Below, in pieces: positions 1-64,000 of a stretch of DNA of 64,000 bases. The notes under the pieces are model-generated. The model ran no database searches. It was not told where the DNA came from and saw only the letters and a program-made list of their open reading frames with translations. How positions within the stretch are numbered: the first letter of the stretch is position 1; every line of letters starts with the position of its first letter. The position numbers were made by a program, and so were the translations under genes. The stretch is taken from contig CABHOV010000076.1 of assembly GCA_902168185.1 (NCBI GenBank), forward strand, positions 1 through 64,000, written 5' to 3'. The DNA is from an uncultured Bacteroides sp. Its GTDB lineage: Bacteria > Bacteroidota > Bacteroidia > Cytophagales > Cyclobacteriaceae.

Positions 1-83
1 TAAATACTTTGCTTTAAATGAGTGACTACCGGTATAGACTTATACCTATAGATATACTGAATGATATATACTAGATCGAAAAC

Positions 84-126
84 AAAAAAAATACAGGGAG
101 CATGCACATGTTCCCTGTATTTTTCT
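84..126. terminator. Bidirectional intrinsic terminator after susD
   Basis: A near-perfect hairpin (AATACAGGGA, loop, TTCCCTGTATT) is flanked by an A-run on the left and a T-run on the right, so it can end transcription in either direction. It lies about 10 bp beyond the minus-strand SusD stop codon and most likely ends the HTCS-SusC-SusD transcription unit. Confidence 0.75.
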
Positions 127-135
127 TATAACTTT

Positions 136-1821
136 TTAATAGTTGGGGCTTTGTTGAAGCTTATTTCCGGAAGACTGAATTTCAGCACGCGGAATTGGCA
201 GCCAATAGTGCTTCTCTTCAAACTTACGTCCATCAAGAGCAACCTTTTTCTCGAATGTCAGGTTGCTTCCATCTTTAGTAATCGATATACCATACGCTGG
301 TTCATTCTCTGTTTCCATAGCAATCATCCAACGGCGCACATCATAGAAGCGGTGTTCCTCGAAGGCAAGTTCCACCTGACGTTCTCTGCGAATCGCTTCA
401 CGCATTTCAGTCTGTGAAAGTCCTGCAGGCAGGTCTGGCATATCAGCACGCTGACGGATCAGATTGATCGCATCATATACACTTGCATCCGGGCCTGCTA
501 CTTCGTTTTGTGCTTCCGCATAGTTCAACAAGATCTCCGCGTAACGTATATATATCCAAGGCTGGATACCAGCAACATCCCATGGGTTGTTCATCGGCAG
601 GTTCTCATCTACAAACTTACGCAGGTAGTATCCTGTTTTCGAAGCATTCCAGTTATCCTTACCATCTTTACTATCCTTGCCTCCGGGGAGGAACGTTTCG
701 ATTTCACGGCCTCTATATTCAGCGCCGTTATATAATATACTTGCATAAAAGCGTGAATCGCGATTTGCGTACGGATCAGCTACATGCGTTGTATTGCTCC
801 AATCGAATGGCACCGCAGTATCTTCATCTTCTTTTACTTCATAAGCATCCACCAGATTTTGCAGCGGGGAATTTCCAGCCCATCCACCGTAACCGTTCGG
901 ACCATTTGATATTTCGAGACATACGTGGCGTGCACCGATTGCATATAGTCTTTCGAAAATAATTTCACTGCTAGATGAAGTATGAAACAATGACTCATAG
1001 TCAGCGTGCAATGTATAGCCCATTCCCATGACAACTTCCGCTGCATCCGCTGCTGCCTGCCATGAACCTGTATTATACAACGGGCTGGCTGCATATAGTA
1101 ACAGTCTTGATTTTAAAGCCAGTGCAGCGCCTTTGGTTGCACGACCCAATGGCCAAGACGAATTATTTGACGATGGCAAACCTGCTGCTGCTTCATCCAG
1201 TTGCGCAATAGCATAACTCATACCATCCGCTATAGATGATTTCTGAAAGAGTGCATCGTCTGTCAAATCATCCGTCAAATTATATACTTTATCACCCATC
1301 AATACTACAGAGCCATAGTTACGAATAAGGTCATGATAGCGATAGGCACGGATAAATTTTACTTCAGCGATTAATTGATTTTTACGTCCTTCGCTCATTT
1401 CTACAAATGGAAGACGTTCCAATGCATAGTTACATTCGCGAATACTGCGATAACTTCTGGACCATAGCGTACCCGCTATACCTGTATTCTCAGGTGCAAG
1501 TTGTCCACGCTGTACTACCCATGTGTTATCATCATTATTATATATAGCTTCATCCGTAAGTGATGCCCATAGTGCATACTCAAATCCACGACCGAAACCT
1601 GGAGGAGTTCCTTCTGCTTCTTTATCCTGGAGACGCGCACCCATGTATCGGTTAATAATGAAATCTTCCATCAAAGAAGAGTCTGAAGCAAGGGCATCAT
1701 CGGAGATCTTATCCGTTGCCTCTACATTCAGAAAATCGCTATCGCAACCCGCCATCAAACCAGCCAGTCCAATCGTACCTGCGAGTATAGTATGTGTTAA
1801 TTTAAATTTCATGATCTTCAT
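136..1821 (-). CDS. SusD/RagB-family nutrient-binding lipoprotein
   Basis: This is a surface glycan-binding lipoprotein that partners with the SusC channel encoded just upstream. The N-terminus is a lipoprotein signal ending in LMAGC with the lipidated Cys at about residue 26, followed by the Asp-rich stretch usual in these proteins. The length of 561 aa is typical. The C-terminal part has the family's conserved SusD look ('YAEILLNYAEAQNEV', then 'IRRERQVELAFEEHRFYDVRRW'). Only 3 bp separate it from SusC, so the two are co-transcribed, and a strong hairpin terminator follows. The ligand cannot be told from sequence; the neighbouring GH5 enzyme suggests a plant or fungal beta-glycan (inference). 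A second ATG three codons in (MKFK) could also be the start. Confidence 0.95.
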   Translation of the reverse strand: MKIMKFKLTHTILAGTIGLAGLMAGCDSDFLNVEATDKISDDALASDSSLMEDFIINRYMGARLQDKEAEGTPPGFGRGFEYALWASLTDEAIYNNDDNTWVVQRGQLAPENTGIAGTLWSRSYRSIRECNYALERLPFVEMSEGRKNQLIAEVKFIRAYRYHDLIRNYGSVVLMGDKVYNLTDDLTDDALFQKSSIADGMSYAIAQLDEAAAGLPSSNNSSWPLGRATKGAALALKSRLLLYAASPLYNTGSWQAAADAAEVVMGMGYTLHADYESLFHTSSSSEIIFERLYAIGARHVCLEISNGPNGYGGWAGNSPLQNLVDAYEVKEDEDTAVPFDWSNTTHVADPYANRDSRFYASILYNGAEYRGREIETFLPGGKDSKDGKDNWNASKTGYYLRKFVDENLPMNNPWDVAGIQPWIYIRYAEILLNYAEAQNEVAGPDASVYDAINLIRQRADMPDLPAGLSQTEMREAIRRERQVELAFEEHRFYDVRRWMIAMETENEPAYGISITKDGSNLTFEKKVALDGRKFEEKHYWLPIPRAEIQSSGNKLQQSPNY

Positions 1822-1824
1822 CTT

Positions 1825-4800
1825 TTAGAACTGAATGTTTACACCCACATTGATAATGCGCTGCTGCGGATAAAATTGTCCGCTCTCGCTGCTTCCTTCC
1901 GGATCATAATCTTTCACTTTCGTGATGGTAAACAAATTGAAAGCATTCGCATATACACGTAAGCCCGAAAGACTTAACTTGGAGATCAGTGCATTTGGCA
2001 CGGTATACCCGATTGCTAAATTTTTAAGACGCATAAACGATGCATCATTCAACCAGAACGTATTTCTATAAGAGCCGTTGATGGATGCTGAAGCACGTGT
2101 ATCTACACGTGGATAGCTGCCATTTACATTTGAAGGACTCCAACGATTGTCCGCCCATGTGCTATAGAAATTTCCAACCGTTCCAGATTCAGCCAATACA
2201 TATTGACTCACGCGAGCTTGTCCTGCAAAGAGTATAGACAAATCAAAATTCTTCCAGCCTGCACTTACAGTAAGACCATATGTGATCTGTGGAATGTTAC
2301 CGTATTTGGTTCTTACCTGGTCGTCTGCAGTAATCTCTCCATCTTTGTCATAGTCTTCATAGATCAAATCGCCAAGCTGTGCATTTCCCAGGTGAGGGTT
2401 ACTGTCAAGATCGCCTGTGGTACGGAATATACCTATAGCATTGTATAGTAAATAAGTATTCATCGGGCGTCCTGTCTGACGTTGGTAATCCAACACACCA
2501 GGGGCTTCGTCAATAAACTCAACTTTACTTTTCGCGTAGGTCATGTTTGCAGAAACTCCATACCAGAAGTCGCCTTGATGTTTATACCCAACGGTTGCTT
2601 CAATACCATTGCTCTTCACTTCACCTATATTTTGTGAAGGCACTAAGGGATCACTTCCATGAGGGTTAACGATACCCGACACACCCGGTACAGAGGCGTT
2701 ACGAGCTGCAAGTATTTCGGTACGATCCTGCTTGAAGTATATAAATTCAAGTGTAAAGTTCCGTAGTATAGTAGTATTCAAACCGATGTCGGTTTTCTTC
2801 GCCACTTCCCAAGTGATTTCAGGGTTAGCAATCTTTGTGAGATCTATACCAGGATGCTTATCGCCTCCTATAACATACGTATTGTTAAAAGTATAGTTAT
2901 TGAAGTACTGGAACTGACCTACGTTGTCGTTCCCTAATTCACCATACGATGCTCTGATCTTTAAATCGTTAATGAACGACACGCTATTTGCAAACCAATC
3001 TTCTTCAGAGATTCTCCATCCTGCCGATATTGCAGGGAAATATCCATAGCGCTGTCCATCCGGGAAGTTTGATGTTCCGTCAATACGCATTTGAACTTCT
3101 GCGAGGTATTTCTCTCTATAGTTATAGGCAACTCTTCCAATTAAGCTTCTTCGTGTAAAGTTATAGCTTGATCCAGAGTTATCGCGATCTGTAGCAGCAG
3201 AACCACCAGTTGAAAGCTCAGGTGTTTGTACTGTTGGGAAGTTTAATCTTGATGCTCCAAAGGTTTCGCTGTGCGTTTTGCTTTGTTCGTACGCCACGAA
3301 TGAATTGATGTAATGATCACCCAACTGTTTTTCATAATTCAGTTTGAGATTTTCAGTAATCAATGTATTGTTTTCCTGCGATTCCGTAAGCTTCGCTGCT
3401 CCCGATGAACCACCGGTTATAGTTCGGGTATATATATCGTCTGCACTGTTATAGGAATAAACTGCATACGGCTTGCTAAATGCTTTCGAAAAATTCCATC
3501 TCTTATCAACGGCATAGTATCCATCAATAGAAAGTCCCTGAATCTTTGGTATAGCATAACTTGCTCTCAAAATTCCATTAAATACATTGGTTGGATTAAC
3601 ATTTGTACCACCAGCATCGGTAGCCATCATGATCGGGTTATTCCCCTCTACACCGGTTGATGGAAATCCATTGGGATAGCGCGCTATTACCGTAGGATAT
3701 GCGCGGTATATAGAGCGAAATATATCTCCGGCACCTGTTATAGGATACTTGCGATCTTCCTGACGACCTGCGAGTGATAATGTTATTTTGAAATCTTTTG
3801 TAACATTCGCATCGATGTTCGAGCGGAAGTTATACTGATTGTATTTTGTAGCTCCGTTCTTATAGAGTCCGTCCTGGTATGTCTTACCAAGCGACACAAA
3901 ATACTTTACATCCGAAGATCCACCATTGATGGATAGATTGTGCTGATTTTGCAATGCTACTTTCTTCAGCGTTTCATCCGCCCAATTTGTATTGGGATAG
4001 TTGATCGGATCGGATCCATCACGGAATCTCTGAATCTCAGCTTCTGAATAGTGCTGATTCATACCACCCGCCTTGTTATTATAGTAATCGATCTCGTTTT
4101 GTATGGTAGCATACGTAGCGGCATCTGCCATATCTGGCAAACGTGTTGGCGAAGAAAAGCCTTGATTGAAGCTATAGTTTACCGTAGGCTTACCACTTTT
4201 ACCACGCTTCGTTGTAACCAGAATTACACCGTTCGCAGAACGACTTCCGTATACTGCAGCGGACGCATCTTTCAGTACAGATACACTTTCAATGTCATTG
4301 GGGTTTAAACGTTCAAGACCTCCCAACTGTCCGGGTATTCCATCAATTACTACGAGTACATCATTGTTACCCGTTGTTCCCAAACCACGAATGCTGTAGG
4401 TACTGCCATCATATCCAGGCTCACCACCACGGTTGTTGGCAATTACGCCAGAGAAGCGTCCGGCCAATGAGTTGGACACGTTAGTCTGGGGGCTCTTTAC
4501 TATATCTTCTCCTTTTATCTGCGATATAGAACCTGTAAGCGTTTCTCTTTTTTGCTCACCGTATCCTACCACAACTATCTCAGAGAGTGTGGCAATATCT
4601 GAAACCAACGCTACATCTATGTTTGTTTGCGATCCGACTACAGCTTCCTGTGATGTATACCCTATAAATGAAAACACCAGGATTGAATTCTGATCGGGAG
4701 CTTTAATTGAGAATTCACCATTTGCATCTGTCGTGGTGCCAATAGAAGTTCCTTTTACAATCACGTTGACACCCGGCAAAGCGGAGGCATCATCTTGTGA

Positions 4801-4929
4801 TGTGATCTTTCCCTTTACAGTAATGTCTGACTGGGCAAACAGTGGAATCGAAGCGTGCAGGCATCCGAGCATTATCATCATGACGATGAACGGGGCCGTA
4901 ATTTTTCTTGGTAAATGTTTAATGATCAT
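1825..4929 (-). CDS. SusC/RagA-family TonB-linked outer-membrane transporter
   Basis: This is the outer-membrane channel of a SusCD pair, importing oligosaccharides with TonB energy. The order is: signal peptide (about 1-32), a carboxypeptidase-regulatory-like beta-sandwich (about 36-115, 'VKGKITSQDDASALPGVNV'), the plug domain beginning near 'VVVGYGEQKRETLTGS', and a beta-barrel to the C-terminus, which ends in aromatic/hydrophobic 'GVNIQF'. At 1034 aa it has normal length. It lies between the hybrid regulator (upstream, same strand, 309-bp gap) and SusD (3-bp gap), the standard arrangement of a regulated uptake locus. No TonB-box or plug damage was seen. The substrate is unknown. Confidence 0.96.
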   Translation of the reverse strand: MIIKHLPRKITAPFIVMMIMLGCLHASIPLFAQSDITVKGKITSQDDASALPGVNVIVKGTSIGTTTDANGEFSIKAPDQNSILVFSFIGYTSQEAVVGSQTNIDVALVSDIATLSEIVVVGYGEQKRETLTGSISQIKGEDIVKSPQTNVSNSLAGRFSGVIANNRGGEPGYDGSTYSIRGLGTTGNNDVLVVIDGIPGQLGGLERLNPNDIESVSVLKDASAAVYGSRSANGVILVTTKRGKSGKPTVNYSFNQGFSSPTRLPDMADAATYATIQNEIDYYNNKAGGMNQHYSEAEIQRFRDGSDPINYPNTNWADETLKKVALQNQHNLSINGGSSDVKYFVSLGKTYQDGLYKNGATKYNQYNFRSNIDANVTKDFKITLSLAGRQEDRKYPITGAGDIFRSIYRAYPTVIARYPNGFPSTGVEGNNPIMMATDAGGTNVNPTNVFNGILRASYAIPKIQGLSIDGYYAVDKRWNFSKAFSKPYAVYSYNSADDIYTRTITGGSSGAAKLTESQENNTLITENLKLNYEKQLGDHYINSFVAYEQSKTHSETFGASRLNFPTVQTPELSTGGSAATDRDNSGSSYNFTRRSLIGRVAYNYREKYLAEVQMRIDGTSNFPDGQRYGYFPAISAGWRISEEDWFANSVSFINDLKIRASYGELGNDNVGQFQYFNNYTFNNTYVIGGDKHPGIDLTKIANPEITWEVAKKTDIGLNTTILRNFTLEFIYFKQDRTEILAARNASVPGVSGIVNPHGSDPLVPSQNIGEVKSNGIEATVGYKHQGDFWYGVSANMTYAKSKVEFIDEAPGVLDYQRQTGRPMNTYLLYNAIGIFRTTGDLDSNPHLGNAQLGDLIYEDYDKDGEITADDQVRTKYGNIPQITYGLTVSAGWKNFDLSILFAGQARVSQYVLAESGTVGNFYSTWADNRWSPSNVNGSYPRVDTRASASINGSYRNTFWLNDASFMRLKNLAIGYTVPNALISKLSLSGLRVYANAFNLFTITKVKDYDPEGSSESGQFYPQQRIINVGVNIQF

Positions 4930-5238
4930 AATTTCGGTTTTGTTAGGACTTGAATTTGCCGCGAAGGCGGAGGATTGACGGGGACGCTTAACCTGAATTG
5001 AGAATCGCTTTCATACCATTATGTTTAGGGTCGAATACTAGAAGTACAGGCGCACCGAAGTGGTGCAAACCTTTGCATAAAGGTGGTCGAAATCGATTGT
5101 TAGGATGAGGGGGAAACTTATACTTCGTGAGGGGTGGATGGCTTTTCTGAGTTAAAACATCGTTTTCGGAGCCATTTCGAAGAATAAAATACCAGAATAT
5201 TCCCCCTCCACGAATTGTTCGCGATGAGGGGGTAGATG
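4930..5238. other. Intergenic spacer with several small hairpins
   Basis: The 309-bp gap between the HTCS and SusC holds several inverted repeats: GCACC-GAAGT-GGTGC (5052-5066), CCTTT-gcat-AAAGG (5070-5083), GCCGC-gaa-GGCGG just upstream of SusC, and CCCCCTC/GAGGGGG (5202-5232), which could attenuate HTCS transcription. The last arm recurs as 'gatgaggggg' near 5106. The 84-aa ORF drawn here looks like a translation of these repeats, not a gene. The SusCD promoter should lie here, but I found no clear TAnnTTTG box. Confidence 0.45.
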
Positions 5239-8200
5239 TCAATCAGTCTTGTCGTTGTTTTTTAGCAATTCAGAGGGTGCATAACCGAATTCTTTCACAA
5301 AACACTGGCGGAAATATTTCAAATCCGAGAATCCAACCATGTAGACAACCTCAAAGACTTTATACTTTTTGGACTTCAACAACTGTGCAGCTTCCTGCAT
5401 CCGCAACGACCTAAGGTATTCAACCGGTGAAAGACCGGTAAGCATTTTTACTTTCTTATATAATAAGGAGCGGCTCATGTTGAGCGATTCGCAAAGCTCA
5501 TTTACATTAAAGTCGGGGTGGTCGAGGTTAGCTTTAAAAATATCGTAAATGGAATGAAGGAATTTTTCATCTGGTGAATGAGATTCCGGAGCTGTTATCG
5601 TTGTGTTGGCGCTGAACAAGTTCCGGTAAAAACGTTTCAGGTTTTCGCGCGACTGTAACAGGTTATTCATAGTTAACGCGAGCATCTCCGGACTAAACGG
5701 TTTCGTGATATACGCATCAGCACCAATTTCAATTCCCTCTTTATGATGTGTGAGCGATGTCTTTGCGGTTAATAAAATGATGGGTATATGGCTGGTCCGA
5801 ATATTACTTTTCAACTCTTTGCAAAAATCTATACCATTCATTTCTGGCATCATGATATCGCTGATGATTAAATCAACATGATGCTCGGCTGTAAGCGCTA
5901 ATCCTTCCTTACCATGATTTGCTTCCAATACCCTATAACTCTTTTCAAAATATTCTTTCAAGAACATCCGGATATCTTCATCATCCTCCACGATCAACAA
6001 ACTTCGTTGTCCTTTTCTTCCCGTGGTATCGTCCTCCCCATCTTCCGTCACAAGCTCAGCAATATGAGCACCCCTTGCTCCGCTCCCATTCAACAGGAAT
6101 GTATCTTCATTCGTATCAATGATAATCTCATTGGGTTTAAAGTGATCCTTTCCCAATGGAATTTTAATACTGAACGTTGAACCACTTCCTTCCGTGCTTT
6201 CAACAAAGATATCTCCCTTGTGGAGGTGTACCAGTTTCTTTGCAAGCGCAAGACCAATCCCTGAACTCATCGGGCCGGAGCTATCTCCTTTATAAAACCA
6301 GTCAAATATACTCCCGAGTTGTTTCCTGGGTATACCTATACCGTTGTCTTTAATCTTAATGGAGACTTTGCCTTGAGGTGATTTTTCAGAAACCTGTTTG
6401 TGGATTGAAATGGTGATCTCGTTTCCTTTCCCTATATATTTAAAAGAATTAGAAATTATATTATTCAACACCATCTCCAGTTTTTCCTTATCAAACCATA
6501 CCAATAGTGATGCTTCTTCAGGATTGAAATTGAATACTATATTTTTACGAATGGCAAGCTCTTTAAATGTGATATAGATCTCCTCTACAAAAGTCACGAT
6601 ATCATCTTCCTTAACCTTTAACACAATGTTTCCGCTTTCTATCTTGCGATAATCCAGCAGCTTATTGATCAGACTTAGCAATTTATGCGCATTCCGATTT
6701 ACCATTTTTAATTTCCGGCCCGTTGGTGTATAACTACCTTCACGGGAAACCATTTCCTCCAATGGTCCAATCATTAATGTAAGAGGTGTACGGAATTCGT
6801 GCGAGATCTCGGTGAAGAAACTAAGTTTCTCCTGTACCAATTGGCGCTCACGCTTACGTTGTGCTTTTTCAATTTTCAGTCGCTTGCGTAATGTCGCTTG
6901 CTTCCGCCTCACCGCCACCACGGCTAAACATAATCCACCGACTACCAGCACATATAAAAAATATGCAAAAGGTGTCCGCCAAAATGGTGGCAGAATCGTA
7001 ATGGCTATACTTGCATACTCATCACTCCAGATGTTATCTTCATTGGAGGCCTTCACTTTAAATGTATACTTACCGGGCTCCAGGTAACGATATGTAGCAG
7101 AACGCTGGTTCCCTACATAGTTCCAATCACGATCGAGTCCATCCAATTTATAGGCATATTTATTCTTTTCAGGATAGCTATAGTTTAACCCTACAAAATC
7201 AAAAGTGAACACAGATTGCCGATGTGTCAGTGTAATTTTTTTTGTTTGACTAATGACCTGGTTTAATTCAAAATCATTTTCATTCTTGCTATTTACTTCA
7301 ACCGGTTTATTAAAGAGTTGAAAACCGGAGATCATTACTTTCGGTTTCTTTAAATGTTCAATGACCTGATCGGGATAAAAAACATTCAGTGCCGTTGTTC
7401 CGCCAAAGCACATATACCCTGCTATATCATTATACAAGGCTGAGCCCGGATTATATTGTCCATCCTGTAAACCATCATTCACATCGTAGTTATAAAATTG
7501 TCCTTTAACGGATTCATACTTGGAGATACCCTTGTTGGTACTGATCCATAAATTATCAGAGTTGTCTATTAAAATGGCGTAGATCGTATTATTAGCAAGG
7601 CCATCTTTATCGCTGTACCGCTTTATACTCTTGGCGACAGGATCATAGTATACCAGCCCTCCTCCTCCCGTGCCAATCCATACTTTATCTTTTCGATCAA
7701 TACTCAAAGCAAAGACAACGTTGCTCTTGAGCTGTTCATCTTTCTCTGACGTATGGAAGTATCGTTCTGATTTTTTTGAAGCCGGATCAAAATAATGAAG
7801 ACCGTCACCATAACAACCAATCCACAGACTTCCTGATTTATCTTCGGCTATTGCACGAATGTCACCATCACGTAATATACCTTGTGCTCCGGGTATACTC
7901 TTGTATGTATGACTGTCTTCATCCAGCAAACATAGTCCGCCGCGATTGGTACCCACCCACAGGTTATGTTTTGAATCTTCAAAAATGACACGTACATCAT
8001 TACCTCCTGCTAAAGACTGATCTCCGGAATAACGATAATTGATAAATGTATCGCTGTGTGTATCATATTTAAAAATCCCCTGCGAATATGTACCAAACCA
8101 TAAATTATCGTCATGATCACGAAGGGCACTGAGTATAGCATTGTCCGTGAGACTTCCTTTTTTGCCATCGGCTTTATAGTGTTTTACAACTTCGCCTGTT

Positions 8201-9432
8201 ACACGGGATTTATATATACCATCGCCATCAGTGCCGAGCCACAAGTTGCCATCCTGATCATAACACATGCCGTAATACTGCACAAAACTCAGCGATGCGT
8301 TTGTATACTGCTTGGTTTGAATCTTAAAGAACTTCTCTTTAACACTGCTGATCATATATATACCATCACCGAATGTGCCGATCCAGAGGTTCTTATCCTT
8401 ATCTTCATATAAGGAAAGTATAGTTCGTTTGGAAATGTTATAGTCGTCCAGAGTTTCGATGTGATTAAAGATTACATCATCGAGAGAGTGACTATTCAGC
8501 TGGCGAAGGTCGAGTGAATATAGCCCTCCGCCCTGTACACCGATCCACAGGTTTTCATGACTGTCGGCAAGCAATGTAAATATACTCTTGCCTGCTATAC
8601 CAAAACGTTTTGCGTTGAAAGTATAGAACCTATTCTCCTGTCGTTTATATAGTACCAGACCGTTGGCTGTACCGATCCAGAGGTTGCCAGCCAGGTCTTC
8701 TGCAAAGCAGCGAATATTGAGTGATGGAAGAAGTTTTTTATCCGACAGGTTTTCATGCTTCTTAACGATTGTGCCTTTGCTTACTTTAAATACATCTATA
8801 CCTCTGTTTTGTGTGCCAACCCAAAGCAATCCAAACTTGTCTTCATGTAATGTAAGAGTTTGCGTGCTGCTCAACTCACGAAGCGTACGATCAGTATAGG
8901 GTGTAAATATTTTTGTCACCTTATTAAAAGAAGCGAAGCCCGCACCATACCAGGCGATCCATAAATTTTTAGCGCTCCCTTCCGCAATGAAGCTCACGTC
9001 ATTGTTGGGATCATTACTTCCCGTAGGAAAAGAATGTTTATAGAGTGGGAACTGTTCTTTTAGCTGATCGAACTGATGTAGACCCTTTCGGGATGAAACC
9101 CAAAACGATCCTTCGGAATCTTTGAATACACTCTGGATAAAATTATCAGCGAGTCCTCTGTTGTTATCCGGATCGTACTTAAAAACTTTAAACGAATAAC
9201 CATCAAAACGATTCAATCCATCTTCGGTGGCAAACCACATTAACCCTTGATCGTCTTGTGTGATACTATTGACAACACCTTGAGAGAGTCCGTCTTTAAT
9301 ACTGTATCGCTTGATACGGCTTTTAGGTTCCTGCTGCGCAACAACGGCAGTGGTAGCAAATAACAATGTGAACCCTATCAGGGATTGTAAAAAAATGCGT
9401 GGAAGTTGTAGTTTTTTGGAATCCGGATCCAT
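5239..9432 (-). CDS. Hybrid two-component system sensor/regulator (HTCS)
   Basis: This one-protein signalling system senses a glycan breakdown product in the periplasm and activates transcription. It has an N-terminal hydrophobic signal/anchor, about 14 Reg_prop beta-propeller repeats ('LWIGT..GL', up to about residue 730), a Y_Y_Y domain, a transmembrane helix near 815-835, a histidine kinase with 'HEFRTPLTL', an ATPase with 'DNGIGIP' and 'GIGLALAKKL', a receiver with 'SDIMMPEMNG' (about 1135-1250), and a C-terminal AraC-type DNA-binding domain. The 1397-aa length is normal for HTCS. It is encoded upstream of SusC/SusD on the same strand and divergent from the GH5 gene, so it probably controls both. 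All catalytic motifs appear intact. Confidence 0.96.
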   Translation of the reverse strand: MDPDSKKLQLPRIFLQSLIGFTLLFATTAVVAQQEPKSRIKRYSIKDGLSQGVVNSITQDDQGLMWFATEDGLNRFDGYSFKVFKYDPDNNRGLADNFIQSVFKDSEGSFWVSSRKGLHQFDQLKEQFPLYKHSFPTGSNDPNNDVSFIAEGSAKNLWIAWYGAGFASFNKVTKIFTPYTDRTLRELSSTQTLTLHEDKFGLLWVGTQNRGIDVFKVSKGTIVKKHENLSDKKLLPSLNIRCFAEDLAGNLWIGTANGLVLYKRQENRFYTFNAKRFGIAGKSIFTLLADSHENLWIGVQGGGLYSLDLRQLNSHSLDDVIFNHIETLDDYNISKRTILSLYEDKDKNLWIGTFGDGIYMISSVKEKFFKIQTKQYTNASLSFVQYYGMCYDQDGNLWLGTDGDGIYKSRVTGEVVKHYKADGKKGSLTDNAILSALRDHDDNLWFGTYSQGIFKYDTHSDTFINYRYSGDQSLAGGNDVRVIFEDSKHNLWVGTNRGGLCLLDEDSHTYKSIPGAQGILRDGDIRAIAEDKSGSLWIGCYGDGLHYFDPASKKSERYFHTSEKDEQLKSNVVFALSIDRKDKVWIGTGGGGLVYYDPVAKSIKRYSDKDGLANNTIYAILIDNSDNLWISTNKGISKYESVKGQFYNYDVNDGLQDGQYNPGSALYNDIAGYMCFGGTTALNVFYPDQVIEHLKKPKVMISGFQLFNKPVEVNSKNENDFELNQVISQTKKITLTHRQSVFTFDFVGLNYSYPEKNKYAYKLDGLDRDWNYVGNQRSATYRYLEPGKYTFKVKASNEDNIWSDEYASIAITILPPFWRTPFAYFLYVLVVGGLCLAVVAVRRKQATLRKRLKIEKAQRKRERQLVQEKLSFFTEISHEFRTPLTLMIGPLEEMVSREGSYTPTGRKLKMVNRNAHKLLSLINKLLDYRKIESGNIVLKVKEDDIVTFVEEIYITFKELAIRKNIVFNFNPEEASLLVWFDKEKLEMVLNNIISNSFKYIGKGNEITISIHKQVSEKSPQGKVSIKIKDNGIGIPRKQLGSIFDWFYKGDSSGPMSSGIGLALAKKLVHLHKGDIFVESTEGSGSTFSIKIPLGKDHFKPNEIIIDTNEDTFLLNGSGARGAHIAELVTEDGEDDTTGRKGQRSLLIVEDDEDIRMFLKEYFEKSYRVLEANHGKEGLALTAEHHVDLIISDIMMPEMNGIDFCKELKSNIRTSHIPIILLTAKTSLTHHKEGIEIGADAYITKPFSPEMLALTMNNLLQSRENLKRFYRNLFSANTTITAPESHSPDEKFLHSIYDIFKANLDHPDFNVNELCESLNMSRSLLYKKVKMLTGLSPVEYLRSLRMQEAAQLLKSKKYKVFEVVYMVGFSDLKYFRQCFVKEFGYAPSELLKNNDKTD

Positions 9433-9837
9433 TGTCCCCTGAAGTTAACGTAATCTCAAATCAATGTTGTTTAACCTTCTCAATCCAGTCTGTCCCAACA
9501 AAAATGTGAGGCTTTTAACAGAAAGAAGTTTTAACACACGACAAGAGCTCAAATAACCGTAACGCAACATGTTTTACATGGGGGGATTTGTGTAAACCGT
9601 AGGGGGCACTTGAAGATTAAATCGTTTTCGGTCCGGAATATTTAGAAGAAAGCGTTCCGTGTAGCGTGGAAATTCCGACTTACTTAAGTGTCTACTGTCT
9701 TGTCCGTTGATATTAGAGCTATAATTTTTATGCAAACGATTTAACCCCTACTAATTCCGCATATATCCCCGCTTAAGGTAAATTTCTATAGGTAGGTTGT
9801 ATGAGTAATAAGTCAAACAACCAAAACCTTTTAATTT
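9433..9837. promoter_or_regulatory. Divergent control region between HTCS and GH5
   Basis: This 405-bp gap must carry the promoters of the divergent HTCS and GH5 genes. One candidate operator is visible: GTTTTACA (9571-9578) and TGTAAACC (9591-9598), a 7/8-match inverted repeat with a 12-bp spacer. No convincing TTG/TAnnTTTG promoter was identified on either strand. No ORF here is credible. Confidence 0.35.
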
Positions 9838-11313
9838 ATGATTAAACATGTAAGTTATGCAGTAGCCATATCGTTGGCGATGGTCTGCGGATGCAGCCAG
9901 GAAGAAGAAATTACGACCACCAGGGCCGTGGTTCCCGAGGTTGTCAATAATCAGGACAAACGTCTTGGTGCCGGTAGCATTGCTGGTGTAAACTGGGCCG
10001 ATGGCCGGGATAACTTTGTTGATGGCTGGGTAATTCCATCCGGACTGACGTCTTCTGATAATTATTCTACAGTTCAAGCCAAAGCGAATTCTATTCTCAC
10101 AGCCTTTCAAACAAACATGGCGGGTGTTAACACGGTACGGCTACCAGTTAATCCGAACAGCGTACTGGAATCCTGGTGGAGTGCTTATACCGGTGCCATG
10201 GATGCAGCACTCAGTAAAAACATGAAGGTGATCCTTGCCTGCTGGGAAAGCGCATCTTCGCGTGACGGGCGTATTGATAACACCACGCAATTTTGGAGTA
10301 TGTGGCAAACCATCGTAAATAAATATGGCAACAATGCGAATGTATACTTCGAAGTATTCAATGAACCGCATGGCTATAGCTTGTCTGAGTTAACCACGAT
10401 CTATGCCGAGTGGCTTTCACGTTATCCTTCTGTACCACATGGAAGAATTCTTCTGGGAGGAACCGGCTATTCTGAAAATGTTACTGCCGTAGGTGCTGAT
10501 AGTCGTTTCAGTAATTGTCTGCTCGCATTGCACAACTATGCTTTCTGGACTACACATGCTACTGCTGCACAGTGGGAACAAGACTGGCAAAACCGCATCG
10601 GCAATTACGCCAGCCGTACCGTTGTAACCGAGTATGGTGCACCGATGACTACTGGAAAAAATTACACTGGTGTCGCCAACGGCGACAATGAGATAGCCTA
10701 TATCCAGGGGTCTACCAACAAATTCAGAAACAGTCAGATTGCAAGTGTATACTGGCCTGGCTTACGTGATGGCGACAGCTATAGCATTCAACAACGTGGA
10801 GGAAGTGGCAATAACATCACGCTCACGACAACCAATAACTCTGGCGTTACGCGGATCCGTTATGGTTGGGGATATGGTGGCTTTGAACCCAATAGTTACT
10901 ATCGCATCACGAATCGGAACAGCAGCAGAGTACTTGACGTGAACGGTGCTGCTACTACCGATGGCGCAAGTGTAATACAATGGACATGGAGTGGTGGTAA
11001 CAACCAGCAGTGGCGTATCGTAGATATAGGTGACGGCTATTACAGGATCACAAATCGCAACAGTGGTGATGCAATGGATGTGAACCAGGCTTCAACAACA
11101 AATGGCGCACCTATCATTCAATGGCCTTGGAACGGTGGCAATAATCAGCAATGGCAAATCATTGACAACGGAGGAGGCTACTACCGGATCATCAACAGAA
11201 ATAGCGGCAGTGCGCTGGATGTAAATCAGGGCTCCACTGCGAATGGCGCAACAGTCATTCAATGGCCATGGAATGGCGGAAATAATCAGCAGTGGCAGGT
11301 TGTTGTGCAGTAA
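9838..11313 (+). CDS. GH5 glycoside hydrolase lipoprotein with C-terminal ricin-type beta-trefoil
   Basis: This is probably a surface or periplasmic endo-acting glycanase. The N-terminal signal ends in a Cys at residue 19 (a plausible lipobox). The GH5 TIM barrel spans about 42-315: 'NTVRLPV' near 98-104, the acid/base Glu176 in 'FEVFNEPHG', a conserved His in 'ALHNY', and the nucleophile Glu265 in 'VVTEYGAP'. Three tandem 47-aa repeats (about 354-491), each with 'YYRI.NRNS' and 'GGNNQQW', make up a ricin-B-like carbohydrate-binding trefoil. The gene is divergent from the HTCS/SusCD genes and is the only glycanase of the locus in the window. The GH5 subfamily, and so the substrate (cellulose, mannan, xyloglucan or other), cannot be decided from sequence reading. 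Confidence 0.88.
   Translation: MIKHVSYAVAISLAMVCGCSQEEEITTTRAVVPEVVNNQDKRLGAGSIAGVNWADGRDNFVDGWVIPSGLTSSDNYSTVQAKANSILTAFQTNMAGVNTVRLPVNPNSVLESWWSAYTGAMDAALSKNMKVILACWESASSRDGRIDNTTQFWSMWQTIVNKYGNNANVYFEVFNEPHGYSLSELTTIYAEWLSRYPSVPHGRILLGGTGYSENVTAVGADSRFSNCLLALHNYAFWTTHATAAQWEQDWQNRIGNYASRTVVTEYGAPMTTGKNYTGVANGDNEIAYIQGSTNKFRNSQIASVYWPGLRDGDSYSIQQRGGSGNNITLTTTNNSGVTRIRYGWGYGGFEPNSYYRITNRNSSRVLDVNGAATTDGASVIQWTWSGGNNQQWRIVDIGDGYYRITNRNSGDAMDVNQASTTNGAPIIQWPWNGGNNQQWQIIDNGGGYYRIINRNSGSALDVNQGSTANGATVIQWPWNGGNNQQWQVVVQ
10897..11310 (+). repeat. Three 141-bp tandem coding repeats (beta-trefoil subdomains)
   Basis: Units begin at 10897, 11038 and 11179 with an exact 141-bp period; the last is 132 bp. 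They encode the three lobes of the ricin-type lectin domain. The identity between units (for example 'GGNNQQW' in all three) suggests recent duplication or continuing homogenisation. Confidence 0.85.
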
Positions 11314-11381
11314 ATACTTAAAGTAGTAGTATGTGCGAGCAACGCACCTGATTTACACCTGAGTTATTCAGGATATTATAA

Positions 11382-11420
11382 AATAGGGCTGTCTCTTTTT
11401 AGGCAGCTCTATTTTTTTTT
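11382..11420 (+). terminator. Intrinsic terminator after the GH5 gene
   Basis: The stem AATAGGGCTGTC / GGCAGCTCTATT (with G-T wobbles) is followed by a run of nine T. It ends GH5 transcription and separates it from the PqqD-HprK cassette. Confidence 0.8.
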
Positions 11421-11476
11421 AAGATATAGTTTCGTAAGGAGGATATTACAAAACGAATGAATTAGCACGAAGGCAA

Positions 11477-11563
11477 TTACTTTGCTTTTTCAATCCTTAC
11501 TTCAAGCATTTTCATTACCCTGCAGCGTGCTCGCGAGATCGGATCGCCCTCGTAAAATACCAT
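11477..11563 (-). other. 28-codon ORF upstream of the PqqD cassette, status unclear
   Basis: The antisense ORF (MVFYEGDP...IEKAK) has plausible, charged composition and lies in the otherwise gene-free 190 bp before the PqqD gene. It is too short to judge, points away from the cassette, and has no leader/core signature of a RiPP precursor. It could be a small gene, a remnant, or chance. Confidence 0.15.
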
Positions 11564-11613
11564 GAAAAACTTTGCCTTGTGTATATAATTTCGTGCCCTT
11601 ATCTTTAAGGATT

Positions 11614-11994
11614 ATGACCTATACGATCGATACAAATAAAGTAGTGAGTGAGATTTTTAATGACGAAGCCGTTATCGTGAATTTGGCGAGTGGAGCGTAC
11701 TATAGCTTTAAAGGATCTGCCATTGCAATCTGGCAGCTGATTGGTGCTGGCTATAGCGATCAGGAAGTTATTGAACAATTAAAAGACTCGGAGTCCATCA
11801 ACCAATTTATAGCCTTTTTGGTGCAAGAGAACCTGGTTACAACATCGGATGTAACGGTGAAGGAACCAATAACAATAGATCTGCAATTCGTTCGTCCTGA
11901 ATACAAAAAGTATGACGACATGAAAGATCTTCTGCTACTGGATCCAATCCATGAAGTTGATCAGACGGGATGGCCTCATAAAAAAGCGGAATGA
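11614..11994 (+). CDS. PqqD-family peptide-binding chaperone
   Basis: PqqD-like proteins bind the leader of a ribosomally made peptide and present it to modifying enzymes. This 126-aa protein has the family core at about residues 15-80: 'EAVIVNLASGAYYSFKGSAIAIWQLI', then a helical segment and 'FLVQENLV'. The ORF track begins at a TTG 14 codons upstream. I prefer the ATG at 11614 because the family alignment starts just after it; a TATCTTTA box ends only 6 bp before it, with a TTG 20 bp further upstream, so transcription may be nearly leaderless (low confidence). The stop overlaps the kinase-like gene (ATGA). It is the first gene of a six-gene overlapping cassette. Confidence 0.82.
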   Translation: MTYTIDTNKVVSEIFNDEAVIVNLASGAYYSFKGSAIAIWQLIGAGYSDQEVIEQLKDSESINQFIAFLVQENLVTTSDVTVKEPITIDLQFVRPEYKKYDDMKDLLLLDPIHEVDQTGWPHKKAE

Positions 11995-13025
11995 ACGCTT
12001 CGCATCCCACACAGTTTTTTAATACTCTCAAGGCATTATATTCAAGTTCATCTACAGGGCAAAGCTCTGCGGTTCATGTTCGGCTGGCGGAGAATTTCCT
12101 CACGATCCATTTTTCGCGGCCTGAAATAAAAGCCTATATGCTTTCATCGTTGTCACATATACTGGTTGACAATGTGCATTCATCGGCTATAACTATATAT
12201 TGCTTTGATAGTCCATTGCTGACTACATTTCCATGGCAAGGTCAAAATTACGGTGTTCAGGGTGCTATTGAAGGTTTTAATACAACTCGCTTTCAAACGG
12301 CTTACCAGCATGGATCAGGCGCTGTAATGATGTATGACCATGATACAAAAGAAGGTATATACTGGGTTAAAGACTTCAATGATATTCCGTACTGGGAGCG
12401 AAGTTTTCCGTTTCGTACCATTCTACATTGGTGGTCAAGGGATACAACCCTCCTGCTACTGCACGCTGCCGGTATAGGACAAAAGTATTCTTCAGCACTT
12501 CTCTCTGGCAAAAGTGGCTCCGGCAAATCAAGCACCACCCTGTCATGCCTGCTAAGGGATGATCTCCAAATTGCAGGCGATGATTATGTACTCGTTGACA
12601 CGGAAACTCCCATGCTATATTCACTTTACAATTGTGCTAAAGTTGAATGGGACAATTTAGAGAGGCTTGATTTTTTAAAGCCGCTAGTCAATACGAATAT
12701 TAAAGAGGCAGAGAAAGCAATGATCTTTATGCACGACACGTGTAGACAAAAGGTGATGCAAAAAAGCAGACTTGATTATGCATTCATTCCTGTAGTCTGC
12801 AACGCGAATAAGACCACTATTGTGGAATGCACAGAAGCTGAAGTATTAAAAAGTATTGCACCCACCACGATGTTTCAACTGCCTTCAGGGCAAACCGAAA
12901 CGTTTAAAAAATGCATTGCATTGACTAAACAACTGAAGCCCTATAGAATTGAGCTTGGAACAGAGGCATCTGAAATAGCGGCGGTCATTTCAGAATTTTT
13001 CATCCAAAAAAGGCAAATGCTATGA
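11991..13025 (+). CDS. HPr-kinase-like (HprK-related) protein
   Basis: This 344-aa protein has the C-terminal nucleotide-binding fold of HPr serine kinases: 'LLLLHAAGIG', a Walker A 'SGKSGSGKSS' at about 172-181, and 'AGDDYVLVD' at about 195-203. The N-terminal 150 residues match the uncharacterised module usual in RiPP-associated homologues. Relatives encoded beside PqqD and nucleotidyltransferase genes occur in lasso clusters, where a kinase of this type phosphorylates the C-terminal Ser of paeninodin-type peptides (established). That this one acts on a peptide is inference. It overlaps PqqD by 4 bp and the next GT2 gene by 4 bp, so translational coupling is likely. Confidence 0.8.
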   Translation: MNASHPTQFFNTLKALYSSSSTGQSSAVHVRLAENFLTIHFSRPEIKAYMLSSLSHILVDNVHSSAITIYCFDSPLLTTFPWQGQNYGVQGAIEGFNTTRFQTAYQHGSGAVMMYDHDTKEGIYWVKDFNDIPYWERSFPFRTILHWWSRDTTLLLLHAAGIGQKYSSALLSGKSGSGKSSTTLSCLLRDDLQIAGDDYVLVDTETPMLYSLYNCAKVEWDNLERLDFLKPLVNTNIKEAEKAMIFMHDTCRQKVMQKSRLDYAFIPVVCNANKTTIVECTEAEVLKSIAPTTMFQLPSGQTETFKKCIALTKQLKPYRIELGTEASEIAAVISEFFIQKRQML

Positions 13026-13741
13026 TGATCTCCGTGATCATGCCGGTATACAACGGAGCTGCCTATATACAGGAAGCTATAGGAAGTATTGTAGCCCAAC
13101 ATGTAACTGATATAGCCTTGGAAATTATCATCGTGGATGATGGTTCTACAGATGCTACCAGTGAGATCATCCATACATTGCATAATCCTGATATCCGATA
13201 TATTCATCAACAGCAGAGCGGCCCTTCAAAAGCAAGAAACACGGGTATACTTCAGGCACGAGGCGACCTGATCGCATTTTTAGATGCAGATGATTACTGG
13301 CCTTTGACTAAATTAAAACATCAGCTATCCTTCCTGGAAGAGAATCAGAACGTTGATGTGGTTGGCGGCTTGATCGAATATGTATATATGCCGGGTTCGG
13401 AATATAGAAAAGAACAAATAAAAATTGATACACCTGTTTTTAATGTTCAGCTGGGTGGATTGATCGTTCGCAAAAAAGTATTTGATACCGTAGGATATTT
13501 TAACGAACAACTTCATTTCTCGGAAGACCAGGATTGGATACTTCGCATAAAGGAATCAAATGTTCCCATGACTATTCTGAATGAGACCGTTCTTTTATAT
13601 CGTATTCATCCCGGAAACATGACCTTGCATAAAACCTTGAAAGACCTCGGTGTGTTACGTGCGTTGAAGTTATCACTTGACAGAAGAAGACAAAAGCCGG
13701 AAGATCCATTGAATCCAATTCCCCATGAAGGCAAAGATTAG
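13022..13741 (+). CDS. GT2-family glycosyltransferase (first of a pair)
   Basis: This 239-aa soluble GT-A fold enzyme is predicted to move a sugar from a nucleotide sugar. It has 'ISVIMPVYNGAAYIQEAIGSI' at the start, 'IIIVDDGSTDAT' near 37-48, and the metal-binding 'AFLDADDYW' near 90-98. 'FSEDQDWILRI' further on fits the catalytic-base region of the family. It is short for the family and has no membrane helix. Its tail 'LSLDRRRQ' closely matches the tail of the next gene ('AALDRRRQ'). It overlaps the kinase-like gene (4 bp) and the second GT2 (17 bp). The acceptor is unknown; the setting suggests a peptide (inference). Confidence 0.87.
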   Translation: MMISVIMPVYNGAAYIQEAIGSIVAQHVTDIALEIIIVDDGSTDATSEIIHTLHNPDIRYIHQQQSGPSKARNTGILQARGDLIAFLDADDYWPLTKLKHQLSFLEENQNVDVVGGLIEYVYMPGSEYRKEQIKIDTPVFNVQLGGLIVRKKVFDTVGYFNEQLHFSEDQDWILRIKESNVPMTILNETVLLYRIHPGNMTLHKTLKDLGVLRALKLSLDRRRQKPEDPLNPIPHEGKD

Positions 13742-14408
13742 TGTTATTCTTCCTGCATACAACGCAGGAAAATACATTGGTGAAGCTCTGCGAAGCGTTA
13801 TCGATCAAACTATACCTATACATGAAATTATTGTAATAGACGATGGTTCGACTGATAACACAAAGGATATAGTATCTGGTTTTCCTGTACGTTATTTTTA
13901 TCAGGCTAACTCAGGAACGGCAGCAGCCTTAAATGCGGGCCTTGAACAATCGTCTGGAGACTATCTCGCGTTTATAGATGCAGACGATGTCTGGATGCCG
14001 CAAAGACTATATATACAGCTGCAGGCATTTGAAAAAAATCCTTCGCTTGATATGGTTTTCGGATTAATGCAACAATTTGTTAGCCCTGAACTATCTGAGG
14101 ACGAGAAAAACAAAATAGAAGTAAACGTCGCTGAGGTGATGGTTGGTATTCACAAGTCTGCATGGCTAATAAAGCGAGACGCCTTCATGAGCGTAGGTTT
14201 ATTTGCAGGTGGATTTTTATTAGAGGAGTTTACAGATTGGTATGCACGGTCTAAAGAGAAGAAACTAAATGAGTTTGTTGTACAGGAAGTCGTGGCCAAA
14301 AGAAGAATACACCTATCGAATACATCACGTGTTCACAAAGATTTAAAAAAAGATTATCCACGTATATTAAAGGCCGCTTTAGATAGAAGACGACAACAAG
14401 AGCAATGA
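13725..14408 (+). CDS. GT2-family glycosyltransferase (second of a pair)
   Basis: This 227-aa paralogue of the preceding enzyme has the same order: 'ISVILPAYNAGKYIGEALRSV', 'IIVIDDGSTDNT' and 'AFIDADDVWMP'. The later acidic motif is 'LEEFTDWYARS', less like the canonical ED-W motif than its partner's. It ends in 'AALDRRRQQEQ', echoing the first enzyme's tail. Its ATG lies inside the end of the first GT gene, and its own stop overlaps the ABC gene by 4 bp. Two different GT2s in one cassette suggest sequential addition of two sugars, or use of two donors (inference). Confidence 0.86.
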   Translation: MKAKISVILPAYNAGKYIGEALRSVIDQTIPIHEIIVIDDGSTDNTKDIVSGFPVRYFYQANSGTAAALNAGLEQSSGDYLAFIDADDVWMPQRLYIQLQAFEKNPSLDMVFGLMQQFVSPELSEDEKNKIEVNVAEVMVGIHKSAWLIKRDAFMSVGLFAGGFLLEEFTDWYARSKEKKLNEFVVQEVVAKRRIHLSNTSRVHKDLKKDYPRILKAALDRRRQQEQ

Positions 14409-16039
14409 AGATTTTAAGTTCTATCCGCTTTCTGATCGCTTCCTTCCATCAAAGAATATGGATCGTTGTCTTTTTCTCCGTTCTTCTGTCAGCACTTCTC
14501 ATACCTGTAAGTTTTTTGGTAAAGATCATCTTTGATCAGGCCATCCCAAACGCAGACATTCGTCTGTTACTAAAGCTCACCTTAACGTTAATAGCATTGA
14601 TGGCATGCAGTGGTATCTTTTCTATATATACCCGAGCAACGATAATACGTCATACGAAACATGCTATCTCCGGTATTCGTAATTCATTAACGGCAAAATT
14701 ACTCCGCATGTCGCATGTCTCCTATCAACAGGCAGACCTGTCCAGAATTCACAAAGTTCTGGTTTATGATACCGAGAAGCTTGACAATTTTGCCAACGCT
14801 ATATTTTCAGTCATAATACCTTCTGCTTGCATCAGCCTTTGCCTGGCAGTTATACTGCTAATCCTCAATGTGCAGATGAGTCTTCTGCTATTTATAGTCG
14901 CACCTTTCATATTATTGCTTACAGAGCTACTAAGGCGCGCCTGTAAAAAAAGCCTGCATCAGTTTCAACTTTCATTTGAGAACTTCCACCGGAAATCGCT
15001 TTTTCTTTTAGAGCTTAACAAGCTCATTAAAGTTTCATCGACGCAGCAGAAAGAGGCTGATTTCCATAAAGAAATTATAACCGAGTTGGAAGACTCCAGC
15101 CTGAAGATGGCCATCGGCTATATAAAGATGTCCAATTACCAGGAAGTAATTTTTTCAATAAGCAGTATCATATTGCTGGCATGGGGCAGCTATACCGTGA
15201 TGAAAGGCGAAATGACTATCGGCACGCTGATGTCATTTTACTTTTGCCTGTTTTTATTAAAAAGATACTTAACCACGATTGGCAATGCAGTCCCCGCTGT
15301 TTTAGAGGGATCAGATTCATGGCAGCAATGTACCAGTATATTAAAAGAAGAAAATGACGAGGTATATACCGGCACAACGCGCGGTGAATTTGACGGAAGA
15401 ATCGAATGTAAGGATCTTACCTTTTCGTTTGGTGAGCTAGTACTATTTAAAAAATATAATCTCTCGTTGCGCCCCGGGGAAACAACGCTGGTAGTAGGTC
15501 CGAATGGTTCTGGCAAAAGTACGCTGGTAAATCTGATACTCGGATTGTACCAACCACAGGGAGGTACCCTCTATGCGAGTGGTATTCCCTATTCAACATG
15601 GGACATTCAATACCTGCGAAGTAAAATAGCCGTAGTATTACAAGAGGACACTACGTTTCAAGGTACTATACTTGATAATATAGTATATGGTATTTCCGGG
15701 GTTGACATACCCGCTGTACAACAGGCGGTACAAAATTCAGGTTTACATGAATTCATTGAATCACTTCCCGATGGGCTTAATACCATGATCGGTGAGAAGG
15801 GAGCAAAACTTTCAGGAGGACAACGGCAGAAGATTGCTATAGCCCGATGTTTCCTCGCCAAGGCATCACTCATCATATTGGATGAGCCGACCAATCACCT
15901 CGATCAGCACTCAGTAGAACTCATTGCTACTACACTAAAGAACCAGGCACACACTCCATCTATACTTATCATCTCGCACACTGCAAAATTGCAATCGCTG
16001 GCTGATAACATCATTGAACTAAAAACATCTTATTCCTGA
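14405..16039 (+). CDS. ABC exporter, fused membrane and ATPase domains
   Basis: This 544-aa half-transporter has five to six transmembrane helices in the first 310 residues and one ATPase domain with Walker A 'GPNGSGKST' (about 364-372), signature 'LSGGQRQKIAIAR' (about 468-480) and Walker B 'LIILDEP'. It lacks the N-terminal C39 peptidase domain of bacteriocin exporters, so it would not trim a double-glycine leader. Its place between the glycosyltransferases and the nucleotidyltransferase, with 4-bp and 1-bp overlaps, fits export of the cassette's product, as in lasso-peptide loci (inference). Confidence 0.9.
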   Translation: MKILSSIRFLIASFHQRIWIVVFFSVLLSALLIPVSFLVKIIFDQAIPNADIRLLLKLTLTLIALMACSGIFSIYTRATIIRHTKHAISGIRNSLTAKLLRMSHVSYQQADLSRIHKVLVYDTEKLDNFANAIFSVIIPSACISLCLAVILLILNVQMSLLLFIVAPFILLLTELLRRACKKSLHQFQLSFENFHRKSLFLLELNKLIKVSSTQQKEADFHKEIITELEDSSLKMAIGYIKMSNYQEVIFSISSIILLAWGSYTVMKGEMTIGTLMSFYFCLFLLKRYLTTIGNAVPAVLEGSDSWQQCTSILKEENDEVYTGTTRGEFDGRIECKDLTFSFGELVLFKKYNLSLRPGETTLVVGPNGSGKSTLVNLILGLYQPQGGTLYASGIPYSTWDIQYLRSKIAVVLQEDTTFQGTILDNIVYGISGVDIPAVQQAVQNSGLHEFIESLPDGLNTMIGEKGAKLSGGQRQKIAIARCFLAKASLIILDEPTNHLDQHSVELIATTLKNQAHTPSILIISHTAKLQSLADNIIELKTSYS

Positions 16040-17235
16040 TGCATACTTTACCACAGAATTTTTATAATCCATTACCCAACGCGCATCAAACTTTATTATT
16101 AAAAGCTTGTCTTCTGGATAACGATCAAGCGATTCAACATTGGGAAAAATGGATGTCAGTAAATGGTTTTAGCAACCTGACAAGCGAAAAATCTTCCGGT
16201 ATACTTCCGCAAGTTTATGATCCACTTGATTTTTCATCACAACGTCTGCTTGCTTTACTATATAAGAAAATGTCTTCAGCCGGTGTCAATCATCCTTTGG
16301 TCAATTCATTAAAGGGATACTACAGGTACGTATGGGTGCGAAACCAGGTAATTAAAGAGCAGCTTAAAAGTATTGTCGAGATACTCAACGCACAAGGCAT
16401 AACACATCTGGTCATTAAAGGTTTCCCGATGATTGAGGCTTACTATAAAGATTTGGGGACGCGGTCTGTATTGGATCTTGACATCATGGTCCACCCTGAT
16501 CATTGGTCTAAAGCGCTGGAGATTTTAGCAAAAGAAGGATGGGCAGGCAAAGACGCCATGTATATACCGGAAGCGGTGCAAGATACATTAGTACATGCGA
16601 CACACTTCGTAAAAGATATATTTGAAATAGATCTTCACATCCGTTTTCATGATTTTCCACTGACGGAAAATACTGTAAACAGTTTCTGGAATGAGGCCGT
16701 GACGTATAAGCCAGGACATAAAATGCTGCGTGCGGAACATCAGTTGATCAGTGCCCTTATTCATGGCTATGATATAGGAGGCGATACAGTACTTCGCGCC
16801 ATTGCCGACACAACGTATATCATTCGAAATACACCTAACTTCGACTGGAACATAGTTATAGATATAGTGCAAGAGAATAATTTACAAATTCCCGCAAAGG
16901 TCTTATTAGAGCATCTGAATCAGGAAGGATTTTGTGTTATACCAGAACATGTTTTGGCAGCGCTGCAGAATTATTCCCTCGAAAGTAAAGAAGCTAAATA
17001 TTTCAGTTTACTCACCACTCCGGATGTTGGCAACGGCTATAAACTTTTTAAGCTTCGACTATTGCTATTAAATTTAGTGAAGGTCTCCATTGTAGAAAAA
17101 GGCAAACTTCTTCTCAATACATACAAATATCAATGGGGGGCACAATCAATTCTTAAATTAGCATATCGTACAACACAGGTAGTTATTGATAAATTTAAGT
17201 CTCCCGATAAAACCGTTGTCACAAGAAGGTTTTAG
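16039..17235 (+). CDS. Nucleotidyltransferase-family protein (NTP_transf_5-like)
   Basis: This 398-aa protein carries the signature of the uncharacterised nucleotidyltransferase family PF14907: 'LVIKGFPMIEAYY' (about 124-136), then 'GTRSVLDLDIMVHP' (about 140-153) with the two catalytic-type Asp residues, and later 'IFEIDLHIRF'. Such proteins recur in RiPP clusters together with PqqD and HprK-like genes; in some lasso systems they modify the phosphorylated peptide (family knowledge, recalled not searched). The start codon overlaps the ABC stop (TGATG). It is the last gene of the cassette; 71 bp of AT-rich sequence follows. Confidence 0.8.
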   Translation: MHTLPQNFYNPLPNAHQTLLLKACLLDNDQAIQHWEKWMSVNGFSNLTSEKSSGILPQVYDPLDFSSQRLLALLYKKMSSAGVNHPLVNSLKGYYRYVWVRNQVIKEQLKSIVEILNAQGITHLVIKGFPMIEAYYKDLGTRSVLDLDIMVHPDHWSKALEILAKEGWAGKDAMYIPEAVQDTLVHATHFVKDIFEIDLHIRFHDFPLTENTVNSFWNEAVTYKPGHKMLRAEHQLISALIHGYDIGGDTVLRAIADTTYIIRNTPNFDWNIVIDIVQENNLQIPAKVLLEHLNQEGFCVIPEHVLAALQNYSLESKEAKYFSLLTTPDVGNGYKLFKLRLLLLNLVKVSIVEKGKLLLNTYKYQWGAQSILKLAYRTTQVVIDKFKSPDKTVVTRRF

Positions 17236-17306
17236 AAGTAGGAGTATATTCGGGATTTTAATATATCTTAACCAACTTAAGATTACTTAATAGAGGGTAG
17301 AAACAA

Positions 17307-17933
17307 ATGGGCACTACACCTGGCAAAAGCATTGCGTTAAATTCCGAGGCTGCGTTTAATAGTTTATTTCAATACTTCAAAAATATAATCGCGCTAAAGG
17401 AGAAAGAGAAAAACGAATTGCGTGAGCGGATGCAAGAGCGAAAGATCCGGAGAAGACAATTCATTTTACAGGAAGGTGATGTATGCAGGCACTATACATT
17501 TGTTATTGGCGGATGTTTCAGAATGTTTGGCGTAGATAAAAAAGGGGTTGAGTATAATATACAGTTTGCCGCTGAAAATGACTGGATCACAGACATTGGA
17601 AGTTTCTTTTCTCAAAAACCGAGCAAACTGTTTATAGAAGCTATCGAGCCCTCACACATTCTGCAGATCGAACGGAAAGACCTGACACATCTATATACAC
17701 ATTACCATATGTTTGACCGTAACTTCCGGGTAATTATTGAAAATAAATTTGTGGAATTGCAAAATCGTGTGCTTCAAAATATCAGTTCCACAGCCGAAGA
17801 ACGCTATCTAGCTTTCCTTGAGCAATATCCTCATCTGTCCAATCGACTCCCTTCTACACAAATAGCATCATACCTGGGCGTTACACCAGAGTTCCTGAGC
17901 AAGATCCGGAAAGGCCTGTCCTCCAAAGGTTAG
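17307..17933 (+). CDS. Crp/Fnr-family transcriptional regulator
   Basis: This 208-aa protein has a cyclic-nucleotide-binding-like beta-roll (about 35-130, 'FILQEGDVCRHYTFVIGGCFRMF') and a C-terminal winged helix ('LPSTQIASYLGVTPEFLSKIRK', about 183-204). No FeS cysteine cluster is seen. It follows the cassette by 71 bp and precedes the NTF2/MDR/Egt genes, so it may regulate either group or act elsewhere. Bacteroidota have many such orphan regulators and the effector is unknown. Confidence 0.85.
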   Translation: MGTTPGKSIALNSEAAFNSLFQYFKNIIALKEKEKNELRERMQERKIRRRQFILQEGDVCRHYTFVIGGCFRMFGVDKKGVEYNIQFAAENDWITDIGSFFSQKPSKLFIEAIEPSHILQIERKDLTHLYTHYHMFDRNFRVIIENKFVELQNRVLQNISSTAEERYLAFLEQYPHLSNRLPSTQIASYLGVTPEFLSKIRKGLSSKG

Positions 17934-18037
17934 TCATCGTTACCCTTAAACAATGTTAAGGGTATTTCTTAAACTTGTTTATAGGGCGAGTCGATACGAA
18001 CTGCTCAACTTTGTTTCGATGTCTAATCAACATAAGT

Positions 18038-18427
18038 ATGAGCATTCAAGACGAAACACGAGCCATCAACGCGTTGATCGATACATATAGTAAGGCGTTG
18101 AACACCGCAGACTCCCTATCGATTATTGATCTTTATAGCGATGAAGGCCTTTTCTTCCCGAACCACTATCACACTATCGACAAGCATCACCTGATTTCCA
18201 AGGCCGGTACATTTTTTAAAGACAACCATTTCTCGATTTTCTTTGAAATAAAAAATGTAGTTGTGCACGGTGAGTTCGCTTTTGTACAATCAACATCCAC
18301 TACAACAGTCCGTAATTTGAAAGAAGAAAAACGTGTATCGAAAACAAGTCGCGATCTCTTCGTTTTACGAAAAGAACAAAACCTCTGGAAGATATACCGC
18401 TATATATTCAACGACATCCATAAATAG
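18038..18427 (+). CDS. NTF2-like (SnoaL/SgcJ-type) protein
   Basis: This 129-aa cone-fold protein has a long first helix 'ETRAINALIDTYSKALNTAD' followed by beta-strands ending 'WKIYRYIFN'. Families of this fold include isomerases, cyclases and ligand-binding proteins, so the function is open. I start it at ATG 18038 because the 21 preceding codons of the longer ORF look like untranslated leader. It lies 22 bp before the MDR reductase and is probably co-transcribed with it. Confidence 0.7.
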   Translation: MSIQDETRAINALIDTYSKALNTADSLSIIDLYSDEGLFFPNHYHTIDKHHLISKAGTFFKDNHFSIFFEIKNVVVHGEFAFVQSTSTTTVRNLKEEKRVSKTSRDLFVLRKEQNLWKIYRYIFNDIHK

Positions 18428-18449
18428 CTCAATAATCATCCCCAAATAC

Positions 18450-19418
18450 ATGAAAGCTGCCGTGCTATATAAACCTGGTGAACCGGAGAACTTTATTATA
18501 GAAGAAAGAGCTACACCAACATCCTGGCCTGGTCAGGTGTTGATTAAAGTAAAAGCATTCGGTCTCAATCGGTCTGAACTTATGACGCGTAAAGGATTTT
18601 CTCCCAACGTCAAGTTCCCACGAATACTAGGAATAGAATGTGTTGGTGAAGTGGAATCCGACCCTTTAGGTGTATTTAAAAAAGGGCAACAGGTTGCAGC
18701 TGCCATGGGAGAAATGGGAAGACTATATGATGGAAGCTATGCAGAGTATACTTTACTACCGCACGCCATTATACTTCCATTTAAGAGCCACTTACCGTGG
18801 GAACAACTTGGTGCATTTCCCGAAATGTTCCAGACAACATTCGGCTCGCTTCATCTGGCGTTGAAGATAACAAGAGGAGAAACATTGCTGATTAGAGGAG
18901 GAACCTCTTCCATTGGAATGCTGGCAATACAGCTGGCAAAAAATGGTGGACTAACGGTTATCGCTACAACACGAAATTCAGAAAAGCAAAAGTTACTCCT
19001 GCAAAACGGAGCTGATGAAGTTCTGGTCGATGATGGAAAGGTAGTCCGTGATCTACGAAATATATTCCCGGAGGGAATTAATAAGGTACTCGAACTTATA
19101 GGTATATCTACCTTACAAGACTCGTTACAATGCGCGAAGTTGGGTGGAGCCGTATGTATGACGGGAATGCTTTCAGAACAATGGTCACTAAAGGAGTTCG
19201 CTCCCATGGAATATATACCACCTACGGTGAACCTTACGGTATATGACAGCGGACAGATAAAAATAGAGGCTGCTCATTTTCAGAAATTTATTGAAGATGT
19301 AGAAGCCGGGAAAATTAATTTGAATGTGAATCGCGTATTTGCATTGAATGAAATTATTGAAGCACATAAACTGATGGAAAGCAATACGGCTTCCGGAAAA
19401 ATTGTCATCGTTCCTTAA
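18450..19418 (+). CDS. MDR-superfamily quinone-oxidoreductase-like protein
   Basis: This 322-aa NAD(P)H-dependent reductase has an N-terminal GroES-like domain ('MKAAVLYKPGEPENF', 'VKAFGLNRSELMTRKG') and a Rossmann domain with 'RGGTSSIGMLAIQLAK' near 150-165. No structural-zinc Cys cluster is seen, which fits the quinone oxidoreductase branch, not classical alcohol dehydrogenases. The ORF track begins 39 codons upstream inside the NTF2 gene; ATG 18450 fits the family start. It lies 12 bp before EgtD. Confidence 0.85.
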   Translation: MKAAVLYKPGEPENFIIEERATPTSWPGQVLIKVKAFGLNRSELMTRKGFSPNVKFPRILGIECVGEVESDPLGVFKKGQQVAAAMGEMGRLYDGSYAEYTLLPHAIILPFKSHLPWEQLGAFPEMFQTTFGSLHLALKITRGETLLIRGGTSSIGMLAIQLAKNGGLTVIATTRNSEKQKLLLQNGADEVLVDDGKVVRDLRNIFPEGINKVLELIGISTLQDSLQCAKLGGAVCMTGMLSEQWSLKEFAPMEYIPPTVNLTVYDSGQIKIEAAHFQKFIEDVEAGKINLNVNRVFALNEIIEAHKLMESNTASGKIVIVP

Positions 19419-19430
19419 AACACGAAAAAA

Positions 19431-20441
19431 ATGATAGACATACAACAATCCGCCCATGCATATAGCACTCAGCAAGATATAGTACAGACAGAAGAAGATC
19501 GTGTTCTCTCTTTCCGGGAAGATGTCCTTGCAGGATTAAAATCTCACCCTAAGCATTTGAGCTCAAAGTATTTCTATGACGCAAAGGGCGATGCGCTATT
19601 TCAGCAGATCATGAACTGTTCTGAATATTACCTGACACGCTGCGAGTTGGAAATATTTCGTGATCAGACATCCAGTCTCATAAACGCCATTTCTAACGCA
19701 ACCTCACAATCTTTCGATCTGATCGAACTTGGAGTGGGCGATGGTATAAAATCAAAATACTTGATACGTGAATTACTTGACAGAAGAATAGAATTCACAT
19801 ATCTGCCGGTTGATATATCCGGAAATATACTATCGCATCTCGAAACAAGTCTCTCTGATTTGCAAGGATTAAACTTAGTCTCCCTGGAAGGCGAATACTT
19901 TGACATGCTACGAGAAGCTACAAAGATTTCGGGCAATCGAAAAGTTATTCTATTTCTGGGAGCAAACATCGGCAATATGTCTGCGAATGAAGCACAGGCT
20001 TTCTGTAAAGATTTAAGAAGCATGCTGCAACCGGGCGATGTAGTATTGATGGGTTTTGACCTAAAGAAGAACCCACACACTATATTAGAAGCCTACAATG
20101 ATAAAGGAGGGATCACCCGTGATTTCAATCTCAACCTCTTGAAGCGAATCAATACAGAACTGGAAGGCAACTTTAATCTTCACCAGTTTACACATTACCA
20201 AACATACGACCCTGAAACCGGTGCATGCAAAAGTTACCTGGTAAGCAATATAAAGCAAACGGTCATCGTAGATGGTACATCTATATCGTTCAGCGAAGGC
20301 GAATGGATCTATATGGAAGTATCGCAAAAATATAGTCCTAACGAGATTGAGAAACTCGCGAGCCATTCCGGTTTTAGTATCATCACCAATTTCACAGATT
20401 CAAAACGTTGGTTTATCGATAGCGTATGGACAGCACAATGA
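19431..20441 (+). CDS. egtD: L-histidine N-alpha-methyltransferase EgtD
   Basis: EgtD trimethylates histidine with S-adenosylmethionine to form hercynine, the first step of ergothioneine synthesis. The 336-aa protein has the family signatures in order: 'LSSKYFYDAKGDALFQQI' (about 43-60), 'EYYLTRCELEIF', the SAM loop 'LIELGVGDGIKSKYLI', 'LPVDISGNIL', 'LGANIGNMS', and a C-terminal 'YSPNEIEKLASHSGF'. Length is as expected. It is followed 31 bp later by EgtB, confirming the pathway. Confidence 0.93.
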   Translation: MIDIQQSAHAYSTQQDIVQTEEDRVLSFREDVLAGLKSHPKHLSSKYFYDAKGDALFQQIMNCSEYYLTRCELEIFRDQTSSLINAISNATSQSFDLIELGVGDGIKSKYLIRELLDRRIEFTYLPVDISGNILSHLETSLSDLQGLNLVSLEGEYFDMLREATKISGNRKVILFLGANIGNMSANEAQAFCKDLRSMLQPGDVVLMGFDLKKNPHTILEAYNDKGGITRDFNLNLLKRINTELEGNFNLHQFTHYQTYDPETGACKSYLVSNIKQTVIVDGTSISFSEGEWIYMEVSQKYSPNEIEKLASHSGFSIITNFTDSKRWFIDSVWTAQ

Positions 20442-20472
20442 TCTATACTATATATAATTCAAATCCAGAGTC

Positions 20473-21636
20473 ATGAATAACGATTTACTGCAGCAATATA
20501 AACGCATACGCCTGCAATCCGAGCGCATATGTTCTCCTCTTGGCAATGAAGATTATGTCGTTCAACCCATTGTTGATGTAAGTCCACCCAAATGGCATCT
20601 GGGCCATACTACATGGTTCTTCGAGACATTCATACTTAAACCATTCGCAAGTAATTACCGCGAGTTTGATAATCAGTATAACTTTGTATTCAACAGTTAT
20701 TACGAAACAGTAGGTGCGCGTGTTATCCGCACGGATCGTGGTAACTTGAGTCGCCCATCGGTTTCCGAAGTTTTTCGATATAGAAAATATATTGACGAAC
20801 AGATGGAACACTTTCTCAGTAATAGCGCTATTAATGAGCCACTACGCGATACCATCGTTCTGGGCTTACATCACGAACAACAGCATCAGGAATTACTCTA
20901 TACCGATATAAAATACATACTGGGTCACAACCCCCTATTCCCCGCGTATAGTGCAGATCACGAATTTACGAGACCTGCTACCAACAACGCAGCACCAACG
21001 GTTATACCTATACCTGCAGGCATTTACGAGATTGGATTCAAAGGTGATGGCTTCTGTTTTGATAATGAGTACAAGCATCACAAAGTTTACCTGGAAGACT
21101 ATACCATTGCCACAACACTAGTTAGTAATCAAGAGTACCTTGATTTTATCCACGATGGAGGATATAGAGATTTCAGGCACTGGCATGCTGAAGGTTGGGA
21201 TTGGGTAAAGACCAACAAGATTAATGCGCCACTATATTGGCATTGTATACACGGAGTTTGGATGTACTATACATTTAACGGTCTCAAACCTATAGATTTG
21301 GATGAGGCTGTCTGTCATGTGAGTTTCTATGAAGCTTCTGCATTCGCCTCGTGGAAAGGGAAACGATTGCCAACAGAAGCCGAATGGGAAATTGCATCAC
21401 CGAATTTTGATTGGGGTCAACGTTGGGAGTGGACAGGCAGCGCTTATTTACCGTATCCGGGATTTAAAAAAGCGGCCGGTGCTATTGGTGAATATAACGG
21501 CAAGTTTATGGTTAACCAGATGGTATTGCGTGGTGCTTCCGTAGCAACGCCTGACGGACATAGCCGAAATACATATCGCAATTTTTTCCATGCACCTCAT
21601 CAATGGCAATTCACAGGGATAAGGCTTGCCGAATAG
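20473..21636 (+). CDS. egtB: EgtB-type sulfoxide synthase (DinB + FGE-like)
   Basis: This non-heme iron enzyme joins a thiol (cysteine or gamma-glutamylcysteine) to hercynine using oxygen. It has an N-terminal DinB-type helical domain with iron-ligand histidines in 'WHLGHTTWFFE' and 'LGLHHEQQHQELL' (about 135-147), then a formylglycine-enzyme-like domain ('LPTEAEWEIA', 'WEWTGSAYLPYPGF', 'RNFF.APHQWQFTGIRLA'). At 387 aa it is a stand-alone EgtB and not the larger OvoA fusion. No EgtA, EgtC or lyase gene is present here, so the later steps are encoded elsewhere or the enzyme uses cysteine directly (inference). Confidence 0.92.
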   Translation: MNNDLLQQYKRIRLQSERICSPLGNEDYVVQPIVDVSPPKWHLGHTTWFFETFILKPFASNYREFDNQYNFVFNSYYETVGARVIRTDRGNLSRPSVSEVFRYRKYIDEQMEHFLSNSAINEPLRDTIVLGLHHEQQHQELLYTDIKYILGHNPLFPAYSADHEFTRPATNNAAPTVIPIPAGIYEIGFKGDGFCFDNEYKHHKVYLEDYTIATTLVSNQEYLDFIHDGGYRDFRHWHAEGWDWVKTNKINAPLYWHCIHGVWMYYTFNGLKPIDLDEAVCHVSFYEASAFASWKGKRLPTEAEWEIASPNFDWGQRWEWTGSAYLPYPGFKKAAGAIGEYNGKFMVNQMVLRGASVATPDGHSRNTYRNFFHAPHQWQFTGIRLAE

Positions 21637-21760
21637 CACGATATACTTAATAGATTTCTACTTATAGACTTCCGTAAGCCAGTGGCAGTTCAACAATAAA
21701 CATAGCTATATACTAAAAAGTATACTGCTATATTTAAAGCATTACTCATAATGCTGTCCC

Positions 21761-22267
21761 TCACTGAACATTCCGCATTTGTTCGATTGCTTTCCAGCCC
21801 TCCGGTGTGATGCCCATGATCTCAGTAACGACACCCAGCGTTTTGTATGTGTCGAAGAAAGCCATCCTTGCAATGGGATGATCAACTTCGCTAATCATTA
21901 TATAACCTTGGTCGCGAAGATCGTTCGTAATTTTCTCAAAACCATTCACGGGTAAACGGAACGCATTGTGTTGAATGCCTCCTGCTGGATGCTTCACGAG
22001 ATAGTCATGAAACATACTTTGGCCAGATATAGGTTGAACGAGCTCAATGAAAGTACCTCCGTTGTAAGTCTGGGTAGTCAGCCATTCTCCGTCAACAACG
22101 TTACCATAGTAAGTCATATTCAGATCCTGCGCACGGACATTTTCCGGTTTAGGAAAGCCAGCGACACCAAGAGTTTTTGAAAGAAATTTTACAGCCGTGT
22201 GAATGTCTGGGATCACCCAACAGATCTGGGCGAATTCAAGTTGAGTAATTGTACCAATCATATTCAT
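21761..22267 (-). CDS. VOC-superfamily (glyoxalase-like) protein
   Basis: This 168-aa protein has two beta-alpha-beta-beta-beta modules: 'QICWVIPDIHTAVKFLSKTLGV' and, later, 'QHNAFRLPVNGFEKITNDLRDQGY'. The 'FIELVQPI' and 'VTEIMG' strands supply likely metal-ligand Glu positions. VOC proteins include glyoxalases, dioxygenases and antibiotic-binding proteins; the substrate is unknown. It is minus-strand, convergent with egtB, and 70 bp downstream of the broken reductase gene. Confidence 0.8.
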   Translation of the reverse strand: MNMIGTITQLEFAQICWVIPDIHTAVKFLSKTLGVAGFPKPENVRAQDLNMTYYGNVVDGEWLTTQTYNGGTFIELVQPISGQSMFHDYLVKHPAGGIQHNAFRLPVNGFEKITNDLRDQGYIMISEVDHPIARMAFFDTYKTLGVVTEIMGITPEGWKAIEQMRNVQ

Positions 22268-22337
22268 GTTTGCATTTATATTGATTTTGAAGGAAGTTAA
22301 AACAGATGCAGCATATTCCTTCCGAAATTTACTTCAA

Positions 22338-22900
22338 TTATACCGGCAGGTATTTATTGAGCAATGTTCCGTTTTTATAAGAGATTGAACTCTCTAATGT
22401 CAAAATTTTCTGCTCACTAAAAATTGAAAGTCCACTCCCAATTGCAACAGGTCTTCTGAATATATAGTATTCATCAACAAGATTCTGACTGATCAGCGAA
22501 CTTACAAAAGTAGCACCACCATAAACCATGATATCTTTACCAAGTTGGTTTTTCAGTTCGTGCACTGCAGCAGCCAGGTCGCCATTTTTTACTTCCAGGT
22601 TTCTGCCTTTGATATCTGTCTCCGTGCGACTGAAAACAATTTTGCGCATACTAACCATTTGTTGTGCTAATGAATGGTGCAAACTTGCAGGTTGGTTATC
22701 GAGTGTATCTTCCCAGTGATCAATGAAACCGCGAGTCATCTTGCGTCCCAGCAAATGGTATCGCAGGTTTCAGCCAATTCGATTACACGTTGCAATATAG
22801 ATTCATCCGGTTTACCAATCCATTGCCAGTCCAGTTCGCCATTCGGTCGTGCTACAAAACCATCAAGACTCATTTGTACCTGTAGTTTTAATTTTCGCAT
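22338..22900 (-). pseudogene. RibD C-terminal/dihydrofolate-reductase-like gene with a frameshift
   Basis: The ORF track gives only a 138-aa piece, read from a TTG. Upstream on the same strand, from ATG at 22900, a second frame encodes the missing N-terminus (MRKLKLQVQMSLDGFVARPN...CDTI), ending near 22754. One T lost from a short T-run (AAA at 22753-22755 on the plus strand) would rejoin them as '...DTI-LLGRKMTRGF', the expected family sequence. The C-terminal half keeps 'IMVYGGATFVSSL'. It is either a real single-base deletion or an assembly error. An intact relative lies at 59828-60334. Confidence 0.75.
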
Positions 22901-23362
22901 AGAAATCGCTTTTAGAATTTGATACTCTTTTATCTACCACAAATATCTATAGCGATTACTTAACATCGTGGCTACAGTTGCGACATCCTAAGAGGCAATT
23001 TGCGTCAAAATTGATGGATCGTAAATTGAATGTACACTTCAACTGAATTTAATGTCGCAACGGATAAAAATATATAGTTATGTTTTGGATCCTATGAAAA
23101 CGTGAACATCAACTATATATAAAGATTAAAATAAAAAATACTCGAAGATTATTGGCATTATACTAATTGTGTTCTATACTCACGTGAGGAACAAGTGAAA
23201 TCGTTGGCTGAATAGAATAGCGGAAAATATAGTTTACAAAAAGTTGTGCTATACATGTCAACATTATGAATTCGGATAATATAGTATCAATTATATTTCC
23301 GTGCTCCGTGCATTAAATAAAATATTCCGTATAAATCAAATTCTAACTAAAAACAACATGTT
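22901..23362. other. AT-rich intergenic region before the subtilase
   Basis: These 462 bp separate divergent genes (the broken RibD-like gene and the subtilase). The sequence is AT-rich with several TATATA words but no credible ORF, RNA gene or strong hairpin, and I could not identify a confident promoter. Confidence 0.4.
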
Positions 23363-25780
23363 ATGAGAAAGAGTATACCTACTTTGTTTATTGTCATTCT
23401 ATTGGCAACTGTTACTTCCTTTTCCCAACAAGCCTACTTTTGGACAGGAAAGCAAAAACTAATTTTAACCGCTGACTCTACACAAACTTTATTAAAGATT
23501 AAAAAGGGTGGTAAAGAGGCAAGAACGTTAATAGAGGAAGTTGGAAAATTGAAGGGAGTTGACAATGCCAATGAAATATCTATTGGCGGACAACCTTTTA
23601 TTCTATTGAAGCGGGCAAAAGGAAATAAGGCGAGCCTGAATGTTTCCGATATAGAATTTCAGCTCCCAGTATTTTATGGAAACGGTGTTCCATATTACCT
23701 AAATGGAGATATAATTTTTCGTCCGAAGAATGGTGTGGCAGTCGATCGGATCAAACGACTGGCAGAGAATGGTATATCGCAGGAAGGAAGCACTGGCCAA
23801 GGTACATACTTCTTTAAAGTAGTTAAAGGAGAAAATGTATTGGACATTGCCAATAAAATTCATGAGAGTGGTTTAGTAGAATGGTGTCATCCGGATTTTC
23901 TGGCGCAAATAGAAAAACATCTAATTCCGACTGATCCTACATTTGGAGATCAATACTATCTTAACAACACCGGACAATTCGGAGGAACAGCAGGTATAGA
24001 TATAAATGCACCTGAGGCCTGGGATATCACACGAGGATGTAATATAAGAGTTGCTGTAATCGATGATGGCGTTGAAGATCACAATGATTTAGCAGGAAGA
24101 GTATTGCAGGGATTCACGGTTTTAAATGCCACAGGCTTTGGTCGTCCCAATGCTGTTTGTGCTGGAACAACCGTAGTAAATCGGGTTGGGCATGGCATGG
24201 CTTGCACGGGTATAATTGCCGCATCTCATAATACACTTGGCGTTGCCGGCATCGCTCAGAATGCATTGATATACCCTATAAATATTTTTGTCGGTGGAGA
24301 AACTATAGCGCAGTTGGTAACTTCTATTAACAGAGCGTGGGATCCTGCCTTTGGAAATGCAGATGTTATCAGTAACTCATGGGGCTTTAACTCAACAAAC
24401 AATATACCTGCTATTGAGCAGGAAATAATAAATGCACGCACATTAGGTCGGGTAAGAAATGGAGTAACCCGGGGATGTGCTGTTGTCTTTGCTTCCGGTA
24501 ATTGGAATCCTGTGACTGGATGTGTCGGTTGCTTTAATGGTGTTTCATTTCCTGCAAATGTGAATGGTGTAATCACAGTAGGTGCGATTGATAATGTGGG
24601 AAGTATACATGGCTATAGCAGCAGAGGTGGCGAAATGGATTTAGTGGCACCTTCCGGTGGAGCAGCAGGAACTGCACAAATAGGTGGTTGTAACATTCCA
24701 ACCGGAAACATCCGTACTATTGATAGGCCAGGTGCTAACGGGTATGATGCCGGAGATTTTTTTAATGGGTTCAATGGAACATCAGCAGCAGCTCCCCAAG
24801 TTTCCGGTGTCGTGGCATTGATGCTTTCTGCCAATCCTACGCTAACAGAAACACAAGTAAGAACATTGCTACAGCAGACTGCTACCGATATGGGATCATC
24901 GGGCTTTGATAATACATTTGGCTTTGGACGACTAAATGCTTTTACCGCTGTGAAGGCCGCGATTAACAATGCAGTTCTCTCCGGGCCAACGCACATATGT
25001 CCGAGCGCTACATTTACAGTCAGCAATCAACCTGCAGGTACGACCATTGGCTGGTCGAGTAACTCAAGCGGAATAACTATTAATAGCAGCGGAGTAGCAT
25101 CACGCGTTGGAAGCTTTAATGGCACTGCTACTATTACGGCAACACTCAACGGTTTATGTGGTGTTGTTACATTAACCAAAGCAGTAACCGTTGGTTCGCC
25201 TTCGCCCATTTCAAGTTTGACAGTAAGAATGGGACCTCCATCGGGTAATCAACTTTGCTATGGATATAATTTAGGTATAGCCGTTGGCAATTCTAATCAA
25301 AGTGCACAAAGCGTAACACAGTACAACTGGAATTTCGGAAGCTGGGCTTCATATTTTACAGATTATGATGGATTAGGGGTATATACTTCTGTAGCCATGT
25401 TAACGGTGAACAGCTCTGCTGCACCATCACAATCTATTTCGGTAACGGCCCAAAATGCTTGTGGCATAAGTGCTCCCTATTCCAAAACTTTTTATGCAAG
25501 CAGTTGTGGAAGTTTAAGTGTAGCATATCCCAATCCGACTTCAGATATACTCTCATTGAGCTTTGATGATGCTCCTGTAGCGTTGCCACAGCAGATTAGC
25601 TTATACAGTGAAAAAACTCAAAAGATAGTATATACTATTTCACACGAAAAACTCACTACGAACTTCAGTAATGAGAAAACATTGAATATTCCCGTAAATA
25701 CCTATCCACGCGGAATTTACTATCTACGCGTTGAAAATAGTGATCGTAAAACTGATCAGATCAGGATAGTGCTCAAATAA
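23363..25780 (+). CDS. Secreted subtilisin-family (S8) protease with T9SS sorting domain
   Basis: This is an extracellular serine protease exported by the type IX system. It has a signal peptide (about 1-22), a 170-residue pro-region, and the S8 domain with Asp in 'VAVIDDGVEDH' (about 233-243), His in 'VGHGMACTGIIAA' and Ser in 'FNGTSAAAPQVSG' (about 470-482). A PKD-like/Ig region follows, and the last 80 residues form a type A sorting domain ('VAYPNPTSDILSLSF...' to 'YPRGIYYLRVEN'). At 805 aa all three catalytic residues are present. It is a single gene with its own terminator. The target could be proteins in the environment. Confidence 0.93.
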   Translation: MRKSIPTLFIVILLATVTSFSQQAYFWTGKQKLILTADSTQTLLKIKKGGKEARTLIEEVGKLKGVDNANEISIGGQPFILLKRAKGNKASLNVSDIEFQLPVFYGNGVPYYLNGDIIFRPKNGVAVDRIKRLAENGISQEGSTGQGTYFFKVVKGENVLDIANKIHESGLVEWCHPDFLAQIEKHLIPTDPTFGDQYYLNNTGQFGGTAGIDINAPEAWDITRGCNIRVAVIDDGVEDHNDLAGRVLQGFTVLNATGFGRPNAVCAGTTVVNRVGHGMACTGIIAASHNTLGVAGIAQNALIYPINIFVGGETIAQLVTSINRAWDPAFGNADVISNSWGFNSTNNIPAIEQEIINARTLGRVRNGVTRGCAVVFASGNWNPVTGCVGCFNGVSFPANVNGVITVGAIDNVGSIHGYSSRGGEMDLVAPSGGAAGTAQIGGCNIPTGNIRTIDRPGANGYDAGDFFNGFNGTSAAAPQVSGVVALMLSANPTLTETQVRTLLQQTATDMGSSGFDNTFGFGRLNAFTAVKAAINNAVLSGPTHICPSATFTVSNQPAGTTIGWSSNSSGITINSSGVASRVGSFNGTATITATLNGLCGVVTLTKAVTVGSPSPISSLTVRMGPPSGNQLCYGYNLGIAVGNSNQSAQSVTQYNWNFGSWASYFTDYDGLGVYTSVAMLTVNSSAAPSQSISVTAQNACGISAPYSKTFYASSCGSLSVAYPNPTSDILSLSFDDAPVALPQQISLYSEKTQKIVYTISHEKLTTNFSNEKTLNIPVNTYPRGIYYLRVENSDRKTDQIRIVLK

Positions 25781-25800
25781 CATATCCAACATTTTAGTAT

Positions 25801-25836
25801 AAAAAGGACAGCTACTTTTCAGTAGCTGTCCTTATA
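25801..25836. terminator. Terminator shared by the subtilase and the chemotaxis operon
   Basis: A perfect stem, AAGGACAGCTACT / AGTAGCTGTCCTT, lies between the convergent genes. The T-run is better on the minus strand (TTTTTAT), so it is the stronger end signal for the cheR side. Confidence 0.75.
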
Positions 25837-25915
25837 TACCGTGATACTAAACATGATTTTATACCTAGAATTATATTTTTGCTAAGTGTGATCTTTAAAC
25901 CAGGTATATTTAGAT

Positions 25916-26752
25916 CTATACCTTCTGAAATATTTTTGCTTCCAGATTTGCAACTTTGAATTTGCTCGCATCTACCAATGGAAGTATAGCATCATAAAAG
26001 CCGATGATAAACAATCCGCCAGGATTGAGTGCCTCATGGAATTTTTCGAACAGTTTGAATTTTGTGTTGTTATCGAAGTAAATCATTACGTTCCGACAAA
26101 AAATGATGTCGAACTTTTTATCAACGGGATCTTTAATAAGATTATGATGTTGAAAATTGACATGACTTATGAGACTGTTATCCATTGCAATAGAATCCTG
26201 CCCCTCCCGAAAATACTTATTCAGGGAGCTTGCGGGATTGAATTGCCTATAATTCTGATCATACTCGCTCAACTTCAGGTTGTGATACTCTCCTTTCATT
26301 GCAGTCTCTATTGACTGGTTGCTTATATCCGTGGCCCATGCTCTCACCGGTTTGGCATACTTCGATTCCTTCAGCACAATGTTCATGGTATATACTTCCT
26401 CACCAGTAGAACATCCGGCATGCCAGACGGATAATTCTTTTTTTGCAGCCAGCTCGTTTGTGAGTAGAGACCTCATTTGCTTCCAAAGCACGGGATCACG
26501 AAACATTGCAGTAAGTCCTACGCTGATTTCATCCATGAATGGGTATATAAAAGAATGATCGCGCAATATTCTTACCCACAATTCATGAACAGAGCCAAAT
26601 TGAAATATATGCAGTGCCCGTACGACTCTCCGCTTTAACGACTTGGGTTCATAGCAGCTAAAATCAATGCCATGGCGCTGATGAATCGCATCTGTCAGAG
26701 ATTTGAGTTCTTCATCCGATAAGGTTACAAATGTTGTTTCGCTTGATTCCAT
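25916..26752 (-). CDS. cheR: CheR chemoreceptor methyltransferase
   Basis: CheR methylates glutamates on chemoreceptors with SAM during adaptation. The 278-aa protein has the N-terminal helical domain ('IHQRHGIDFSCYEPKSLKRRV', about 18-40) and the methyltransferase domain with 'VWHAGCSTGEEVYTMNIVL' (about 109-127), 'ATDIS' and 'IIFCRNVMIYF' (about 211-221). It is the last gene of the minus-strand chemosensory operon, 129 bp after the CheC-like gene. Confidence 0.92.
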   Translation of the reverse strand: MESSETTFVTLSDEELKSLTDAIHQRHGIDFSCYEPKSLKRRVVRALHIFQFGSVHELWVRILRDHSFIYPFMDEISVGLTAMFRDPVLWKQMRSLLTNELAAKKELSVWHAGCSTGEEVYTMNIVLKESKYAKPVRAWATDISNQSIETAMKGEYHNLKLSEYDQNYRQFNPASSLNKYFREGQDSIAMDNSLISHVNFQHHNLIKDPVDKKFDIIFCRNVMIYFDNNTKFKLFEKFHEALNPGGLFIIGFYDAILPLVDASKFKVANLEAKIFQKV

Positions 26753-26881
26753 GACTATAACATTGCTGTATCGGTAGATGCAAAGTGAAGTACCGATGAT
26801 CTAAATTTTCCTAAATAAAAACAACTATATATCTCGCGATCGAAGTGGTTGAATTACTACCACTCCCTTTTACCTAAGGCG

Positions 26882-27475
26882 TTATTCTTTGCTTACGTTC
26901 ATGGAATTACTATCCATTACCCAAATAAAGCAGGGCCGCATGGCAGGATGGCCTTCAAAAGAGAACATCATTGAACTGATATATACTTCTTCGGCCTGAT
27001 CATTGAAATCATCATAAATGATATCTTCAATCTTACCTTGTACTTTTCCTACCATAACGGGTACATCACCGTACATTTTATACTGAAGCGTATTGGACAG
27101 TTTGGTAATCACCGACGCGGATAAAATATTATCGAGCTCTTTTATAAACTCTTCTTTCAAGTCAACATCAGCATGATGGTTGGAAGGTATTGTACTCGTT
27201 AGTAGTTCAAATTCTTTCTCGGAAAGAAACAGGTAACTCTTTCCCGATATATCACCAAAGACTTCTGTGGTAACCAGAAGACTTGATCCGGTATGACTAA
27301 AAGATGATTTCTCAGAAAAGTAATCAGAGTCAAGCTTATGAAGTCCCATCGTTAAATTACCGAAGTCTATTTTGTCCTTTGTCATCATGGACAAGGAAGC
27401 GGCAGCATTCGAAAAACCAGATTTATATGCACCTTGCAAAACATCTTCTACGACTTTTCTTTTTTCCTGTAACAT
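26882..27475 (-). CDS. CheC-like chemotaxis phosphatase / CheD partner
   Basis: This 197-aa protein resembles CheC: an early 'FSNAAASLSMMTKDKI' segment (about 21-36) and, in the second half, 'FIKELDNILSASVITKLSNTL', close to the second phosphatase-type helix of CheC (E..N). CheC proteins dephosphorylate CheY-P and bind CheD. The first helix lacks an obvious E..N pair, so it may have one active centre, or be mainly a CheD regulator. It lies 4 bp after cheA and is clearly co-transcribed. CheX is an alternative label. Confidence 0.7.
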   Translation of the reverse strand: MLQEKRKVVEDVLQGAYKSGFSNAAASLSMMTKDKIDFGNLTMGLHKLDSDYFSEKSSFSHTGSSLLVTTEVFGDISGKSYLFLSEKEFELLTSTIPSNHHADVDLKEEFIKELDNILSASVITKLSNTLQYKMYGDVPVMVGKVQGKIEDIIYDDFNDQAEEVYISSMMFSFEGHPAMRPCFIWVMDSNSMNVSKE

Positions 27476-27479
27476 AATT

Positions 27480-29207
27480 TTATGCGTTGACTGTTTTGTT
27501 CACCTGATTTGTAAATAATGCGTTCACTATACCTGGAATGCTAAGCGACAAGCATACATTACCATTACCTAATATAGTCGTTCCGCTTAGGAAAGAAATT
27601 GTATCAAAAGGTTTTCGCAAAGGCTTCTCTACGATCTCCTTTTGCTGAAGAAGTTTATCTACTATAAATCCTATTCTTTTACCATTGAAAGTAACTACGA
27701 CAACTTCGAGTTTCTGCTCGCCATGAAGCTGATCGAAAGAAGCATAACGACCTCTTGAATCACCTACGCTTTGTGCAAACAGATCTGAGAGAAATACTAT
27801 ATGAATCGTGTTGCCCAAGTGTACGGTAACAAGCCCCTGCCCTGCCTTATGGATCGCTGATTTGTAAATGGAAATTACCGATTCGGTATAGGAAAGTGGT
27901 ATAGCATAGGTTTGACTTTCAAGCTCAAATAACAAGGTTGACTTAACAGCCATAGAGGACGGCAGGCGCAAAGTAATGATAGTACCCTCGCCGATCATGG
28001 AATCCACCTGTATGGTACCCCCTATAGAATCAAGTGCTCTCTTCACTACATCCATTCCAACACCTCTGCCAGATATAGCCGTAACATGATCCATGGTAGA
28101 AAAACCTGGTTCAAAAATTAGCATAATCAAGTCGCGTTCACTCAACTGGTTTGCGTCCTGCGCATGGATGATATTCTTCGCGATGGCTTTTTGTTTGATG
28201 CGCTGCGGATCGATACCCGCCCCATCATCCTTTATAGTAATGACCACGGTGTCGGATTCGCTGGTGGCAGAAAGCATAATATTTCCTTCTGCTGTTTTTC
28301 CTTTCTTTATGCGTTCCTCCGGTGACTCGATACCATGTCCAACAGAATTACGAATCAAGTGAATAAGCGAATCACTAATGACCTGAAGTATATTTCTATC
28401 AATCTCTGTTTCTACTCCCTCAAGTTTGAGATTTACTTGCTTACTCTCTTTAACAGATGCATCTCTAACAATACGATGAAATTTATTAAACAAGAAACCT
28501 ACTTGTACAAGCCGCACATCCATAACAGAATACTGCAGATCGGAAGAAATACGATTGAGTCTCGAAAATTCATTTGCAGTATGTGAACGGGCATTGTTAG
28601 CAATGATACGATCACGTTCAATGATAAGCTCTCCTACGAGGTTCAAAAGATTATCCAGCTTTTTAACGGAGACTTGGATCAGATCTGAAAACGCTACCTG
28701 CGTTGATCCAGCTGATTCAGATTCATCACCCGCTTGTAAAGGCAGTATATCTGCGGATGGCCTTGCCGTTGCAACTTGTGCTGATGCCGGATGATGCTCG
28801 GTGCGCATGGTACCTTCTGTTGCATTTTTAATCAATACCTCCAGCTTGGTTTTGATACCGCGGTATTTTACATCCTTCGGAGTCTTAATCGCTTCAATCA
28901 ATTCTCCTAACACATCGGCAGCTTTAAACACCGATGAAAAAATGTCACTTCCCAGGGCAATTCTTCCATCACGGACTTCTCCAAAGAAATCTTCCATGAC
29001 GTGAGCCAGCTCGGCAATTTTATCGAACCCCATTCCGGTAGCATTTCCTTTCAGGGTATGCGTGATGCGGAACAAAGCATGAATTGCCTGACTGTCGCCA
29101 ATATTTTTTTCAACAACAGTAAGAAGTCTGTTTATCTCAGTATAATTCTCCAGCGCTTCCGCTAAGAATATTTCACGGTATTCCTGATCTTTTTCATCCT
29201 GATTCAT
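27480..29207 (-). CDS. cheA: CheA histidine kinase
   Basis: CheA is the central kinase that phosphorylates CheY and CheB under receptor control. The 575-aa protein has an Hpt domain with the phosphorylated His50 ('RITHTLKGNATGMG'), dimerisation domain (about 178-240), ATPase domain ('IKDDGAGIDP', 'SGRGVGMDVVKRAL') and a C-terminal CheW-like domain. Two oddities: the linker between Hpt and dimerisation domain is only about 70 residues, so the P2 CheY/CheB-docking domain seems absent, and the N-box reads 'HLIRNSVGHGIE', with Gly where Asp is usual. It overlaps cheB by 4 bp. Confidence 0.94.
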   Translation of the reverse strand: MNQDEKDQEYREIFLAEALENYTEINRLLTVVEKNIGDSQAIHALFRITHTLKGNATGMGFDKIAELAHVMEDFFGEVRDGRIALGSDIFSSVFKAADVLGELIEAIKTPKDVKYRGIKTKLEVLIKNATEGTMRTEHHPASAQVATARPSADILPLQAGDESESAGSTQVAFSDLIQVSVKKLDNLLNLVGELIIERDRIIANNARSHTANEFSRLNRISSDLQYSVMDVRLVQVGFLFNKFHRIVRDASVKESKQVNLKLEGVETEIDRNILQVISDSLIHLIRNSVGHGIESPEERIKKGKTAEGNIMLSATSESDTVVITIKDDGAGIDPQRIKQKAIAKNIIHAQDANQLSERDLIMLIFEPGFSTMDHVTAISGRGVGMDVVKRALDSIGGTIQVDSMIGEGTIITLRLPSSMAVKSTLLFELESQTYAIPLSYTESVISIYKSAIHKAGQGLVTVHLGNTIHIVFLSDLFAQSVGDSRGRYASFDQLHGEQKLEVVVVTFNGKRIGFIVDKLLQQKEIVEKPLRKPFDTISFLSGTTILGNGNVCLSLSIPGIVNALFTNQVNKTVNA

Positions 29208-30232
29208 AATGCGCTGATGATAAATTTTGGAATTTCTGTTAACGGCATCTGATGCATCGAGGATCCTGTTTCAAAGGCAACTCTCGGCATTCCATATACT
29301 ATAGATGAATGTTCATCTTGTGAAATTGTAAGTCCACCAGCCTCGCGTATTTTTTTTAATCCGGAACAGCCGTCCTTTCCCATTCCCGTCAGGATTACTC
29401 CGATGGCCCGTCTTCCATACATCGCACCAACCGATTCAAGAAGGCAATCAATTGAAGGATGATTATACTCCTTATATATAGCTTCGCTATATTGCATCAC
29501 TGGGCTCGACCCTGAAAAACCAACACAGAGGTTTGCATCGCCAGGCGCCATGTATATATGGTTGTTGAGCAAGTGTTCTCCATCCTTGGCAACACTTACA
29601 TGTAAACCAGTGCTGTCGGCCAGACGAGCTGCAAAAGATGTAATGAACCTGGAAGGCATATGCTGCGCTATAATAATAGGTACACTGATGTTCTTCGGCA
29701 GGTTACTAACTATAAGTTCAATTGCACTTGGGCCTCCCGTAGAAGCACCTATAGCTATCAGATCATAGTTGAGTCGCGCTTCAAAAGTATGTGCACTTGT
29801 ATTACGGCCCTCGGCCCGTTGACGCAGCTTCACATAATCCGCCAACGAGGCTTCGTGAACCATTTGCGTCAATGCTATATACTCTTGCAACGCTGTTTCC
29901 TTGCCCGGCTTGTCCACAAAATCAAAAGCACCTTCGCGAAGCGCATCAAATATCCTGGGATTGGTGCGATCCATAGAACTGAGAAGAATGATTGGTAACG
30001 GCATATCTTTCATGAGTCGCTGCACTACATATAAGCCATCATATTGCGGCATTACCATATCGGTGATGACAACATCCGGTTTAAAATGTTTTACTTTCTC
30101 AACACCTTCAAGTCCATTGGAGGCAGTAGCCACCACTTCAATCGTCTCGTCTTTACGCAGCAGATCTGATAGAACAATCCGCATAAATCCAGAGTCTTCG
30201 ATCAAAAGGATTTTTATTTTGGTTCCGGGCAT
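29204..30232 (-). CDS. cheB: CheB receptor methylesterase/deamidase
   Basis: CheB removes methyl groups from chemoreceptors when phosphorylated. The 342-aa protein has an N-terminal receiver with Asp58 in 'VVITDMVMPQYDG' and a C-terminal methylesterase domain carrying the triad motifs 'GASTGGPSAI' (Ser), 'AQHMPSRF' (His) and 'TGMGKDG' (Asp). Length and order are normal. It lies 12 bp after the CheY gene and overlaps cheA by 4 bp. Confidence 0.95.
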   Translation of the reverse strand: MPGTKIKILLIEDSGFMRIVLSDLLRKDETIEVVATASNGLEGVEKVKHFKPDVVITDMVMPQYDGLYVVQRLMKDMPLPIILLSSMDRTNPRIFDALREGAFDFVDKPGKETALQEYIALTQMVHEASLADYVKLRQRAEGRNTSAHTFEARLNYDLIAIGASTGGPSAIELIVSNLPKNISVPIIIAQHMPSRFITSFAARLADSTGLHVSVAKDGEHLLNNHIYMAPGDANLCVGFSGSSPVMQYSEAIYKEYNHPSIDCLLESVGAMYGRRAIGVILTGMGKDGCSGLKKIREAGGLTISQDEHSSIVYGMPRVAFETGSSMHQMPLTEIPKFIISAL

Positions 30233-30244
30233 AGGAAGTATAAA

Positions 30245-30601
30245 TTATAGTTTCCCTACTTCCTGAAGAAGCTGCTCAGAAGTAAACGGCTTCACGATGT
30301 ATGCTTTAGCTCCGAGATTGAGGCCTTCCTGTATAACTGACTCCTGCCCTACCGCGCTGATCATAATTACTTTGGAACCAAGCTTCTCTTTGCTATATAC
30401 TTTGAGTATATCTGTACCGATCATATCCGGAAGTATATTATCCAGTGTAATAATATCGGGTTGAAGGTCAAACGCAAGATCGATAGCCTCCTCACCATTG
30501 GAAGCCTGACCAACAACCTTATAGCCTGCCTGCTCCAGGTAGTCTTTTATAACAGTCCGCATATATAGCGAATCATCAACGATTAAAACATTTTTTGTCA
30601 T
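30245..30601 (-). CDS. cheY: CheY-like response regulator
   Basis: This single-domain 118-aa receiver has the acidic pair in 'LIVDDS', phospho-acceptor Asp54 in 'IITLDNILPDM', Ser/Thr in 'MISA' and Lys in 'YIVKPF'. It has no output domain, so it acts by binding a partner. In this operon it is the natural phosphotransfer target of CheA and substrate of the CheC-like protein. What it binds at the output end is unknown, as no flagellar switch gene is present. Confidence 0.92.
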   Translation of the reverse strand: MTKNVLIVDDSLYMRTVIKDYLEQAGYKVVGQASNGEEAIDLAFDLQPDIITLDNILPDMIGTDILKVYSKEKLGSKVIMISAVGQESVIQEGLNLGAKAYIVKPFTSEQLLQEVGKL

Positions 30602-30614
30602 TTGGGATACAATT

Positions 30615-31070
30615 TTAGATGGAGTATATCATTTGTCCGGATGTAGAGATTTTCAATTCACCGGTCATGCTGTTGAAGCGTGCCGTTCGTGATACCGTTC
30701 CTCCTACATCTGCGGCCGCTATAAATATTTTTTTATCTACCAGAACTTGCCTTACGGCTTCGATGTTCTGTTTGCCGATGTCTGAAGAACTTTCATATAC
30801 CTGTGCACCTCCTGTAATTTTCGCGCGAAGGCAACTCAGATCGCTTCCCTGTTGCTGAAAGGCTTGCAGTAATTTATCAATCAGCAATGGAGCTCCTAGC
30901 AGTTCATCCGTGTCTAACGAAGATGGTACAGGTATGTGTGCTCCGCCTGCAAGCTTTGTAGCCCGATCGGTAACGAATAAACCAATGCAGGAGCCAAGGC
31001 CATAACACATATATACCACAGCCTTCGCTGTTACATTGACATGATTTATCGGTAGTACCCGCGTCTTCAT
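30615..31070 (-). CDS. cheD: CheD receptor glutamine deamidase
   Basis: CheD deamidates receptor glutamines and is regulated by CheC. The 151-aa protein shows the catalytic Cys28 in 'YGLGSCIG', the His45 in 'GGAHIPVP', and the later signatures 'AKITGGAQV', 'IGKQNIEAVRQVL' and 'DVGGTVSRTARF'. It overlaps cheW by 4 bp and precedes cheY by 13 bp. With the CheC-like gene it gives this operon the CheC/CheD adaptation branch known from Bacillus and Thermotoga. Confidence 0.93.
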   Translation of the reverse strand: MKTRVLPINHVNVTAKAVVYMCYGLGSCIGLFVTDRATKLAGGAHIPVPSSLDTDELLGAPLLIDKLLQAFQQQGSDLSCLRAKITGGAQVYESSSDIGKQNIEAVRQVLVDKKIFIAAADVGGTVSRTARFNSMTGELKISTSGQMIYSI

Positions 31071-31591
31071 ACCTGCTGTGTTTGCGGATTCTGACGTTTA
31101 AAAACGTGCTGCATTTCCTGCTCGCCAATCACTTTGAAAATATCGATCATGATGATCAGGCGTTTATCCAGCTTTGCAATTCCGGCAATATAGGACTGCT
31201 CTGCATGTTGATCGCCTGTAAAAACAGAAGCTTCGATGCTGGTGGAAGAAATGGATAATGTATTGGGAACCTCATATACCAGTATGCCCATTTTATACTC
31301 ATCGCTTTCAATTACCAGCGTAAAATTATTTTCAGATCGTTTCGAACTATGATCGGCCAGACCGAATTTATCTTCCAGATCCAGTATGGCAATAACATTA
31401 CCGCGAATGTTGGCTACGCCTTTTACAAAAGAAGGTGTTTGTGGCATTCTTGTTATAACCGGTGTGATCACCACTTCCCGGATCTGATCTATGTGCAGGC
31501 CATATTCTTCCTGTCCTAACTTAAAGACTACGATTTGCTGTATCCGTCCGTGATCAGCGTTAGGTTCCTTTATTTGTGTTGTCTTGCTCAT
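31067..31591 (-). CDS. cheW: CheW coupling protein
   Basis: CheW links chemoreceptors to CheA. The 174-aa protein has a single CheW domain: 'QQIVVFKLGQEEYGLHIDQIREVV' (about 19-42), 'MPQTPSFVKGVANIRGNVIAILDLEDKFG' in the middle and 'ITMIDI'-like 'LIIMIDIFKVI' near the end. It lies 73 bp downstream of the receptor gene and overlaps cheD by 4 bp. Confidence 0.93.
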   Translation of the reverse strand: MSKTTQIKEPNADHGRIQQIVVFKLGQEEYGLHIDQIREVVITPVITRMPQTPSFVKGVANIRGNVIAILDLEDKFGLADHSSKRSENNFTLVIESDEYKMGILVYEVPNTLSISSTSIEASVFTGDQHAEQSYIAGIAKLDKRLIIMIDIFKVIGEQEMQHVFKRQNPQTQQV

Positions 31592-31664
31592 TGTTGTTGC
31601 TGCAATAAATTCCTGGAAACTTTTCTTTCTTGCCTGACTATATATGTATATATAGCTATAGGTA

Positions 31665-33881
31665 CTATTTCTTCAGCTTAAACTGTGTAGTACCCGCTTG
31701 CAACTCTGCAGCCACTGCTGACAATTCATCTCCTGCTTTTGCAATTTCCATCATGCCATTGCTCATTTGCTGGCTTGAGCTTGCTACTTGTTGTGTACCA
31801 GCCGCAGTCTCTTCAGAGACCACTACGATCTGTTCTATATTTTTCACTACACTGGTGATAAATTCTTTCTGTGTAACCGTAGCCGTTTGAATTTCCTTGG
31901 ATGAACCGAAGGTCTCTTCTGTAGAGCGTGCTATTTCCAGGAATATTTTTTCAGCTTCGTTGCTAGACTTATTTCCTTGCCGAACGCTGGCTTCCATAGT
32001 ATCAATTGCTTTTCCTGCTGCTGCAGTATCTTTCTGTACATCGCTGATGATCTTTTCAATTTCAACAGCTGACTTGCGCGAGTCTTCAGCAAGCTTCCGT
32101 ATTTCTTCTGCTACTACTGCGAATCCTCTTCCTGCATCACCTGCACGTGCAGCTTCAATGGCAGCATTCAAAGCAAGCAGATTTGTCTGGCTCGCTATGT
32201 CTGTGATAACGTTCAGCGTTCTGCCAATCTCTTCCGTACGTTTTGTCAGCACAGTTATAGATTGAGATGTTTGCCCTGCGGAGTCTTTTATCTCCGTCAT
32301 GTTTTCCACCAATACTTTAACAGTCTGTACACCTTGTTTCGAACTTTCCAATCCGCTTTCAGCAGCCTTGTTGATTACATTTGCTTTCTTCTCCATTTCA
32401 TTTGCAGAAGCCAACACGTGATTAACAAGTTTAGAAGATTCATCTGTACGTTGCGCCTGGTCTTGGGCGCCTTTCGCCATCTGCGCTATAGCTGCAGCTA
32501 CTTCCGTTGTATTGCGTCTCATGTCTTCGACTTTTTTCTGTAGCAGATCAGAAGATTTCGCAACGACTTCAGAACCTTGACTTATATTTCCCATAACAGA
32601 ATTCAGATTATCAAGCGCTCTGTTTATTTCAGATGTCAGTCCTCCATTATCTACTGATGTATCACAGCGCTGACTTAAGTCTCCATTGGCCATACCTTTT
32701 ATTACACGGATAATCTCAGTCATATCCAATGCATACTTTACCACCTTAAAAGGCTTTCCATTCAAATCAAGAATTGGGTTGTAAGATGCCTGCAGGTATA
32801 TTTCATTCCCTCTTTTATTCAGACGCGTATAGGTGCCAACGAAGAATTCACCACGATTCAATGTATCCCAGAAAGCACGATATTCAGTACTGCGTGCATA
32901 GTCTGCGCTCACAAACATCTGATGATGCTTTCCCTTTATTTCATTCAACGTATAGCCTACTGTTTTTAGAAAATTATCATTTGCATGAATGATGGTGCCA
33001 TCCATGTTAAACTCAATTACAGCATTAGACTTTGCTACGGCATCAATCTGACCCTGGTAGTCAGCGTTCTTCAACTTCTGATCGGTTATGTCTGTGGCAA
33101 ACTTCACTACCTTGAAAAGTTTTCCATCAAGGTCAAGGATTGGATTATAGGACGCTTGTATCCATATCTCTTTGCCATCTTTACCGATGCGTTTAAACTC
33201 ATCTGCTATAAATTCACCACGATTCAACTTCTGCCAGAATTCTTTATAGGCCTGGCTTTGTCCATAGGCGCTATCCACAAATATACTATGGTGCTTACCC
33301 CTTACTTCTTCTATAGTATAACCAAGTGATTTCAGAAAATTATCGTTGGCGTCCAGAATGGTACCATCAAGACTAAAGGAGATTACTGCCTGCGATTTAT
33401 TGATGGCGTTAATTTGCCCTTCGTAATCAGAATACTTGATCTTTGATTCAGTAATATTTTTAGACATGCTAACGATCTTCACAACCTTTCCTTTGCTATC
33501 CGTTACCGGTGTGTAGGAGATCAGCAACCAAACTGCATTTCCTTCTTTATCAACAAAGGCATACTCACCCGACTGCCCGATGCCCAGAACAAGGTCGTTC
33601 CAGAATTTCTTATACTCTTTGCTGCGCGCATATAGCATATCAACCAGAATACTATGGTGGCTTTCCACCAGTTCTTCTATAGTATATCCAAACGTATCCA
33701 GAAATATATCATTAGCACGTACTACATTTCCGGAAGGATCAAACTCAGCAACTGCAAACACTGTATTAATGAGATCAGACTGCAGTTTGGCGGCAGCAAC
33801 AGAATTGTCAGCATGACCATTATGATGCTTTCCGTTTTGGTTCTTGGACGCAGCCGGTTGAGTTTCGTTTTCTTTGAACAT
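31665..33881 (-). CDS. Cytoplasmic methyl-accepting chemotaxis protein with three PAS domains
   Basis: This 738-aa receptor has no transmembrane helix or signal peptide, so it senses an internal signal. Three tandem PAS/PAC units of about 122 residues (about 35-400) are obvious internal duplicates ('[12 protein letters not shown]' / '[12 protein letters not shown]', '[11 protein letters not shown]'). A short HAMP-like segment ('[22 protein letters not shown]') leads into the coiled-coil signalling domain with the conserved tip '[27 protein letters not shown]...'. There is no C-terminal CheR/CheB-docking pentapeptide. It is the first gene of the chemosensory operon. The PAS cofactor (flavin, heme or none) cannot be read from the sequence. 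Confidence 0.94.
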
Positions 33882-34896
33882 AATCTTAGGGGTTAGAATC
33901 TTTTTTGAAGTTTACCGTATTTTGATACGCAGTGCAAAGTACAGATTTTGAACCAAGCAATCGTTGTAGTTCCAGAGACATAAATCTATGTCTATGCCAC
34001 AAGTAACTTTTACTCCTTTATTATAGCGTTACAAAGGGTATAAAACTAAAATATACCCAATTCAGCATCGAATGAGCTTTTGATGAGTCAACTGATCATG
34101 ACGTATTACTGACAAAAATCAGTATTAAAGAGTATAGATATACTTCAAAATTGTTCGCAAGCTCTTCATGAGTCACCCAAATATTCCAGTCTTGGGATTT
34201 TACATGCTCAAAATGATACATTACTATAAAGAATTGGACACACAAGTGGACAGATGTTTCACCATGCATTTATAGTGTTTCATCTTACATTAATAGCATT
34301 AAACAATTTCAGATAAAAAGTGTTTCGTTGTACATTATATAATCAATGTATAGTGTACTCTTTACAATAATCAACTAGAATATAGGTGTCTGATGGCTGT
34401 CCTCAAAGAACACGATACCACTCTGGTTCTAATGAATAATTTATACTCTGTTGGCCTAAAAATATACTAACCCTGGATTGATTCAAATATAATCTCGCTC
34501 GAGGAAATATTCGCATCAACACTACGCTGTAGATTAAGTGTAGAACTCACTTGAAAACGGATACAGGTAACTTTACTCATTAGCTGAGTTAAAGAAATAC
34601 ACTTGTCTCAAATATACTTCTGTTATTAACGTACTGGTATAAGCACGGATTCAGGTGAGCTCTTGCGCGAGGAACTTTTAACTTTCCATCACCGATATAT
34701 TTAATACTAAACTCCCTTTCGAGTTTGCTTCATCAACTAGGGTGCCCCGAACCATTGCCCTATCCAGTTGATATTCCGCCATGAGTTTGTATGTAACTTC
34801 ATTATTGATTGATATTTGTTAATCGTCTTTCTTATCATTTATCAATGAGATGTACGAGTGTTTCTGCCATTTTTACAACGAAAAGGAGATAACATT
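33882..34896. other. One-kilobase gene-free region, AT-rich
   Basis: About 1 kb lies between the divergent chemoreceptor and luciferase-like genes. No ORF looks coding on either strand. The region is rich in TATA words (for example 'agagtatagatatact') and has one small hairpin, TACTGA-caaaaa-TCAGTA (34107-34124). It may hold long regulatory regions, an unrecognised small RNA, or decayed sequence; I see nothing firm. Confidence 0.4.
33935..33960 (-). promoter_or_regulatory. Possible promoter of the chemosensory operon
   Basis: On the minus strand a TTG (33958-33960) is followed 16 bp later by TACTTTG (33935-33941), close to the Bacteroidota TTG/TAnnTTTG pattern though one base short in both spacer and box. 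It lies about 55 bp before the receptor start codon. Confidence 0.3.
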
Positions 34897-35925
34897 ATGG
34901 AAATAGGAATAGATAGTTTTGCCTCGGCAATGTATGGTAGCAACTCGCTGAGTAGCGTGGATGCGATGGAGCAATTACTGGAACGAATCAGTTTAGCAGA
35001 TCAGGCAGGACTCGATGTTTTTGGTATAGGAGAACATCATAAAAAGGAGTTTCTGGATTCAGCAACGGAAGTAATACTGGCCGCTGCAGCAGCGCGTACC
35101 AAACGCATACGGCTTGCGAGTGCTGTGAAAGTTTTGAGCGTGGCTGATCCGGTGCGCGTTTATCAGAGTTATGCTACCTTAGATCTTATATCGAAAGGTC
35201 GTGCAGAGATAGTTGTGGGTCGTGGGTCATCCATAGAAGCATATCCTTTATTTGGATATAACCTGAATGACTACGATGCATTATTTAAAGAGAAGTTAGA
35301 CTTACTTCTAAAGATACGCGATCAGGAGTTTATTACTTGGGCTGGCGAGTTTCGCGCACCCATTAACAACCTGCCCGTTTATCCTCGCGCCCTGCAGCCA
35401 CAGCTGCCTGTGTGGTTAGGTGTAGGAGGCACTCCTGAATCTTTTGTGCGTGCAGGAAGTTTGGGATTGCCATTAATGGTTGCCGTCATCGGAGGTGAAA
35501 CACACCGCTTCCGTCCGTTGATTGACTTGTATCGCGAAGCAGGAAGTAAAGCTGGATTTAAACCTGAGCAGCTGAAAGTTGGATTGCATTCTCCCGGCTA
35601 TGTAGCAGCAACAGATGAAGAAGCCGTAACCGAATATTATCCAGGATACGCAGAGTTATGGACACGGCTTGGCAAGCAACGCGGCTGGCCTCCGGTTACA
35701 CGATCACAGTTTGATTCGTTGATCGCTCCGAAAGGTGTCCTTGTGGTAGGAGGCCCGGAGCGAGTGGCTGAAAAATTATTGCGTCATAGTGAATCATTGG
35801 GTGGTGTTGACCGCTTTACTTTTCAAATGGACAATGCAGGCCTTACGCATGCACAGTTGAGTAAATCCATTGAACTGATTGGAGCCAAGGTGATACCATT
35901 GGTGAATGCGCAAAACAAAAAGTGA
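34897..35925 (+). CDS. Luciferase-like (LLM class) flavin-dependent oxidoreductase
   Basis: This 342-aa bacterial-luciferase-fold protein uses reduced flavin to oxidise or reduce an unknown substrate. It begins 'MEIGIDSFASAMYG' and contains 'GIGEHHKKEFLDSA', 'RIRLASAVKVLS' and 'GRAEIVVGRGS', all typical of the family. The ORF track starts 13 codons upstream, but the ATG at 34897 has a good 'aaaggagat' ribosome-binding site and matches the family start. It is 46 bp upstream of the pirin gene, and a (TA)12 tract fills most of that gap. Confidence 0.88.
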   Translation: MEIGIDSFASAMYGSNSLSSVDAMEQLLERISLADQAGLDVFGIGEHHKKEFLDSATEVILAAAAARTKRIRLASAVKVLSVADPVRVYQSYATLDLISKGRAEIVVGRGSSIEAYPLFGYNLNDYDALFKEKLDLLLKIRDQEFITWAGEFRAPINNLPVYPRALQPQLPVWLGVGGTPESFVRAGSLGLPLMVAVIGGETHRFRPLIDLYREAGSKAGFKPEQLKVGLHSPGYVAATDEEAVTEYYPGYAELWTRLGKQRGWPPVTRSQFDSLIAPKGVLVVGGPERVAEKLLRHSESLGGVDRFTFQMDNAGLTHAQLSKSIELIGAKVIPLVNAQNKK

Positions 35926-35944
35926 ACAAAGCCTGAGCTTTAAC

Positions 35945-35968
35945 TATATATATATATATATATATATA
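35945..35968. repeat. (TA)12 dinucleotide microsatellite before the pirin gene
   Basis: Twelve uninterrupted TA units occupy the gap between the luciferase-like gene and the pirin ATG, ending 3 bp before it. A tract this long is prone to slipped-strand length change, which could alter translation or promoter spacing of the pirin gene. Confidence 0.95.
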
Positions 35969-35971
35969 AAC

Positions 35972-36886
35972 ATGTTAGACATTGTCATCGAAGCACGAAA
36001 AGCAGCCATTACTCCAGGAATGGAAGTGCGCAGAATTCTTCCCTTCCGCCTGAGAAGAATGGTGGGGCCATTTATATTTATGGATCATGCCGGTCCTGTA
36101 GCGATCGCTCCTGAAAACATAAGCTCGATGGATGTACTCCCTCATCCGCATATCGGACTTTCTACCGTAAGCTATTTATTTGGTGGCCAGGTCATGCATC
36201 GCGATAGCCTGGGAGTCGAGCAAATCATTCGACCGGGCGAGGTAAACTGGATGACGGCAGGAAGTGGTATTGCACACTCCGAGCGTTTTGAAGATCCGTC
36301 TATTTTGGCGGGCGGTGCTCTGGAGATGATTCAAACATGGGTGGCGTTGCCGGAAAAGGCAGAAGAATCTGCACCATCGTTTAATAACTATAAACCCGAA
36401 GAGCTACCGGTGTTTACAGACAAAGGTGTGTGGATGCGGCTGATCGCAGGAAATGCTTTTGGATTAAAAGGCAACGTAGATATACACTCTCCGTTATTTT
36501 ATCTTCATGTAGTATTGGAAAAGGGCGCCCGGTTTGGCTTGCCACAAGAACACTCCGAGCGCGGCATTTATATAGTAAAGGGCAGTATAGAAGTTTCAGG
36601 AACTAGTTATCAGGCCGGACAGATGCTCGTTTTTTCAAAAGGTGTAGATCCGATTCTCCTCGCTAAAGAACCTACTACTCTTATGCTACTGGGTGGTGAA
36701 CCATTGGGAGAACGTTTTATATGGTGGAATTTTGTCTCTTCGCGCAAGGAGAGAATTGAACAGGCAAAAGCAGATTGGAAAGAAGGAAGAATTATACTTC
36801 CTCCATCAGACAACCATGAATATGTCCCGTTACCGGAAGACAAATCTAGACCGGCCGGCAGTCCTTCACCGCAGGCGCTTTCTTAA
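35972..36886 (+). CDS. Pirin-family bicupin protein
   Basis: This 304-aa protein has the pirin N-domain: 'RILPFRLRRMVGPFIFMDHAGP' (about 14-35), 'PHPHIGLSTVSYLFGGQVMHRDSLG' with metal-ligand His residues, and 'GSGIAHSE'. The C-terminal cupin contains 'REERGIYIVKGS'-like 'SERGIYIVKGSIEVSG'. Pirins are iron-binding redox sensors or quercetinases; the role here is unknown. The real start is ATG 35972; the ORF track runs through the TA repeat and gives a false 'YIYIYI' leader. Confidence 0.92.
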   Translation: MLDIVIEARKAAITPGMEVRRILPFRLRRMVGPFIFMDHAGPVAIAPENISSMDVLPHPHIGLSTVSYLFGGQVMHRDSLGVEQIIRPGEVNWMTAGSGIAHSERFEDPSILAGGALEMIQTWVALPEKAEESAPSFNNYKPEELPVFTDKGVWMRLIAGNAFGLKGNVDIHSPLFYLHVVLEKGARFGLPQEHSERGIYIVKGSIEVSGTSYQAGQMLVFSKGVDPILLAKEPTTLMLLGGEPLGERFIWWNFVSSRKERIEQAKADWKEGRIILPPSDNHEYVPLPEDKSRPAGSPSPQALS

Positions 36887-36945
36887 ATAGTTGCATCACA
36901 ATTTATAACTCATTCAAAACTTTTTTGAAAAACACTCGTTTATAT

Positions 36946-36958
36946 TGAACAGTGTTCA
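36946..36958. promoter_or_regulatory. Palindromic operator candidate upstream of tetR
   Basis: TGAACA-G-TGTTCA is a perfect 13-bp palindrome 27 bp before the TetR start codon. A nearly identical site (with the same TATAT flank) lies after tetR, just upstream of the efflux operon. This points to autoregulation plus operon control. Confidence 0.7.
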
Positions 36959-36985
36959 GTAACTTGCCATCGAATTGATCGCATC

Positions 36986-37591
36986 ATGTCAATAGCAGAA
37001 AGAAAGAATAAAGAAAAAGAGGAAATGACCAAACGCATTCTGGATGGTGCCAGAAGCGTATTTCTGAAAAACGGTTATGAGCGTTCCAGTATGCGAAACA
37101 TTGCGGATGAGATCAATTATAGCCCTGGAACTTTATACTTCTATTTTAAGGACAAGGGTGAGATCTTCCATAAGCTTTATGAAGAAGGTTTTCGGCTGCT
37201 ATTAAATAATAGTAAAGTACTCGATAATGTCGAAGATCCTTTTGAACGTCTTAAGGCGAACGGCAAGGCTTATATCCAATTCGCTGTCGAAAACAGAGAT
37301 TACTATAACCTTATGTTTCTGGTAGATGAAGCTGCTGATTACAAAAAAGAAGGTCTCAACCTGGCTGGTGAAGCCATTGGTCAGATCAGAGCAGCGGTTA
37401 AAGCATGCCAAGAGCAAGGCCGCTTTAAAGACATGAACACAGACTTCCTCACATTTATGATTGTCTCCGCATTACACGGAATTTGTGCGTTATTCTGTAA
37501 AGACCGGACAAAAAATTTCGTGGAACACACAACAGAAGAATTAATGGCGCAAGGCTATCAATGTTTCATTTTGATGCTCGAACGCGCTTAG
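36986..37591 (+). CDS. TetR/AcrR-family regulator of the adjacent efflux operon
   Basis: This 201-aa repressor-type protein has an N-terminal helix-turn-helix ('ILDGARSVFLKNGYERSSMRNIADEINYSPGTLYFYFKDKGEIF', about 13-56, in the family pattern) and an alpha-helical ligand domain. It stands directly before a TolC-MFP-RND operon with matching palindromes on both sides, so it most probably represses itself and the pump until a drug or metabolite binds. The ligand is unknown. Confidence 0.92.
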   Translation: MSIAERKNKEKEEMTKRILDGARSVFLKNGYERSSMRNIADEINYSPGTLYFYFKDKGEIFHKLYEEGFRLLLNNSKVLDNVEDPFERLKANGKAYIQFAVENRDYYNLMFLVDEAADYKKEGLNLAGEAIGQIRAAVKACQEQGRFKDMNTDFLTFMIVSALHGICALFCKDRTKNFVEHTTEELMAQGYQCFILMLERA

Positions 37592-37609
37592 TTTTTTTTA
37601 ATATTATAT

Positions 37610-37622
37610 TGAACACTGTTTA
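37610..37622. promoter_or_regulatory. Second TetR operator candidate, upstream of the efflux operon
   Basis: TGAACA-C-TGTTTA matches the tetR-upstream palindrome at 11 of 13 positions and shares the left flank TATAT, giving the common form TATATTGAACA-n-TGTTyA. It lies 22 bp before the TolC start codon. Confidence 0.65.
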
Positions 37623-37644
37623 AAATTAAAACAACAATCAACAG

Positions 37645-39006
37645 ATGAAACCAAAATTGCTGCAGTGGAATACCTGCGTTCTGCTCACATTACTGCTAAT
37701 ACAGTCAAATGCAGTTCTTGCTCAAGAAAGTCTCAACGTATATATCAACCAGGCATTGGAAGCCAATGAGAGTATCAAACAACAAGACTTTCAATTTGAA
37801 CGCAGCTTGTATGCCTTGAAAGAAGCCAAAGGCATGTTTTTGCCTTCCGTCACCTTTTCCACAACCTACACAAAAGCTGATGGTGGAAGAACGATCGATT
37901 TCCCAACCGGTGATCTGCTGAACCAAGCCTATTCAACACTTAATCAGCTCACGGGAAGTAATAACTTTCCACAATTGCAAAATCAAAGCATACTGCTTAA
38001 TCCTGACAATTTTTACGATGCAAAATTCAGGACAACACTCCCGTTGATCAATGCTGAATTGATTTATAACAAGCGGATTAAACAGCAACAGGTAGAGTTG
38101 CAACGAACCGAAGTAGCCTTGTACAAACGTGAACTTGTGAAGGATGTAAAGGTCGCCTATTATCAATATGCGAAAGCAGTCAAGGCAGTGAGTATATATG
38201 AATCCTCATTACAATTGGTTGAAGAAGGGAAGCGGATTAATACAGCGCTTCTGAATAATGAAAAGGCAAATCGAACTGCAGTGCTTCGCAGCGAAAGTGA
38301 AGTCGTTAGAATAAATGCTGCATTAACAGCAGCCATCCAAAATCAAAAATCAGCGCAAGCCTATTTTAACTTCCTGATTAATCGTCCGCTTACCGATAGC
38401 ATCAAACTGGACGACATGCAAATTTTACCTATACAGGATTCGTTAACAGATTCACACGTTGATAAAAGAGAAGAGCTTCTGAAGCTAGACATTGTCAAAG
38501 GGATTGATGAAAACCTGACAAGCCTTTCAAGATCATATATAGTTCCAAAACTTAGTGCCTTTCTGGATCTCGGTTCACAGTCATTCGATTGGAAGTTCGA
38601 TGATAAAAGCAGGTATTATTTAGGCGGCCTTACGTTGACCTGGAATGTCTTTTCTTCCGGTGTAAACACTTACAAAATCAAACAAGCACGATCAGAGCAA
38701 CAAAGCCTCGCTGCGCAAACTGACTATATAGAACATCAGCTCAAAACCGAATTGCAGGTTCGTAAAAACGAATTTCAAAGTGCTTTAGCGCAATATCATG
38801 CAGCAGAATCGCAGTTAAAAACGGCTCAGACTTATTACAACGATGAGCTAAAACTGTACAAAGAAGGACTAGCTATATATATCGAATTGCTGGACGCACA
38901 AAATCAATTAATAAGCTCCAGGCTGGACTTAAATATAGCCTTGTTCAATGCATGGATAACGAATGCTACGATTGAAAGAGCCAGCGCAAGCTTTAGTATA
39001 CAATAA
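37645..39006 (+). CDS. TolC-family outer-membrane efflux protein
   Basis: This 453-aa outer-membrane factor forms the exit duct of the RND pump encoded next. It has a signal peptide ending near 'AVLAQ', then the repeated helical/strand halves of TolC ('LNVYINQALEANESIKQQDF' and the second-half 'FSSGVNTYKIKQARSEQQSLAAQTDYIEHQLKTEL'). It is first in the operon behind the TetR operator, 20 bp before the membrane-fusion protein. Confidence 0.92.
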   Translation: MKPKLLQWNTCVLLTLLLIQSNAVLAQESLNVYINQALEANESIKQQDFQFERSLYALKEAKGMFLPSVTFSTTYTKADGGRTIDFPTGDLLNQAYSTLNQLTGSNNFPQLQNQSILLNPDNFYDAKFRTTLPLINAELIYNKRIKQQQVELQRTEVALYKRELVKDVKVAYYQYAKAVKAVSIYESSLQLVEEGKRINTALLNNEKANRTAVLRSESEVVRINAALTAAIQNQKSAQAYFNFLINRPLTDSIKLDDMQILPIQDSLTDSHVDKREELLKLDIVKGIDENLTSLSRSYIVPKLSAFLDLGSQSFDWKFDDKSRYYLGGLTLTWNVFSSGVNTYKIKQARSEQQSLAAQTDYIEHQLKTELQVRKNEFQSALAQYHAAESQLKTAQTYYNDELKLYKEGLAIYIELLDAQNQLISSRLDLNIALFNAWITNATIERASASFSIQ

Positions 39007-39026
39007 AAATCTAACCACGACATACA

Positions 39027-40082
39027 ATGAAGACAATATCAACTTTGAGTTTTTGTATCTGCTTGGGAACACTGTTTGTTTCCTGCGGACACCAAGAGGA
39101 CGGAAAGATAAACCGTTCCGAACAGTCAACTGAAATTATACCTGTGAAAGTAATTTCAGTTTCATCCCAAAAGTCCTCCGAAGACATTTTCGCCACAGGC
39201 TTGCTCACAACGGAAAATGAAGCCATCTATTCGTTCAAGATTGGTGGCGTTGTTAGCAAAATGCTTGTTGAAGAAGGTCAGTTCTTTAAAAAGGGACAGA
39301 CATTGGCGCTACTGAATACTACAGAAATAACAGCCGGGTATGAGCAAGCAAGACTTAATTCAGAAAAGGCACAACGAGATTACGATCGTGCTGTTCATCT
39401 ATATAGCGATAGTGTCTATACACTTGAGCAATTACAGAATACCAAAACCGGGCTTGACATTGCACAGAAAGCAGCTGAAGCCGTTGCTTTTAACAAGCAA
39501 TATTCTCGGATCAATGCTACCTCAGATGGTTTCGTTACCAAAAAGATTGCACATGAAGGAGAGATTGTCGGACCGGGCACACCTGTGTTAGCAATCAATG
39601 AAACGGATAATAGTAACTATATACTTAAGGTCGGTGTAACGGATAAAGAATGGGCTGCTATATCAATCAGTCAACAAGCTGTTGTCACATTGGACGGCTA
39701 CCCGAATAAGAGTTTTGAAGCATATGTATTCCGCAAGTCGCTAACTTCTGATCGTGCTACAGGATCATTCCAAATTGAACTCAAGACTAAACTTGGAGAC
39801 GTTAAGCCTGCAACCGGTATGTTTGGAAAGGTACAAATTATTGCTGCTCAAAATCATTCCCTCCCTGTCATTCCGTACGATGCTTTGATAGAAGCCGATG
39901 GAAATAAAGCGTTTGTATATACTACATCCGGTAATAACAAAGTGAAGAAAGTACCTGTCGTGATTTCTCAGTTTGATAATCAAAAGGCCTATATCAGCCA
40001 GGGGCTCGAAAACATTCGCGAAGTAGTAGTAGCCAATAGTAGCTACCTGAATGAAAATTCTACCATCAAAATTATCCAATAA
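39027..40082 (+). CDS. RND efflux periplasmic adaptor (membrane-fusion) lipoprotein
   Basis: This 351-aa adaptor links the RND pump to the TolC channel. A lipoprotein signal ends in 'LFVSC' (Cys about 20). The barrel-sandwich halves ('IGGVVSKMLVEEGQFFKKGQTLALL' and 'NATSDGFVTKKIAHEGEIVGPGTPVLAI') surround a short coiled-coil hairpin, followed by a beta-barrel and membrane-proximal domain. It lies 20 bp after tolC and 6 bp before the RND gene. Confidence 0.93.
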   Translation: MKTISTLSFCICLGTLFVSCGHQEDGKINRSEQSTEIIPVKVISVSSQKSSEDIFATGLLTTENEAIYSFKIGGVVSKMLVEEGQFFKKGQTLALLNTTEITAGYEQARLNSEKAQRDYDRAVHLYSDSVYTLEQLQNTKTGLDIAQKAAEAVAFNKQYSRINATSDGFVTKKIAHEGEIVGPGTPVLAINETDNSNYILKVGVTDKEWAAISISQQAVVTLDGYPNKSFEAYVFRKSLTSDRATGSFQIELKTKLGDVKPATGMFGKVQIIAAQNHSLPVIPYDALIEADGNKAFVYTTSGNNKVKKVPVVISQFDNQKAYISQGLENIREVVVANSSYLNENSTIKIIQ

Positions 40083-40088
40083 GCCTTT

Positions 40089-43000
40089 ATGAAGATCACT
40101 AATTTCTCAGTGCGAAACTATCAGTTTACGCTTGTGATGTTTCTCATGGTAGCCGTGGTTGCTTTTGCAACACTATCTACTATGCCCCGGTCCGAAGATC
40201 CAACGATCCATCCACCTCAGTACCTGATCACCGTCATTTACCCGGGGATCAGCCCTAAAGACATGGAAGAACAGGTGGTAAAACCTATTGAAAATAAAAT
40301 ATACCAACTGGAAAATATAGAGAAGCTATTAACTACTATTGAAGATGGTGTAGCGGCTATTCAAGTTAAATTTAAATACGGTGTTGATATTGATAATAAA
40401 TACCAGGAACTGGCCACCGAAATCAATGCGCTAAAAAACAGTGGGCTACCAGATGATATATACCTTATAAAAACGGAGAAGATAAGTCCAACCGATGTAA
40501 ACATTTTTCAGATTGCACTGGTCTCCAACACAGTCTCTGCAAAAGAGCTTCGTAGCCAAGCTGACAAGCTTAAGACACAACTCGAAAAAATTACGGATCT
40601 TAAAAACGTAAAGTATTCTGGTATGCCTGAGCAACAAATACGTGTTGACGTAATGGTTGACAAGCTCGCGCAACTGGGTATTCCATTGAATGTAGTGATC
40701 GGCAGTTTACAAAGTGAAGCCGCAGATATACCGGGTGGAAGTATTAATCTAGGTACGAAGACCTTCAATGTAAAAACAAGCGGGAAATTTCAAGATGCCG
40801 ATGACGTAGCCAACACGGTTATATTCAATGGCAATGGAAAAATTATATATCTGAAAGATGTAGCTCAGGTAGGCTATAAAAATGAAATCGAAAAACATAT
40901 CATCCGAATAAATAGCAACCGATGTGTGCTGGTGAACGCAGGAATGAAAGAGAATGTAAACATCACCACCGTTCAGGAAAAATACTTGCCTGTTATAGAT
41001 GATTTTGAAAAGTCATTACCTGCCAACATCACGTTAGTAACACCCTTTGACCAAGCTGATATGGTATCACAACGATTGGGTCACCTGGGAGTTGATTTTA
41101 TAATTGCTATAGTACTGGTGCTTTTTACATTACTGCCGTTGGGCTCCAGAGCATCTCTCATCGTGATGATTTCAATTCCACTCTCTCTTGGCTTGGGACT
41201 GATTGTTTTAAATGCTGCTGGTTTCTCTTTGAATCAACTTAGTATCGTTGGATTGGTAGTAGCACTTGGACTCTTGGTTGACGATAGCATTGTAGTTGTA
41301 GAGAATATAGAACGTTGGTTAAGAGAAGGTGCTTCTAAACGAGATGCTGTATTAAAAGGAACCAAGCAAATAGGCATCGCGGTAATCGGTTGTACAGCCA
41401 CGCTAATTATAGCTTTCCTTCCACTTGCATTTCTTCCAGACATTGCTGGTGAATTCATAAAAAGTCTGCCGATGGCTATTATCACCAGTGTATTGGCATC
41501 CATGATTGTTGCATTATCCCTTGTACCTTTTTTAGGTAGTCGTCTTTTAAAAACTCACACCGAAGGACATGGAAATGTATTCTTAGTATATCTTCAGAAA
41601 TTACTTAATATCTCTTACGCCAGAATAATGCCTGCCGCATTGAACTGGCCTAAGATTACGATAGCACTTTCTATCATCTTAAGTGCCGGAGCTTTTATGC
41701 TCATTCCACAAGCTGGCTTCAAACTATTTCCGGCATCTGAGAAACCGATGTTTCTGATCACTATTAAAATGCCACTTCAGGCTAACATTCCAGAAACAAA
41801 TAGGGTAACCAAACTGGTGGAAGGTGAACTTAAACTACATCCAGAGATAACCAATTTTACTTCCAACGTAGGTAAAGGCAATCCGCAGATTTATTACAAT
41901 GTGCGCCAGCAAGAAGAGAAAGCTGACTTCGCTCAAATCTTTGTGCAATTGGACAATGAAGCAAAGCCAACGGAGAAGGTAGCACTCATTGAAAAGCTCA
42001 GAACAAAATTCAATGACTTCCCTTACGCGAAGATAGAAGTAAAGGACTTTGAACAAGGTGCACCCATCGAGGCCAACATTGTCGTGAGAATCTTTGGAGA
42101 AGATCCTGAGGAGTTACGCAAATTGACTTTTCAGACGGAAGAAATCTTGCGTAAACAGAAAGGTACAGTATATATCAACAATGAACTGAACACCTACAAA
42201 ACAGATGTTAAGCTGAAAATAAATAAAGAGAAAGCAAGAACGCTAGGTGTCCTAACAGCGGAAATTGATAAGACAGTACGTTTAGCAGTAGCAGGCTTAC
42301 CCGTTGGAGACTATATAGATGAGAAAGGTGATGCCAGGAATGTAATGATCACTACATCCTTTGAGAAGTTTCCGAATCTCGATGCTTTCAAGAATCTATA
42401 TGTAAATAACATACAGGGTGTTCCTGTTCCACTCAACCAACTTGCCGAGGTAACATTCGAAACATCCCCTACTGCTATCAATCATTTTAATAAGTCACGC
42501 TTTGCAAAAGTCACTGCAATGACTCAAAAGAATATATTGGCGAACGATGTTCTGAAAGAAGTTATACCACAGCTCGATAAGCTTAAAATGCCAAGAGGAT
42601 ATTACTATAAGCTTTCAGGAGAGGCAGAGTCAGAAGGTGATACGCTGGGTGGAAACTTTTTGACAGTCATTCTCTTTAGCGCGTTCTTATTTATTGCTGT
42701 CCTGTTACTTCAATTCAAAACATTCAAGGGGATTATCATTGTATTGTCAGTTATACCACTTGGAATAATTGGAGGTGTGATCATGCTGTTGATTACGGGT
42801 TTTCCGATGTCGCTTGTTACAATCATCGGTTTCATTGGGCTCTCGGGTATACAAGTCAAAAACTCGCTTTTACTTGTTGACTTCACCAATCAGCTAAGAC
42901 AAGAAGGACATTCAATTGAAGATGCTATAAAGAAGTCGGGTGAGACAAGATTCCTGCCTGTCGTGCTGACTTCTCTTACTGCTATATGTGGACTAATACC

Positions 43001-43142
43001 TATAGCCTTGAATCCCAATCCTCAAATTGCTCCTTTAGCAATGGTTCTTATCGGTGGTTTGATCAGTTCGACTATCCTCTCAAGAATTGTAACACCGGTT
43101 ATGTATAAGTTGATTCCGCCAACAATTGGGTCAGAAGAATAA
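40089..43142 (+). CDS. RND-family efflux transporter
   Basis: This 1017-aa proton-driven inner-membrane pump has about 12 transmembrane helices in two blocks and two large periplasmic loops. It has 'VALGLLVDDSIVVVENIERWL' in the first block, matching the helix that carries the proton-relay acidic residues, and 'GFIGLSGIQVKNSLLLVDFTNQLR' in the second. It belongs to the AcrB/HAE-type (or related) RND group. Substrates could be drugs, dyes or cell metabolites. It is operon-linked to its own adaptor and channel. Confidence 0.95.
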   Translation: MKITNFSVRNYQFTLVMFLMVAVVAFATLSTMPRSEDPTIHPPQYLITVIYPGISPKDMEEQVVKPIENKIYQLENIEKLLTTIEDGVAAIQVKFKYGVDIDNKYQELATEINALKNSGLPDDIYLIKTEKISPTDVNIFQIALVSNTVSAKELRSQADKLKTQLEKITDLKNVKYSGMPEQQIRVDVMVDKLAQLGIPLNVVIGSLQSEAADIPGGSINLGTKTFNVKTSGKFQDADDVANTVIFNGNGKIIYLKDVAQVGYKNEIEKHIIRINSNRCVLVNAGMKENVNITTVQEKYLPVIDDFEKSLPANITLVTPFDQADMVSQRLGHLGVDFIIAIVLVLFTLLPLGSRASLIVMISIPLSLGLGLIVLNAAGFSLNQLSIVGLVVALGLLVDDSIVVVENIERWLREGASKRDAVLKGTKQIGIAVIGCTATLIIAFLPLAFLPDIAGEFIKSLPMAIITSVLASMIVALSLVPFLGSRLLKTHTEGHGNVFLVYLQKLLNISYARIMPAALNWPKITIALSIILSAGAFMLIPQAGFKLFPASEKPMFLITIKMPLQANIPETNRVTKLVEGELKLHPEITNFTSNVGKGNPQIYYNVRQQEEKADFAQIFVQLDNEAKPTEKVALIEKLRTKFNDFPYAKIEVKDFEQGAPIEANIVVRIFGEDPEELRKLTFQTEEILRKQKGTVYINNELNTYKTDVKLKINKEKARTLGVLTAEIDKTVRLAVAGLPVGDYIDEKGDARNVMITTSFEKFPNLDAFKNLYVNNIQGVPVPLNQLAEVTFETSPTAINHFNKSRFAKVTAMTQKNILANDVLKEVIPQLDKLKMPRGYYYKLSGEAESEGDTLGGNFLTVILFSAFLFIAVLLLQFKTFKGIIIVLSVIPLGIIGGVIMLLITGFPMSLVTIIGFIGLSGIQVKNSLLLVDFTNQLRQEGHSIEDAIKKSGETRFLPVVLTSLTAICGLIPIALNPNPQIAPLAMVLIGGLISSTILSRIVTPVMYKLIPPTIGSEE

Positions 43143-43176
43143 AATACACTCTAATATATACTATAAAATAAACAAA

Positions 43177-43959
43177 ATGGAAGAATACATATTGCTCACA
43201 GGAGCATCGTCAGGCATTGGATATGAAATGGCAACTCAATTAGCCGCAAAAAAATTGAACTTGATTTTGGTTGCTCGTAGCGAAACCAAATTACAGGAGA
43301 TGCAAAGCACACTGATTGCCAAGCACGGCATTTTGGTTCGATACATCGTCAAAGACTTGTCCAATGTACAAGCGGCTATAAATCTTTACAAAGATGTGCA
43401 ACAAGAAAAGCTTTTAGTAACCGGTCTCGTAAACAATGCAGGTGTAGGTAACTATGGGAATTTTATTGAAACATCGCTGGAAGAAGAACTCAAAATGATT
43501 GAGTTAAATATTTCCAGTGTTGTAGCACTCACCAAACTATTTGCAAAAGATATGGTAAGCCGCAAGTCAGGTAAAATTATGAATGTGGGTTCTGTACTTT
43601 CATTTTTACCGTTCCCATATTACTCTGTTTACTCTGCTACTAAAACTTTTGTATTGGCATTTAGTGAAACGCTTGCTGCCGAATTGGAAGGCACAGGCGT
43701 AACAGTTACATCTCTTTACCCCGGCACTACAGATACTGGCTTTACTACAGATAAAATGCAAACGACTAATCTTTATAAAAGTGGTAAGCCAATGCATCCC
43801 AAGGTAGTAGCAACGGAAGGTGTGAAACATCTTTTACATGGAAAAGGAAAAAAAGTAGTTGGTTTTCAAAACTGGTTTAATTCATTTTTACCGCGAATCG
43901 TGCCAAGCACAGTGATGATGAAAATCAAAAAGCATCTCGCCAGTATAAATCGTGATTAA
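43177..43959 (+). CDS. Short-chain dehydrogenase/reductase (SDR)
   Basis: This 260-aa NAD(P)-dependent oxidoreductase of the classical SDR type has 'LLTGASSGIGYEMA' (cofactor loop, about 5-18), 'LVNNAGVGNYG', 'MNVGSVLSFLPFPYYSVYSATKTF' (catalytic Ser and YxxxK) and 'VTSLYPGTTDT'. The ORF track begins 17 codons early, overlapping the RND gene; ATG 43177 is the family start. It follows the pump by 34 bp and is probably in the same transcript; it may modify the pump's substrate (inference). Confidence 0.9.
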   Translation: MEEYILLTGASSGIGYEMATQLAAKKLNLILVARSETKLQEMQSTLIAKHGILVRYIVKDLSNVQAAINLYKDVQQEKLLVTGLVNNAGVGNYGNFIETSLEEELKMIELNISSVVALTKLFAKDMVSRKSGKIMNVGSVLSFLPFPYYSVYSATKTFVLAFSETLAAELEGTGVTVTSLYPGTTDTGFTTDKMQTTNLYKSGKPMHPKVVATEGVKHLLHGKGKKVVGFQNWFNSFLPRIVPSTVMMKIKKHLASINRD

Positions 43960-43983
43960 GCTATAAATACAATATCCTATAAT

Positions 43984-44571
43984 ATGAAAACAACAAGATT
44001 ATTTATACTCGTTAGCGTAACGAGTATATCATTGATACTGTCCTCTTGCTATTCGCACAAAAAGGTAGTTCAATCAAGTTTACCCTATTCCGAGAAAATC
44101 AACTGGCCGAATGGGTTTAAACCAGCAGAATCTGATTTTTTCATCCACAACGAAATAGACATTAAAGCTTCGCCTCAAGTAGTTTGGGATATTTTCATCC
44201 ATGCTGCTAAATGGCCAGAATTAAACAAGAAAGCTGAAGGTATTAAGCTGCTAAATTCACCTGATGGTAAGCTTAATTCATCTAGTGTTTTTATCTGGTC
44301 TCCGGCAGGTAAATTCACGTCCACTATAAAGGAATTCAAACCTCCTTATAACGTAGCTTGGCTGGGGGAAACCGATAATAAAAAAATTACCATTTATAAT
44401 GCATGGATGATTATCCCAACCGCAGAAGGCTGCAAGGTTATTTCAGACGAATCGCAAAATGGACCTAAAACAAAAATGGAGAAAATTTTTGCACCTAATA
44501 TGGTTCGTAAAGATCTTCACAATTGGTTGGTCAGGCTGAAAGAACAGTCAGAAAAACAATCAAACCATTAA
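43984..44571 (+). CDS. SRPBCC-fold (polyketide-cyclase-like) lipoprotein
   Basis: This 195-aa protein has a lipoprotein signal ending 'ILSSC' (Cys about 22) and a START/SRPBCC hydrophobic-ligand-binding fold: 'FIHNEIDIKASPQVVWDIFIHAAKWPELNK' (about 54-83). Homologues are usually cytoplasmic, so a lipid-anchored version is unusual. It follows the SDR by 24 bp and is probably the last gene of the efflux operon. Binding of a hydrophobic compound handled by the pump is a reasonable guess, no more. Confidence 0.78.
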   Translation: MKTTRLFILVSVTSISLILSSCYSHKKVVQSSLPYSEKINWPNGFKPAESDFFIHNEIDIKASPQVVWDIFIHAAKWPELNKKAEGIKLLNSPDGKLNSSSVFIWSPAGKFTSTIKEFKPPYNVAWLGETDNKKITIYNAWMIIPTAEGCKVISDESQNGPKTKMEKIFAPNMVRKDLHNWLVRLKEQSEKQSNH

Positions 44572-44778
44572 TATATAGGAGCCACATCTGTCTTTTGTGA
44601 TCGCTATAAATACAAATATATCCCCAATAATTTCTCCTTAAGCATTGACTAAAAATCACACACGGTCCTATAGGAATGCAGGATTACTATCAAGAAGAAG
44701 CATGTAAGTGATTCATTCTGATTCGAAATGAAGTATATATACAAGGTATGAACGGATTGTATCCTTCTCAATATTAAT

Positions 44779-45375
44779 ATGGGAAGTAAAGAAAGAAAAG
44801 AAAGGAATCGGCTGAACATGCATAAAGATATTCTTAATGCAGCGTTAACCATCGTAAGAGCGGAAGGGCACCAGTCGCTGAGCCTAAGGCGGCTAGCTGA
44901 CAGTATTGAGTACTCCGCAACTGTGATGTATCTGTATTTTAAAAACAAAGAGGCACTATTAGCTGATCTAAGTAAATTGGGATATCAACAGCTGAATACA
45001 AGTATCAATAAAAATTGCAAATACATTGTTGATCCAAAGTATAGATTAAAAGCAATATTAACCACCTATTGGCATTTTGCAACGCAGGAAAAGGAGTTGT
45101 ATCTTCTCATGCAGGAGACTGGAATGAAGTTAAATGAATCAGAGCCTATGACTGCTGAAATGATGACGTTTATCGACTCGATAAATCAGACAATTACCAA
45201 AGTCTGTGGAGACGAAAATCACACAGATGATTATCTGAAACGTAAATGCTATACATCAATTGCCGTGGTACAAGGGCTTGCATCACTCAACTACACTCAC
45301 AAAGGTATAGATGCACGGTCTCAATCTCAAATGCTGGAAGATGCTATTGATAGCCTTATAGATTCTTTAAACTAA
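44779..45375 (+). CDS. TetR/AcrR-family transcriptional regulator (second)
   Basis: This 198-aa protein has the N-terminal helix-turn-helix ('HKDILNAALTIVRAEGHQSLSLRRLADSIEYSATVMYLYFKNKEALL', about 15-61) and a C-terminal helical ligand domain with WHG-like features ('VVQGLASLNYTHKG'). It lies 207 bp beyond the SRPBCC gene. I see no copy of the TGAACA-n-TGTTyA palindrome at its promoter, so its target site is probably different. No adjacent target gene is obvious. Confidence 0.88.
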   Translation: MGSKERKERNRLNMHKDILNAALTIVRAEGHQSLSLRRLADSIEYSATVMYLYFKNKEALLADLSKLGYQQLNTSINKNCKYIVDPKYRLKAILTTYWHFATQEKELYLLMQETGMKLNESEPMTAEMMTFIDSINQTITKVCGDENHTDDYLKRKCYTSIAVVQGLASLNYTHKGIDARSQSQMLEDAIDSLIDSLN

Positions 45376-45572
45376 ATATATACCTGTAGTATCATTTTAA
45401 ATCAATACTGGATTATTCTGATAGCATTGGATATTTTTGATGAGGCCTCCACAAAAGATTTGAGAATTTCATAGTAAGATTTTTCAGACACCAGATTGTT
45501 TCCACTAAAAATTCAGTTCCTGAATCAGAACTTTTCCACTATACCCGGGATCGCTCTTTTCAATCATCTATA

Positions 45573-45797
45573 TTGCATTACAACATCATTGATCTGGAAC
45601 AAAATAAGCAAAGGCCGCCCTCAACTCTAGTTGACAGCATCTCGGATAAGAAATTAAATCCCGCTCCATGGAAAACAAATTACACGCAATCTGCAATTGT
45701 CCGAATAGAAGTATCCGATTACCGCACTGGTATGTATATACTTCAAGTGCAGTCATCAATTGGTAAGCCAGGATTTTATAAATTCATTAAAGATTGA
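45573..45797 (+). pseudogene. Remnant of a T9SS C-terminal sorting domain
   Basis: The last 30 codons read 'VRIEVSDYRTGMYILQVQSS' and end 'FYKFIKD', the classic close of a type A T9SS sorting domain. The upstream 40 codons show no signal peptide or other domain, and the 200 bp before them is not coding. It appears to be the surviving tail of a lost secreted-protein gene. A hairpin terminator still follows it. Confidence 0.6.
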
Positions 45798-45806
45798 GAA
45801 GTATCA

Positions 45807-45834
45807 AGGGAGGCTGTCGAGCGATGGCCTCCCT
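45807..45834 (+). terminator. Hairpin after the sorting-domain remnant
   Basis: The stem GGGAGGC / GCCTCCC with a 12-bp loop is followed by TATATAT and not a clean T-run. It is probably the terminator of the lost gene. Confidence 0.5.
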
Positions 45835-45882
45835 ATATATCAACGAATACGCAGGTATTGATTGAACGACAGCAGAAAGGCC

Positions 45883-45911
45883 AAAAGCACCTCACGTCAA
45901 GGTGCTTTTTC
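45883..45911. terminator. Intrinsic terminator hairpin
   Basis: A perfect stem AAAAGCACCT / AGGTGCTTTT has a 7-bp loop and runs into TTTTT on the plus strand. It lies about 95 bp before the two-repeat membrane protein and insulates it from upstream transcription. Confidence 0.75.
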
Positions 45912-46005
45912 CGTTTATAGAAAATTTACTCTATAATTTTTCAGCTCAATAAAAAACATTGAATATCGTATTCCGATATCTTCACAAATACATATAGCAA
46001 CCATC

Positions 46006-46647
46006 ATGGGTATCCAGTTCTTACAAGAATTTGCAAGGAAAGCATCGAACCAAGATTTGGTGGACATCATAGCCACAAAGCAATTTTCGGATGACGAACT
46101 CGTGATCTTCGAAACCGAAGTGCAAGTACGAGGAATTGAGCGCGAATTAGAGAAGGCTATTCAAGAGAGAGAAGCAACGAAGAACCGCGTCAAAGCATCG
46201 GCGAGTCAAATGACGAAAGAAGATCTGTTTGCCTATGTGTGCTATAATCCATACAAGTTTACGGAAACCGAATTGGCCATTTTTAAGAATGAAGTCAAGG
46301 CTCGCGGACTTGATGACGAGCTATCCGAAAAGATCAAGTCAAAAGAATCCGATGACATCGAATTCAAGAACAATGTATTAAATTCGTCCGGCGATGTATC
46401 GGAGCTTCTTCAGAATTTCAACACATTCATAGAAGGTAAGAATCCGGAGATTGCTAAGCGTGTTCACGAAAAAATCGCCAAGAAAAAGAGGCGATCACTA
46501 GGCATCGGGTTGATTGCTGGAATTATTGTTACGGCAATAGGTATAGGACTTACGGCTGCTGCAGGCGGAAACATCATATTCATTGGTGCGATAGTTACAG
46601 GAATTGCCCTTATCGTAAGAGGCATTATATCATATAGAAGCGCTTAA
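46006..46647 (+). CDS. Unknown membrane protein with an internal duplication and two C-terminal TM helices
   Basis: I do not recognise this 213-aa protein. It begins with two related segments, about 14-52 and 70-108: 'DLVDII..KQFSDDELVIFETEVQVRGIERELEKAI' and 'DLFAYVCYNPYKFTETELAIFKNEVKARGLDDELSEKI'. Both share the core EL.IF..EV..RG...EL. A basic stretch (KKKRR) then precedes two hydrophobic helices (about 164-186 and 190-208). The likely topology is a soluble N-terminal repeat region in the cytoplasm anchored by a helical hairpin. It is a single gene between terminators; no operon partner suggests a role. Confidence 0.75.
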   Translation: MGIQFLQEFARKASNQDLVDIIATKQFSDDELVIFETEVQVRGIERELEKAIQEREATKNRVKASASQMTKEDLFAYVCYNPYKFTETELAIFKNEVKARGLDDELSEKIKSKESDDIEFKNNVLNSSGDVSELLQNFNTFIEGKNPEIAKRVHEKIAKKKRRSLGIGLIAGIIVTAIGIGLTAAAGGNIIFIGAIVTGIALIVRGIISYRSA

Positions 46648-46964
46648 CCGCTGCCCTACTCGTGCATTTGAAGAAATAAGGTCCGCTTCTTACAGTTCGT
46701 TACTTTTTATAGTATATACTATAAAAAATTATAGACCTATTATTCACGGATATAAAGCTGAACCTAAGATATACCCGAAAGGAGACAGCTGATGCACTTC
46801 AAATAACATTACTATAAATGCTTCTATATTTTCCTTAATAGAGTATCCTTTCACTTTCTCTTCTTTTAGGAATAAAGGCATTCATGAATTTCAGTCTTAG
46901 CGTTTCGATCCGACCTTAAACGACAACAGAAAAGTTATTTTATGATTTTGTTCGGCACAAAAAA
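46648..46964. other. AT-rich intergenic region
   Basis: These 317 bp after the membrane-protein gene hold TATA-rich sequence ('tatagtatatactataaaa') but no ORF, RNA gene or firm regulatory site that I can support. Confidence 0.4.
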
Positions 46965-47002
46965 TAAAAAAGCCTCGAATCGTTTCAGATTCAAGGCTTT
47001 TA
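46965..47002 (-). terminator. Terminator of the tRNA-Cys gene
   Basis: Read on the minus strand: AAAGCCTTGAATC, loop, GATTCGAGGCTTT followed by TTTT. It starts immediately after the tRNA 3' end. Confidence 0.8.
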
Positions 47003-47003
47003 G

Positions 47004-47074
47004 AGGTCTCGAGCGGATTCGAACCGCTGTAGGAGCTTTTGCAGAGCTCAGCCTAGCCACTCGGCCACGAGACC
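47004..47074 (-). tRNA. tRNA-Cys (anticodon GCA)
   Basis: Minus strand, 71 nt. The acceptor stem is GGTCTCG/CGAGACC with discriminator U73, typical of tRNA-Cys. The D-stem is GCC/GGC, the anticodon arm GAGCT-CTGCAAA-AGCTC gives GCA, and the T-arm is AGCGG-TTCGAAT-CCGCT. No CCA is encoded. It has its own promoter and terminator and stands alone. Confidence 0.93.
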
Positions 47075-47120
47075 TTTCAAATGTGTGATATAGTGTGAGT
47101 GTGTTATTTGTTACAAAGCA

Positions 47121-47150
47121 CAAAACTATAAAAATCAATTGTGTTTGCAA
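47121..47150 (-). promoter_or_regulatory. Bacteroidota-type promoter of tRNA-Cys
   Basis: On the minus strand TTG (47148-47150), exactly 19 bp, then TAGTTTTG (47121-47128), a full match to TTG-N19-TAnnTTTG. It lies about 47 bp upstream of the mature tRNA 5' end, which implies a processed leader. Confidence 0.6.
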
Positions 47151-47157
47151 CGTAGTA

Positions 47158-47192
47158 AAAAAGAAAAGGTGGCCAATAAGCCACCTTTCTTC
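47158..47192 (-). terminator. Terminator of rpsA
   Basis: The stem AAAGGTGGC / GCCACCTTT with a short loop is followed on the minus strand by TTCTTTTTT. It lies 15 bp beyond the rpsA stop codon. Confidence 0.8.
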
Positions 47193-47207
47193 TTATTTTA
47201 GAAAAGG

Positions 47208-49211
47208 TTATTCACCCTTACCTTCACCACCCTGCATTTTTTCTTTCAGCGCGCTTAACGCTTCCAGATCTCCGAGGGTAGACTTCTCGTTCTGTTGATT
47301 GATAGATTGGATAGAAGCTCCTTTAGCAGGGGCTTTCTTACCACCTTTAGCGGCTCCAGCAGCAGCTGCAGGTTTCTCTTCGTCAGCTGACCAGATTGAT
47401 TTGTGTGAAAGCACAATTCTTCTGTCTTCTTTAGAGAACTCAAGCACTTTGAAGTCAAGTGACTCACCAACTTCTGCCTTTGAGTTATCTTCTTTCGCAA
47501 GATTTTTAGCTGCAACAAATCCTTCTATACCGTATGGCAATTCAAGTACTGCGCCTTTATCATTTTTGTTGATGATAGTAGCTTTGTGTATTGAACCGAT
47601 TGTAAATACAGTTTCGAAAGTATCCCAAGGATTTTCTTCCATGTGCTTATGGCTAAGTGCCAGTCTGCGGTTAGCTGCATCCAATTCAAGTACTTGTACT
47701 TCCATAGATTCGCCAACTTTCACGAACTCAGAAGGATGTTTAATCTTCTTCGTCCAGCTCAAGTCTGATACGTGCACAAGACCATCGATACCTTCTTCAA
47801 GCTCGATGAAGAGACCGAAGTTTGTAAGGTTACGAACGATGCCTTTATGTTTTGTACCAACAGCGTATTTAGAAAGAACATCCTGACGTGTCCAAGGATC
47901 TTCAGTAAGTTGTTTGATGCCGAGTGACATCTTGCGCTCATCGCGATCAAGCGTCAATACAACAGCTTCAACTTCGTCACCAACTTTCATGAAGTCTTGT
48001 GGATTGCGTAAGTGTTGTGACCAGCTCATTTCACTTACGTGAATCAAGCCTTCAACACCAGGTTGCAGTTCAAGGAACGCTCCGTAGTCAGCTACGTTTA
48101 CGATCTTACCTTTCACTTTAGAACCAACCTGGATTTCAGCAGCAAGCGCATCCCAAGGATGAGCTGTAAGTTGCTTCATACCCAGAGAAATTCTCTTCTT
48201 GTCTTCATCGAAGTCAAGTACAACAACCTTAACAGTCTGATCAAGCTTAAGAACTTCTTCCGGATGGTTGATACGTCCCCAGCTGATATCAGTGATGTGG
48301 AGTAATCCGTCAACACCACCAAGATCGATGAACACACCGAAGTTGGTCATGTTCTTGATAACGCCTTCCAATACCTGACCTTTTTCAAGGTTCGTAAGGA
48401 TAGCGGCTTTCTGTTGCTCAAGATCTTTCTCGATCAGTACTTTATGCGATACAACTACGTTATCGTTCGTGTAGTTGATTTTCACAACTTTCACTTCGAT
48501 GTTTTTATTTACATAGATATCGAAATCGCGGATCGGCTTAACATCGATCTGTGAACCTGGCAAGAATGCCTCGATTCCAAATACATCCACGATAAGACCA
48601 CCTTTTGTTCTGCGTTTAACAAAACCTTCGATAACCTCATCTTTATCCAATGCAGTCTGCACATATTCCCAACCTTTAACAAGCTTCGCTTTTCTGCGGC
48701 TTAATACAAGTTGTCCCATAGCGTCTTCACGCTCTTCAATGAACAAGTCAACTACATCTCCGATCTTCAGATTCGTCATCTCCTTGAATTCAGCCAATGG
48801 TACAAGACCATCAGACTTGAAGCCAATGTTCAAAATAACGTCACGATCGTTGATACCTACTACGGTACCTTTCACTACTTCACCACTGTTTACAGAAGTA
48901 ACGGTGCCAGAGTACATTTGCTCCATCTCAGCACGTTTCTCTTTTGAGTATCCTTCTCCAAAACCTTTAGAGTCGAATGCTTCAAAGTCGAACTGACCTG
49001 GGATCTGCTTTTCGTACTTAGCTTTCTTTAATTCTGAAACCGGAATGGCTTCTGTTGTGATTTCCTCTTTCTGGAGGGATTTGATTTCTGCTAACGGATC
49101 ATCTTCGTCAACATCGATCTTTACTGATTTTGTCTTAGAAGCACCTTTCAAAGGTTCCTTCGGTTCAACAGGTTTTCTGGGTCTTTCACCAGGTTTCTGT
49201 GATTTTGCCAT
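47208..49211 (-). CDS. rpsA: 30S ribosomal protein S1
   Basis: S1 helps the ribosome bind and unfold mRNA. The 667-aa protein has six S1 RNA-binding repeats ('[21 protein letters not shown]', '[34 protein letters not shown]', '[35 protein letters not shown]' and so on). A charged, Pro/Lys-rich N-terminal extension and an Ala/Lys-rich tail flank them. The ORF track starts 30 codons earlier; I chose ATG 49211 ('[11 protein letters not shown]'), preceded by 'aaagggcga', because the upstream codons fall in the structured leader. It is a single gene with its own promoter and terminator. Confidence 0.95.
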
Positions 49212-49270
49212 GTATTCGCCCTTTAAGTACATGCAGCAGCCGGGCGGACTACTACAAATTTGTTTTGAAT

Positions 49271-49310
49271 TCCCTTGAAGTAATGACAAGGGCCTGTTCA
49301 CCCGAACAGG
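49271..49310 (-). promoter_or_regulatory. Structured rpsA leader: two adjacent hairpins
   Basis: Directly after the predicted transcription start come a perfect 7-bp stem with a 4-nt loop (CCTGTTC-GGGT-GAACAGG, 49293-49310) and a 6-bp stem (CCCTTG/CAAGGG, 49272-49292). They leave about 60 nt before the start codon. Such a leader could bind S1 for autoregulation (inference). Confidence 0.5.
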
Positions 49311-49314
49311 GGTG

Positions 49315-49322
49315 CAAAGGTA
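49315..49322 (-). promoter_or_regulatory. -7 promoter box of rpsA
   Basis: TACCTTTG on the minus strand fits TAnnTTTG exactly and lies just before the hairpin leader. No clear TTG is found at the -33 position. Confidence 0.5.
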
Positions 49323-49373
49323 CTAAATTGTGATGAAGTATAAATGTGTTGCCGTGCGAATGTTTCATACAAA

Positions 49374-49413
49374 ATAAAAAGCCCTCCTGAATAAAATCAG
49401 AAAGGGCTTTTCG
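49374..49413. terminator. Intrinsic terminator between tolC-like gene and rpsA
   Basis: AAAAAGCCCT, loop, AGGGCTTTT lies 22 bp past the stop codon of the minus-strand TolC-like gene. The A- and T-runs allow function in both directions. Confidence 0.75.
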
Positions 49414-49434
49414 GGTTTGGTTAAAAAGTCTTTG

Positions 49435-50775
49435 CTATGGAATATCCTCAAACTTCAATGTACCTATAGCATAATTGATCAGCAGCCTTTGGAACATCAG
49501 TGTGAATTTCGAATTCTGAAAATCGCCCTGTGCTTTGATATAGGCCTGGTTCGTAATTGTGAGTTGGGTAATATCGGAGATTCCAAGATCATAGCGTTCC
49601 TTTTCCATTTTATAGGCCAGCTCAGCCGATCGCAGCTGTGATTCCGAAGCTGCATAAGCAGTTTTCGCATCGCTGAAATTCTGGAATGCGCGAAGCACAT
49701 CGCTCTTCACAGTAACCTCCACATTCTTATGCTGAATCTTCGCATTCTCGTACGTTACTTTTGTTTGCGCTGCCTGCGCACGGTATAATAATCCATTATA
49801 GATGGGAATGGTTATACTTAATCCATAGCTTAACTGCGTATTGTCTTTGGTGAACTGATCATTAAACGATCTGTTCTCGTCACCGTAAATATAGTTATAG
49901 CGCGATCCATAGGATGCTCCTGCATATATACTAGGCATATACCTTCCTTTCATAGAGGAATATCCAAAGTGTGTTGCCTTCTCGTTGTAATGTGCCTGCT
50001 TCAGATCGCTTCTACGATCCATCGCTACAGTATACATTTCATCGAGCGAAAGACTATCGATCAATACGGAATTCATATCCCAATCCACCAATGAAACTTC
50101 AAAGGCCAGCGGGTCGATTTGCAACGTAATGGCTAGAGTCGCTTTATCATTTTTATACGTGTTGCGCGAGCGCAGCAGCGTAAGCTCAGCATTTTTTAAC
50201 TGATACTCCTGGTTGTAAAGATCGGCTTCTGCTTTACTACCTAACTCCACTTGCTCTTTGATCTGATCGTGCTGTACTTTTTGTGTATGAACATTTTCTT
50301 CATTGATCTTGATCAATTGCTGATCTAACATGCATAACAAAAACTGGTTGGATACATCACGGATTACATCCTGGCTTGAGCGGTTTACCTGATGAAGCTG
50401 TGCTTCATTAGCATTGTTCGCTTGCCTATAGGAATTAACCTGACGTAAGCCGTTGAAGATCGGCATGTTTGCATCAATCGATCCGTTAACAAAGTCGATA
50501 ACGCCATTGACAACCTCACCGCGGTTTTGGTTAAAGGAGTTACCATCGTTTCGATACGCACTTCCGTTTGCCTGCACACTCGGGCCAAGCTGAAGCAGTG
50601 ACGAAGTCTTATTGATCTGCGTATAGTCCAGTAGATTTTTCTGTTGGTTCAGCGTTACATTATTTTCAAGGCCAATCTTAACAGCGTCCTTAAATGTTAA
50701 TATAGCAGGAGCCTGTTGTTGTGCATACGCTGAAAGGCTCCACCCGAATACTAAAAGTGTGAATAGTCTTTTCAT
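49435..50775 (-). CDS. TolC-family outer-membrane protein linked to an ABC ATPase
   Basis: This 446-aa outer-membrane export channel has a signal peptide ending near 'LSAYAQQQ' and two TolC repeats ('ILTFKDAVKIGLENNVTLNQQKN', and in the second half 'YGLSITIPIYNGLLYRAQAAQTKVTYENAKIQHKN'). The ORF track adds 11 codons that overlap the upstream gene; ATG 50775, 8 bp after the ABC gene, is preferred because the signal peptide starts there. It is co-transcribed with the ATPase, but no permease or adaptor is present. Confidence 0.9.
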   Translation of the reverse strand: MKRLFTLLVFGWSLSAYAQQQAPAILTFKDAVKIGLENNVTLNQQKNLLDYTQINKTSSLLQLGPSVQANGSAYRNDGNSFNQNRGEVVNGVIDFVNGSIDANMPIFNGLRQVNSYRQANNANEAQLHQVNRSSQDVIRDVSNQFLLCMLDQQLIKINEENVHTQKVQHDQIKEQVELGSKAEADLYNQEYQLKNAELTLLRSRNTYKNDKATLAITLQIDPLAFEVSLVDWDMNSVLIDSLSLDEMYTVAMDRRSDLKQAHYNEKATHFGYSSMKGRYMPSIYAGASYGSRYNYIYGDENRSFNDQFTKDNTQLSYGLSITIPIYNGLLYRAQAAQTKVTYENAKIQHKNVEVTVKSDVLRAFQNFSDAKTAYAASESQLRSAELAYKMEKERYDLGISDITQLTITNQAYIKAQGDFQNSKFTLMFQRLLINYAIGTLKFEDIP

Positions 50776-50782
50776 TTTTACT

Positions 50783-51469
50783 TTATGCATTAACCAATAC
50801 TCTTTCATCTGCTACGATTGTACCATCGCCTACTCTTACAATACGTTTACCGTATCGTGCATTTTCTTCAGAGTGCGTTACCTGTATAATCGTGATACCT
50901 TCATCATTAAGCTTGCGGAATATTTCCATGATCTGTTTACCCTGATCAGAATGCAGGTTACCTGTTGGCTCATCGGCCAATAATAATTTTGGTTGTCCAA
51001 CAATGGCACGCGCTATACCTACTAGCTGTTGTTGTCCACCGCTGAGTTGCTCGGGGAAAAGGTCTTTCTTCGCGACCATGTTAAAACGATCGAGCATTTC
51101 TGCTACCATGCTTTTACGCTGACTACCACTTACGCCTTTATATAGCAGAGGTGTTTCGATGTTTTCATATACCGTCAGTTCGTCAATAAGGTGATATGCC
51201 TGAAAGATGAAGCCTATATAGTTCTTGTGCATATCAGACTTCTGTTTCTCTTTCATCTTGTGCACAGGCTCATCGAAGAAAAAATATTCACCTTCTGTAG
51301 GTTCATCCAGCATACCAATGATGTTCATCAGTGTAGATTTACCGGCACCGCTTGGACCCATGATGGTTAGAAACTCTCCCTGTTGAACATCGAGGTTTAC
51401 ACCTTTCAGAATAAAAGTACGCTGGAAACGGGAGTCCACGTACTTATCGATATCGCGTAGTTTGATCAT
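50783..51469 (-). CDS. MacB/LolD-type ABC transporter ATPase
   Basis: This 228-aa ATPase has Walker A '[15 protein letters not shown]' (about 38-52), Q-loop 'FIFQAYHLI', signature '[15 protein letters not shown]' (about 142-156), Walker B '[11 protein letters not shown]' and H-loop 'VTHSEE'. It belongs to the MacB/LolD/FtsE branch that drives mechanotransmission pumps or lipoprotein release. The expected FtsX-like permease and adaptor are not adjacent, so they must be encoded elsewhere. It is followed by the TolC-like gene after 7 bp. Confidence 0.93.
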
Positions 51470-51666
51470 ATCTTTTTTAAAACATTAAAACCGGAGATGA
51501 ATGTGAATTTGATCTCTTCACACTCCCCTTTGCCAACAATGTGCCAATGACTTTTTGCGCTCAGGATGCCTGAAAACGAGATTTCAGGTCATATCGCTTC
51601 GTCCGGTTGTGCAAAACGGTGTCCTAAATCGGACAGATCACGACAGATCTTTTGATCACTTTGAGT

Positions 51667-52083
51667 TTAGAAAACGATGGGGTACAGGATCACATCAACC
51701 CTTCGGTTCATCTGCATACCTGAAAAAGTCTGGTTGCTATATACCGGGTTTTCAAGCCCCCAATCTTTAATGGTGATTTTGTGTTCGGGGATTTCCTTTT
51801 CGAGCAAGAGATGTTGAACGGACTCGCTACGCATTTTGGAAAGCCATTCATTGAACTGCTTTCCTCCTATAGGATCGGTATGACTGATTAAATGAATCTG
51901 ATATTTCTCGAGGAGATTGGGAAAAGAATCGAGCCAATGATATAGTTCTACGGCCTGAAATTCATCTATATCATAACTGCCTCCTCCGAAATATATACTT
52001 TTCCGGATTTCATCAGACGGTTGTTCCTGTGCCTGTATAGCTATAGGCGAAAGCAAAAACAGTATGATGTATAGGCGAACCAT
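51667..52083 (-). CDS. Small secreted OmpA-like protein
   Basis: This 138-aa protein has a signal peptide (about 1-18) and an OmpA C-terminal-like peptidoglycan-binding fold: 'QIHLISHTDPIGGKQFNEWLSKMRSESVQHLLLE' (about 62-95), ending 'MNRRVDVIL'. This family pattern (the D and R of 'TDxxG...R') binds diaminopimelate in peptidoglycan. It has no beta-barrel or lipobox, so it is probably a free periplasmic protein. It is a single gene, 96 bp from the ligase end. Confidence 0.8.
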   Translation of the reverse strand: MVRLYIILFLLSPIAIQAQEQPSDEIRKSIYFGGGSYDIDEFQAVELYHWLDSFPNLLEKYQIHLISHTDPIGGKQFNEWLSKMRSESVQHLLLEKEIPEHKITIKDWGLENPVYSNQTFSGMQMNRRVDVILYPIVF

Positions 52084-52179
52084 AATTTGAAGATAGCGAG
52101 TTTATACCGTTAAGTGTAATACTTTATTATACTCCTGCTCCAGAATCGACAGAAAACAATTGCCGGATCACATACAACG

Positions 52180-53754
52180 TTACACGAGAAGTTTACGAAG
52201 ATTTTCAATGTTATCCGCTTCGATAGCAGGCTTATCTTTTCGCCAGCGTTTTATGCGGGGAAAGCGCAATGCTATACCGGATTTATGCCGCGAAGATTTC
52301 GCTATACCTTCAAAAGCAATCTCAAAGACAAGCTCAGGTTTAACGCTTCGTACGGGACCAAAACGTTCAATCGTATTTTGTTTCACCCAACGATCTACTT
52401 CACGAATCTCTTCATCGGTTAATCCACTATAGGCTTTTGTAAATGGAACAAGTTGTTCTCCATCCCACGCGGCAAATGTATAGTCGGTATATAGATTCGC
52501 TCTGCGCCCGGCACCATGCATCGCATAGATCATCACAGCATCTACTGTGAACGGATCTATTTTCCATTTCCACCAATCTCCTCTCCTTCTTCCATTGCGA
52601 TACGTGGATTCCTTTCTCTTCAACATGATACCTTCACTGAAAAGATCGCGGGCACGCGAACGCTCTTCTGCAAGCTGCGGCCAGGTATCAAATTGCACCA
52701 GCGCAGAGATTCGTAACACAGCATTCTTTACAGAACAGATCTCTTCTACTTTTTTTCTACGCACATCCATAGTCCAGTGTCTGACATCTTCGCCTTGCCA
52801 TTCCAACAGATCATACGTAACAAAAGATACCGGGACTTCCTTCAATAATTTTGCGCTCAATGTTTTTCTGCCGATGCGTGTTTGCAAATGATTAAATGAT
52901 AAAGGCTGATCGTCTTTGAAAGGAAGAATTTCACCATCGAGCACAGTGCCATCCGGAAGCAAATCCAGCATGATGTTAAACTCCGGATATTTATCTGTCA
53001 CCAGTTCTTCCCCACGCGACCATACAAACAATTGCCGGTCGCGTACAATCACTTGTCCACGAATGCCATCCCATTTATGCTCAGCAAACCATTCATTCGG
53101 ATTTCCTAGTGAACTGACTTCTCCTTCCAACGCATAGGCCAGGTAAAAAGGATATGGCTTTGATATATCTTTCTGATCCTCCGATAGCATCAATTGCGTA
53201 AAAGTATCGGCTTCGGGCGACCAGTTTCCCATGAGCTTATGAGCCACTATATTTTCGCGGGCTCCAGTGTGTTTTGCAAGCGCTTTCACCATGAGCTGCT
53301 GCGATACACCCATTCGGAATCCACCGGTTATTAACTTGTTGAAGACAAAGCGTTCCGTGCCGGTGAGGCGATTCCAGGCCCATAAAATTTTTTCTTTTTT
53401 CGCTTCGATTGTCAATGGTTCGAGTGAACGAATAAAATCGATCCAATATGTAAGTGACTCATCTGATTCTTCTGCCGGCTCTGGAAGTAAAAGCGTAATG
53501 GTTTCCGCGAGATCGCCTACAACATGGTATGATTCTGCAAACAACCACGATGGAAAGCCTGATAATTCGGAAGCCCACGTTCCCAGCAGCGTTGTATTAA
53601 TCGTTCGCTTCGGTCTTCGATGAGACAGCAATGCTATAGACCAAAGTTTATCCTGATCGGAAACTTTCTGAAAGTATTCTATCAACGCCTTAATCTTGCC
53701 TAGCGTTTTGGTAGTGCGATCTAAATCTGTAAATAGTTGCGCGAAGTTTTTCAT
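52180..53754 (-). CDS. ATP-dependent DNA ligase (DNA-damage-associated)
   Basis: This 524-aa ligase seals nicks in repair. It has an N-terminal DNA-binding domain, the adenylation motif 'EHKWDGIRGQ' (Lys near residue 228), motif III-like 'GTVLDGEILPF', 'EGIMLKRKESTYRNGRR' and 'WWKWKIDPFTVDAVMIY', and a C-terminal OB-fold. It matches the type that travels with an MBL exonuclease, an Lhr-like helicase and the PdeM endonuclease in a DNA-damage cassette. Here the exonuclease lies 19 bp upstream, but the helicase and PdeM are missing. Confidence 0.92.
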   Translation of the reverse strand: MKNFAQLFTDLDRTTKTLGKIKALIEYFQKVSDQDKLWSIALLSHRRPKRTINTTLLGTWASELSGFPSWLFAESYHVVGDLAETITLLLPEPAEESDESLTYWIDFIRSLEPLTIEAKKEKILWAWNRLTGTERFVFNKLITGGFRMGVSQQLMVKALAKHTGARENIVAHKLMGNWSPEADTFTQLMLSEDQKDISKPYPFYLAYALEGEVSSLGNPNEWFAEHKWDGIRGQVIVRDRQLFVWSRGEELVTDKYPEFNIMLDLLPDGTVLDGEILPFKDDQPLSFNHLQTRIGRKTLSAKLLKEVPVSFVTYDLLEWQGEDVRHWTMDVRRKKVEEICSVKNAVLRISALVQFDTWPQLAEERSRARDLFSEGIMLKRKESTYRNGRRRGDWWKWKIDPFTVDAVMIYAMHGAGRRANLYTDYTFAAWDGEQLVPFTKAYSGLTDEEIREVDRWVKQNTIERFGPVRSVKPELVFEIAFEGIAKSSRHKSGIALRFPRIKRWRKDKPAIEADNIENLRKLLV

Positions 53755-53773
53755 AGCAGGGAATTAGACCGCA

Positions 53774-54850
53774 TCAACTCTCTGAGGTTTGAACAGTGGT
53801 ATCGACATCAGAAGATATACCTATATTTTCCTCTACGCTTGCCGTATCAGTGCCTTCAATAATTTCGCTCAATTCACCTTCGTATTCTGTTTTCACAGGG
53901 TATGCTTCAATACCTTTCTCGTTAAGCCATTGTGAAAATATTTCAGCGTAGCCATGGGTTACAAAGACTTTCTCTGCACCGGTTTCCTTTACCGCTATAT
54001 TCAGACTTTTCCAATCGACATGATCCGATAGCGGAAACCCTCTGTCGGCACCGCGTCTTCTTCTTGCTCCGCGAAGCGTCATCCAACCTGAAGCTATACC
54101 CAACGAGTATGGTAGAAATCTGCGAATCCACGGAGAGCCTACTGCCGAGGGGGGACAGACCACCAGCGCGCCTTCAAAATCCTGCTTCTTACTTTCTTTT
54201 GTAACGCGATGTGTTTCCGGCAAATCTATACCTTGTTGTCGCATCACTTCATTGATTGAGTCCACCGCACCATGCACAATGATCTTCCCGATAGACGTGT
54301 CTATATTCTTTAAGAGTCGCTGGCTTTTGCCCAATGTATACCCGGCTATAACCGATACTTTTCCTTCTGCTTGATTTTTGCGCCACCATGCATTCATCTC
54401 ATTAAAGATCTCTTGCTGTGGTTTCCAGCTATAGACCGGTAGCCCAAACGTTGATTCGGTAATGAAGCTGTTACACTTCACCAATTCAAAAGGCTCTGAT
54501 AGTCCGTCTGGTTCAAGTTTATAATCACCGGTAAAAACCCAGACCTCACCTTTATACTCCGCTCTGATTTGCGCGGATCCTGGAATATGTCCGGCAGGAT
54601 GAAAAGAGAATTGAACACCGTTGATATATACCGGCTTTCCATAATCTGCCGTTTCGATTGTATCCATCCGCAGACGATGTTTGATGACAGGAGCTGCAGG
54701 CGATGAACACAAATAACGCTTATGCCCCCAACTGGCATGATCGGAGTGCCCATGAGAGATCAGGGCGCGGTCAACCGGCTTCCAAGGGTCCAGGTAGACA
54801 TCGGCTTTGGGGCAGTAAATTCCGCGTTCGTTAAATTCAAGTAGACTCAT
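53774..54850 (-). CDS. Ligase-associated MBL-fold DNA exonuclease
   Basis: This 358-aa metallo-beta-lactamase/beta-CASP-type nuclease of the SNM1 kind begins 'LLEFNERGIYCPKADVYLDPWKP'. It has the metal motif 'ISHGHSDHASWGHKRYLCS' (about 32-50), 'GHIPGSAQI', 'VFTGDYK' and the later 'LSDHVDW' and 'FVTHGYAEIF'. It is co-transcribed with the ATP-dependent ligase. The last 40 residues are an acidic low-complexity extension ('EENIGISSDVDTTVQ') not expected for the core enzyme. It probably processes damaged ends before ligation. Confidence 0.9.
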   Translation of the reverse strand: MSLLEFNERGIYCPKADVYLDPWKPVDRALISHGHSDHASWGHKRYLCSSPAAPVIKHRLRMDTIETADYGKPVYINGVQFSFHPAGHIPGSAQIRAEYKGEVWVFTGDYKLEPDGLSEPFELVKCNSFITESTFGLPVYSWKPQQEIFNEMNAWWRKNQAEGKVSVIAGYTLGKSQRLLKNIDTSIGKIIVHGAVDSINEVMRQQGIDLPETHRVTKESKKQDFEGALVVCPPSAVGSPWIRRFLPYSLGIASGWMTLRGARRRRGADRGFPLSDHVDWKSLNIAVKETGAEKVFVTHGYAEIFSQWLNEKGIEAYPVKTEYEGELSEIIEGTDTASVEENIGISSDVDTTVQTSES

Positions 54851-54925
54851 CGTTGCAGCATTAAGAGCATAATAAGTAACCTGCTAAAAAGATATACCCA
54901 CTCTAGAAAAAGAGTCGCTGCAACA

Positions 54926-54968
54926 AACAAAAAATCATCATCCGGATTTAACAGACGATGATTTTTAT
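54926..54968 (-). terminator. Terminator after the secreted NTF2-like gene
   Basis: The stem AAAAATCATC / GATGATTTTT has a short GC-containing loop. On the minus strand it starts 5 bp after the stop codon and ends in a T-run. Confidence 0.75.
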
Positions 54969-54972
54969 AGTA

Positions 54973-55470
54973 TCATTTATGTTTATCCTGAATTTTCTTC
55001 GGCACATCGCATCCGGTTTTTCTACGTGTGTCAGCGAGGTGAAAAATCTTCCAGCCATCTTTGCCTTTGTGCATATGAAATGCATCAACACCACAGTGAC
55101 TAAACGTTTTGCCTATATAAAACCCGTAGTCGCACCAGGCTTGAGCAAGGTCACCATCGATTTGAATCTTCAAATTCCAGATCTCTTCGTACCAAACTTC
55201 CGGATGTGGAGTTCCTACAGCTTTGAGGAATCCATCCAATGACGACTCATGATGTATCACCGGGTTGCCTGCCTTATCGCGTGCTATCGTAGCCATTGTT
55301 ATTTCACGACCAAAAGTTGAATGTACCAAAGCACTATCCCCCTTCTCCATGCCTTTAAACAGATCCGTAATTACCTGCCGAACAGCGGCTTCGTCCGTAT
55401 TATTTTTTTGTGACCACGCACAGGTGTATATTCCGGATAACAGGAGTAACAGGCAGTAATAACGTTTCAT
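54973..55470 (-). CDS. Secreted NTF2/SnoaL-like protein
   Basis: This 165-aa protein has a signal peptide ('MKRYYCLLLLLSGIYTCAWS', about 1-20) and an NTF2-like cone fold: 'AAVRQVITDLFKGMEKGDSALVHSTFG' and 'DLAQAWCDYGFYIGKTFSHCGVDAFHMHKGKDGWKIFHLADTRR'. The 19 codons added by the ORF track are unlikely; ATG 55470 begins the signal peptide. Function unknown: exported NTF2-like proteins are common in Bacteroidota. It is divergent from the TPR gene. Confidence 0.8.
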   Translation of the reverse strand: MKRYYCLLLLLSGIYTCAWSQKNNTDEAAVRQVITDLFKGMEKGDSALVHSTFGREITMATIARDKAGNPVIHHESSLDGFLKAVGTPHPEVWYEEIWNLKIQIDGDLAQAWCDYGFYIGKTFSHCGVDAFHMHKGKDGWKIFHLADTRRKTGCDVPKKIQDKHK

Positions 55471-55600
55471 AGGGGTATAGTTATGTTTAAGAAAGATGTA
55501 TAAAGCATGGCTATGACTGAATAACATTTACGTTAACGGTGATAATGCACTCTCACTGTCCAAATATTTATTACTTTTATCGCTGCTATTATACCTATTT

Positions 55601-56746
55601 ATGATTCAGAAAAAAATCCCTCTGATACTACTCTGTTCGGTTATTACGCTTTCAGCATGGGCAAATGCGGATAGCCTTCAAACTGCACTTGACACAGCCA
55701 AGAACCAATATAGGGTAAAAACGCTCAATGAGTTCTTCCGTAAATATCACGAAAGTGATCCGGCAAAAGCTGTGGGCTATGCCCGTGAAGCACTCAATCT
55801 TGCCACAGAGATCAATGATAAAAAAGGTCTTGCTGCTGCCTATAATAACCTTGGCATTGCCTATAAAACACAAGGCGCGCTCGACAAAGCACTTGAGTAT
55901 TACCTGACTTCCCTACGGACGTACGAATCGTTGAATAACAAGGAAGGCATTGCTACAACAAAAAGTAACATCGCCACCATCTATTCGATGAAGAAGGACT
56001 ACGGACAAGCCATGAAGTATATGGAAGAATCGTATACTTTGTTTGTTGAGATGAAGGATGAAGATAAAATTATCCGCTCGATGAATAACCTGGGAAACCT
56101 GCATAGCGAAATACAGCTATATGAAAAAGCGATGAGCTATTTCTCTCAGGCATACCAGTTGAGTGAGAAGAAGGGAACTGTGTATGCTGACCCGTTGACA
56201 AACATGGGGAATTTATACTTTCGACAGAATAATTATCAACGTGCCGTTGAACATTATGAGAAGGCCCTCGAGCTAGAGCGTGAAAGCAATAACAAGTTGG
56301 CTGCACTCAACATCATTGTTAATCTCGGCATCACCTATACGAAAGCCAAACAACCAAAGCCCGCTCAGGTTTACCTTGACGAGTCGCTCCTGTTATGCAA
56401 TGAGCTGCAGGCATTCTCTTTTCATCCTACGATTTACAAGACCATCGCAGAAAATTATTCAACCCAGGGGAAATGGAAGGAAGCGTATGATGCCCAGTTA
56501 AAATACGATGAAACACGTGAGAAGATCTATGGCGAAGAAAGTAGTCGGAACATCGCGCAGATGGAAATGATCATGGAGTTTCAGCAGAAGGATAAAGAGT
56601 ATGATTTATTGAAGCAACAAGATGAAATCACCAAGCTTGAGCTCCGGAACAGCAGGTTATTTATAGTGCTTTTTATTCTAGGAGGTTTGATCATACTGGG
56701 AGGTCTGAATTTTTTCTATCGGAAAAAGCGAGTAAGGCGTATGTAG
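55601..56746 (+). CDS. TPR protein resembling a sensor kinase without its kinase
   Basis: This 381-aa protein has a signal peptide (about 1-22), about six tetratricopeptide repeats (about 45-320; for example 'AAAYNNLGIAYKTQGALDKALEYYL'), a coiled-coil rich in Gln/Lys, and one transmembrane helix ('LFIVLFILGGLIILGGLNFFY') followed only by 'RKKRVRRM' and a stop. The order matches the periplasmic half of Bacteroidota TPR-histidine kinases and TPR-LytTR regulators, but no kinase or DNA-binding part follows, and the next 150 bp is not coding for one. It may be a truncated sensor or a stand-alone scaffold. Confidence 0.82.
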   Translation: MIQKKIPLILLCSVITLSAWANADSLQTALDTAKNQYRVKTLNEFFRKYHESDPAKAVGYAREALNLATEINDKKGLAAAYNNLGIAYKTQGALDKALEYYLTSLRTYESLNNKEGIATTKSNIATIYSMKKDYGQAMKYMEESYTLFVEMKDEDKIIRSMNNLGNLHSEIQLYEKAMSYFSQAYQLSEKKGTVYADPLTNMGNLYFRQNNYQRAVEHYEKALELERESNNKLAALNIIVNLGITYTKAKQPKPAQVYLDESLLLCNELQAFSFHPTIYKTIAENYSTQGKWKEAYDAQLKYDETREKIYGEESSRNIAQMEMIMEFQQKDKEYDLLKQQDEITKLELRNSRLFIVLFILGGLIILGGLNFFYRKKRVRRM

Positions 56747-56874
56747 CAGCCGTTGGTACCGTTTGCGCGTTGTGTTATTTGAACTTAGCCTTTGATACAC
56801 AGTCGTATATAACATCTACATTATTTCGTCATAATTTTTAAACATAAATCCTTTTACGGTTAGGGCTCAACATA

Positions 56875-56882
56875 TACCTTTG
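56875..56882 (+). promoter_or_regulatory. -7 promoter box of the 42-aa membrane protein
   Basis: TACCTTTG matches TAnnTTTG and lies 22 bp before the ATG. The -33 region is TTTT in place of TTG. The identical octamer stands before rpsA. Confidence 0.45.
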
Positions 56883-56904
56883 CTCCCGTTAAACAATTAC
56901 AACC

Positions 56905-57033
56905 ATGTTTCAACAGTTTATTGGAGACGGAGCTAATATTTTCATTGCAATTGTAGCGGTAATCGTGGGTTTTGCTACCTCACTTGGCTACATTGACTTC
57001 CTTAAGACAAAAAAGGAACAGAAGAAAGATTAA
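56905..57033 (+). CDS. Small single-helix membrane protein (42 aa)
   Basis: This ORF is too short for the supplied track. It begins MFQQFIGDGA, has one hydrophobic helix (about 11-29, 'NIFIAIVAVIVGFATSLGY') and ends in a basic tail 'LKTKKEQKKD'. Support comes from context: a TACCTTTG promoter box 22 bp upstream and a strong terminator 24 bp downstream that frame exactly this ORF. The orientation rule predicts the basic tail in the cytoplasm. I do not recognise the family; it could be a stress or complex-assembly microprotein. Confidence 0.65.
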   Translation: MFQQFIGDGANIFIAIVAVIVGFATSLGYIDFLKTKKEQKKD

Positions 57034-57056
57034 TCGCAGATCAATGCTATACTAAT

Positions 57057-57093
57057 AAAAAAGCCTTGACGCAGCTGCATCAAGGCTTTTTTA
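57057..57093. terminator. Strong intrinsic terminator, convergent
   Basis: The perfect 13-bp stem AAAAAAGCCTTGA / TCAAGGCTTTTTT has a 10-bp loop and runs on both sides, so it serves the 42-aa protein and the convergent thioredoxin gene. Confidence 0.85.
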
Positions 57094-57112
57094 TTGAGAT
57101 GACTTGTCGTCT

Positions 57113-57664
57113 TTAAAAAGGCGATTTGTATGTTGTTTGCCACTCTTCCCACTTCACACTTTTATAGTGTCCTTCACCAATGAACTGGGCAATCATATGA
57201 AACTCATTCGGTTTGCGATATCCTGGTACAGGCTGAATCATTCTGAACTCTTCGTCTAAGAATACCACGGTCGGATAGCTTAGCTGGTTATTCAACAATG
57301 CTGCAGCTAATTCGTGATACCCTTTTCCTCCGCTCGGAACGAACTTGAAAGTCTTCCCATTAAAAACTACATCCTCTTTCTGTTCGCCGTTAAACTTTAC
57401 AGCATAGAATTTATCATTCAACAACTGGGCAACTTTAGGATCGCTAAATGTATTCTTGTCCATAACTTTACACCAGCCACACCAATCGGTATAGACATCA
57501 ATAAAGATCGGGCGTTTACTTGCCTTTGATTTTTGTATAGCCTCCTCGAAGGTCATCCATTTTACAGGGCCTTCAACGGTCTCTCCGGGCCGATCGATCA
57601 ACGTCATCGAAGTGATTACCATCACAAAAAGCAAAGCCGCTGCCACACTCAATATTCTTTTCAT
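57113..57664 (-). CDS. Exported thioredoxin-fold protein (CGWC)
   Basis: This 183-aa protein has a signal/anchor ('RILSVAAALLFVMVITSMTLI') and a thioredoxin domain with the redox motif 'TDWCGWCKVMDKNTF' (about 69-83), then 'SYPTVVFLDEE' with the cis-Pro. It resembles the DUF255/thioredoxin_7 group that reduces periplasmic disulfides. ATG 57664 begins the signal; the ORF track adds 11 codons. A TAAATTTG box 31 bp upstream may be its promoter. It is a single gene. Confidence 0.88.
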   Translation of the reverse strand: MKRILSVAAALLFVMVITSMTLIDRPGETVEGPVKWMTFEEAIQKSKASKRPIFIDVYTDWCGWCKVMDKNTFSDPKVAQLLNDKFYAVKFNGEQKEDVVFNGKTFKFVPSGGKGYHELAAALLNNQLSYPTVVFLDEEFRMIQPVPGYRKPNEFHMIAQFIGEGHYKSVKWEEWQTTYKSPF

Positions 57665-57694
57665 AGCTGTATTTCTTTCTTGCAATTGCAAAAA

Positions 57695-57702
57695 CAAATT
57701 TA
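57695..57702 (-). promoter_or_regulatory. -7 promoter box of the thioredoxin gene
   Basis: TAAATTTG on the minus strand is an exact TAnnTTTG match, about 31 bp before the start codon. A TTG lies 14 bp further upstream, closer than the usual 19. Confidence 0.35.
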
Positions 57703-57806
57703 AGGATTAAAGAGATCAATCTTTTGCCTTTATCTATTCTGGCCGTTGGGTAGTAACCTTTTACGATGAAGCCGGTAATACACCTGTACGAAAATATAAA
57801 CACAGT

Positions 57807-58100
57807 ATGTTCGCAACTGAACAGCCTATCGCATCAAATGTCAAGAATCAGACCAAAAACCAACTTTTAAGTACTGGCACAAGGTTGGCAAAGAGACATT
57901 CTGTGAAAAAACGTTTTACATATCGCGAACTTACACTGCTGGTCGGCATCATAGTGGCCGCCATCGTGCTCTTTACTTTTCTGTCGCGACAATCTTCTGC
58001 ATTATCCGATTTAACTTCAGATTTCCTGCCTAAGTTCATTAGTCCTATAAAGACTGGTTTAATAAAAGAAGTAATCCTAGATATACTATTTACGAACTGA
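57807..58100 (+). CDS. Possible small membrane protein (97 aa)
   Basis: This ORF encodes a basic N-terminus ('RLAKRHSVKKRFTYREL') and one good transmembrane helix ('LTLLVGIIVAAIVLFTFL', about 43-60), the composition of a real small membrane protein. Against it: no clear promoter, no ribosome-binding site, and its last 15 bp overlap the convergent gene. I do not recognise a family. An alternative 34-codon ORF at 57766-57870 in another frame is less convincing. Confidence 0.45.
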   Translation: MFATEQPIASNVKNQTKNQLLSTGTRLAKRHSVKKRFTYRELTLLVGIIVAAIVLFTFLSRQSSALSDLTSDFLPKFISPIKTGLIKEVILDILFTN

Positions 58101-58673
58101 TCGCTTTCGCGGAGCTTCTTTCAGATTAAAGTAATCGCGATTCAGATTAAACACGAGTGAGAATCGATTCCTATATATAGTGGTGATCTCCTGATCGGAA
58201 ATCGGAATCTGATATCCATAAAAGAAATCAGCGAAGCCAAGAATGGTAAGACCTATTTTAGGCGTAACCACCAACGACTTTCTGTTGTCTCCTTCAACAT
58301 TATAATTATGATCAATGAAATAAGTCATGTCTAAGGCAGCACCTAATATACCCGCGGTGAACTCATAGCCGATCTTCGGGCCCAGCAGCAAATTGCTATC
58401 ATCAATAAAAACATCAACGGTGCAGTATGGTCCTTTGGAAGCAAGGCTTAATGGATGTTTATAGATATCCTGCCAATATATACCTGCTTCGAAAAAAGCT
58501 CGATCCTGTACACCCACCCCTACTTTCGGAACGAAGCGTGGTTTTGTCCAATAATATTGAAAAGGTTTTGTGCTTGAAGAGTCAGTCCGTTGGGCAAACA
58601 GAGTTGTAGTGCACGAAAGTAAAAGCACTAATAAAAATCCTGCTCTGAAAAGTATGCTACGATCTGTATGCAT
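58086..58673 (-). CDS. Secreted, probably outer-membrane protein of unknown function
   Basis: This 195-aa protein has a signal peptide ending near 'TTLFAQ' (about 1-28) and a body of alternating strands with many Gly/Tyr/Phe ('FVPKVGVGVQDRAFFEAGIYWQDIYK', 'RKSLVVTPKIGLTILGFADFFYGYQ'), the look of a small beta-barrel. No named family is recognised. Its start overlaps the YkgJ-like gene by 17 bp, so the two are probably translationally coupled. Confidence 0.7.
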   Translation of the reverse strand: MHTDRSILFRAGFLLVLLLSCTTTLFAQRTDSSSTKPFQYYWTKPRFVPKVGVGVQDRAFFEAGIYWQDIYKHPLSLASKGPYCTVDVFIDDSNLLLGPKIGYEFTAGILGAALDMTYFIDHNYNVEGDNRKSLVVTPKIGLTILGFADFFYGYQIPISDQEITTIYRNRFSLVFNLNRDYFNLKEAPRKRSVRK

Positions 58674-59229
58674 AGTAATGCAATATAACTTCTATTGCCC
58701 GTTTAATAGCCTCGTTGATTGGGAAAAAATCTCGTGCCAACTCAAAATCGATGGCGTGAAGCTGCATATAGTAATTACTCATGACGGGAAGCTTCGCGCC
58801 TTCTTCAATCTTAAGAGCCGTTTGTTGATAATTATCAGCTTGTTCTGTTTTGATGATCTGGCATGTAACAAGCTCGGAGTGGCCGTATTTGTTGGTGCGC
58901 GCAGAGTAACCAAACAATCTGCAGATCAATCCTCGATATTTATATTCCGAACATAACCCTGCCCCTGCCTGTGTCGGATTCAGGATAATGCAGAGTGATG
59001 CATCATTTGCCTGTAGCTTTTCAAACCAGGTATAAGCCAGGTCTTGCTGATAAAGATAATGTGCGAATGGAAGGAATTCGAGAATGGTAGCCTCGATGTC
59101 TGCTTTGTAACAACATTTACCACACCCCCAGGCACAGTGAAGTCCTGACCAGGATTGAAATGAAGCGATCTCCTGATCTAATTTTTCAAAGACCTCCTCT
59201 ATAGCCCTCACTTTTTCTCCAAGCTCCAT
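58657..59229 (-). CDS. YkgJ-family cysteine-cluster protein
   Basis: This 190-aa cytoplasmic protein has the metal/FeS-type cysteine pattern of the YkgJ (UPF0153) group: 'CAWGCGKCCYKADIEATILE' (about 32-51), 'GLCSEYKYRGLICRLFGY' (about 91-108) and a further Cys in 'ELVTCQI'. The role in the family is unknown; a zinc or iron site is assumed. The start is unusual: a TACCTTTG box ends 4 bp before the ATG, hinting at a leaderless or near-leaderless mRNA. It overlaps the next gene. Confidence 0.82.
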   Translation of the reverse strand: MELGEKVRAIEEVFEKLDQEIASFQSWSGLHCAWGCGKCCYKADIEATILEFLPFAHYLYQQDLAYTWFEKLQANDASLCIILNPTQAGAGLCSEYKYRGLICRLFGYSARTNKYGHSELVTCQIIKTEQADNYQQTALKIEEGAKLPVMSNYYMQLHAIDFELARDFFPINEAIKRAIEVILHYYAYRS

Positions 59230-59233
59230 AGTG

Positions 59234-59241
59234 CAAAGGTA
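59234..59241 (-). promoter_or_regulatory. -7-like box very close to the YkgJ start codon
   Basis: TACCTTTG, the same octamer as before rpsA and the 42-aa gene, ends only 4 bp upstream of the ATG. If active, transcription would start at or just inside the coding region. Confidence 0.35.
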
Positions 59242-59284
59242 AGAAAGAAAGATCGCTTATGAAGAAGAGAAGTTATTCCAGTGG

Positions 59285-59752
59285 TTAGGAAGCCGACATG
59301 AATTTGGCAAGACTATGCTTTGCCGTACCACGGATTTTGTTTTGTACCATCTGACTCCACCCCAGAAGTAATCCGGAAACACCAAGTGCTTGCTTCGACC
59401 AACGCCACAAATCGAATGAATCGTGATGCTGGAATATTTTACCATCTTTAAATTGAAACGATGCATTGATAACATTGTGAACAGGCCTTCCCGTTTTCGA
59501 GAAAGTATACCACGCTTCCCACGTACATGTACCCGTATCACCTGCTATATGTATATCCGAGAATGAAACTTTCAGATCCTTCGAAGAAGTCAGGAGCATC
59601 TGCCACATAGCACGTACTTGCCTGGCATTTAGATCTTGAAAAACAGGATCATGAAAGGATGCATCTGCATGGTAGCATTCTTGCATGGCTGCGTAATCAC
59701 GTTTTTGAAATGCGGTATAAAATTGTCGAATCAATAATTCGTGTTGCTCCAT
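59285..59752 (-). CDS. NTF2/SnoaL-like protein
   Basis: This 155-aa protein has the usual SnoaL-like pattern: 'LLIRQFYTAFQKRDYAAMQECYHADASFHDPVFQDL' (about 6-41), 'WQMLLTSSKDLKVSFSDI', 'YTFSKTGRPVHNVINASFQFKDGKIFQHHDSFDLWRWSKQALG'. The His/Asp near the end of the last strands match the proposed pocket of steroid-isomerase-like members, but the substrate is unknown. It is not secreted, unlike the NTF2 protein at 55 kb. Confidence 0.82.
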   Translation of the reverse strand: MEQHELLIRQFYTAFQKRDYAAMQECYHADASFHDPVFQDLNARQVRAMWQMLLTSSKDLKVSFSDIHIAGDTGTCTWEAWYTFSKTGRPVHNVINASFQFKDGKIFQHHDSFDLWRWSKQALGVSGLLLGWSQMVQNKIRGTAKHSLAKFMSAS

Positions 59753-59827
59753 TGTATTTGTTTACATCAAAGTAACAAAATACATCTGGCTATAACGCAG
59801 TATGCAAGAATACTTTCTATTTGGTAA

Positions 59828-60334
59828 TTATACTTGATCTTTAGTATACCATAATGCTACAAGTCCGGTTTCGTAGTGCTTTGTTTTTTGAAGCTTGAAG
59901 TATTTACGTTCACGAATTCCCTGAAACAAAAGCTTACCACTTCCCAAAAGTATCGGGTGAACTGAAAGCCACAACTCATCGATCAGGTTGGCATTGATAA
60001 ATACGGTCGTAAGACTTGCCCCTCCAAACAACCATATATCTTTACCTTCCTGTTGCTGCAATTCCTTGACAAATTTTATAGCATCACCTTGCACTAACTC
60101 CGCTCCCTCTGGCGCCTTGTCGAGCGTATTTGAAAACACGTATGCTTTTTTACCGGCATATATATTTCCGCCTGCTACCTCAAAACTTTTCCTGCCATAA
60201 AAAACTGTGTCAATACTTTGCAAAAAACTTTCCATACCATAATCCTGGTCAGTATAGCACCAGTCGTATTCACCGTTAGGTCCTTCTATATACCCATCCA
60301 GGCTAACTGCCAATCCTAAAATTATTCTCCGCAT
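59828..60334 (-). CDS. Dihydrofolate-reductase-like (RibD C-terminal domain) protein
   Basis: This intact 168-aa NADPH-dependent reductase-fold protein begins 'RRIILGLAVSLDGYIEGPNGEYDW', then 'SIDTVFYGRKSFE' (about 40-52), 'YVFSNTL' and the NADP-binding 'IWLFGGASLTTVFINANLIDELWLSVHPILLGSG'. It is an intact relative of the frameshifted gene at 22338-22900. The substrate is unknown; family members reduce pterins, flavin precursors or aldehydes. Confidence 0.88.
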   Translation of the reverse strand: MRRIILGLAVSLDGYIEGPNGEYDWCYTDQDYGMESFLQSIDTVFYGRKSFEVAGGNIYAGKKAYVFSNTLDKAPEGAELVQGDAIKFVKELQQQEGKDIWLFGGASLTTVFINANLIDELWLSVHPILLGSGKLLFQGIRERKYFKLQKTKHYETGLVALWYTKDQV

Positions 60335-60414
60335 TACTATAGTTTGGTTAAATCAATACTCATCCTTTTTAATTCCGGTGTCCTTTTGTTAATCACGGAA
60401 TGGTTGCTCAGGTT

Positions 60415-60891
60415 TCATTTCTGAGGTGCGGTATAGGTTACTATATCAATACCGATTCCATTCGGATCAACAATAGCAAAGTGTCTGTCGCCCCAAGGCT
60501 CATCGCGCAACGGAATCTCTATGGGCACGTTCAGTGCTTTGATCCTTTTATACTCTTCATCCACATTCGCTACCTCTATAGTAAGAAACATTCCTTTTCC
60601 CGGAAACGGTTTTTGAAAAAGTGGCTGCTGTGAGGGATGATCGGGCAACAAAAATGCAATTTCTGCCTGATGACCAGGCGTGTGCATGAGTATAAAAAAC
60701 TCGTTCTCGAAGGTTACACCAAAGTTCAGCACCTTGCTGTAAAAATCCTTTGATGCGGTGAGCTTGGAAGTTACAATGCCTGCGTTAAGTTTCATCGTTG
60801 GTTTTATTTGTGATTGTGCTTGTGCCGAATAAGCTATGAACAAACCTATGAGGCCGACCAGTATGCCGATCATAATAATTATCTTTTTCAT
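60415..60891 (-). CDS. Exported VOC (glyoxalase-like) protein
   Basis: This 158-aa VOC protein begins at ATG 60891, not the TTG of the ORF track. It has a clear N-terminal signal peptide ('KKIIIMIGILVGLIGLFIAYSAQAQ', about 2-26), unusual for this normally cytoplasmic family. The VOC part has 'NAGIVTSKLTASKDFYSKVLNFG' and ends 'DRHFAIVDPNGIGIDIVTYT'. The substrate is unknown. Confidence 0.8.
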   Translation of the reverse strand: MKKIIIMIGILVGLIGLFIAYSAQAQSQIKPTMKLNAGIVTSKLTASKDFYSKVLNFGVTFENEFFILMHTPGHQAEIAFLLPDHPSQQPLFQKPFPGKGMFLTIEVANVDEEYKRIKALNVPIEIPLRDEPWGDRHFAIVDPNGIGIDIVTYTAPQK

Positions 60892-60947
60892 GGTTTGATT
60901 GTTCAAGTGTGATTTGATATAGGATTCATATAGTATAGGAAGTTCAA

Positions 60948-61400
60948 CTATTGAACCCCCATTTGTATTTCGACTGCGTTGGCTTCAGCATGCTGAAAAT
61001 CTACATTTACATAGATCTCACGATTTGCTGCATTGGGAGTAAGCTTGTGCTCAGCGGCGAACTGCATGAGCTTACCATAGCTTTGTGGAATCTGGTCCCA
61101 CGGACCATCGTGATCGATCACGGCACATTTGAAAGCTTCCGTTCGCTTGAAATGAAATTCACCATCGTAATCACGCGGAACGTCCGTTACCGGTAAAGCA
61201 ATTTCAAGCGTGAAGGGTTTGCTTTCATCGCCTGTGAAACCAAAGTAATGCCAGTGGATCGGGCCGGTAATACCTACCTTCTGTTCAACGGCTTCTTTAT
61301 ATAGCTTTTGTCCGACAGACAAGAATGAACCAAGCTCACTTATGCGCGTCTCTGTTCTGAAGAACATAAAATTGATGGGTTTGACTTCCTTGATTTTCAT
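60948..61400 (-). CDS. Stand-alone GyrI-like small-molecule-binding protein
   Basis: This 150-aa protein matches the effector-binding (GyrI/SOUL-like) domain seen at the end of AraC/MerR regulators: 'MKIKEVKPINFMFFRTETRISELGSFLS' at the start, 'PIHWHYFGF' and 'FKCAVIDHDGPWDQIPQSYGKLMQF' (about 90-114). It has no DNA-binding domain, so it probably binds or hydrolyses a small hydrophobic compound. Confidence 0.78.
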   Translation of the reverse strand: MKIKEVKPINFMFFRTETRISELGSFLSVGQKLYKEAVEQKVGITGPIHWHYFGFTGDESKPFTLEIALPVTDVPRDYDGEFHFKRTEAFKCAVIDHDGPWDQIPQSYGKLMQFAAEHKLTPNAANREIYVNVDFQHAEANAVEIQMGVQ

Positions 61401-61485
61401 GTGGATGTTTTTTTATTAATAATATATAAGCGAATCAACGATCGGTATATGACAACCCTGTGTCATCAGTAAAAAGAAAATTTTA

Positions 61486-61929
61486 TTAATCTTCGAGTTC
61501 GAGCATTTCTTTGAGGCGAAAAATATCGCGTGACTGCGCTTGCAAAAATCGGTTCGCTGCAAAAGGTTCTATTAACTTATATAGTCCGCGTGCACGAACC
61601 TCAAGTGTAACCTTCATCACTGTGCATTCATTCGCGGGTTCAAACTCATATGTATAGGTAGAATGAAAAGATTTGTTCTGCATCACTACGGACCGCTTTT
61701 GATAAGGCACGAACTCATCAATCTGACACAACGCATACGAATCACGATCGGCATTTTTATGAACTTCCCTGAACCTGGCTCCGGATGTATTCCGTTCGTC
61801 ATTCAACCATTCTGTTTTTTCTACATGCTCCTGCCAGGAAGCATTGTTACTGATGTCCGATACGTAATTGAATAAAGCCCTTACCGGCCAGTTAATTTTA
61901 ACTTGTTGATGAATTGATCGCATACACAT
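61486..61929 (-). CDS. SRPBCC-family protein
   Basis: This 147-aa START/SRPBCC-fold protein has 'QQVKINWPVRALFNYVSDISNNASWQEHV' (about 8-36) at the start and a long amphipathic C-terminal helix ('LYKLIEPFAANRFLQAQSRDIFRLKEML'). It has no signal peptide, unlike the lipoprotein version at 44 kb. Its ligand is unknown. Two in-frame ATGs (61929 and 61923) are both possible starts. Confidence 0.8.
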   Translation of the reverse strand: MCMRSIHQQVKINWPVRALFNYVSDISNNASWQEHVEKTEWLNDERNTSGARFREVHKNADRDSYALCQIDEFVPYQKRSVVMQNKSFHSTYTYEFEPANECTVMKVTLEVRARGLYKLIEPFAANRFLQAQSRDIFRLKEMLELED

Positions 61930-62058
61930 TGATTTTTGTACAAACCAACAACCTGCTTATGACAACGGTATGTCAACAAGATTTTAAAAAAATCATTTTT
62001 TTATCTACTCAATGAAAATCCAGTACTTTTCAGCGCTGCAAACCCATACACTCCATAC

Positions 62059-62413
62059 ATGAAAAAACTTGTTCAACTCGAAGAATTCGTAATGTTTTTA
62101 ACAACACTGCTCTTATTTTATTGGCTGGGATTAAGCTGGTGGTGGTTTATAGGCTGCATCTTGTTGCCGGACCTGGGCATGATCGGCTATTTACACAACG
62201 CCCGCACTGGAGCATGGATGTATAATCTCTTTCACCATCGGGCGATTGCCATTGTGATCGGACTTATCGGATATTTTCTGGGCAATACCATGCTGGAATT
62301 TGCAGGATTGATTCTGTTTTCACATTTCCGCCATGGATCGGATGCTTGGCTATGGATTGAAATATGAATCTGGTTTCAAATTTACACACCTGGGAGAAAT
62401 CGGTCAGAAGTAA
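62059..62413 (+). pseudogene. DUF4260 membrane protein with a C-terminal frameshift
   Basis: The first 90 codons give a DUF4260-type four-helix membrane protein ('LLPDLGMIGYLHNARTGAWMYNLFHH'). Near 62322 the frame changes: frame 1 ends with an atypical 'SHFRHGSDAWLWIEI', whereas another frame continues with the expected 'AMDRMLGYGLKYES' and stops at 62413. Loss of an AT pair from CACATATTTCC would explain it exactly. It is either a true mutation or an assembly error. Confidence 0.7.
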
Positions 62414-62439
62414 AATAAAAATTTCATTATAACAACTTC

Positions 62440-62484
62440 AAAAAAGAAAGGCATCAAAGAGTGAATATACTCTCTGATACCTTT
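62440..62484 (-). terminator. Imperfect terminator hairpin after the DoxX gene
   Basis: The arms AAAGG-c-ATCA-a-AGAGT and ACTCT-c-TGAT-a-CCTTT pair with two internal mismatches, and the minus strand then reads CTTTTTTG. It begins about 28 bp after the DoxX stop. Confidence 0.55.
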
Positions 62485-62512
62485 GCACTATATATACTAA
62501 TTCTCGCTGTGA

Positions 62513-62926
62513 CTATAATGTTGCAGGAGCCTTCGCGACAAACAAGGATTTATACGAATCGCGATATGCCCAAGCCAGGAAAAGGTGTACTGCTATAATA
62601 ACTACACTCATAATTATGTTGTCGGGTGCGAGGGCAGCATGAAACAATAAAATATTGATACTGACCGGCATTAAAATAACAAGCGACACGGGTACAAACA
62701 GACCCACTAACAAAAGTGCTCCGAATATAACTTCAACACTTTTCAGAAACGGAAAGAAAAAACCAGATTGAAATAATCCTGACGTGAACGCTTCTGCCTG
62801 CGCACTCATGGCAGCTTGTGGCGTTGGAATAAAGTGCAGGAAGAAATTGAGACCAAAAACGAAATAAATCAATCCCAATACAACACGTGCCGCAGTCACG
62901 GCCACCGATTTAATTTTAACAGACAT
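62513..62926 (-). CDS. DoxX-family membrane protein
   Basis: This 137-aa protein has four predicted transmembrane helices: 'AARVVLGLIYFVFGLNFFLHF', 'FFPFLKSVEVIFGALLLVGLF', 'SLVILMPVSINILLFHA' and 'IIMSVVIIAVHLFLAWAYR'. The DoxX/DoxD-like family includes redox-linked membrane proteins whose partners vary; the function here is unknown. It follows the Old Yellow Enzyme gene by about 30 bp on the same strand, so the two may be co-transcribed. Confidence 0.88.
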   Translation of the reverse strand: MSVKIKSVAVTAARVVLGLIYFVFGLNFFLHFIPTPQAAMSAQAEAFTSGLFQSGFFFPFLKSVEVIFGALLLVGLFVPVSLVILMPVSINILLFHAALAPDNIIMSVVIIAVHLFLAWAYRDSYKSLFVAKAPATL

Positions 62927-62955
62927 AAATTATATAGTTTAAAGTATATGAAGCA

Positions 62956-64000
62956 TTACGCATTTACCATCTCCTCTTCGAATACCGGGTAATCGGTATA
63001 TCCTTTTGCGGTAGAAGTATAGAGTGTGCTGGCATCCAGTTTAATATTCAAAGGGAAGCCTTTGCGCAGACGATCTGCAAAATCAGGATTACTAATGAAT
63101 GGTTTACCAAACGCCACGAGGTCCGCAAACCCTGACGCGAGATCTTCTTCTGCCCTGTAGAAAGTATATCCACCGGATAAGATCAACGTGTTGGTAAACT
63201 CTTCACGAATAGATCGCTTGATCGACACAGGAACTTCAGGGCCACCGCTGGCACTATGATCAACAAGGTGCATATAGGCTATACCCAGATCGTTGAGTTT
63301 ATTAGCCAGGTATGTATAGGTAGCATCGATCTCTGCATAATGAGGCAGATCTCCTAACACACCATAAGGTGATACACGAATGCCAACCCGATCTTTGCCA
63401 ATCGCATCACTTACTGCTTCTGCTATAGCCAGCACCAGGCGGCTACGGTTTTCAATACTACCGCCATACTCATCGGTGCGTTTGTTTGAATGTGGTGATA
63501 AAAACTGCTCAAGTAAATAACCATTTGCTGCATGCAATTCTATACCATCGAAGCCAGCTTCTATAGCGTTCAAAGCTGCAGTCACAAATTCAATTGTTAC
63601 TTCCTCTATCTGACCTTTGCTCATGGCCTGTGGTACAGGGAGTTTTTTCTTTCCCTCCTGGTCTGTCCACACCTCGCCTTGTGCTGCTATAGCAGAGGGC
63701 GCCAATATTCTTGCACCTTGTGGTATATTAAGACCATGTCCCATGCGACCGGCATGCATAAGCTGCATGAAAATTTTTCCTCCTCTGCTATGAACACCTT
63801 CCGTTACCTGTTTCCAGGCATCCACCTGTGCCTCAGAAAATATACCCGGCATGCGCGCATAGCCCAGTCCGTTGGGTGAAGGAGAAACACCTTCAGTGAT
63901 GATAAGACCGGCCGAAGCGCGTTGTGTATAATAGGTAGCCATCAGTTTGTTCGGGAGATTGTGAAGCGCACGATTGCGCGTCATCGGCGCCATTACCAGG
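62956..64000 (-). CDS. Old Yellow Enzyme-family alkene reductase, 5' end outside the window
   Basis: This FMN- and NADPH-dependent reductase acts on activated C=C bonds (enones, nitro-compounds). The visible part has 'VMAPMTRNRA' right at the window edge, 'AGLIITEG', 'GRMGHGLNIP', 'GFDGIELHAANGYLLEQFLSPHSNKRTDEYGGSIENRSRL' and 'GFADLVAFGKPFISNPDFADRL', the complete OYE barrel signature. The frame stays open to base 64000, so the Met of the ORF track is internal and roughly 15-25 residues are missing. It is upstream of, and probably co-transcribed with, doxX. Confidence 0.93.
   Translation of the reverse strand, partial: LVMAPMTRNRALHNLPNKLMATYYTQRASAGLIITEGVSPSPNGLGYARMPGIFSEAQVDAWKQVTEGVHSRGGKIFMQLMHAGRMGHGLNIPQGARILAPSAIAAQGEVWTDQEGKKKLPVPQAMSKGQIEEVTIEFVTAALNAIEAGFDGIELHAANGYLLEQFLSPHSNKRTDEYGGSIENRSRLVLAIAEAVSDAIGKDRVGIRVSPYGVLGDLPHYAEIDATYTYLANKLNDLGIAYMHLVDHSASGGPEVPVSIKRSIREEFTNTLILSGGYTFYRAEEDLASGFADLVAFGKPFISNPDFADRLRKGFPLNIKLDASTLYTSTAKGYTDYPVFEEEMVNA

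Follow-up and report, generated by a model that had tools for sequence, protein, structure and literature searches.

Linear polyphosphorylated peptides (LPPs) were described by Popov et al. in 2026 from the lppA-K-B-S-D-N genes of Paenibacillus alginolyticus; according to the authors they are restricted to Bacillota, and their clusters also occur in capsule loci (PMC13381572). LppK yields a polyphosphorylated Ser3 and LppN was inactive in a heterologous host, for which the authors suggest a missing partner; the leaders of both lasso peptides and LPPs carry an RRE-binding motif of the form [Y/W]xxPx[L/V/I/F/A] (PMC13381572). In lasso clusters, HprK-like kinases phosphorylate a Ser of the precursor, and PsmN adds one or two hexoses to that Ser phosphate, either directly or after nucleotidylation (PMC9266682). 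Ruminal Butyrivibrio lasso clusters carry a nucleotidyltransferase (NTase), an HPr kinase and a family 2 glycosyltransferase (GT2) (PMC7533575).

We analysed a 64,000-nucleotide stretch of DNA (the window) that contains a six-gene cassette resembling these systems. Four of six LPP core functions are present (RRE, HprK-like kinase, NTP transferase and MsbA-like exporter) and, as in LPP clusters, there is no macrolactam cyclase. An earlier, sequence-only reading had put the system forward as a candidate undescribed one; it is not wholly undescribed, since this combination without a cyclase is the LPP core (PMC13381572). Also shared with LPP clusters are a YxxP-type RRE-binding motif and the frequent presence of glycosyltransferases nearby. 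However, the cassette holds a GT2 pair within the operon, it lacks the archaeal-type signal peptidase SpI (LppS), and no separate precursor with the YxxPxVLxHQxIxFETxxS of the LPP precursor was found near it. Moreover, the LPP RRE is discrete, whereas the cassette RRE is longer and bears a leader-like motif on the RRE protein itself. Using TIGR02228, we found the SpI-type signal peptidase in 0 of 14 genomes carrying this tailed protein, compared with 8 of 14 control genomes; for this reason, and with no separate precursor found, the cassette is not an LPP cluster by membership.

Paeninodin-type lasso clusters, including that of pseudomycoidin (psmK, psmN), have in common with the cassette an RRE (B1), an HprK-like kinase, a PF14907 NTase and an ABC transporter, but the cassette has no cyclase, B2 protease or precursor, and it has an RRE tail and the GT2 pair. 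The sequence-only reading had recognised this accessory set without cyclase and protease, and we agree: neither the six genes nor the window neighbours tested include an Asn-synthetase-like macrolactam cyclase, and no member of the lasso B2 family (PF13471) occurs in the cassette, in the window's whole genome or in 10 of the 13 other tail genomes. With no cyclase in the cassette and no B2 in the genome, the cassette is therefore not a lasso cluster by membership. The Butyrivibrio clusters share the NTase, HprK-like kinase and GT2, but unlike the cassette they hold complete lasso genes. Surface-glycan units with a flippase (an MsbA- or PglK-type ABC protein, or Amj) resemble the cassette in coupling GT2 enzymes to a flippase, and three of its relatives encode Amj; in contrast, the cassette lacks an initiating sugar transferase and a polymerase, and an RRE, a kinase and an NTase are not known to play a part in such units. 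Relative to lasso and LPP clusters, what is new is an RRE with a tail, a GT2 pair within the unit, the exchange of flippases and the host range.

Layout and gene assignments

The cassette lies on the forward strand at positions 11614-17235 and consists of six ORFs (11614-11994, 11991-13025, 13022-13741, 13725-14408, 14405-16039 and 16039-17235) that overlap by 4, 4, 17, 4 and 1 bp, in line with the earlier description of one coupled unit with overlaps of 1-17 bp. It is a conserved, rare, translationally coupled six-gene unit. A promoter-like TTG-N20-TATCTTTA stretch (11577-11607, forward strand), which we take to resemble Bacteroidota promoters, lies 5' of the PqqD start codon and, judged by eye, is common with changes to the window and to three related loci (L013, L014 and L015) upstream of the PqqD gene. 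Because this stretch is shared by four loci, the operon probably begins with PqqD. A terminator-like hairpin is found upstream of the cassette at 11380-11415, after a gene (9838-11313) for a secreted GH5 cellulase-like enzyme with a ricin-type lectin domain. Elsewhere in the window (19431-21636), a histidine-specific methyltransferase (Methyltransf_33) and an FGE-sulfatase/DinB protein are encoded in tandem, an arrangement comparable to ergothioneine EgtD/EgtB.

The first gene encodes a PqqD-like RRE domain in residues 1-75 (11614-11838, forward strand), with a PF05402 match (E = 5e-5) just over the cut-off and model matches to TbiB1 and lasso B1. The HprK/PEPCK-type kinase (11991-13025, forward strand) has the P-loop GKSGSGKS and a conserved D197-D198 pair; its HprK assignment falls below the Pfam cut-off, and the match to NCBIfam HprK_rel_A (9e-7) likewise stays below the cut-off of that profile. 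Its best profile matches are PDB chains of HprK (4e-4), and its AlphaFold model (pLDDT 89.6) matches the PEPCK fold (4e-10), which belongs to the superfamily of HprK. Two GT2 genes follow on the same strand, GT2a (13022-13741; PF00535, E = 6e-37) and GT2b (13725-14408; PF00535, E = 1e-35). In a tree, the GT2b sequences of most loci cluster together and those of GT2a largely do likewise, a grouping that suggests two conserved sugar transfers.

The fifth gene (14405-16039, forward strand) encodes an MsbA-type ABC half-transporter, with Pfam matches to the membrane domain (PF00664, 3e-18) and the ABC domain (PF00005, 1e-32); MsbA is its best NCBIfam profile (4e-79), below the cut-off. The ABC proteins of glycocin-type bacteriocins have a C39 peptidase for the double-Gly leader, whereas no C39 domain was found here, Pfam reporting ABC_membrane and ABC_tran only. 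The last gene (16039-17235, forward strand) encodes a PF14907 (NTP_transf_5) nucleotidyltransferase (E = 2e-31) with D146xD148 and D198 in conserved columns. It is the only PF14907 gene of the window's genome, and comparison with solved structures gave no informative match.

A conserved C-terminal tail on the PqqD protein

The PqqD protein combines the RRE, which has a lasso B1 fold, with an extremely conserved C-terminal tail. The sequence-only reading had missed this tail, as well as the missing flanking precursor and the exchange for Amj in relatives. The closest solved folds to the RRE model are those of TbiB1 with a lasso leader (5v1v, E = 5.7e-4) and a lasso B1 protein with a leader (6jx3). 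The tail follows the pattern [F/Y]xxPx[hydrophobic]xxYxDMxDLLxLDPIHxV...GWP: a leader-like motif, FVRPEY (residues 92-97; 11887-11904, forward strand), is followed by KKYDDMKDLLLLDPIHEVDQTGWPHKKAE (residues 98-126; 11905-11991, forward strand). Among aligned PqqD proteins the tail is better conserved than any other part, the RRE domain included: mean column identity is 0.63 in the tail, 0.31 in the RRE and 0.13 in the linker. When the window is compared with L014, tail codons 97-126 show 14 synonymous and no non-synonymous differences in 30 codons, compared with 19 and 9 among the 75 codons of the RRE and 7 and 10 among the 21 of the linker. Judged from these codons, the tail is under extreme purifying selection.

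In a phylum sample, profile matches that span the tail (E = 5.5e-28 or better) were confined to 5 of 346 genomes, while the remaining PqqD matches reached E = 1e-13 or worse and ended before the last tail columns. A search for the DPIHxV...GWP pattern in DNA, made independently of the RRE and the kinase, recovered 5 of 395 class genomes (reversed control, 0), and these are exactly the five genomes of that sample with a strong match to the HprK subfamily of the cassette; the tail pattern was found only in genomes that carry this subfamily. An order sample gave 5 positive genomes among 391. Since the samples overlap and the profile and pattern were built from the first-found members, these counts indicate rarity and are no unbiased census. 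The tail gave no relevant match to a known domain in Pfam or NCBIfam, its pattern was not found in viral contigs, and we found no mention of the motif in open-licence papers, so that a description elsewhere is possible.

Most relatives have a leader-like motif of the form [Y/F]xxPx[hydrophobic] at the same position (for example YECPVL, YEIPVL, YTHPLL, FEKPML and FLKPEI). Weak versions occur in L026, L033, L074, L075 and L123 (for example FKPAIL and LDKLTI), and none is clear in L036, L038, L039 and L122, which makes the motif a majority feature, not an invariant one. In the PqqD model, a strand is predicted at residues 96-100, with a mean pLDDT of 87 over residues 91-100 and low confidence past residue 100. 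Given the leader-like motif, the predicted strand and closest folds that are lasso B1 proteins with leader, it is plausible that the tail is bound in cis by its own RRE.

No tail column holds a conserved Ser or Thr across the tailed loci, and on this basis we rejected the tail as a Ser/Thr phospho-acceptor. Counted without gaps from the motif aromatic, the position of the phosphorylated LPP Ser3 coincides with the invariant tail residue D110. As a lead from this ungapped count, D110 might be a non-phosphorylatable mimic of Ser3.

Tailed loci in other genomes

The six-gene neighbourhood recurs elsewhere, with its order unchanged, in L013 (Ohtaekwangia koreensis; 95-98% identity to the window), L014 (a Flammeovirgaceae MAG; 77-85%) and L015 (a 'Chitinophaga' MAG; 76-83%). 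The flanks of the window and L013 differ from those of L014 and L015, and a gene order kept amid other flanks argues for an arrangement beyond chance. The 'Chitinophaga' label of the L015 MAG (CABHOK010000007.1) is probably wrong: its RpoB is 98% identical to that of the window's genome, which marks it as a close relative, and cross-order lateral transfer, as suggested by the label, was rejected.

Altogether we read 22 tailed loci, from Bacteroidota-type genomes and one cyanobacterial plasmid. An HprK gene is present in all 22, GT2 in 21 and the NTase in 20, and the genomes of both NTase-less loci carry an NTase at another tailed locus. On the Crinalium plasmid (NC_019735), the NTase and kinase genes are accompanied by two GT2 genes and one ABC gene. 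In more distant sets, genes have been rearranged or joined, with fusions of HprK+GT2a+GT2b in L032 and HprK+GT2 in L027, L073-L075 and L120, and GT2 genes number from one to about six per locus. An ABC gene is found in window-type loci and several others; in L119-L121 it is replaced by Amj, of the lipid II flippase family, and L119 otherwise keeps the window order, with Amj after the NTase. In L033-L036, L038, L039 and L073-L076, we saw no transporter gene over a distance of about 9.5 kb.

A second type of tailed locus (L036, L038, L039 and L122) carries GT4-like genes and a more divergent HprK (61-84 bits, where the first type reaches at least 248); both types are present in genomes G330, G271, G189 and G1170. 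Paralogous proteins of 421-480 aa with [TI]GFTDQL adjoin two tailed cassettes (L073:14799-17632 and L075:16058-18846), and the two that were tested had no meaningful Pfam match. Upstream of the cassette and divergent from it, L014 (3-3851) and L015 (1-8679) encode a giant Gly-rich secreted protein with TIG and PKD-like domains. We rejected it as a substrate, as it has no orthologue in the window's genome, which gave short weak matches only, or in G075.

One genome with a tailed cassette also holds a lasso-type cluster (L099:6557-12300) with an Asn-synthetase-like gene, an untailed PqqD, B2, two GT2 genes and a 61-aa ORF with WVTPKI, and so allows a within-genome comparison of free and fused leaders. 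In L040 (8867-11300), a PqqD-HprK-like fusion and an NTase adjoin a 58-aa protein that has a hydrophobic stretch without a twin Arg and, at its end, a variable Gly-rich part (RSPAAPGTDGGF). This protein is a candidate for the small substrate of another system, one that has no tail.

Proposed function and alternatives

The separate modified peptide proposed by the sequence-only reading was not found. Small ORFs flanking the operon, upstream and downstream, are not conserved, no conserved small ORF or associated precursor emerged from the neighbourhoods of relatives, and ORFs with the leader motif recur only as the PqqD protein; a separate precursor beside the operon was rejected on these grounds. 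Among 17 DPIHxV...GWP matches in the 14 tail genomes there is no free-standing copy, the matches lying within PqqD genes at every locus read.

We propose, at a probability of roughly 40%, that the six genes act together, directed by the RRE, in phospho-glycosylation and translocation, as a lasso/LPP tailoring set with its leader fused to the C terminus of the RRE. The RRE would bind its own leader-like tail in cis and hold the invariant DMxDLLxLDPIHxVxxxGWP at the position of a core peptide, as a platform for the enzymes. The HprK-like kinase would then phosphorylate an acceptor, which may be the tail or something delivered to it; the NTase would modify the acceptor phosphate, comparable to the hexose addition by PsmN in pseudomycoidin; GT2a and GT2b would attach further sugars; and the ABC transporter, or Amj in relatives, would carry the product across the inner membrane. 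Throughout, the RRE-tail protein would serve as organiser or carrier.

This reading is the most likely one given the recurrence of the six genes, the lasso B1 fold, the selection on the tail with its HprK co-occurrence, and the leader motif with its predicted strand. No separate conserved precursor was found near the cassettes, and the phosphorylation and glycosylation that the sequence-only reading had suggested are, by analogy, still the likely chemistry, as homologous kinases phosphorylate Ser and PsmN adds hexose. Against it, the tail has no conserved Ser or Thr, whereas known kinases use Ser; the leader-like motif is weak or unclear in nine loci, and the tail model has low confidence beyond residue 100; Amj, the substitute for ABC in relatives, is not a known peptide exporter; and NTase activity of LppN was not seen (PMC13381572).

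With Amj in place of the ABC in three relatives and additional glycan genes at some loci, a lipid-linked glycan is a serious rival, which we regard as possible, if rather doubtful. The unit would assemble a short, lipid-borne (phospho)oligosaccharide that ABC or Amj flips, the RRE-tail protein would scaffold the kinase, NTase and GT2 enzymes, and there would be no peptide. The MsbA-like ABC protein, the window order kept around Amj in L119, the variable number of GT2 genes and, near some loci, other glycosyltransferases, a sulfotransferase and an O-antigen-ligase-like gene (adjoining L032 only) are consistent with such a product. However, no initiating sugar-phosphate transferase, polymerase or nucleotide-sugar gene was found in the cassette or the tested window neighbours, an RRE with a leader-like tail is left unexplained, and Amj could possibly be self-protection of lipid II transport instead. 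The sequence-only reading had set a capsule or O-antigen context against a peptide, and here the picture is mixed: the gene adjoining L032, extra glycosyltransferases at several loci and Amj in three fit such a context, but peptide-modifying LPP clusters are also located in capsule loci (PMC13381572), and for this reason glycan-type neighbours do not decide between peptide and glycan.

It is unlikely that the system is a RiPP with an unlinked precursor, in which the RRE would take up a leader from another place in the genome and the fused tail would be a gate or pseudo-substrate displaced by that leader. Known kinases of the tailoring set do act on separate precursors, the tail lacks a conserved Ser or Thr, and the D110 lead would fit a pseudo-substrate. 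Yet no candidate precursor lies near any cassette, the DPIHxV...GWP matches include no free-standing copy, and the window's genome has neither B2 nor an SpI-type leader peptidase. Decay of a lasso or LPP cluster after loss of its cyclase, peptidase and precursor would account for the missing genes but is highly improbable and largely refuted by cassette conservation, with six open frames, retained catalytic motifs, a gene set that persists across many families and a tail under strong purifying selection.

A further-reaching form of the phospho-glycosylation reading, in which the PqqD protein would serve for recognition and at the same time be the precursor, is unlikely. Its tail would then be a fused leader plus an invariant core, and a conserved phospho-glycosylated product would be made on or from that core. 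If true, this would be a RiPP-like system that is its own substrate and needs neither a separate precursor nor any known leader peptidase, with an ABC transporter or lipid II-type flippase translocating the product. By analogy, the GT2 pair is a candidate for the kind of partner suggested to be missing for LppN, and the compact operon is suited to testing the role of the PF14907 'nucleotidyltransferase'. DPIHxV...GWP offers a signature for finding further members. These findings extend the RRE/HprK/NTase tailoring set, known from lasso and LPP clusters of Bacillota, to Bacteroidota-type genomes and a cyanobacterial plasmid, where the leader appears to be fused to the RRE.
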